DNA of 25,627 nt from a virus. Below are positions 1 through 25,627 of the stretch, piece after piece. How positions within the stretch are numbered: position 1 is the first letter of the stretch; the number at the start of each line of letters is the position of its first letter. The translations under genes were made by a program, and so were the position numbers. The stretch spans positions 1 through 25,627 of IMG/VR virus record IMGVR_UViG_3300022602_000380; one strand, written 5' to 3'. The notes beneath the pieces were generated by a model. The model was not told the origin of the DNA. It was given only the letters and a program-made list of their open reading frames with translations, and searched no databases.

Positions 1-133
1 AATAATTTTTAATAGCACAAATTCTACAGCGATAGTTCAAATGTCTTTCACGATTAACTTCATACTTATTAAAAGTTTTTTCTTTCTGACAATCTAAACA
101 ATTCACCGTTAAATCTGAGCTAGTTGACGGCAT
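1..133 (-). CDS. Zinc-ribbon protein, possible HNH nuclease N-terminus (cut by window edge)
   Basis: The reading frame opens with ATG at 133 on the minus strand and is still open at base 1, so about 44 residues are visible. It has two CxxC pairs, CLDC and CRIC, about 23 residues apart, with a basic stretch between them. This is the layout of a small zinc ribbon, as found at the N-terminus of many phage HNH endonucleases and some DNA-binding proteins. A GGAGA Shine-Dalgarno lies 6 bases before the ATG, and the gene overlaps the end of the previous gene by 14 bp, as expected for a coupled phage operon. The catalytic part, if any, is outside the window, so HNH identity is only an inference. Confidence 0.55.
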   Translation of the reverse strand, partial: MPSTSSDLTVNCLDCQKEKTFNKYEVNRERHLNYRCRICAIKNY

Positions 134-365
134 GTTTGTTCTCCATTAACCTATCAATTTTGCTTTCCAACCTGTCCAGACGATCCAGAACTCTGTTTAT
201 ATCTGCATGGACTTCTGCTTTTGTCACATATTCTTTGGCAATCTCTTCCCGAGTCTTGTTTAAAAGAATAGTTACCCGTTGCAATTCTGCGGATTTCTCT
301 CTCAATACCCAGCCTAAAACTCCGACAAGAAAGGAGAGAGCTGCATTCCATATCATCATGTCCAT
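120..365 (-). CDS. Small membrane-anchored coiled-coil protein
   Basis: 81 aa. Residues about 4-21 form one hydrophobic segment (IWNAALSFLVGVLGWVL). The rest is a charged helix with heptad-like leucines (RVLDRLDRLESKIDRLME), so the protein should sit in the inner membrane with a long coiled coil on one side. The start directly follows the stop of the DUF6321-like gene (TAAATG); M3 or M4 are alternative starts. Phage proteins of this shape are found among holins, spanins and superinfection-exclusion proteins, and the position at the end of a virion operon suits a lysis accessory. No lipobox, signal peptidase site or catalytic motif is seen, so the role is not assigned. Confidence 0.65.
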   Translation of the reverse strand: MDMMIWNAALSFLVGVLGWVLREKSAELQRVTILLNKTREEIAKEYVTKAEVHADINRVLDRLDRLESKIDRLMENKHAVN

Positions 366-611
366 TTAGCAGTTCCAAGCTCTTAAAGACTTGTTAATCC
401 GACTGTTCGGATCTTTTGCTGTTTTTTCTGATGTTAGTTTCTTCTTCATTCCTGTCATTCTGGCGCAGAAAGAATCCTTCCTTGATCCGCCCTCGGGTTG
501 GGGAGCTTTTAAATTCATCCCCTCCTTCTTTGCGGATGCCCGACCTTTGGCGTTTAAACCGCCATTCGGATTCTTTCCTTCTTTGCGTTGCCATGCAGGT
601 GTCTTAGCCAT
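366..611 (-). CDS. DUF6321-like small basic phage protein
   Basis: 81 aa, strongly basic. It contains WQRKEGKNPNGGLNAKGRAS, then LKAPQPEGGSRKDSFCARM, GMKKKLTSEKTAKDP and SRINKSLRAW. I recognise this string of motifs as a widespread, uncharacterised phage/cyanophage protein family (DUF6321 in my recollection). It follows the glycosyltransferase with an 8-bp overlap. The high Lys/Arg content suggests nucleic-acid or virion-interior binding, but this is inference. GTTTAAAC at 552-559 lies inside the coding frame and encodes part of GLNA. Confidence 0.75.
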   Translation of the reverse strand: MAKTPAWQRKEGKNPNGGLNAKGRASAKKEGMNLKAPQPEGGSRKDSFCARMTGMKKKLTSEKTAKDPNSRINKSLRAWNC

Positions 612-1347
612 TTACGACTTTCAGTTTGGATTCGCGAATACCCTCTAGTAGCGGTACAACAACTTCCTCACGGAAGTTATTTGTAAATGTTTCGCTACCA
701 ATGTGGGGCAAGCTTATATCTACATCAACATGAACCTTGTAACCCAACTCTGTGGCTCGGTCACAAAATAAATAATCTTCACCTACGTAGTTGTCATCTT
801 TGATTGCAAAGTCAAACAAAGCATACATTCTTTCGCCTGTAGGTTTGTTCTTATACGACCATTCTGGATGCGCCTCAATCATGCCTTCAATGACATGACG
901 TTGTATTAGCATGAACCCTGTACCAATGCGTTTGACACGCATCATGGATCCTTCAAACTCCAAATCGCCTTCTTCAGTCCAATACAAATCTGTAAAGAAC
1001 TTCTTGTCTTTTGCTCTGCGTGGATATGTTCCAGCAGTGATGTCTTTATCTGCGCTTTGTGCCATCAAACGGAGAATATCGTCCGGCGTTACAATAACAT
1101 CAGAATCAATAAACAAAATTTCTGTACACTTGGTTTTTAAGAACTCTGCAACAAGCGAGTTCCTAGCCATTGTGATCAAAGAGCAATTGGATATATCAGA
1201 AAGCGTAACGGAAATACCAAGACGCATAGCTTCAGGCATCAACTGTGCTATTGCGTATGCAGTCTTGATATTCAAGCGACCGTCATGGCATGGGATGCCA
1301 ATGAACAAGTTCCTACCCTGCAGGATTGCTTGTTTAGCTTCAGCCAT
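604..1347 (-). CDS. GT-A fold glycosyltransferase
   Basis: 247 aa. The opening FIGIPCHDGR strand is followed by MARNSLVAEFL and then FIDSDV at about 79-84. The DSD at 81-83 is a typical DxD-type metal/nucleotide-sugar motif of GT-A glycosyltransferases. GTGFMLIQR and VGEDYLFCDRA (E190, D191) supply the usual acceptor-side and catalytic-base region, and LPHIG carries the late histidine (H215). The gene overlaps the preceding structural gene by 8 bp, so it is co-expressed with virion proteins. This suggests that it decorates a virion protein or a cell-surface glycan late in infection. Sugar donor and acceptor cannot be read from sequence. Confidence 0.85.
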   Translation of the reverse strand: MAEAKQAILQGRNLFIGIPCHDGRLNIKTAYAIAQLMPEAMRLGISVTLSDISNCSLITMARNSLVAEFLKTKCTEILFIDSDVIVTPDDILRLMAQSADKDITAGTYPRRAKDKKFFTDLYWTEEGDLEFEGSMMRVKRIGTGFMLIQRHVIEGMIEAHPEWSYKNKPTGERMYALFDFAIKDDNYVGEDYLFCDRATELGYKVHVDVDISLPHIGSETFTNNFREEVVVPLLEGIRESKLKVVNG

Positions 1348-1852
1348 ACGTTACCTGCGTTGAACTAATATTAACAGAGTTGGCGTATATGCCAGATTGG
1401 CAAAGAATGCCTTCACCGGGCAATAACACTTGGTATGGCTGTACGTTAGTACCAGTATTGATACCTAAAATCCATGCACCACCATTTGCAACATAATTAC
1501 ACACAGTGCTTGATGCAATTGATCCTGAATTCAAATCAGTGATTGTGAATGTGTTTGCATCTGTAACGGTGATTGTGTAGTTACCAGAAACAGGAGCAAT
1601 GTTACTTGCGGCTACGTAAGCAATGCCTACCTTAGCGCCAGTTTGCAAACCATGTCCAGTTGATGTAACTGTAACAGTTGTACCGCTACGACCATATGTG
1701 GCAGCAGTAGGGGCTACGGCAGTGTCAAAAAAATCAATATATCCAGCAGTTCCACTACCAATAATAGTAGCTTGTTTTATACGAACTCTGCCAATATATA
1801 AAAATCCAACACCCTGAACTTTTGACGTTTTTACGTCATATTGCATTGTCAT
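1340..1852 (-). CDS. Beta-rich virion structural protein
   Basis: 170 aa, rich in Thr, Val, Gly and Ala with few charges. The segment TVTVTSTGHGLQTGAKVGI (about 58-76) is the short beta module that recurs in phage tail, fibre and baseplate proteins, and NYTITVTDANTFTITD repeats the pattern. Start ATG 1852 or the in-frame ATG two codons later; an AAGGAA Shine-Dalgarno lies just upstream. It sits between another beta-rich structural gene and the glycosyltransferase, so a surface-exposed head or neck/fibre component is plausible. The exact virion position is not identifiable. Confidence 0.7.
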   Translation of the reverse strand: MTMQYDVKTSKVQGVGFLYIGRVRIKQATIIGSGTAGYIDFFDTAVAPTAATYGRSGTTVTVTSTGHGLQTGAKVGIAYVAASNIAPVSGNYTITVTDANTFTITDLNSGSIASSTVCNYVANGGAWILGINTGTNVQPYQVLLPGEGILCQSGIYANSVNISSTQVTYG

Positions 1853-1870
1853 GATTGATTTCCTTTTTAA

Positions 1871-1900
1871 AAAAGTTAAAGAGAGGGGCCTAAGCCCCTC
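1871..1900 (-). terminator. Hairpin plus T-rich tail between two structural genes
   Basis: On the minus strand GAGGGGC-TTAG-GCCCCTC (1900 to 1883) forms a 7-bp GC-rich stem, immediately after the 240-aa gene's stop. It is followed by TCTTTAACTTTTTT. The T tract is interrupted, so this may be a partial terminator that lowers expression of the downstream genes rather than a full stop. Confidence 0.6.
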
Positions 1901-1905
1901 ATCAA

Positions 1906-2628
1906 TCAGTCAAAGTTACCGTAGGGGTAAGTTGTAGAGTTACCAATGTTAGGATCAAGCTGTGTATAACGCAATGCTGCGGTAAATGTACCAGCAGTCA
2001 AAACGGGCAACGTAGTTCCTGTACCACCTGTGTAAGGAATGGTAAAGGTGACAACAACTTGAGAAACTAAAGCTGAATATGGACTAGTTCCTTGTGAAGG
2101 AGACTGAGTAATATCGCCAGTAGTTGAATTGGTAGCAAGCAACTGAGCACCAGTTTGTGAAATGGTGTTACGGCCAGTCGCAGCATTAGCTGTTGTAATT
2201 GAACCGTATGTTGTGTCGTTGAATGTGTTACCAATCTGTACTGATACAGTACCAATTGTCCCGCCTGTAGCTGTGATAGCCACGTTGGTGTCAATCAAGA
2301 AATCATTGATATTTGAACCGTAGGGCAAGTAAAACACAATACCACGATACAAAGTACCTGAACCGCCTGTACCAGCATCTGCGGTGATTGTTGCAGCAAC
2401 AGGGGGATATGTAGTTGATGATGGTGTGTAAACAACTGCTTTGGTATTGGGGATGCCATTGCCGTTTACAAACTGACCTGAACCACCGCTGTAACCAGCA
2501 GTAGCATTTGTTACATTCGTCAAAACGATGCTAGTATCTTGAGCTAGATCGGTGTAGCCTACATTGCGTAGTGGGCCAAATCTATTGTCGCCAGATAGTA
2601 CTGGGCCTTCAAACGTTGCACGTGCCAT
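1906..2628 (-). CDS. Beta-rich virion structural protein
   Basis: 240 aa, low in charge, rich in Thr, Gly, Ser and Ala, with repeated short beta-strand-like segments (VAITATGGTIGTVSVQIG, VVVTFTIPYTGG). No catalytic motif or transmembrane segment. An AAGGAG Shine-Dalgarno precedes ATG 2628. It is the first gene after a strong terminator-promoter pair that separates it from the major capsid gene, so its dose can be set independently of the capsid protein. A head decoration or head-completion protein is plausible; the family is not recognised. Confidence 0.7.
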   Translation of the reverse strand: MARATFEGPVLSGDNRFGPLRNVGYTDLAQDTSIVLTNVTNATAGYSGGSGQFVNGNGIPNTKAVVYTPSSTTYPPVAATITADAGTGGSGTLYRGIVFYLPYGSNINDFLIDTNVAITATGGTIGTVSVQIGNTFNDTTYGSITTANAATGRNTISQTGAQLLATNSTTGDITQSPSQGTSPYSALVSQVVVTFTIPYTGGTGTTLPVLTAGTFTAALRYTQLDPNIGNSTTYPYGNFD

Positions 2629-2716
2629 GATAACTCCTTATGCAAAAGATACCTTACCGATTGTTGCATCATCTGCTGGGGCAGTGGTGGTAAGGTGTAA
2701 ACACCCAGATAACTAG

Positions 2717-2745
2717 TTTATACCATGTAGTTTAAACATGGTCAA
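2717..2745 (-). promoter_or_regulatory. Sigma70-type promoter for the distal structural genes
   Basis: On the minus strand TTGACC (2745-2740), a 17-bp spacer, then TATAAA (2722-2717): 5/6 matches to the -35 and 5/6 to the -10 consensus with ideal spacing. Transcription would start near 2710 and give a leader of about 80 nt before ATG 2628. The leader carries a short hairpin (GGTGTTTACACC). The spacer contains a GTTTAAAC octamer (2730-2737), flanked by ACCATGT/ACATGGT arms, so a protein bound there would sit over the promoter. Confidence 0.7.
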
Positions 2746-2747
2746 CA

Positions 2748-2776
2748 AAAAAAAGGGGGTTTTTAGCCCCCTTTTT
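2748..2776 (-). terminator. Intrinsic terminator after the major capsid gene
   Basis: Minus-strand GGGGG and CCCCC arms, each extended by five A/T pairs, form a 10-bp stem with a 7-nt loop. The stem is directly followed by eight T residues. It begins 4 bp after the major capsid stop codon. Read from the plus strand the same hairpin is followed by TTTTT, so it may work in both directions. It is directly followed by a new promoter. Confidence 0.9.
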
Positions 2777-2779
2777 CTA

Positions 2780-3691
2780 TCAGAATGAACCTGAAGAACC
2801 CCAAATTCCGAGGGGATCAGACCATCCAAATGAATAACGCTCTCTAGCTTTGTAGCGAACGTTACCTGTATCGAAATCACCATCCATGCTGTTTTGCAAG
2901 GGGGTGCGCTCGAAATGCTTCATACCGTTAGGTACATCTGTTGTCAAGAACCAAGCATTAACGTCTGTCAAGAAGTGATTAATGGTGTAACCCTCGGGGA
3001 TTGAACCATTGTTCTCGATAGCGTTGATGTCGTTGTTGTTTGTACCAACACGCAGTTTTGTTTCGAGCAAACGAGTTGCAACGAACTGGAGTGAAGGAGG
3101 AACAATCAACTTCTTGGGTTTGGCAGCGATCAAAAGACCACGCTCATCTGTCCAAGCGGCGATTTGAATAACTGCGCTCTCAAGAGAGGTTTCATTCAAG
3201 TCAGCTTGTGTAGTGGGCGTATTGGAGTTTGTACCACCGTTGACCAATGGGTGAGCTGTGTTAAACAAAGATACGCCGTCACCACCGAGGTAGGTAGAGG
3301 AGAATCCGTTGTTCAATACGGCAGCAGCTTTAACCTGCTTGGTGTAGGCCATCGCACGAGCCAAGCCCTTTGTATAACGAGCAGCAAGGCTGTCATACAA
3401 GTTATCTTCAATCGCTTCTTCAGTGATTGAGAAACCAAGAGCGATGGTTTCGTGGTTATAGCGAGTTGTCCATGCCTCTTGAGCATTGTCATAAGCGATG
3501 GCTGAACCTTCGTTTTTGACTGGTGCTGCAGAGAATCCAGACAATTTGGTCTCTTCTTCAAAAGAACGCTCAGAAGTCTCTGTTTCGTAGATTTCTTTGT
3601 GTTCTTCACCGTAACGAGCATACTCTAAACCGAACAATGCGTTCAATCCGGGGAGCAACTCTTTCAATAGTTGTGCACGTGAAATTGCCAT
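2780..3691 (-). CDS. Major capsid protein, Mu gpT-like
   Basis: 303 aa, a normal length for an HK97-fold major capsid protein of the Mu gpT-like family. Family-like segments are the helical N-terminus LLKELLPGLNALFG, then GFSITEEAIEDNLYD, LNNGFSS, the DGVSLFNTAHPL loop (about 138-149), a TSLESAVIQIAAWTDERGLLI helix, PKKLIVPPSLQFVATRLL, and a C-terminal FERTPLQ...RYKARERYSFGWSDP. It self-assembles into the icosahedral shell, presumably with the upstream scaffold-like protein. Start ATG 3691 has an AGGAG Shine-Dalgarno that overlaps the preceding gene's stop (TAAGGAG). It lies 14 bp behind the accessory gene and is closed by a strong terminator, which fits high expression. Confidence 0.85.
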   Translation of the reverse strand: MAISRAQLLKELLPGLNALFGLEYARYGEEHKEIYETETSERSFEEETKLSGFSAAPVKNEGSAIAYDNAQEAWTTRYNHETIALGFSITEEAIEDNLYDSLAARYTKGLARAMAYTKQVKAAAVLNNGFSSTYLGGDGVSLFNTAHPLVNGGTNSNTPTTQADLNETSLESAVIQIAAWTDERGLLIAAKPKKLIVPPSLQFVATRLLETKLRVGTNNNDINAIENNGSIPEGYTINHFLTDVNAWFLTTDVPNGMKHFERTPLQNSMDGDFDTGNVRYKARERYSFGWSDPLGIWGSSGSF

Positions 3692-3704
3692 TTTAAGTTA
3701 CTCC

Positions 3705-4319
3705 TTAAACACCGGTGGTGTCAGTATACTGGTGCAAGTTGAACTTGACCAAAAATTCGTAATAGGTTGTAGAAGAGTTATTGGCTGGGCCAGTAGCTGT
3801 ATCAGGAACAACGTCAATTACACGAACTGGCAATGTATTAGTAGTATTAGCGGAAGTACCGTCAATACCATAATATGAATCGCCTGTGGTGGTGTTACCA
3901 GTCGTAACTGAAATAGCTACGTTAGAACCAACGATAGCACGTGTGAATGCTGTTGGAACTGTGGTTTGACCATTGGTAGCCACTACTTTAAACACTGCGT
4001 TAGGATCATCCACAACGTAGGCAAAAGCCATAGCTGTAGTTGTTGATGCTGCTGCAGGGTAGTATTGACCATAAACGGTCTGGCTGCTTGAGTTTACATA
4101 AGAACATCCGACCAACACGCCAACGCTGTCGCCAGAATTGGTAGTTGTTTTAGCAACGATGTAACCATTGGTGTCAACGGAAACAGTGTCGCCATTCAGG
4201 ATGGCCGTAGCATAGCTAGGCGCAACGGGGATTTGACGGATCGCTCCGGCGTAAGGCAAACCATCAAGTCTATTGATTGGTTTAAAACCGTACGTCTTGC
4301 TGACGGTTGGATAAGCCAT
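3705..4319 (-). CDS. Capsid-associated structural protein (decoration-like)
   Basis: 204 aa, Thr/Val/Ala/Ser-rich with almost no Lys or Arg after the first 30 residues. The N-terminus MAYPTVSKTYGFKPINRLDG is followed by a beta-rich domain containing GDTVSVDTNGYIV and SVGVLVGCSYV. Its position directly before the major capsid gene is typical of head decoration or stabilising proteins. Proteins with this N-terminus occur in aquatic phage genomes as structural proteins, by recollection rather than a search. Function in this phage is inferred from position. Confidence 0.7.
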   Translation of the reverse strand: MAYPTVSKTYGFKPINRLDGLPYAGAIRQIPVAPSYATAILNGDTVSVDTNGYIVAKTTTNSGDSVGVLVGCSYVNSSSQTVYGQYYPAAASTTTAMAFAYVVDDPNAVFKVVATNGQTTVPTAFTRAIVGSNVAISVTTGNTTTGDSYYGIDGTSANTTNTLPVRVIDVVPDTATGPANNSSTTYYEFLVKFNLHQYTDTTGV

Positions 4320-4333
4320 TTAAGGACTCCTAA

Positions 4334-4789
4334 TTAAATTGAACCAGAACCGAAAGTGACCTTACTTGATCTCTCTTTGAAGAGAGGCATGCGAGGATCA
4401 CTCTGACGCATGAATGTGTTATCTACGGATTCCATCTGCGCTTTGTTTTGCGAGTTGTAATAAGCATCCCGCTGTTTCATAAACTCTTCTGGAATACGAC
4501 ATAACAACAATCCACCAACTTCAATATTGCCTTTAAACTCATCGCTCTTTGAAGCATGTACCATTAGTTCAGGATATTCTGCCGCCTTGACGGGTTCCCA
4601 TCCTTCTCTAAACTTGGAAGAAATATTGGCTGGATCTGCTTGACCAACCATGCTGACACGTATATACCTGTGTACGTAACCGGGTCTTGGATCCGGCATC
4701 GGTAGTATTTCTGGTGGCCTCCACGATTGAGGACGTTGAAATGATTCCCGTGTTTCTACGGCACGACTTGTACGATTTTGTTCAGACAT
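4334..4789 (-). CDS. Conserved phage head-module protein of unknown function
   Basis: 151 aa, soluble. The N-terminal 30 residues are polar and likely disordered. The core has HRYIRVSMVGQADPANISSKFREGWEPV and LMVHASKSDEFKGNIEVGGLLLCRIPEEFMKQRDAYY, a pattern I associate with uncharacterised head-module proteins of aquatic podovirus-like phages. It overlaps the scaffold-like gene by 8 bp and precedes the decoration-like and capsid genes. It might assist capsid assembly; nothing in the sequence shows a catalytic activity. Confidence 0.65.
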   Translation of the reverse strand: MSEQNRTSRAVETRESFQRPQSWRPPEILPMPDPRPGYVHRYIRVSMVGQADPANISSKFREGWEPVKAAEYPELMVHASKSDEFKGNIEVGGLLLCRIPEEFMKQRDAYYNSQNKAQMESVDNTFMRQSDPRMPLFKERSSKVTFGSGSI

Positions 4790-5741
4790 TGTTATTTCTC
4801 CTGAGTTGGGCTACTTCACGAGCATAGCGTTCCAAAGGAATGCCAAGCTTTTTAGCGATGTTTACTTCTGACGCAGAAAGGGTTACCTTTTTAGGCGCTA
4901 CGCTTCTTGTGGCAGAGGCAACAACATTTGATTTACTGCGCTGCTTCGTATCAGCGGTCTCGCCAGAATCAAACTTATCTGGGAAGACTTGACGAATTCG
5001 GGTATCTAGTCGTTGATAGTATTCGTCACTTTGGGGATTAACCCCAGAATTAACCAGTTTTGTATGCACCGCTAGGGCCAAACTGGTCATTTCTTCGTCC
5101 TGTCCAAACCAATTGTTGGCACGTTGCCATCTTTCTGCTTTTGGATCAGGTTCAGGAGCAGCCTGCGGGTAACTAGGTTGTACTACTTTTGGAGCAGGTT
5201 GTAAAGGGGTAGGCTTAAAATTGTTAACTTTTTCAGCCTTCATGGCAGCCAAAGTCATCGCTTTTTGAGCATTTACCAACGCATCGGCATCTCCGGACTC
5301 ATAAGCTTGCTTGTAAGCTTGCTCTGCTTCCTTGATTTCTTTGCTTACAACCTTCTTTGCTTGGTCAATCAACGCAGATTGACTAACATTAACCGTGCCT
5401 TTCAGCCGGTTATTTTCCTCATAGACAGCCTTAGCTATAGCTATTGCATGTTCTCTTTCACGTAGAGCCGCTTCTTTTTGTCTGCGTTCTTCGTGATAAC
5501 CCTTAGCAAACTCACGGATTTTTTGACTCTGTTGCTTTTTTGAATAAGTTTCCAGCTCTTCATCCGTAGGTTCTTGGGGCGGGGATTTCATTGGCGCACG
5601 GCCTCTGTCTTCCTCCGGTGTATCGTCAACGACCTCTATTTCTGGAGCATCATCTTCGTCTGGAGTGACAACTTTACTTCCTAAGCGGGTAGGTTTCTCA
5701 TCCGCTTCATCAGGAAAGCTAAATTCAACTTGATCTGTCAT
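4782..5741 (-). CDS. Scaffolding-like protein
   Basis: 319 aa. The first 60 residues are acidic (DDAPEIEVVDDTPEEDRG). Residues about 65-185 are a long Lys/Glu/Gln/Ala-rich helix likely to form a coiled coil, followed by a Pro-rich linker. The C-terminus is basic (VAPKKVTLSASEVNIAKKLGIPLERYAREVAQLRRNNNV). An elongated helical body with a basic C-terminal helix-turn motif that binds coat protein is the usual design of phage scaffolds, and the gene lies between portal and capsid genes where scaffolds are found. An AAGGAGG Shine-Dalgarno precedes ATG 5741. No serine-protease motif suggests a fused prohead protease. Confidence 0.7.
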   Translation of the reverse strand: MTDQVEFSFPDEADEKPTRLGSKVVTPDEDDAPEIEVVDDTPEEDRGRAPMKSPPQEPTDEELETYSKKQQSQKIREFAKGYHEERRQKEAALREREHAIAIAKAVYEENNRLKGTVNVSQSALIDQAKKVVSKEIKEAEQAYKQAYESGDADALVNAQKAMTLAAMKAEKVNNFKPTPLQPAPKVVQPSYPQAAPEPDPKAERWQRANNWFGQDEEMTSLALAVHTKLVNSGVNPQSDEYYQRLDTRIRQVFPDKFDSGETADTKQRSKSNVVASATRSVAPKKVTLSASEVNIAKKLGIPLERYAREVAQLRRNNNV

Positions 5742-5750
5742 ACTGCCTCC

Positions 5751-6152
5751 TTAAGCCGCACGGCTAATGCCACGAGGATCTTGAACCACAGCTTCAACAG
5801 AATCATCGTTGATGAGCCTGAATTCTTTGCCGTGAATCTTAAGTCGTGTACCTGTATTGGGACGGACGATAACGAAATCGCCAACCTTACAGGAAGGGCC
5901 AGATGGGAATCTGGTTGTATCTTTGTACGCATCAGGGCCTAACTTGACCACAAAAAGGACTGGCGAAAGTACTTCTTCGTAGTGCATGGTTGTGCCTGAT
6001 TTAACAATTCCACTCTCATACTCTTCATCAATCTCGGGTAAGACTGTGAGAATCTGAAAGCGAACAGGATCAGGCAATTGCTTGGCTTTTTCCTCTGCGC
6101 TGTCGGGTAGGGTTGTCGTTGACACCCCATCGCTGATTAATATATCACTCAT
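5751..6152 (-). CDS. GroES/Cpn10-fold protein
   Basis: 133 aa. After a 30-residue polar leader, FQILTVLPEIDEEYESGIVKSG resembles the first strands of GroES including the (G)GI(V) turn. A variable mobile-loop region follows, then VLFVVKLGPDAY, CKVGDFVIVRPNTGTRLKIHGKEFRLINDDSVEAVV. The KVGDxVIV and (E)xRLINDxxxxAVV elements are those of co-chaperonin 10 (V-G-D-x-V in GroES). The length is slightly above host GroES. Phage co-chaperonins (gp31-like) help host GroEL fold the capsid protein, and here the gene lies among head genes. Alternatively the fold has been reused as a structural protein. Confidence 0.7.
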   Translation of the reverse strand: MSDILISDGVSTTTLPDSAEEKAKQLPDPVRFQILTVLPEIDEEYESGIVKSGTTMHYEEVLSPVLFVVKLGPDAYKDTTRFPSGPSCKVGDFVIVRPNTGTRLKIHGKEFRLINDDSVEAVVQDPRGISRAA

Positions 6153-6342
6153 CGTTCATTTGCTCCACTTTTCGTAAAAGGTCATTGATAATACTTTGTG
6201 CGTACACGAGACCTTTAATTTGTCCGCACATGTTCTGGTAAGCGGCAAAGTCCGTTGCTCCGCCGTCACCTAGACTCAATTGCAAGGATTTCTCCTTGTT
6301 CTTGTATTCATTAAGCAAATGTTTAAGGAGTTTTTCTTCCAT
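6145..6342 (-). CDS. Small helical protein of unknown function
   Basis: 65 aa, almost wholly helical and charged (EEKLLKHLLNEYKNKEKSLQLSLGDGG, IKGLVYAQSIINDLLRKVEQMNDE). It starts on the portal stop codon (TAATG) and overlaps the GroES-like gene by 8 bp, so it is co-translated with head genes. No family is recognised. Two helices around a Gly-rich turn suggest a small dimeric coiled coil. Its fixed place beside the portal suggests a portal- or scaffold-associated factor. Confidence 0.6.
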   Translation of the reverse strand: MEEKLLKHLLNEYKNKEKSLQLSLGDGGATDFAAYQNMCGQIKGLVYAQSIINDLLRKVEQMNDE

Positions 6343-8795
6343 TAACGGTTCCTTTTAAACAAATCTACTTGCACTTTTTGATTGGCTTGACGCTGCTGTT
6401 CCTGTAAACGCATCTGCTCAATCTGTGTTTGGCTCTTGATTCTTTCTGCTTCCAACTGTGTTTGCAGTCTTGTTTTCTCAGCTTCGAGCTGTAAACGTTG
6501 TTGTTCAAACTGCGCTTTGATGTGATCAAGCTGCAATTTGGCCTGAGCGTTCTGAATGTCCGCCTGAGTCTTCTGAGCTTTGGTTTGAAGCTCTGCGTTC
6601 CTGATTTGGAGTTCTTGTTGTTGCATTTGAACCAATGGATCCTGTGCTTGTTGTTGCATCTGAGCTTGTTGAGCCTGAGCTTGGTTGTTCTGCATAAGCT
6701 GGGTGCTGGCTTGAGCAACCAATCTGGATAGCTGAACTTCCACTTCGGGTGGCATTTCACTATCAGGCGCAGGCATGGGTACGCCCATTTGCTTCTCTAC
6801 GTCAGCCCTGTACTGGAAGCCCAAGTGCTCTGCAATATGCGCTTGAACTGAAGCCATGATCTGATTGGCCATTGGGTTTTGACCAATCTGCTGAGTGATC
6901 TTGGGATCTTGCATGAAGCTGGTATGCACAGCAATATGGGCATCATGATCTTGATAGATGAAGGCTTTTGTAGGCTCTCCTTTAAGGAATCCCATGTTTT
7001 CACTGACTGGATCTTTGGGATTTTCATCAGCTTCAACGGGAACCAAATCTGCCCCATTTTTAATCCCCAGCACCTCAATCATCTGTCTGTGAAGATTAGG
7101 CAGGTTATAGATCTGTGGAGCTTGGGCAGCCAACTGCATGACAGCCTGATACTGCATGATCCTCTGAGCCATCGTAGATGAATTGGGATCTGATACAGGG
7201 ATAACATCCACCATCTCATAGTCTTGGCGGGATGCAAACTCACCGTTCTTGCCCTCTTCAAATTCCATCTTATCGGGCGCATAGTCCTTGATGATCTCTT
7301 TTAAGAGTTTAAACTCTTGCTTCATTGAATAATGAACACGAGCCTGAACCGCAGACATGGTCTTTAAGGTTCTTTCCAACAGCGCTAGGGTTGTACCTAC
7401 GGGAGCGTTGGCAGACATGTCAGAGATCTGTAAGTCACCAATAGATCCTAGTCTGCGTCCTTCATCTGTGATTTGATTCAACAGGGTTAGGAGAGTCTGG
7501 CTTGGCTCCTTATAGGGGAGCATCATGATGTTATCTTTGATGGCTCCGCTTGGGATATCTACGTCCCTGAACTCTCCGGGGTTGATTGGGGTATCGTCAC
7601 CTTTGATTCTGGCTCCTCTTGTTTTAAGACCGCCGGGCAAATTAGACAATGTTCCGGAATCGACCAATTGGCGAATGATCGATGTCCCAGCCCGTGCGTA
7701 ACCACCAATAATGTGAATAAGCCCCATGCCGTAGAAACCAAAACCGGGAATATAACAATAGTCCACGAAATGAACCCGTTTTTGTTTCCGCTCATCTTCT
7801 TCTCTCCAATTCCTGCGAATAGCTAAAACCTTATTGGTTCCTCTATCGATGGTGATGACATAAGGAACGCCAATCCCTGTCTCTTCACCATTCTCATCTA
7901 GATCTTCTAATCCCTCAATATCCCAGTCTGTACAGATCTCTAAGAACTGATAGCGGTCATCATCGATGGCTTTATAGCCTTGCTGTGTGGCTTTCTTCTT
8001 TTCCACATCAGACATGACGTTCTGTGGTTCTCCAAGATCGACATCTCTATAGAATCCTGCGGCTTGCAGTTTCTTGAGTTCATTCTTGGTCTTACGCATC
8101 AAGTGGGTAACACGCTCGGCGGTCATGAGAGACGATGCGCCGTAAGGCACAATGACATCTTCTGCGGTTACATAGATAGATGTACCACGACCCAAGACTG
8201 GATCGTCATAGACCTTCTTAAAGGATGAACCGGCCAAACCCAATCCAAACAACATGCGTTCATGTTCAGGACGGTACTCAGGCATTTTCTCGACAATCCT
8301 GAAATTCATGTCGGTCTCAACCCGAACGGCAGCTTCTTTCTCTTCCTTTGTAGGCTCTCCGTAGATCTCGCTCTTTACAGGGCCAGCCGCAGGGAAAGAC
8401 TCCATGATGGATTCAGCTTGGAATCTGATGGCGGCTTCTGTCAGAACTGTGGAAAATACTCCACAAGCACCGTTCCACGGTTCTGTTCTTTCTTCATACT
8501 TAAGACCTAAGACTTCCAAGCCTTTGACGTAGGTCTCAATCCAATCTGCCCTTGAGTTCATGTCGGCTTCTACCAACGCCACAAGTTCAGACCCGATGGA
8601 CTGCAGGACTCTTTCATCCAAAACTTCGGCAAGGTTTTCCCCAAAATCACCAAAATCTTGGCCGGGCGTCAGCTCTATCTCCATGCCGCCAGCTTCAATG
8701 TGGACTGCGTCAGGATTTTCAATTTCTATTTCTAGATCCGGGCCTTCATCGTTTAAACCTTGAGGCGCTGCGTATAAACTTTTATCGATACTCAT
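6342..8795 (-). CDS. Portal protein, P22-like
   Basis: 817 aa, in the range of large P22-type portals. The body carries the family-like run IHIIGGYARAGTSIIRQLVD, NLPGGLKTRGARIKGDDTPINPGEFRDVD, LGSIGDLQISDMSANAPVGTTLALLER and TMSAVQARVHYSMKQEFKLLKEII. Residues about 690-810 are a Gln-rich coiled coil, the likely barrel or internal helix bundle. Portals form the dodecameric ring through which DNA is pumped by terminase. The gene overlaps the terL stop by one base (TGATG), so both are translated together. GTTTAAAC octamers at 7307-7314 (inside a 16-bp perfect palindrome) and 8751-8758 lie in the frame. Confidence 0.88.
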   Translation of the reverse strand: MSIDKSLYAAPQGLNDEGPDLEIEIENPDAVHIEAGGMEIELTPGQDFGDFGENLAEVLDERVLQSIGSELVALVEADMNSRADWIETYVKGLEVLGLKYEERTEPWNGACGVFSTVLTEAAIRFQAESIMESFPAAGPVKSEIYGEPTKEEKEAAVRVETDMNFRIVEKMPEYRPEHERMLFGLGLAGSSFKKVYDDPVLGRGTSIYVTAEDVIVPYGASSLMTAERVTHLMRKTKNELKKLQAAGFYRDVDLGEPQNVMSDVEKKKATQQGYKAIDDDRYQFLEICTDWDIEGLEDLDENGEETGIGVPYVITIDRGTNKVLAIRRNWREEDERKQKRVHFVDYCYIPGFGFYGMGLIHIIGGYARAGTSIIRQLVDSGTLSNLPGGLKTRGARIKGDDTPINPGEFRDVDIPSGAIKDNIMMLPYKEPSQTLLTLLNQITDEGRRLGSIGDLQISDMSANAPVGTTLALLERTLKTMSAVQARVHYSMKQEFKLLKEIIKDYAPDKMEFEEGKNGEFASRQDYEMVDVIPVSDPNSSTMAQRIMQYQAVMQLAAQAPQIYNLPNLHRQMIEVLGIKNGADLVPVEADENPKDPVSENMGFLKGEPTKAFIYQDHDAHIAVHTSFMQDPKITQQIGQNPMANQIMASVQAHIAEHLGFQYRADVEKQMGVPMPAPDSEMPPEVEVQLSRLVAQASTQLMQNNQAQAQQAQMQQQAQDPLVQMQQQELQIRNAELQTKAQKTQADIQNAQAKLQLDHIKAQFEQQRLQLEAEKTRLQTQLEAERIKSQTQIEQMRLQEQQRQANQKVQVDLFKRNR

Positions 8796-10291
8796 CAGTA
8801 ATACTCCATTTTTTGTCTGTAGAAGGGTTCATCTTCTTCATCGGATGCGATGCTTATGAACCCACCCTGTCTAAAACGCAGCAAAGCCTGTGAACTTGAG
8901 TCAACTAAGTCATCATGATCGCCATTAGGGAAAGAGGCCATTTCTTCCATGACCTCATCTGCCCATCTTGTGTCAGGACACCAAACGACTCCGGAGGCAA
9001 ACAGATCGGAGATTGCGTTTACACGTGCTATCTTATCGCTTCCTTTGCTCGGTGTATACTCCGACAGAGGAATTCCCATTCTTCTCATCTCATAGATCAA
9101 AGGCGCACCTGCGGCTTTCTTTTCCACGATCAGCGTATCTGGATTCCACATCTTCCACAGCTCTAACGCCTTCTGTTTCAGTTCTGGAAACTCCATTCGC
9201 TTCTTTACTGCGTCTAGCAGGATGATATTTGGCTTTGAATTGCCTTTATCATCGGGATGGTAGAACACCCCCCACGTTGTACAGGCTGAGAAGTCAGACC
9301 GATTGGATTTTTCAAAGGCTGTATCCCAACTTTGGATGAGATATTCACAAGAAGGTGGGTTATCTGACTCCCAAATCTTCCACATATCCCTTTTAATGAT
9401 CGCACCTTCTTCAGATGTAGGGTTTTGTTGGTATTGGGCTTCCCATTTAGAGACTGGAAGCTCTGATTTAAGGGCTTCTAGGGCTTCTTTTGACCAAAAT
9501 CCGGGCCATAACGGGGTTCCGGAGGGCAAAATAGCCGGAAAATCAATGACTTCCCACTGATCTACACCATCTTTTCCTGCGTTTTTCAGTATTTGACCGG
9601 TTAAATCCCGCTTTGACCACCGAGTCATCACAATAATAATGGCTCCTCCGGGCTGTAAACGCTGCCGAGGGCCTGATGTGTACCACTCATACACTGAATC
9701 AAACACCGCAGGGTTACCTTGCTTGGCCTCCTGCTCTGAATGCGGATCATCAATGATCAGTAGGTCAGCACCTTTACCTGTAACAGCGCCGCCAACCCCG
9801 ATAGCAAAATAATCCCCACCCATATGAGTATTCCAACGTCCAGCCGCCTTACTATCCGTTGATAGTTTCGTATTAAATACTTTCCCATATACATCTGATT
9901 GAACTAAATTCCTAACTTTACGGCCAAATCCTGTGGCTAATTCTGCGGTGTGAGCAGTCTGGATAATCTTCTTCTCCGGAAACTTACCCAAAAACCACGC
10001 AGGCAAAAGAAAAGAAGCAAACTCTGACTTGGTATGTCTAGGCGGCATATTAATGATCAATCTCTTTAAAGACCCATTAGCCACCCTCTCAAACGCATCC
10101 GCCATGATCTGGTGATGTTTACCCGATATAAATACAGGCCACATCTGGGAAGCAAAGAAAATAAAACTTTCTCTGCATCTTTCTATCCTATCGTTCTCTA
10201 ACAACGCCCGTATGGCATTCTGCTTATTCTTGTCCACCTTATCAACAAGATCTAAATATCCCTCAATCTCTACTCTAGTCAATAAACTCAT
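8795..10291 (-). CDS. terL: Terminase large subunit
   Basis: 498 aa. N-terminal ATPase: Walker A-like PPRHTKSE at 83-90, Walker B LLIIDDPH at 177-184, and the coupling motif IIIVMTRW at 218-225. C-terminal RNase H-like nuclease: IQSWDTAF with D323, then TLIVEKKAAGAPL, and DHDDLVDSSSQALL near the end, giving the acidic metal-binding set. The architecture matches the phage large-terminase family often called by TIGR01630. It packages DNA into the prohead through the portal and cuts concatemers. Start ATG 10291 overlaps the stop of the small winged-helix gene (ATGA). Confidence 0.93.
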   Translation of the reverse strand: MSLLTRVEIEGYLDLVDKVDKNKQNAIRALLENDRIERCRESFIFFASQMWPVFISGKHHQIMADAFERVANGSLKRLIINMPPRHTKSEFASFLLPAWFLGKFPEKKIIQTAHTAELATGFGRKVRNLVQSDVYGKVFNTKLSTDSKAAGRWNTHMGGDYFAIGVGGAVTGKGADLLIIDDPHSEQEAKQGNPAVFDSVYEWYTSGPRQRLQPGGAIIIVMTRWSKRDLTGQILKNAGKDGVDQWEVIDFPAILPSGTPLWPGFWSKEALEALKSELPVSKWEAQYQQNPTSEEGAIIKRDMWKIWESDNPPSCEYLIQSWDTAFEKSNRSDFSACTTWGVFYHPDDKGNSKPNIILLDAVKKRMEFPELKQKALELWKMWNPDTLIVEKKAAGAPLIYEMRRMGIPLSEYTPSKGSDKIARVNAISDLFASGVVWCPDTRWADEVMEEMASFPNGDHDDLVDSSSQALLRFRQGGFISIASDEEDEPFYRQKMEYY

Positions 10292-10518
10292 AGCTTACCA
10301 ATCTGCATCGCAGAACTATCAATTAACCTGATCGATTTAAACTTATAAGGTTTAACCCTAAGATAGCCTTCTTCCTCTAACTTATGGACTATCCGGTGTA
10401 TGTTTGACTTTGACTTCAAGCCAACACCCTTAGCAATAACTTCATATGAAGGCGCTTCCCCATGTAAACGGGTATACGTCTTTATAAAGTTAAAAATAAG
10501 CTGCTGAGTCTGCGTCAT
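10288..10518 (-). CDS. LexA-type winged-helix DNA-binding protein
   Basis: 76 aa from ATG 10518, chosen because GAGGGA lies about 9 bases upstream; an in-frame extension to 10623 lacks support. QQLIFNFIKTYTRLHGEAPSYEVIAKGVGLKSKSNIHRIVHKLEEEGYL matches the LexA N-terminal winged-helix domain (helix-turn-helix SYEVIAKGVGLKSKSNIHRIVHKL, then wing). No LexA peptidase domain follows, so it is a stand-alone DNA binder. It lies between the two terminase genes and overlaps terL by 4 bp. Possible roles are an operon regulator or a packaging-site recogniser. A 14-bp perfect palindrome 53 bp upstream is a possible self-operator. Confidence 0.75.
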   Translation of the reverse strand: MTQTQQLIFNFIKTYTRLHGEAPSYEVIAKGVGLKSKSNIHRIVHKLEEEGYLRVKPYKFKSIRLIDSSAMQIGKL

Positions 10519-10557
10519 GTCACTTCGTTCCCTCGGGTTTACACCCTCATGGCTGCA

Positions 10558-10588
10558 GTTTAAACGATAGTGCGAACGTTCGCAAGTG
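10558..10588 (-). promoter_or_regulatory. Palindromic operator-like site with weak promoter
   Basis: TGCGAACGTTCGCA at 10571-10584 is a perfect 14-bp palindrome. On the minus strand it overlaps a weak -35 (TTGCGA) that is 17 bp from TAAACT (4/6 match each), inside which the octamer GTTTAAAC (10558-10565) falls. It sits in the leader of the winged-helix gene. The rest of the 264-bp terS-wHTH spacer (10519-10782) holds G/C-rich imperfect inverted repeats around 10711-10760, an A/T stretch near 10595-10612 and no ORF that I can support. Confidence 0.45.
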
Positions 10589-10782
10589 TTATTTTTATTT
10601 ATATATACCCCCCGGGGTAACACGAAAGTATTTGATGGGGGGGGATGAGAACGTTCTGGTGAGGTAGAGCTATGTTTTGTTTGTGTGGATTAGAGCGTAG
10701 ATGGTAGAAGGGACTCCAACCCCAAAGGAGGTCTCCCCCACTAGGGTGGGTTGCCCCGCCCAGCCCGTTTACACATGCACGT

Positions 10783-11391
10783 TTAAACCGCCTTAGCCTC
10801 TATGACCGTAGAGGTATCTCGCTTGTTGAGTGGTCGCACGTTGTTAAGCAATTTAAGGTGAGCGGACAGTTCACGCTTGAGTTGGTCTGGAGTCTGCGTC
10901 TTGTCTTTGCTACTGTCGGTCTCTTTGAACATGCCAATGGAGCGAGCCAATAGTTCGAGTGCTTTTAATCGACTGCCCTCTTGTCGAGCCTCTTTGCTTA
11001 GTGCCAAGAACTCTTTGAGCACAAACCGTCTCATGCCCTCAACGCTCTCACTCAAGTGCTCGATGTTCTCATCGTTGCCTTCATTCACCAATTTGGCGAT
11101 GCGTGGATCCTTTGAGAGCTTGGATGCGTTGGCTACGGTGCAAGCGTCATTTGCCTTGCTATTAGGATACGCTACCCTGTAGGATCCTTTGAGTGTGTTG
11201 CCTTTGATTAGTTCATTGGCGAATGTGATCTGACTTTGAGTGAGTTCTCTTTTAGTGAACTTCCTTACCTTTCCTTCTTGGACAACTGCGGTCTGTTCGC
11301 TTTCAGCGAGTCCCCCCGTCTCCAATACTTGATCGTTTTGCTCAAGCTTTGCCAACCTGTCCAAGTACTCATCGTTTGAATGCATGCCCAT
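10783..11391 (-). CDS. terS: Terminase small subunit
   Basis: 202 aa from ATG 11391, which has an AGGGG Shine-Dalgarno 8-12 bases upstream; an in-frame TTG at 11439 is a weaker alternative. A polar N-terminus is followed by LTQSQITFANELIKGNTLKGSYRVAYPNSKANDACTVANASKLSKDPRIAKLV. This is the helix-turn-helix DNA-recognition domain typical of small terminases, ending in the common DPRI(A) motif. Helices SVEGMRRFVLKEFLALSKEA and KALELLARSIGMF follow, as in oligomerising terS cores. It selects phage DNA for packaging by TerL. The TAA stop lies inside a GTTTAAAC octamer (10781-10788) and another octamer (11407-11414) lies just before the Shine-Dalgarno. Confidence 0.8.
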   Translation of the reverse strand: MGMHSNDEYLDRLAKLEQNDQVLETGGLAESEQTAVVQEGKVRKFTKRELTQSQITFANELIKGNTLKGSYRVAYPNSKANDACTVANASKLSKDPRIAKLVNEGNDENIEHLSESVEGMRRFVLKEFLALSKEARQEGSRLKALELLARSIGMFKETDSSKDKTQTPDQLKRELSAHLKLLNNVRPLNKRDTSTVIEAKAV

Positions 11392-11454
11392 ACTAATAAC
11401 CCCTATGTTTAAACAGTCAATCCCGCTGATCAACTCCAATTAGATGTTAACACG

Positions 11455-11570
11455 TTATCCACACCCTGTGAATATCTTTAAAGTTATCCACAGCTTGTTA
11501 TCCACAGGATATACATACAGTACTTGCTTATCCACACCTTATCCACACCTTTCACCCAGCTTTATACACA
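11455..11570 (+). other. DnaA-box cluster, candidate replication origin
   Basis: Six 9-mers matching the DnaA-box consensus TTATNCACA lie in one orientation: TTATCCACA at 11455, 11484, 11498, 11528 and 11539, and TTATACACA at 11562. An inverted near-match (TGTGAATAT) lies at 11467. The cluster is between the divergent virion and rightward operons and beside AT-rich DNA. Such clusters mark DnaA-dependent origins of chromosomes, plasmids and some phages, so host DnaA probably acts here. Transcriptional control by DnaA is an alternative. Confidence 0.8.
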
Positions 11571-11975
11571 TATAACTAATAAGCATTCGATTTGATGGTC
11601 TGGTGTAATCTTATAGTACACAAAAATAGCATGTAATACTTTTGTTTCTTAAAACGCTTAAAACGGCCTAGGATCGCTCAAAAATATTTTCTAAGGGGTA
11701 AGGTACTACTGACCCTAAAAAACGCTTGTAGGCCGTTTAAATGCGTCCGAATAACTTAACATAATGACCATTGGCACACTACATGCTTACATGCAAAAAG
11801 TAATACTTAGATACACAAACGCATTTTGCTTGCACTACTAATATAAATGCACTTGCCTAAAAATATTTTCATTACAATGTTGTAATTAATGCAAATAGTA
11901 GTTGCACTATGTCAACCGATAGTGATATCATTGCGTTAAATGTTCATCAACAGTTTAAACAGAAAGGCAAACATC
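11571..11975 (+). promoter_or_regulatory. AT-rich divergent control region with inverted repeats
   Basis: No supportable gene in about 400 bp. Seen: AAACGGCCTA (11661-11670) inverted against TAGGCCGTTT (11729-11738), each preceded by a direct repeat AAAACGCTT (11651, 11719); two AAAAATATTTTC copies (11680, 11859); palindrome ATTACAA-TG-TTGTAAT (11871-11886); and CACTAT (11905) inverted against ATAGTG (11919). A possible rightward promoter is TTGCAC (11902), 18 bp, TATCAT (11926), with the last inverted repeat over it as a possible operator. GTTTAAAC at 11953-11960 lies in the leader of the first rightward gene. Confidence 0.5.
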
Positions 11976-12164
11976 ATGACCAAATCCGAAATCAGAGAGA
12001 TCGCAAATCTTGCAGTAATGCACAAGCTTGGAATGACAGACACGGTTGCACGTGGTCTCTCAGCATTGATTAGAGCAACACGCACCAAGAAAGCGGTGTA
12101 TGACATGCTCGAGTATGCAGAGACATTCGGTGTGTTATATCACCCTGAGTTCAAAGTAATCTGA
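11976..12164 (+). CDS. Small helical protein, first gene of the rightward operon
   Basis: 62 aa from ATG 11976, preceded by AAAGG; an upstream in-frame ATG at 11940 lacks a Shine-Dalgarno. The sequence MTKSEIREIANLAVMHKLGMTDTVARGLSALIRATRTKKAVYDMLEYAETFGV is helical with a basic patch in the middle, so a small DNA- or protein-binding factor is possible. Family not recognised. It is the first gene transcribed away from the putative origin, a place often used for early regulators or host-takeover proteins. Confidence 0.6.
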   Translation: MTKSEIREIANLAVMHKLGMTDTVARGLSALIRATRTKKAVYDMLEYAETFGVLYHPEFKVI

Positions 12165-12175
12165 CATTTCAGCGG

Positions 12176-12210
12176 TAAGGGCTTGGCCCTTATCAGTGCA
12201 ATGTCGCACT
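12176..12210 (+). promoter_or_regulatory. Two tandem hairpins in the leader of the 88-aa gene
   Basis: TAAGGGC-TTG-GCCCTTA (12176-12192) is a perfect 7-bp stem and AGTGC-AATGTC-GCACT (12195-12210) a 5-bp stem. They fill the 61-bp gap between two genes and end 16 bp before the start codon. There is no T tract, so they are more likely an RNA-processing or translation-control element than a terminator. Confidence 0.45.
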
Positions 12211-12225
12211 ACCTCGGAGTTAACC

Positions 12226-12492
12226 ATGCATTCAGACATCGTGAGAATAATCAAATCAGAACTGACAGGCGCACAAAAAGCGTTTGCCCAAAACCCATCA
12301 TCTGCCAATTGGCAACGCACCATGAGGGCCATGTTGGTGTTCCAACAGTTGACCCAATTGCTCAAGATGGCGAGCACCACACCGGCCCTTGAGTTGGAGT
12401 TGAGCTTTATGTACGCAACCCCTACAGTCGAATGGGCAGACCGCATCGTGGCTCTTTCTACAGGCATGACCATTGAAGAGGTGTTGGCATGA
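12226..12492 (+). CDS. Small soluble protein of unknown function
   Basis: 88 aa from ATG 12226, chosen for the GGAG 7-11 bases upstream over ATG 12196, which lies within the hairpin region. Helical and Gln/Ala/Met-rich (RIIKSELTGAQKAFAQNPSSANWQRTMRAMLVFQQLTQLLKM), with an acidic C-terminal half. No cysteine pair, transmembrane segment or enzyme motif. The next gene starts on its stop codon (ATGA), so they are coupled. The family is not recognised. Confidence 0.6.
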   Translation: MHSDIVRIIKSELTGAQKAFAQNPSSANWQRTMRAMLVFQQLTQLLKMASTTPALELELSFMYATPTVEWADRIVALSTGMTIEEVLA

Positions 12493-12647
12493 GAGAAACC
12501 ATCCAAAAATACTTGATCCTCTTCATGTCCTTGCTCTGCGTGATCTTTGCAATGATGCTAATTTGGGGAGGTCTGTCCCTCTTTGCTTTGCCCTTTATCG
12601 GCATCGCAATTATGGGTGCTTGCATTGAAATTGGAGGGCTTGAATAA
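12489..12647 (+). CDS. 52-aa membrane protein
   Basis: Begins MRETIQKYLILFMSLLCVIF and continues as an almost unbroken hydrophobic stretch (residues 8-46), with a Gly-Gly break at 27-28 that allows two transmembrane helices, and ends IEIGGLE. The start overlaps the preceding stop by 4 bp (ATGA) and the next gene starts on its own stop (TAATG). A small inner-membrane protein made early could affect host physiology or superinfection; a holin-like role is less likely, given its distance from the late block. Confidence 0.65.
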   Translation: MRETIQKYLILFMSLLCVIFAMMLIWGGLSLFALPFIGIAIMGACIEIGGLE

Positions 12648-12790
12648 TGTACACCGCTCAGATCAACGCATTCGGCAACATCATTGTCTGCAAGGGCGCA
12701 GACGTTCGCAAGTCTTACCGGATCATTTTTACAGGCTCATACGTAGACTGTCTCAAGCTTAAGCTTGGTCAGACTGTCCTCTCGATCTAA
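12647..12790 (+). CDS. 47-aa protein of unknown function
   Basis: Starts on the stop of the membrane protein gene (TAATG) with GGAGGG upstream. Sequence features: MYTAQINAFGNIIVCKGADV, then basic RKSYRIIFTG, ending LKLKLGQTVLSI. It looks like a small beta protein (two or three hairpins). No family is recognised. Support comes from the good Shine-Dalgarno, the coupling and the codon use; it could still be a by-product of dense reading frames. Confidence 0.5.
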   Translation: MYTAQINAFGNIIVCKGADVRKSYRIIFTGSYVDCLKLKLGQTVLSI

Positions 12791-12799
12791 GTCAATACC

Positions 12800-12820
12800 G
12801 ACATGCCCACGTGGCATGTC
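12800..12820 (+). promoter_or_regulatory. Hairpin before the SprT-like gene
   Basis: GACATGCC-CACGT-GGCATGTC is a perfect 8-bp stem with a 5-nt loop containing CACGT; one extra C separates it from a 20-bp perfect palindrome. It lies 35 bp before ATG 12855, in a 64-bp gap. Without a T tract it is not a clear terminator. It could be a protein-binding operator or an mRNA-stabilising stem at the head of the MoxR/VWA cassette. Confidence 0.45.
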
Positions 12821-12854
12821 AGTGGTGATTTTGCCACGTAATCGGAGAATCAAT

Positions 12855-13442
12855 ATGACACGTGAAGAATATTTGAATCAAGGGGTCGAGGTACTTCGCC
12901 CCATCTTTGAGGTGATGGGTTCGCCCTTACCCTCCAACATTCGGGTGACCTGTGGTCTGCCCTCAACGTTTAAACGTTCCGGCACATTGGGTGAGTGCTT
13001 TCCTGACACCGACTCAGGGGACAACCACTTTGAGGTGTTCATTTCCCCTACCATCGCTGACCCTGTCAGGGTGTTTGAGGTATTGATCCAACAGTTGTGC
13101 CGGACAACCTCCGGTGCAATGTCTTATAAATCAAATGCTTACGTGAGCTTGCTCATCAAGATGGGGCTTACGGTCGCAGGCAAATATCATGAGGTCACAG
13201 GCGATGCAAGCTTTGCGACCAAGTACGTTGACCTCATCTCTGAGCTTGGAGACTATCCACACGCAGAGCTTAAGCTTGCAGTCCACGCAAAGCAGAGCAC
13301 ACGCATGCTCAAGGCAACATGTGATTGTGAGGGTTCAGACCCTAAGCAACAGTACACCGTGCGACTCACTCAAAAATGGGCGCTCAAGGGCATGCCGATC
13401 TGCCCCTTGTGTACTGAATCAATGACATTGGGAGGTGTTTAA
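12855..13442 (+). CDS. SprT-like fold protein lacking the HExxH motif, with zinc ribbon
   Basis: 195 aa from ATG 12855 (GGAGAA upstream). The C-terminus has CDC at 156-158, then YTVRLTQKWALKGMPICPLC with C183/C186. This is the zinc-ribbon pattern (C..CGYTxRxTxKW...G.PxCP.C) I associate with phage SprT-like proteins. In those relatives an HELxHA helix lies mid-protein; here the corresponding VLIQQLCRTTSGAMSYKSNAY (76-96) has Q79-Q80-L-C-R instead of H-E-x-x-H and lacks a later His. If the assignment is right, it is a pseudo-peptidase that keeps its nucleic-acid/zinc-binding tail. It ends 2 bp before the AAA+ gene, so the two are probably partners. Confidence 0.5.
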   Translation: MTREEYLNQGVEVLRPIFEVMGSPLPSNIRVTCGLPSTFKRSGTLGECFPDTDSGDNHFEVFISPTIADPVRVFEVLIQQLCRTTSGAMSYKSNAYVSLLIKMGLTVAGKYHEVTGDASFATKYVDLISELGDYPHAELKLAVHAKQSTRMLKATCDCEGSDPKQQYTVRLTQKWALKGMPICPLCTESMTLGGV

Positions 13443-13444
13443 TC

Positions 13445-14830
13445 ATGAGCATTCAAAAAATACAACTCGACTTATTGCGCTTGAAGACTGAAGTGGTTGC
13501 CGGTGCTTACGTTCAATTGAGCGGTCAGGCTCAGGTAGGCAAAACCGCCATGACTCAATGGTTAGCTGAGAGAATCAACTCCGGCATGGTCAGCATTGAT
13601 CAGATCAAGGGCATGGCTCCGGCCCCTGTCAGTACTGCGAAAGGCGCAGACCAAGTGCAGATCGATGCCTTGAATGCTGAGGTCACCAAGCTTGGGATGT
13701 CGATTCAAAGGAACTATAACGATGCAGAGCACAGGATCAACCACGTTCAGCAGTTGACCCAGTCGATCCACAATAAACTACAAAACCTTGAGGGTGACAT
13801 TGTCAAGCTTGACTCAAAGGCCATCAGTCAGACCGTAGGCGATATGATTGCCAATGCATTTGAACCGTTTAAACAGGCGGTGCAGTCTGCCGGTGCTGAG
13901 TCAATCGTTGCTGACATGTCGAGTGTCCGAGTCGTGGATCGCAAATCATGCATGGATCTTTTCGGTGTCGATCTGCCCTTTGACTTTGATGTGTACAACC
14001 ATCCCTGTGCCCCATCGATTGATCCGAATTTTATTTGGACCGAGGACATCCTACGCTCGCTTGCATTCGCTCAGGCAACAGGCTCGAACCTGTGGTTCGG
14101 AGGTGCTAAGGGTACAGGTAAGAGCGAGACCGCTCGGCAGTTCTCCGCTCGCACAGGCAGAGGATTCACTCGCATCAACTTTCACAAGTACTCTACTGCG
14201 TCCGAGTACATCGGTGACGTTGGCCTTGAGAATGGTCAGACCGTGTTTAAACAGGGTGACTTTTTACAGGCTTACACTTGCCCATCAAGCGTGGTGCTAT
14301 TGGATGAGGTGACCAATTGCTCAGAGGGTGAGCTTGCCCCATTGAATGCCTTTCTCGAACCCAACCCACAAGTCAATTATGGGGGCCATGTGTGGCGCAA
14401 GGCATCCGGTGTGATGGTGATCGGCGCAGACAATACCCTGTTGTCCGGTGACTCATCCGGCCTGTATGGGGGAACTAAGGCGATGAATGTTGCATTCGGT
14501 GAGCGCTTTAATTTGGTGATCGAGTTCAAGCATATGCTCAAGCATGTCGAGGTTGACGCAGTTGTCCGTCACACAGGATGCAGACCGGCCCTTGCTGATC
14601 ACGTGATCGATGCGTTCAGGGTCTGCCGTGCTAAGGTTGACACAGGCGATGTGATCGACTCACCATCGATCAGACAGGTTATTGCTTTCATTAAGGCTCT
14701 GCCTTTTATGACCGTAGAGCAAGCTTGGGAGCGCACAGTCTGTGCACGTCAACCACTTGAGTCAGCGACTGCACTCAAGGCCATCGGTCAGGCATCATTG
14801 AATGAAGAAACAATTAAGGGGTTGCTATGA
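13445..14830 (+). CDS. MoxR/CobS-like AAA+ ATPase
   Basis: 461 aa. The AAA+ core spans about 195-370: Walker A GGAKGTGKSE with K226, Walker B VVLLDE (D287, E288), sensor-1 region VMVIGADNT (N330), and a GERFNLVIEF arginine (R354) as possible arginine finger. A helical lid domain follows to the C-terminus. The spacing and the YIGDVGLENGQ...DEVTNCSEGELAPLNAFLEP segment fit the MoxR/CobS branch. Residues 70-150 form a coiled coil. Residues 20-45 contain a second P-loop-like GQAQVGKTA with no matching Walker B. MoxR ATPases act as hexamers with a VWA partner, here the overlapping next gene. Cobaltochelatase itself would need a CobN subunit, which is not seen. Two GTTTAAAC octamers lie in the frame. 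Confidence 0.85.
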   Translation: MSIQKIQLDLLRLKTEVVAGAYVQLSGQAQVGKTAMTQWLAERINSGMVSIDQIKGMAPAPVSTAKGADQVQIDALNAEVTKLGMSIQRNYNDAEHRINHVQQLTQSIHNKLQNLEGDIVKLDSKAISQTVGDMIANAFEPFKQAVQSAGAESIVADMSSVRVVDRKSCMDLFGVDLPFDFDVYNHPCAPSIDPNFIWTEDILRSLAFAQATGSNLWFGGAKGTGKSETARQFSARTGRGFTRINFHKYSTASEYIGDVGLENGQTVFKQGDFLQAYTCPSSVVLLDEVTNCSEGELAPLNAFLEPNPQVNYGGHVWRKASGVMVIGADNTLLSGDSSGLYGGTKAMNVAFGERFNLVIEFKHMLKHVEVDAVVRHTGCRPALADHVIDAFRVCRAKVDTGDVIDSPSIRQVIAFIKALPFMTVEQAWERTVCARQPLESATALKAIGQASLNEETIKGLL

Positions 14831-16431
14831 GAGGTTATCAATTCAAATCAGCGGTCGAGAATACCCTCCGCAAGCTTGAGTCCACATTGGCAAAGCAAAG
14901 GTTCAGGATCGGATCGATCAGTTGGACAGACATTCAGACTGCGAGCATTCGCAGATCGGGCAACATGTACTACATTTCCCTTGCCGATGTAAAGGATCAC
15001 TTGAACATCAAGCCGGTATTGCTCGACAAGTACTTGGGCTTTGTGATCCATGAGTTACTGCATGCGATGTACACCGACTTTGATGCATCGTCTCAAGTGC
15101 CTTACGTGGCGCAGTTGTTCAATGCAGTTGAGGACGTTCGCATCGAGCGCAAGGCCATCGAGAGATCCATCCTCGGCAACGTGGAGCAAGTACTTGCAAA
15201 GACCATCAACATCATGGTTGACAAGGCGATGGATCAGGTCACAGACTGGACAGACCCTTGCCAGTATCCGTTTGCCTTTGCGGTGTACGGTCGCAAGTAT
15301 GCGAGACCAGTACCATTGGCGCAGGGCCTTGAGCCAATTTTCAAGCAAGCGTCTGCGATGATCGACACATGCTCAGACTCAAGAGACGCATTGAAAGTTG
15401 CTGAGTGGATCTTTGACCAATTGAATCAGTTCGAGGATCAAAGCCCCAATGAGCAGAAACAGGATCAGGATCAAGGTCAAGGCGAGGGTGACGGTCAGGG
15501 TGACGGTCAAGGCGAGGGTCAGGGTCAAGAGAGTGCTCAGGAAGGCTCAGATCAATCCACAGGCGCTCAAAGTGGCGAGGGTGAGGGTGAGGGTGCATCC
15601 GATCAGGAAAACGCTCCACAGGCCCGCAAGCCTGATCCACAGAAAGCTAAAGAAGTTGAACCTAAGTGCAAGTTGCCGAGGGGTTGCAGTAATGGGGGAT
15701 CTTATTCAAAGGATGCCACACTCGGAGAGCCAAATTATCACGCAGTCAGCAAGCGTGAGATCGATCTCAATACTCCGATCACACCCAAGTTGCGCTTTGA
15801 GGTTCGCAAGTTGTTCGAGATGTCCGGTGTGGATGAGTTCGAGCACAATCACAAGTTCGGCAGACTCAATTCATCTGCGCTTGCATCGATCACCACAGGC
15901 AAAGTTAATGTGTTTAAACGTCACCGTGAAGAGGGCGGTATTGACTCTGCGGTTGTGATTGCTCTTGATGTTTCGACATCAATGGAGGGCTTACAACTCA
16001 TCAATGCGGTGAAGACAACTTACGCTCTGCTTGAGACCCTTGAGCAAGCCGGTGTGAGCACATCCTTGATAACGTTCGGTGATGAGACATCGGTTGTTAA
16101 GCCTTTCGGTCAAAACATCCTCAAGGCAAAGCAGAGCATTAAAAAGATCGACTGCATGGGCGGTACTAATGACTACTTTGCCGTGCGCTACGGTCATGAA
16201 TTATTGCTCCAACGCAATGAGCAACGTAAGATCCTATTCGTTGTGACGGATGGTCAGGGATGGATTGAATCGGTTCGCAGTCAGGTTCGCTCTGCCGAGG
16301 TGTTGGGCATCAACACCATCGGTGTGGGCATCGGTGTGGATGTGTCGAATGTGTATCGCAACAATGTTCTCATTCGCAACATCAGCGACTTGGGCAACAC
16401 TTCATTCAAGCAAATCAAATTAGTAGCATAA
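14827..16431 (+). CDS. CobT-like protein: HExxH domain plus VWA domain
   Basis: 534 aa; starts on the AAA+ stop (ATGA). N-terminal domain: FVIHELLHAMYTDF (H75, E76, H79) and NAVEDVRIER (E102, D103, E107), the zincin-like HExxH and downstream acidic helix also seen in CobT and related VWA proteins. Residues 203-265 are a Gln/Gly/Glu/Asp-rich disordered linker, as in CobT. The C-terminal VWA domain has a complete MIDAS: DVSTS (D381, S383, S385), GGT (T447) and VVTDG (D475). The pair with the upstream MoxR-like ATPase is the classical ATPase-adaptor set that remodels or inserts metal into a client. The client is unknown; peptidase activity is possible but unproven. GTTTAAAC at 15912. Confidence 0.85.
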   Translation: MRGYQFKSAVENTLRKLESTLAKQRFRIGSISWTDIQTASIRRSGNMYYISLADVKDHLNIKPVLLDKYLGFVIHELLHAMYTDFDASSQVPYVAQLFNAVEDVRIERKAIERSILGNVEQVLAKTINIMVDKAMDQVTDWTDPCQYPFAFAVYGRKYARPVPLAQGLEPIFKQASAMIDTCSDSRDALKVAEWIFDQLNQFEDQSPNEQKQDQDQGQGEGDGQGDGQGEGQGQESAQEGSDQSTGAQSGEGEGEGASDQENAPQARKPDPQKAKEVEPKCKLPRGCSNGGSYSKDATLGEPNYHAVSKREIDLNTPITPKLRFEVRKLFEMSGVDEFEHNHKFGRLNSSALASITTGKVNVFKRHREEGGIDSAVVIALDVSTSMEGLQLINAVKTTYALLETLEQAGVSTSLITFGDETSVVKPFGQNILKAKQSIKKIDCMGGTNDYFAVRYGHELLLQRNEQRKILFVVTDGQGWIESVRSQVRSAEVLGINTIGVGIGVDVSNVYRNNVLIRNISDLGNTSFKQIKLVA

Positions 16432-16440
16432 GGGGGGCAT

Positions 16441-16620
16441 ATGACAATCAATGAAATTAAAGACACATATGGGCAGAAAACATTCGAGAGAATGTTCGAT
16501 GCCTTGCTCGACAGTTCGGTTCACGTATTGGTGACTGAAGTTTTGAACCGGCTCACGGACGCAGAGGTGCATGCGTGGGCCATGAAGATCGCAAAACAAG
16601 ATGAGGAAGAATCAATATGA
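16441..16620 (+). CDS. 59-aa protein of unknown function
   Basis: ATG 16441 with a strong AAGGGGGG Shine-Dalgarno, 9 bp after the VWA gene. Helical: MTINEIKDTYGQKTFERMFDALLDSSVHVLVTEVLNRL, then LTDAEVHAWAMKIAKQDEEE. No motif recognised. The next gene begins on its stop codon (ATGA), so it belongs to the same operon. It lies immediately 3' of the MoxR/VWA cassette and might be a small client or adaptor, but nothing besides position says so. Confidence 0.65.
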   Translation: MTINEIKDTYGQKTFERMFDALLDSSVHVLVTEVLNRLTDAEVHAWAMKIAKQDEEESI

Positions 16621-16862
16621 GACCAGTAGCAGATGAAAAACTGTGGTGGGTTGGTGCGCCTGACCGGACAACCGTTTGGGAATACACCGCTCAAGGCGAT
16701 ATATTGGTCGCTGACTGCAAAAATAAATCATTAACACTTGAGGGTCAACGTGAGAATGCTCGGCTCATTGCAAACGCTCCACGCATGTATGACCTGATAA
16801 AAGACCTTGCACCGTATGATGCGGATGCGATGGACATCGTTAAGCAAGTGGAGGGAATATGA
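16617..16862 (+). CDS. Small phage protein with ENARLIANAPRM motif
   Basis: 81 aa. The N-terminus WWVGAPDRTTVWEYTAQGDILVADC is a beta-rich stretch followed by QRENARLIANAPRMYDLIKDLAP. The (A)NA.LIA.AP.(M/L)Y.LL motif is a common signature of small accessory phage proteins of unknown function. ATGA overlaps couple it to both neighbours. No catalytic residues are evident. Confidence 0.7.
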   Translation: MRPVADEKLWWVGAPDRTTVWEYTAQGDILVADCKNKSLTLEGQRENARLIANAPRMYDLIKDLAPYDADAMDIVKQVEGI

Positions 16863-17074
16863 AAAAAATTGTTATTAGAACAGGCGAGCTTGACAATGGA
16901 TCTGTCGTGATTAACTTCGATATGCTTGAAGATGGAGTATTCACCAAGCAAAGCGGTTATATGATGGTTGAAGTTGATAAAGGGTGCTTTGTCACAACTG
17001 TATTTAACTCAAGCGGTCATGTTGACAGTGGATTAGTGACCTTATTTGATTTTAAAAATGTGGAGGAATCATGA
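16859..17074 (+). CDS. 71-aa beta-rich protein of unknown function
   Basis: Sequence alternates beta-strand-like segments (KKIVIRTGELDNGSVVINFD, YMMVEVDKGCFVTTVF, GLVTLFDFKNV). It starts on the stop of the preceding gene (ATGA), and the next gene starts on its stop in the same way. Base composition is noticeably more A/T-rich than in the MoxR/VWA genes to the left. No family recognised. Confidence 0.65.
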   Translation: MKKIVIRTGELDNGSVVINFDMLEDGVFTKQSGYMMVEVDKGCFVTTVFNSSGHVDSGLVTLFDFKNVEES

Positions 17075-17217
17075 GTGATTTATTAGATGAGTGGTGCAAA
17101 AATTATTTTGGTCACACCGATTGGATCATGGATTTTGATGATGGAAATGTAATAGTTACTTTTTTCAAAACACCAAGAGAAGATTACATACCCGAGGACG
17201 ATGAAAATGAGGAATAG
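17071..17217 (+). CDS. 48-aa acidic protein
   Basis: MSDLLDEWCKNYFGHTDWIMDFDDGNVIVTFFKTPREDYI followed by an acidic tail PEDDENEE. ATGA overlap with the previous gene and TGGAGGAATC upstream support translation. Highly acidic small proteins in early phage operons are sometimes DNA mimics that inhibit host DNA-binding proteins; here that is only a possibility. The end overlaps the next gene by 11-17 bp. Confidence 0.6.
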   Translation: MSDLLDEWCKNYFGHTDWIMDFDDGNVIVTFFKTPREDYIPEDDENEE

Positions 17218-17422
17218 TTTAAAAACAATTATTTTGATGAAAAAAGACATTCAAGAGATGGCTGAAAAGCATCAACCCGACCCTGAGCTTTTTTACCTTA
17301 CTTTGATCAGCGTCATCGCAGATATTGCGATGGCGCACGGCCTGACCTTAGATGAATATCTGCAGAGTTGCGCCAATATGTATCACGTAAAGTCTAAACC
17401 GATCAATGAAGAGATACATTGA
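17201..17422 (+). CDS. 73-aa helical protein of unknown function
   Basis: MKMRNSLKTIILMKKDIQEMAEKHQPDPELFYLTLISVIADIAMAHGLTLDEYLQSCANMYHVKSK. The likely start is ATG 17201 or the in-frame ATG 17207, which has better spacing from GAGG. The helix-loop-helix LTLISVIADIAMAHGLTLDEYL might be a short helix bundle. The next gene begins on its stop with a TTG codon. No family recognised. Confidence 0.6.
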   Translation: MKMRNSLKTIILMKKDIQEMAEKHQPDPELFYLTLISVIADIAMAHGLTLDEYLQSCANMYHVKSKPINEEIH

Positions 17423-17649
17423 AAGTCAAGGCGGTAACATCAAACGATCCAACCTTTCTCAAGACCGCATACAAGTATGATCATTTGATCGAGTTGGTGA
17501 ACAATGAAATCTACATCAGGCGCAACGAGTGCTATATAACTTATCAGGGACAATGGTTTGTATATAGGATGGGGCTTGATTTCAAACCACGCAGACAAGG
17601 CCAATACAATCACGTCTTTTCTGCAATATACAAAGCAAGACTAGGATAA
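17419..17649 (+). CDS. 76-aa basic protein, last gene of the operon
   Basis: Starts with TTG at 17419 overlapping the previous stop (TTGA). Sequence: MKVKAVTSNDPTFLKTAYKYDHLIELVNNEIYIRRNECYITYQGQWFVYRMGLDFKPRRQGQYNH. It is basic and rich in Tyr and Arg, with alternating beta strands, so nucleic-acid binding is possible. It is followed 4 bp later by an intrinsic terminator, which marks the end of the rightward operon. Family not recognised. Confidence 0.6.
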   Translation: MKVKAVTSNDPTFLKTAYKYDHLIELVNNEIYIRRNECYITYQGQWFVYRMGLDFKPRRQGQYNHVFSAIYKARLG

Positions 17650-17653
17650 CTTT

Positions 17654-17677
17654 AAACACCCTTTGGGGTGTTTTTTT
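17654..17677 (+). terminator. Intrinsic terminator of the rightward operon
   Basis: AAACACCC-TTTG-GGGTGTTT (17654-17673) gives an 8-bp stem with 4-nt loop, followed by an uninterrupted T run to 17677. It lies directly after the last rightward gene. Confidence 0.9.
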
Positions 17678-17705
17678 ATGGGTGGCTCACGCTGTGAGCT
17701 TGAAC

Positions 17706-17860
17706 GTTTAAACGTAATATCCAGAATGCAGAGTAAATATCTGGATATTAATTATCAATGTTTAAACGCATGTACGCAGCACGCAGCCAGCAACCCGCTG
17801 CTGGTAATGTTTAAACGGGTCACCCGTAACGCCAACCACGCTCGGGTGATGTGTTTAAAC
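17706..17860. repeat. GTTTAAAC array with inverted repeats between the copies
   Basis: Four GTTTAAAC octamers start at 17706, 17760, 17809 and 17853 (steps 54, 49, 44). Each gap contains a different inverted repeat: TAATATCCAGA (17714-17724) against TCTGGATATTA (17739-17749), an 11-bp perfect pair; CCAGCA (17787-17792) against TGCTGG (17799-17804); and TCACCCG (17820-17826) against CGGGTGA (17843-17849). The array lies between two convergent operons, in a 200-bp stretch with no gene. Function unknown. The regular alternation suggests a protein-bound DNA site or a processed RNA rather than a relic. Confidence 0.8.
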
Positions 17861-17861
17861 G

Positions 17862-19529
17862 TCAAAACGCATCGAGGTTCTCTTCGTACGTGCCGGAAAC
17901 TTTGCTATATAGAAGGGTCGTTTCACCTTGAGTGCCCACCCACCGATACCGACATTTCCATACTGCGACCTCAACGTATCCCTCTTTTCTGTGGATCGTC
18001 AAACCGCAGTCAGTCTTTGCCCACCAAGCCATTGATCCGGAGATGGACATCCCATCGGGTCGTGGTTGTTCGACACCGCTCCGATTGATCTTAGAAGGGT
18101 GAGCCACGAACCAACAATGTAAATCGTTGGCCTTGATGAACCTCTGCACCTTTGAGAGCATGTTGGATATGGCCTCTGTTTCGGTTGTGTCACGGCTCAT
18201 ATCTATGTAGTTATAAGGGTCGATCACCAACCCTCGAATGCCCATCCGTTTGACTGCAACCTTAGTTCTTTCAAGGATTGACTCTAACGTGCTAGGTTCT
18301 TCTCCGTTTGTATCAATGAACAGGAAATGCTCATTGACCCATTTAAACGCAGTATTCTTTTCTTCCTCTGTCATCCTCTCCTTGCCATCAAAAAACCTTT
18401 TCTTCATGTAGATTTCCATGAGCCTTGAGATATGGATCTCAGGCTGATTCTCAAACGAACAGATTGCGAACTTCCAGTCCGATGTTTTAGCCAAGTTCAC
18501 CATTAACTGATCGACAAAGTTTGACTTGCCGGAGGATGGGTAGCCTGTCACCACCGACAGTTGAGATGGGGCAACCGTGTAAATGTGGTCAAGGGATTTA
18601 TAGCCCGTGCTAAAGCCTTTTCCCGTACCAGCAGAGTACAGATCGTTTAAACGTTCCTCGTAGGTCGTGGCTTCGGAGAGGCCGGAGATTGGGTAGGGAG
18701 TGGCTGAGTCTAGGATGTCTTGTATCTTAGAAGGGTCGTCTAGATAAACTTCGTTTAAATCTTTCTTGTCAAACTTGGCTATCCTGCATTTTTCTTTTCC
18801 GATTCTTCTTGCCAGTTCTTCTGCGAGTGCTTGTCCGGCGGTGTCTTGGTCTGTGGCTAGGATGACATATGGCGCATCATCTAATATATCCCTTGCGTTC
18901 CAAACATAAGCAAACCGTTTGTCTTCTGATGGAAGAACTCGACCGTCTGCTACCTTGATAGGAGCACCGGATGGTACTGATACTGCGTTCTCGATCCCCA
19001 TTTCTAGAAGGGTCATGCAGTCTATTTCCCCCTCGACAATGATCAGAGGCTTGCCTTTCTCAACCAAGTCAATGCCAAAGAAATCATGAGCACCGCCTGA
19101 TTCTTGGGTGAAATCTTTCTCGGGGAAGGATCGATACTTGACTGCAACCAACGCACCATTCCTGTAGTATGGAAAGCCAATCGCAGATGCTTGTTTCTTG
19201 ATCTTTCCAAAAAACTTTTCGGATGCAAACAATCTCATTTTGTCTGCGGTTTCTTTTGATATCCCTCTCGTCTTGAGCCAGTCATAATGACTCGTCTCTA
19301 GTTTGTTTTCTGTGATTTGTAGATTGGGAACTGCTGACACGAATCTCTCCTTTGGTTGCACGGAACCGTTAGCTTGGCAATGATGGCAATGATAGAGAAC
19401 TGCCCCGTCCGGTTGGCGGGTCAGCTTCATGTCTTTGCTATTGGATTTTTTTCTATCGTTTGAACAGATGGGACAGGCTATTCGAGTACTGTCCATGAAA
19501 TGGAACTGATCGATAAACTCTGCATTCAT
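17862..19529 (-). CDS. Primase-helicase, T7 gp4-like
   Basis: 555 aa, close to T7 gp4. N-terminal zinc ribbon: CPIC (19, 22) and CHHC (48, 51). Toprim primase domain: IIVEGEID (E166, E168) and ATDQDTAG (D227, D229). The C-terminal DnaB-family RecA-like helicase has Walker A GYPSSGKS (329-336), Walker B GLVIDPYN (D437), and FVAHP (H477) as the DnaB H3-like motif. It unwinds the fork and makes primers. It starts on the stop of the HNH gene (ATGA). A GTTTAAAC lies at 18645 in the frame and another directly after the stop codon. No clear minus-strand terminator follows. Confidence 0.92.
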   Translation of the reverse strand: MNAEFIDQFHFMDSTRIACPICSNDRKKSNSKDMKLTRQPDGAVLYHCHHCQANGSVQPKERFVSAVPNLQITENKLETSHYDWLKTRGISKETADKMRLFASEKFFGKIKKQASAIGFPYYRNGALVAVKYRSFPEKDFTQESGGAHDFFGIDLVEKGKPLIIVEGEIDCMTLLEMGIENAVSVPSGAPIKVADGRVLPSEDKRFAYVWNARDILDDAPYVILATDQDTAGQALAEELARRIGKEKCRIAKFDKKDLNEVYLDDPSKIQDILDSATPYPISGLSEATTYEERLNDLYSAGTGKGFSTGYKSLDHIYTVAPSQLSVVTGYPSSGKSNFVDQLMVNLAKTSDWKFAICSFENQPEIHISRLMEIYMKKRFFDGKERMTEEEKNTAFKWVNEHFLFIDTNGEEPSTLESILERTKVAVKRMGIRGLVIDPYNYIDMSRDTTETEAISNMLSKVQRFIKANDLHCWFVAHPSKINRSGVEQPRPDGMSISGSMAWWAKTDCGLTIHRKEGYVEVAVWKCRYRWVGTQGETTLLYSKVSGTYEENLDAF

Positions 19530-19774
19530 TTCATGCTTCCATCTGGCTTGCGTTTAAATGAACGATTCTTGCTGGCGGGTTCTGCTCGCAAGTTACTCAT
19601 GACCGTAGTTCCTCCTTTGCTGAGGGGTCGTTTGTGGTCAACGTCTTTGCCGTCTCCTTTTTTAACAACTCCGGCTTCCATCAACATTGCTCGGGCCTTG
19701 TTTCTTTCTGCCCTTTTCTTTTTTACTTTTGGTGTGCCGTCATAATTCTCATACTCTTTTTTGTAATTTCTCAT
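19526..19774 (-). CDS. Small HNH endonuclease
   Basis: 82 aa from ATG 19774, which has AAAGGA upstream; a longer frame to 19825 lacks one. The core KDVDHKRPLSKGGTTVMSNLRAEPASKNRSFKR has the HNH elements: D46-H47, N61 and N70 with the NRSF end. MRNYKKEYENYDGTP and RAERNKARAMLMEAG complete a phage HNH family that I recognise. It nicks or cuts DNA; roles range from recombination to packaging or homing. It is upstream of and coupled to the primase-helicase gene. Confidence 0.85.
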   Translation of the reverse strand: MRNYKKEYENYDGTPKVKKKRAERNKARAMLMEAGVVKKGDGKDVDHKRPLSKGGTTVMSNLRAEPASKNRSFKRKPDGSMK

Positions 19775-19938
19775 TTCAAATCCTTTAAAAGTTAAAGTGG
19801 TGGGATATGTAGATTGCATGCCCACCTCATGCTTTGAAAGGCGCTACAGTCCCAAAAACCGTTCGGGGGGGAGACTGTAACATCCAACTGCGGTCGCATC
19901 TACAAGGCTTGCGCTTATGGATTTAATGATTACCCCCC
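19775..19938 (-). promoter_or_regulatory. Non-coding leader with hairpins
   Basis: No supportable gene. TACAGTC (19845-19851) pairs with GACTGTA (19873-19879), with CCC/GGG able to extend the stem inside, and GCATG (19816) pairs with CATGC (19828). On the minus strand both fold in the leader of the HNH-primase operon. They may form an RNA switch, an operator, or part of the structured locus on the other side of the neighbouring gene. No tRNA fold was found. Confidence 0.35.
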
Positions 19939-20373
19939 TTAAAGCTTCTTGAATCTTTCCACGCTTAGTTTTAAACATGGTTCCATGTCTTGCCAATCGT
20001 TTCTGTCATTTCTGCCCCGATAGTAAACACCATCGTTGCTTTTAAAATCGGTAATCTTTGTATAGTAATCCCCATCAAGCGTTCGGTAAATAAGGATAAA
20101 CGGTATACCTGTTGATTCAACCAATGCTTTAGCAGATACCCATTTGCTTAAAGAAATCATGAATCCACCCCAAGACCGCAGTAATTCAATTGGTTGGTTA
20201 CGTGTTTTAATTTCACAAAACGCAAGAGCCTTGTCACCCCTGTGCATGATGTAATCAAGATGGTAACGAATGGGTAGCTTATCTACTTCCACATCCCATT
20301 TTTCTTTAAACCTCTCAATGACCGCAGACTCCCGTTCTAAATCTGCGTTTGTCTCATATGATGGCCTGTTCAT
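19939..20373 (-). CDS. PD-(D/E)XK nuclease-like protein
   Basis: 144 aa. An N-terminal helix with E20 (ESAVIERFKEKW) is followed by YHLDYIMHRGDKALAFCEIKTRNQ with D40, E54 and K56, the alpha-beta-beta arrangement D-x13-E-x-K of the restriction-endonuclease-like fold. The remaining strand ILIYRTLDGDYYTKI and a basic segment GRNDRNDW follow. It probably cuts or nicks DNA in recombination or host-DNA degradation, but the substrate is unknown. RGDKALAFCEIKTR resembles phage proteins annotated only as nuclease-fold. AAAGGG lies upstream of ATG 20373. Confidence 0.7.
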   Translation of the reverse strand: MNRPSYETNADLERESAVIERFKEKWDVEVDKLPIRYHLDYIMHRGDKALAFCEIKTRNQPIELLRSWGGFMISLSKWVSAKALVESTGIPFILIYRTLDGDYYTKITDFKSNDGVYYRGRNDRNDWQDMEPCLKLSVERFKKL

Positions 20374-20402
20374 TTAACCCTTTCTATTGCCTGTACGTTA
20401 TC

Positions 20403-20596
20403 GCATCCCTTTAGGGGATGCTCTTTGGTGGACGGACTTAGCCTATCCTAAGCCCATTACTATGCTCTTTGGAGCCACAGACTCGTCAGCCGTTCGACAA
20501 TAGGGCGCTAACTTCGCCACCCGTACCCCTGCTTCCTTGTCTTTCCCGTAGTAGGGGGTATAACATTCATCGCTACTGTTGACCGTCCGATGAATG
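20403..20596. other. Structured non-coding segment
   Basis: Part of a 437-bp gap (20374-20810) without a supportable gene. Seen: hairpin GCATCCC (20403-20409)/GGGATGC (20415-20421); an 11-bp direct repeat ATGCTCTTTGG at 20418 and 20462; CTTAG...CTAAG around 20437-20452; and the perfect 9-bp pair CATTCATCG (20564-20572)/CGATGAATG (20588-20596). On the minus strand it would be the leader of the PD-(D/E)XK gene, downstream of the sRNA terminator. Coding strand and function are unknown. Confidence 0.5.
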
Positions 20597-20611
20597 AACA
20601 TACTGTGGGGC

Positions 20612-20734
20612 AAAAAAAAACCGCTTAGTGATGTACTTTAATAGTGGCCTTATTCAATAACTCCTCGGCATAGGGTATTGAGTAAGGTAAAGTACACCTC
20701 TAAACGGTTTCACCATCGCCCACTACAGCAATGT
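20612..20734 (-). ncRNA. Candidate small structured RNA with own promoter and terminator
   Basis: On the minus strand, RNA starting about 20734 would run some 25 nt before a 91-nt fold (20709 to 20619). The stems from outside in are AACCGTTTAG/CTAAGCGGTT (10 bp, one G-U), a 4x4 internal loop, GTACTTTA/TAAAGTAC (8 bp), a 7-nt bulge on the 3' side, CCTTACTCAATA/TATTGAATAAGG (12 bp, one wobble or mismatch), and a 16-nt loop containing CGAGGAG. The fold runs directly into nine U residues. This is the layout of an independent sRNA ending in an intrinsic terminator. No match to a known RNA family is recognised, and no ORF fits inside. Confidence 0.65.
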
Positions 20735-20740
20735 GTTCGT

Positions 20741-20770
20741 AGTATATCAAGAAATAAAAAAACGTGTCAA
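20741..20770 (-). promoter_or_regulatory. Consensus sigma70 promoter of the candidate sRNA
   Basis: TTGACA (20770-20765, perfect -35), 18 bp, TATACT (20746-20741, 5/6 match to -10), in A/T-rich DNA just downstream of rusA on the same strand. It is the strongest promoter match I see in the window. The only thing it could drive over the next 120 bp is the structured RNA. Confidence 0.75.
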
Positions 20771-20810
20771 GTAATAATTTATGTAGTCTTGCATTTACTC
20801 TGCAATGTTA

Positions 20811-21281
20811 TTATGGGTTTAAGTTTTCCGTTAGAATCTTTGCAAGGGACGATGCAGTTGCCCTTTTTGACCCACCTAAGTGTGGGTCTTTTTTCGCCTG
20901 TTGCTTTTCTACAATGATTTCTGCCCTAGGATTTTCCCTATCTAAATCCCAATAGATGTGCTTCTCTTTTACCTGCCGGTCATTTGTGTAAACAACACCT
21001 TGCAGCAAATCCAATATAAGACTTTCGTCTAAGTCCGGCCTGCGACTTGCATAATAAATTCTCATTATCACAACCAAATCCCCGCTCATCATGACTGACA
21101 GCGGGCGTACTTGCTGTTTAAACATGTCTGAATAAGTCAAAGCTTTCTGCGATTTGATGAGCCTAGACATGTTCCCAAACTTCACAACTCGCCTTGAATT
21201 TGCTTTACTTGCCGGTTCACCTAAAATAAATAATGAAACTGATTGCAATTCATCTATAATAGTACTATCATTAGAACTCAT
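20811..21281 (-). CDS. rusA: RusA-like Holliday junction resolvase
   Basis: 156 aa from ATG 21281 (AGG 9 bases upstream); a GTG at 21290 is an alternative. FILGEPASKANSRRVV opens the RusA fold. ARRPDLD-type metal site: RPDLDESLILDLLQGVVYTNDRQV supplies D83, D85, D91 and D101. DRENPRAEIIVE closes the domain. RusA dimers cut four-way junctions made by recombination or replication, clearing branches before packaging. The tail after about residue 127 is longer than usual and its DNA includes a plus-strand terminator-like hairpin. GTTTAAAC at 21116 is in the frame. Confidence 0.85.
   Translation of the reverse strand: MSSNDSTIIDELQSVSLFILGEPASKANSRRVVKFGNMSRLIKSQKALTYSDMFKQQVRPLSVMMSGDLVVIMRIYYASRRPDLDESLILDLLQGVVYTNDRQVKEKHIYWDLDRENPRAEIIVEKQQAKKDPHLGGSKRATASSLAKILTENLNP
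20869..20894 (+). terminator. Plus-strand intrinsic terminator inside the rusA tail
   Basis: GACCCAC-CTAAGT-GTGGGTC (20869-20888) is a perfect 7-bp stem followed by six T residues on the plus strand. A weaker AAGGG/CCCTT hairpin with T5 lies just before it. No plus-strand gene lies upstream for 3 kb, so it would end either an antisense or non-coding transcript or read-through from the left. Confidence 0.6.
21255..21260 (+). promoter_or_regulatory. -10 element for the recombination operon
   Basis: A perfect TATAAT lies 46 bp before the start of the Cas4-like gene, inside the N-terminus of divergent rusA. No good -35 is seen at 16-18 bp, so activation or a different sigma/phage factor may be needed. 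The gap between the divergent genes is only 24 bp, so the promoter has to overlap coding DNA. Confidence 0.4.
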
Positions 21282-21305
21282 AACAAACACCTATAAGGAT
21301 TGACG

Positions 21306-22178
21306 ATGAAAGTAACTAACAAACACAACGTTCCTGAGACGTTGATGACTTTAGCGACAAGAGAATATTACTCTAAAGGAGCGTCTCAGTACAGTGTAAC
21401 TGAATTGATGTCTCCTCCACGCATCAGAAGGTTGAGGGATAAGTACATCGACAAGATCGAACAGGACGTATCAGATATGTTGTGGTCATTGCTTGGCTCT
21501 GCCTTGCATGTGGTGATGGAACGCAGTATCACCGAAGGCTACATCATGGAAGAGCGTCTCTTTGTGAATGTAGACGATGTGACGATCAGCGGTCAGATTG
21601 ATCTACAGAAAGAAACACCTGATGGGTACGAGATCATTGACTACAAGTTCACATCTGCGTGGGCAGTCATGCAAGACAAGATTGAATGGGAACAACAGTT
21701 AAACGTTTACAAGTGGTTGGTTGAGAGCACAACGCACCGCAAGGTATCTAGGCTACAGATCTGCGCCTTGATCAGGGATTTCAGTCGGCACGAGCGTAAG
21801 GAGGGATATCCATCTGCCCCTGTTCACATGGTAGACATCCCAATGTGGAGCCATGAGAAAGCGCAGAAATACGTAGAAGAAAGATTGTCAATGCATCGTG
21901 AGGCAAAGATGCATGCAGATTTCGGAGAGGACTTACAACCCTGTTCGGATGAGGAAAGATGGCAAAGAGAAACAATCTATGCCGTCAAGAGGGAAGGTCG
22001 CAAGACTGCGATCAAGTTATTTAAATCAATAGAAGAAGCCAATGAACTGGCAGAAAAGGAAAAAGGCTATGTCGAAACGAGAAAAGGTGAACCCGTCAGA
22101 TGCACCGGAAACTACTGCGGAGTTGCCCAATGGTGTGATCAGTACCAACGAGAGCTTGGAGAATCAAATGGAGTTTGA
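21306..22178 (+). CDS. Cas4/RecB-like PD-(D/E)XK exonuclease
   Basis: 290 aa from ATG 21306 with AAGGA 6 bases upstream. RecB-family motifs: GSALHVVMER (H68), ISGQIDL (D99), IIDYKFTSAW (D112, K114, the (D/E)xK pair) and WEQQLNVYKWL (Q131, Y135). Cys at 213, 266, 271 and 277 could bind a 4Fe-4S cluster as in Cas4 and AddB nucleases, though the spacing CxxxxCxxxxxC is slightly unusual. It should resect DNA ends to single strands for the annealing protein encoded next. There are no cas genes around, so it is not part of a CRISPR locus. The end overlaps the next gene by 11 bp. Confidence 0.85.
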   Translation: MKVTNKHNVPETLMTLATREYYSKGASQYSVTELMSPPRIRRLRDKYIDKIEQDVSDMLWSLLGSALHVVMERSITEGYIMEERLFVNVDDVTISGQIDLQKETPDGYEIIDYKFTSAWAVMQDKIEWEQQLNVYKWLVESTTHRKVSRLQICALIRDFSRHERKEGYPSAPVHMVDIPMWSHEKAQKYVEERLSMHREAKMHADFGEDLQPCSDEERWQRETIYAVKREGRKTAIKLFKSIEEANELAEKEKGYVETRKGEPVRCTGNYCGVAQWCDQYQRELGESNGV

Positions 22179-22851
22179 AACCATAACGTCTCCAAAGGAT
22201 TTGTTGCGTATCAATGTAAACGCACATACCGAAAAGAAGAACGGTCTAACGTACCTGTCTTGGGCATGGGCATGGGCTGAAGTCTTGAAGTCTGATCCAA
22301 CCGCAGTGTTTCACGTGCAACAGTTTGAAAGTAAACCATATATGGATGTAAACGGCACAGGCATGGTATGGGTCACCGTTACCATGTTTGGCCAATACCG
22401 TACATGTATGCTCCCCGTCATGGACTACAGGAACAAACCCATCACCAACCCTGATGCGTTCCAAGTCAACACCGCAATCATGAGATGTTTGGTTAAAGCC
22501 ATTGCCTTGCACGGATTGGGACTTTATATCTATAGCGGGGAAGACCTACCCGAAGGCGAAGAAACCGCTCCTACGATAGCCCAAGCGCCTGCAATCGCTA
22601 CCCCCGAAGTCAAGAAGAAATATGACGATGATGCCAGTAGCCTCTTTGCAGAAAAAATGATTGAGTATGCAGACAAAGCATGGCACGTGAAAGATGTGAA
22701 CGAATTGACCGGATATTGGAAGGCCAATCAAGAGCGTTTAGATGACCTCAAAAGGGATCGTTTTGACCTCTATGAGAACGTAAAGAACCACTTTACACAA
22801 TTAAAACTTAAGTTTAAAGATCAGAAACAACAGGAATTGAACAACGTATGA
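22168..22851 (+). CDS. Single-strand annealing protein, DUF1071/Sak3-type
   Basis: 227 aa from ATG 22168, chosen for GGAGAA upstream over an in-frame ATG at 22042 that lies deep in the previous gene. The core NGLTYLSWAWAWAEVLKSDPTAVFHV, GTGMVWVTVTMFGQYRTCMLPVMD, ITNPDAFQVNTAIMRCLVKAIALHGLGLYIYSGEDLP is the DUF1071 pattern, a RAD52/Erf-like annealing family. A charged helical C-terminus follows. It would coat the ssDNA produced by the upstream nuclease and pair homologous strands. ATGA coupling to the SSB-like gene. Confidence 0.85.
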   Translation: MEFETITSPKDLLRINVNAHTEKKNGLTYLSWAWAWAEVLKSDPTAVFHVQQFESKPYMDVNGTGMVWVTVTMFGQYRTCMLPVMDYRNKPITNPDAFQVNTAIMRCLVKAIALHGLGLYIYSGEDLPEGEETAPTIAQAPAIATPEVKKKYDDDASSLFAEKMIEYADKAWHVKDVNELTGYWKANQERLDDLKRDRFDLYENVKNHFTQLKLKFKDQKQQELNNV

Positions 22852-23162
22852 GCACAAAATACAACACCCCATTTGTACAAAAGCCCGACAAAGGAACTTT
22901 GAAAGCAACGCAGACCAAGTACAACGATAAGTCTCCCGACTACTACGGAGACATCCACGTGAACTTGAAGGATCTAACCAACATTGAAGTGGTGAATGGT
23001 AACCACGTGATCAAGTTGTCCGGTTGGAAGAAGACAGATGTAAACGGCAAGACCTACCTATCGCTATCTGTCAAACGCTTTGTTCCGAAGGAAGAAGGCG
23101 GTGTACGTCAAGAGAACCAACGTCAATCTCACCCCGAAGATGATTCGGATATCCCATTTTAA
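22848..23162 (+). CDS. SSB-like protein with DIPF tail
   Basis: 104 aa. DKGTLKATQTKYNDKSPDYYGDIHVNL and VIKLSGWKKTDVNGKTYLSLSVKRF resemble DUF736-like small OB-type proteins. The C-terminus PEDDSDIPF is the acidic tip by which bacterial SSBs recruit partner proteins. It is expected to bind ssDNA and recruit host or phage enzymes. It starts on the stop of the annealing gene (ATGA), which supports a shared recombination role. Confidence 0.75.
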   Translation: MSTKYNTPFVQKPDKGTLKATQTKYNDKSPDYYGDIHVNLKDLTNIEVVNGNHVIKLSGWKKTDVNGKTYLSLSVKRFVPKEEGGVRQENQRQSHPEDDSDIPF

Positions 23163-23171
23163 GGAGCAATC

Positions 23172-23405
23172 ATGGCTAGACCAAAAATAGATTATGCAAA
23201 GTCATACAGAGAAATGAAATCATTGTATGAGAATGTTCTTTTACGGAACGATGAGTTGGCTAAGAAACATGACCGCTTAACCGCAGAGTTTGATAAAGCA
23301 GTTGCCGAAGGTAAACGTTTTAGAGAAATGCTTTACGAGCAACGTGGGGTCATTGGCTTTCTTGAGAGCAAGATAGAGAGATTGCAAAATGGCTCTAAGC
23401 TTTGA
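23172..23405 (+). CDS. 77-aa coiled-coil protein
   Basis: Nearly all heptad-like helix (EMKSLYENVLLRNDELAKKHDRLTAEFDKAVAEGKRFREMLYEQ, IGFLESKIERLQNG) with a basic N-terminus MARPKIDYAKSYRE. AAGGAG lies 6 bases upstream and it follows the SSB-like gene by 9 bp. It overlaps the next gene by 17 bp. Role unknown; a dimeric adaptor is plausible. Confidence 0.65.
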   Translation: MARPKIDYAKSYREMKSLYENVLLRNDELAKKHDRLTAEFDKAVAEGKRFREMLYEQRGVIGFLESKIERLQNGSKL

Positions 23406-23793
23406 GGCACGAAAAATAGCGTTGAAACAAGACCGCACAGGTTTTATTTTGACGCTAGTCATACACCCCGATGAGGTTCCGGAAGAGATTCTGCGTGATT
23501 TTGTTGGGGCTAGATATGCGGTGGCGATTCAGCGTATAGCAGACGATGAGTCAGCCGTCCCATACAACAACAGGGTCAAGACCGCAGGCATGCTTTGCCG
23601 TGACCCTAAATTCCAACAGTTCTTGGTGGCCTGTAACTGGATGAACGATGAAGGAGAAGATGCCGCTGCTAACACTTTGTGTAAACACTTAGGCATTCAA
23701 TCCCGTTCTGAGCTTAACGGAAACAGTTCAGCCCAAGCCAAGTTTGATGAACTACTCAACATATACGGAGAATGGAAACATGACCCATTCTAA
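23389..23793 (+). CDS. Conserved phage protein of unknown function
   Basis: 134 aa. ALKQDRTGFILTLVIHPDEVPEEILRDFVGARYAVAIQRI, KTAGMLCRDPKFQQFLV and LCKHLGIQSRSELNGNSSAQAKFDELLNIYGEWKHDPF are motifs I have seen in unnamed proteins encoded near phage recombination genes. No catalytic motif. A compact alpha/beta N-terminus followed by helices suggests a nucleic-acid or protein adaptor. ATG 23389 lies within the end of the preceding gene. Confidence 0.65.
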   Translation: MALSFEARKIALKQDRTGFILTLVIHPDEVPEEILRDFVGARYAVAIQRIADDESAVPYNNRVKTAGMLCRDPKFQQFLVACNWMNDEGEDAAANTLCKHLGIQSRSELNGNSSAQAKFDELLNIYGEWKHDPF

Positions 23794-24088
23794 ATACAAG
23801 CCATTCATGACTTATTTAGAACCTAAAGATTTGCTTGCCCTGAAGAAGCATTCTAAGAAGTACAAACAACCTATGTCAGAGATTGTCAGGGAAGCTTTGA
23901 CATCAAGGCTTGCTGAAGGGGATCCTTTTACTGCGGGGTTTAACAGTGGTGTAGATCATTCGATTGAAGTCATACTGAATAACCAACCGGCGCAGTTGAG
24001 GTTCCCATCAGGGGCATCGATGGCAGAACTTCTAGAGGGTGAATTACTCAAACTCAAGATCAAGGAGGCGCAGATTGAAAGTCCTTAG
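23780..24088 (+). CDS. Ribbon-helix-helix protein
   Basis: 102 aa from ATG 23780, with GGAG about 9 bases upstream, overlapping the previous gene by 14 bp. FMTYLEPKDLLALKKHSKKYKQPMSEIVREALTSRL is a clear ribbon-helix-helix DNA-binding domain (strand, then two helices with SEIVREAL). The C-terminal half AQLRFPSGASMAELLEGELLKLKIKEAQIE is helical, perhaps for oligomerisation. Probably an operon regulator. Confidence 0.7.
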   Translation: MTHSKYKPFMTYLEPKDLLALKKHSKKYKQPMSEIVREALTSRLAEGDPFTAGFNSGVDHSIEVILNNQPAQLRFPSGASMAELLEGELLKLKIKEAQIESP

Positions 24089-24311
24089 AGGAAACAGAAA
24101 TCAATGCGGAGTCTGTAATCAATACTTCAATAGCAACACACCCTTTGAGATCCATCGGGTGGGTCAGCATGGTGTAAACAGACGATGCATGACTGAAGAA
24201 GAGATGCTCGCTGCGGGCATGAGTTTAAACGCAGACGGGTTTTGGATCAGTAGCAAAATGCCCGACAGGGTAAAGGATTATCATGAACACAACAATGTTA
24301 AAGAAAGTTAG
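24075..24311 (+). CDS. FDXHR-type zinc-binding phage protein
   Basis: 78 aa, starting with TTG at 24075, because AAGGAGG lies 6 bases before it and homologues as I recall begin MKVLRGNRNQC. CGVC, then FEIHRVGQH with two His and RRCMTEEEMLAAGMSLNADGFW, match the small FDXHR family of putative zinc-binding phage proteins. Function in that family is unknown. Contains GTTTAAAC at 24223 as part of SLNA. Confidence 0.75.
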   Translation: MKVLRGNRNQCGVCNQYFNSNTPFEIHRVGQHGVNRRCMTEEEMLAAGMSLNADGFWISSKMPDRVKDYHEHNNVKES

Positions 24312-24459
24312 ACAACTGTATAACGTGGATTACATCTCTTATTGGGAGAACAGAGAGAACCAACGCAAATGGGTCAAGTCAGTTCGCTTTCTTGGGGATA
24401 AATGGCTACTCGCTAAATCGAGGGGAAAGAATGAAGATGCAAGCAACAATGTCATTTAA
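24283..24459 (+). CDS. 58-aa basic protein of unknown function
   Basis: MNTTMLKKVRQLYNVDYISYWENRENQRKWVKSVRFLGDKWLLAKSRGKNEDASNNVI. AAAGGA lies 5 bases before ATG. Overlaps both neighbours by 29 bp. Rich in Trp, Tyr, Arg and Lys, compatible with nucleic-acid binding. Family not recognised; the good Shine-Dalgarno is the main support. Confidence 0.55.
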   Translation: MNTTMLKKVRQLYNVDYISYWENRENQRKWVKSVRFLGDKWLLAKSRGKNEDASNNVI

Positions 24460-24640
24460 CTATCCCGATGACGAGGATAAGTTGAGAAGGGCCATCAATG
24501 CTGAACAGATGTATGAGTCACTGACTTGGATTCTAGACAGGATTGATGAGTACTATGAATACGATGACAACCCTGATAGCGTTGTCAATTCAATCAAAGA
24601 TAAAGTCAAGCATACACTTAAGCTGATAGGTGAATCATGA
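24431..24640 (+). CDS. 69-aa acidic helical protein
   Basis: From ATG 24431 (GAGGGG 8-13 bases upstream). MKMQATMSFNYPDDEDKLRRAINAEQMYESLTWILDRIDEYYEYDDNPDSVVNSIKDKVKHTLKLIGES. The MSFNYPDDEDKLR(R)A.(N) start recurs in unnamed phage early proteins by recollection. No enzymatic motif. Couples to the next gene by ATGA. Confidence 0.6.
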   Translation: MKMQATMSFNYPDDEDKLRRAINAEQMYESLTWILDRIDEYYEYDDNPDSVVNSIKDKVKHTLKLIGES

Positions 24641-24753
24641 ACTTACTAACCGCAACAATTATTGGTTTTGCTTTTATAGCTGCGGTGTTAAATGCTTTGC
24701 TGTTTACATTTTTAATCTGGGTTATTTACAGGAGTTTAAACGATGGAGATTAG
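24637..24753 (+). CDS. 38-aa membrane peptide
   Basis: MNLLTATIIGFAFIAAVLNALLFTFLIWVIYRSLNDGD: one long transmembrane helix (about 3-31) with a polar tail. It starts on the preceding stop (ATGA) and overlaps the next membrane protein gene by 11 bp. GTTTAAAC at 24734 encodes SLN here and also sits between the next gene's GGAG and ATG. Confidence 0.55.
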   Translation: MNLLTATIIGFAFIAAVLNALLFTFLIWVIYRSLNDGD

Positions 24754-24934
24754 TCTTTCAGAAATGCTATTGCTGATATGGGCGGTGGCGGCAACGGGGT
24801 TGGCATGTTATTACTTCCAACAGTTTCAACATGCAAAGTTGTTTGCAACAGTTCTTTTGAATGATTCGGATGTCAGAAACAAAATCTTAGAGGCACATGA
24901 AGAATGGAAAACACAAAGAGAACAAAGCGTTTAA
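24743..24934 (+). CDS. 63-aa membrane protein
   Basis: MEISLSEMLLLIWAVAATGLACYYF gives one N-terminal transmembrane segment; the rest is a charged cytosolic or periplasmic helix (DSDVRNKILEAHEEWKTQREQ). GGAG followed by GTTTAAAC and ATG sets the start. It may work with the preceding 38-aa membrane peptide. Function unknown. Confidence 0.6.
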   Translation: MEISLSEMLLLIWAVAATGLACYYFQQFQHAKLFATVLLNDSDVRNKILEAHEEWKTQREQSV

Positions 24935-25101
24935 CGTTGTATGTCCCTGAGCAGATTGATGCGATCAGGGATAGATTGGAACAGGATAGTGGGGTCAAGA
25001 TGAGTTACGTTCAAGTATTTTCATTCTTAGTCCACTTCTACATGAAACATGCAAACGAACCACGTACAAAGTGGCAACCTTTAAACGAAGGGAAGTTCTA
25101 A
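24904..25101 (+). CDS. Second ribbon-helix-helix-like protein
   Basis: 65 aa. TKRLTLYVPEQIDAIRDRLEQDSGVKMSYVQVFSFLVHFYMKH: an N-terminal strand RLTLYVP, then two helices separated by GVKMSY, as in MetJ/Arc proteins. GAAGA lies directly upstream and it overlaps the previous gene by 31 bp. Likely DNA-binding regulator; not closely similar to the other one at 23780. Confidence 0.6.
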   Translation: MENTKRTKRLTLYVPEQIDAIRDRLEQDSGVKMSYVQVFSFLVHFYMKHANEPRTKWQPLNEGKF

Positions 25102-25340
25102 TGACTAAAGAAGAAATCATAGAGATGGCCAAGTTGGCTGGATGGGAGATGGACGACAGTTTTGTTTTGGAGCCTGAAATTATTTGGTATATCTGTCAAG
25201 GGCAACTTGAACGCTTTGCCAAGTTGATAGCACAAAAAGAACGTGAAAAATGTGCAAATATTGCAGACGAATGGTCGGTTGCTTATCCTCACCCATCAAA
25301 AACTATTGCTGAAACAATCCGAAAAAGGGGACAAGAATGA
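25101..25340 (+). CDS. Conserved small phage protein
   Basis: 79 aa from ATG 25101 on the previous stop (TAATG) with AAGGGAAG upstream. MTKEEIIEMAKLAGWEMDD...LERFAKLIAQKEREKCANIADEW...AETIRKRGQE is a very common phage accessory protein pattern (ERFAxLVAxxEREACA) of unknown function. The final codons lie in a 20-bp repeat shared with the next gene junction. Confidence 0.75.
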   Translation: MTKEEIIEMAKLAGWEMDDSFVLEPEIIWYICQGQLERFAKLIAQKEREKCANIADEWSVAYPHPSKTIAETIRKRGQE

Positions 25341-25522
25341 ATAAATTTGGAATGGCAGAAGTAAAAGGTGAGGGTGAGCCAGTCTTTGGGCATGACTTTG
25401 TACCTGATCCAAATGCAGTAGAAACAACATGGATTGAGTTCAGTTTACCTGTGGCGTTGGAAGATGAATGCAGAGCAATGATTGACGTTTGGCTAAAAGA
25501 AAAAGGGGACAAGAATGACTGA
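25337..25522 (+). CDS. 61-aa acidic protein
   Basis: MNKFGMAEVKGEGEPVFGHDFVPDPNAVETTWIEFSLPVALEDECRAMIDVWLKEKGDKND. ATGA overlap with the preceding gene, AGGGG 7 bases upstream. A short helical C-terminal part (EDECRAMIDVWLKEKG). No family recognised. Confidence 0.6.
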   Translation: MNKFGMAEVKGEGEPVFGHDFVPDPNAVETTWIEFSLPVALEDECRAMIDVWLKEKGDKND

Positions 25523-25627
25523 CGAAGAAATACACAACATTTATTTGCACATGAGTGGCAAAGCAGAGGGGTTGGTTGAAGCGAATGGCACGGCTGACTT
25601 TCCTGTATTGTTTGCTAGAGCAATCCT
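25515..25627 (+). CDS. Small phage protein, truncated by the window end
   Basis: ATG 25515 with the same AGGGGACAAGA leader as the previous gene; open to the window end (37 codons). MTDEEIHNIYLHMSGKAEGLVEANGTADFPVLFARAIL resembles small phage proteins with a helical N-terminus and FARAI(L/E) motif. Function unknown. Confidence 0.55.
   Translation, partial: MTDEEIHNIYLHMSGKAEGLVEANGTADFPVLFARAI

Follow-up and report, generated by a model that had tools for sequence, protein, structure and literature searches.

The minus strand of a 25.6-kb virus record (the window, i.e., the whole stretch of DNA that was analyzed) contains, in a noncoding stretch between a rusA-like and a PDDEXK_14 gene, an element that is almost certainly a conserved phage small RNA (sRNA) unit, to judge by its sequence and those of its relatives. 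It consists of a promoter-like site, a short 5′ hairpin (P1), a long helix (P2) abutted by a predicted pseudoknot with the P1 loop, and a terminal U-run. More than 100 related phage sequences keep this pseudoknotted shape while their sequence changes, and the U-run terminator is present in every member. No catalogued RNA family describes the sRNA; its downstream neighbor, RF02932, is already catalogued.

Architecture and genomic setting of the sRNA

The initial annotation of this DNA had proposed a complete sRNA gene beginning with a minus-strand TTGACA-18-TATACT promoter. This site is real: a sigma70-type sequence with 11 of 12 matches and a TG before the −10 box lies at positions 20741 to 20770 (minus strand; −35 TTGACA at 20770 to 20765, 18-nt spacer, −10 TATACT at 20746 to 20741), and it is the top-scoring promoter site on the minus strand across 18 to 25.6 kb. 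It predicts a transcription start at about position 20734. The stretch of about 25 nt annotated between promoter and stem-loop holds a hairpin that had been missed, P1 (CATTGC/GCGATG; positions 20714 to 20733, minus strand), identified both in the fold and in the relatives.

P1 is followed by a long hairpin at positions 20711 to 20617. The stem-loop described previously is thus present, but its layout as three stems of 10, 8, and 12 bp is not: P2 is a single 24-bp helix with one mismatch (5′ arm, 20688 to 20711; 3′ arm, 20617 to 20640; minus strand), topped by a separate, variable apical hairpin, P3 (20648 to 20687, minus strand), which contains CGAGGAG. The U9 tract that had been reported directly after the hairpin corresponds to a T9 run at positions 20620 to 20612 on the minus strand, the first four T of which are paired in the hairpin; together with P2 it makes up a predicted intrinsic terminator. 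The predicted fold of positions 20735 to 20612 has a free energy of −48.9 kcal/mol, compared with −25.4 ± 3.4 for shuffled sequences (z = −6.9), and none of 200 shuffles was as good. Within the P1 loop, GTAGTGG (20720 to 20726, minus strand) can pair with CCACTAT (20641 to 20647, minus strand), located immediately 5′ of the 3′ arm of P2. This pairing, of a kind that an ordinary fold is unable to show, constitutes the predicted pseudoknot.

The gene upstream of the sRNA codes for a RusA-like Holliday junction resolvase (20811 to 21290, minus strand), and the first gene downstream codes for a PDDEXK_14 phage endonuclease (19939 to 20373, minus strand), after which come HNH-like and primase-helicase genes. 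The terminase encoded in the window has its nearest relatives in seawater, lake, and Pelagibacter phages, with 50 to 58% identity. Elsewhere in the window, a strong plus-strand terminator-like hairpin (GACCCACCTAAGTGTGGGTC-TTTTTT; 20869 to 20888) lies inside rusA, at its 3′ end, and a MoxR-like AAA ATPase and a VWA/CobT-like protein are encoded as a pair at positions 13445 to 16431 (plus strand). We also considered an origin of replication in this region, but the GC skew minimum near 21 kb gives no independent support for it because it merely tracks the switch of coding strand.

When positions 20735 to 20612 were compared with the Rfam 15 covariance models, no family reached its gathering threshold. 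The best overlap, MIR6217 (23.4 bits against a threshold of 110), was rejected as a long-hairpin artifact. Similarly, no Rfam family was found at the sRNA position of the relatives in the loci scanned. The earlier statement that no known RNA family is recognizable therefore holds for the sRNA itself, but it had overlooked RF02932, 15 nt downstream, as well as P1, the pseudoknot, and the P1-complementary segment past the terminator.

Conservation and covariation among phage relatives

Relatives were gathered by scanning viral contigs with a pattern drawn from the conserved RF02932 core and by RusA and PDDEXK_14 protein searches; in them the sRNA anatomy sits behind the same genes as in the window or behind other ones. 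A geometric scan required P1 to have at least 4 bp, its loop to form a pseudoknot of 6 to 9 bp with the strand abutting the 3′ arm of P2, P2 to span 20 to 25 bp, and a U-run to be present. It first yielded 68 matches in 1.06 Mb and none in reversed sequence. Enlarged to 2.55 Mb of related loci, with a score of at least 58, it yielded 165 matches, 110 of them distinct, as opposed to none in the reversed control, which rules out chance as the source of this geometry. The 110 distinct members form about 47 groups at approximately 85% similarity. Their P2 measures 20 to 25 bp, mostly 22 or 23 (24 in the window), and their P3 region varies from 10 to 44 nt. All the features that delimit the new family, namely, P1, a P1-loop pseudoknot abutting P2, a P2 of 20 to 25 bp, the U-run, and the promoter-like site, are found in the window.

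The initial annotation had named conserved pairing in a multiple alignment as a test of its proposal, and the pairing proved to be both conserved and covarying. When 16 members were aligned with plain MAFFT, 95.1% of the cells of the structure, including the pseudoknot, were paired, versus 81.8% after shuffling; the P1 helix was 96% paired. Without correction for phylogeny, both sides had changed in 18 of 37 pairs, and the covariation score was 0.399, compared with 0.163 ± 0.013 for shuffles and at most 0.110 for slid structures. Among the seven pairs of the pseudoknot, five had changed on both sides. As the geometric scan itself selects for the pseudoknot, we retested this feature on loci picked by the P2 sequence alone. 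A pseudoknot of at least 6 bp was found at the predicted place in 81 of 83 such loci, which harbor 36 distinct loop strands, whereas swapping hairpins between loci with different loops reduced this proportion to 26%.

R1, a covariance model from which both the window and the pseudoknot had been left out, recovered the window with 40.4 bits (E = 8.9e-8). Over 100 loci, mostly ones picked by the geometric scan, it gave 94 matches. The alignment of the relatives, the R1 match, and the pseudoknot in the P2-selected loci thus support the proposal that promoter, fold, and terminator together form a complete sRNA gene. In L102, R1 has a further, weaker match (3760 to 3856, minus strand) that overlaps the sRNA but lies on its complementary strand, as expected because the hairpin is nearly palindromic. 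Hairpins preceding RF02932 in L023, L036, L062, L085, and L095 include a 7- to 11-nt complement of the P1 loop; they are missed by R1 and have no sequence similarity to the sRNA family, of which they are possible distant members.

The sRNA is present in two uncultured phages from Manatee Spring. Acidovorax phage AP1 has an RF02932-like element and no sRNA match. The sRNA was not found in the stretches read of the terminase relatives 023Pt_psg01, DSL-LC04, and HTVC027P and of Planktothrix phage Pag-Yong1, the replication genes lying outside some of these stretches. R1 gave no matches around RF02932 loci in eight cellular genomes, nor did it in 399 genomes from the order to which one of the eight belongs; this negative result is weak because few candidates were scored per genome. 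In several phages tRNA genes adjoin the sRNA (L146, at about 3250 to 3320 by eye; L109; L116; and L214).

The promoter-like site is conserved as well. It is located just before P1 in 109 of the 110 distinct members, the remaining one having no scorable site, and the best sigma70-type site has on average 9.25 of 12 matches. Sixty-five members (about 60%) score at least 9, including 16 with a perfect 12/12; of the 45 below 9, 32 score 8, 12 score 6 or 7, and one is the member without a scorable site. The −10 box usually ends 4 to 8 nt ahead of P1, and thus the RNA would begin at P1. These observations bear on the simplest alternative, that the element is a mere terminator of the rusA operon preceded by a chance promoter match. 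The position just after rusA and the U-run agree with such a terminator, but the recurrence of the promoter-like site, the covariation of the pseudoknot, and the occurrence of the sRNA behind other genes make this explanation the least credible of all.

The apical loop had been suggested to act as a Shine-Dalgarno mimic or as an antisense target. A GAGGAG motif is indeed present in P3 of the window, but it occurs in the apical region of only 1 of the 110 relatives (AGGAG in 4 of 110), the fold predicted for the window engages part of CGAGGAG in base pairs, and the best complement of the loop within the window, 9 nt long, is no better than that of shuffled loops. Regulation by an antisense or mimic sRNA acting through this loop is therefore highly improbable.

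Large RNAs and a complementary site behind the terminator

Beyond the terminator, the RF02932 (Betaproteobacteria-1 RNA) model matches positions 20481 to 20597 of the minus strand with 93.2 bits, well above its gathering score of 49.4. The alignment of L002, L008, L013, and others extends RF02932 by about 75 to 80 nt past the Rfam model. This conserved 3′ extension, GTGGCTCC...GTCCACCAAAGAGCA, covers positions 20400 to 20480 in the window (minus strand, end approximate), and in it a 3′ GUCCACC pairs with the invariant core GGUGGC. The family thus appears to be truncated in Rfam.

In most relatives the slot behind the terminator is filled by RF02932 or by one of several unnamed RNA-like elements of 200 to 450 nt. 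By a core-motif test on the 110 distinct members, RF02932 occupies it in the window and in 30 others, and a variant RF02932 core in 6. Another 44 members have a conserved element of about 230 nt (CCGTACTCCGCACGATAGCAAG...GGGGGGTCTTTGGGTGAA; e.g., L104, 3797 to 4068; L098; L101; L108; L116) that has covarying pairs and matches no Rfam family. The last 29 were classed as other: L265 is RF02932-like by Rfam, and L183, L199, and L257 are so by eye; L014 has a gene in the slot; and the remainder are further long noncoding sequences. Long noncoding elements of differing sequence occupy the same slot in L147, L148, L158, L161, L171, L182, L190, L217, L231, and L269, with no Rfam match where scanned.

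Several loci depart from this arrangement. A long insertion interrupts the 230-nt element in L107 and L118, and L169, L174, L191, L192, and L127 have an extra hairpin (GGAACTAG...CTAGTTCC type) after the terminator, ahead of the complementary site or the start of the large RNA. In L012 and L014, a small nuclease-like gene, judged by eye to resemble PD-(D/E)XK, intervenes between the sRNA and RF02932. RF02932 occurs without the sRNA in many phages and prophages, such as Burkholderiales prophages and Acidovorax phage AP1, and the sRNA is also found without RF02932; they are neighboring but separate RNAs. The exact RF02932 core is also present in contigs that, by label only, belong to the Bacteroidota (L280, Hymenobacter; L299, Parabacteroides).

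Many members have a complement of the 5′ arm and loop of P1 directly after the U-run, which we call anti-P1; in the window the partly complementary segment is at positions 20598 to 20611 (minus strand). Examples are L235 (GTTGCCGTGGAAA/TTTCCACGGCAAC) and L146 (14/15). The duplex of P1 with its own site has a mean energy of −12.4 kcal/mol, compared with −9.95 ± 0.24 for sites swapped between loci with different loops and −9.4 for shuffled ones. The ranks of the own sites over 43 loop classes are nonuniform (Kolmogorov-Smirnov P = 1e-6), although common descent inflates these figures somewhat. A simpler run-length test pointed in the same direction less strongly, and an initial test, which covered 44 members, did so more weakly again. 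The complementarity is thus a property of the family; the duplex of the window, at −8.8 kcal/mol, is weak and is nevertheless used in its unconstrained fold. In the class with the 230-nt element, anti-P1 overlaps the predicted closing stem (columns 13 to 17 with 252 to 256), and P1 could therefore compete with folding of the large RNA.

The rigid geometry of the sRNA, with a P2 mostly of 22 or 23 bp, an abutting pseudoknot, and a variable apical loop, might instead denote a trans-acting structural RNA whose pseudoknotted rod is the binding site for a protein of the host or the phage, the large RNAs being separate passengers. Its own promoter and terminator, and a few copies that do not immediately precede a large RNA (L012 and L014), would fit such a function. 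However, this explanation accounts neither for the anti-P1 complementarity nor for the tight placement before large RNAs, and we regard it as rather unlikely.

Possible modes of action and related phage RNAs

Among the 110 members, no site with at least 9 of 12 promoter matches is found in the first 140 nt or so past the terminator, and there are few farther on; likewise, on the minus strand of the window, the interval from the terminator to the replication genes is free of promoter-like sites. Therefore, the large RNA would be produced by read-through from the sRNA promoter or from the upstream operon. We tentatively propose, at somewhat less than even confidence, that a short RNA and a read-through RNA, linked by a common loop/anti-loop pair, modulate the long RNA, its operon, or both. 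Transcription would start at P1 and mostly stop at the P2 terminator to yield a compact RNA of about 90 to 130 nt, in which the pseudoknot would lock the P1 loop alongside the 22- to 24-bp rod. A fraction of the transcripts would continue into the large structured RNA (RF02932 in the window) and the replication genes, and in these the 5′ half of P1 would pair instead with anti-P1, just past the terminator. The short RNA may also pair in trans with the anti-P1 of the long RNA. Ordinary attenuation with mutually exclusive hairpins was rejected: anti-P1 is located after the U-run, and P2 and the pseudoknot are compatible with each other. We counted against the two-isoform proposal the weak anti-P1 duplex of the window, the 45 members with promoter scores below 9, the many phages and prophages that have RF02932 without the sRNA, and the gene interposed in L012 and L014.

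The main rival to this proposal is a promoter-proximal terminator gate, in which the short RNA would be a by-product and transcription could reach the large RNA and the replication genes only with the help of a phage antiterminator or of the nascent RNA itself acting on RNA polymerase. Such a gate would resemble the succession of promoter, short leader RNA, terminator, and operon in lambda pR′-6S RNA-tR′ or HK022 put. Lambda Q provides a precedent for a terminator gate overcome by a phage antiterminator (PMC6606751), and the put RNA of HK022 is a nascent RNA that acts on RNA polymerase so that terminators are ignored (PMC9378689). On the minus strand, the top-scoring promoter of the operon indeed precedes the terminator, none is seen between it and the downstream genes, and a constant leader stands ahead of variable downstream sequence. 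Nevertheless, a by-product has no need of a covarying pseudoknot and a 22- to 24-bp rod, and no antiterminator gene is consistently found upstream in the loci. Neither a Q gene nor a Q site was identified, and sequence and structure are unrelated to those systems as far as tested. We consider a gate of this type conceivable but improbable.

The closest worked-out precedent for the two-isoform proposal is by analogy IsrK of Gifsy-1, with the related CI RNA of phage P4 beside it, although the Rfam isrK model does not match the sRNA. From a single promoter, Gifsy-1 produces the short IsrK RNA and a read-through isoform, which pair in trans (PMC4825925). Like the sRNA predicted here, IsrK is a phage sRNA with its own promoter and intrinsic terminator; in Gifsy-1 a longer read-through RNA carries a complementary site (PMC4825925), as it would in this family. 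However, its target is the orf45-anrP mRNA, next to antQ, whereas the first downstream element in the window is a large noncoding RNA, and the pseudoknotted rod is new. In P4, one segment of CI RNA is complementary to both seqA and seqC of the same leader transcript (PMC4825925). The P1 segment of the sRNA family is similarly complementary to two sites, the 3′ strand of the pseudoknot and, in many members, anti-P1. In contrast with CI, which is processed from a longer transcript, the RNA of the window is predicted to be delimited by a promoter and a terminator, and it has no Rfam match. The C4 RNA of phages P1 and P7 resembles CI in that one of its segments is complementary to two sites of the leader transcript.

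More broadly, the sRNA might represent the constant 5′ component of a bipartite phage RNA system. In its full form, with the loop switching pairing partners in cis and in trans with several classes of large RNA (RF02932 and undescribed ones) and the large RNAs serving a common phage function near the replication genes, this reading is possible but doubtful. To our knowledge, conserved stand-alone phage RNA genes are few. A covarying, pseudoknotted RNA that has a promoter and a terminator of its own and is placed before large RNAs whose sequence changes from phage to phage would point to a layer of RNA-based control, or of RNA machines, in aquatic phages. Such a layer escapes protein annotation, and the structure described here gives the exact base pairs for mutation.
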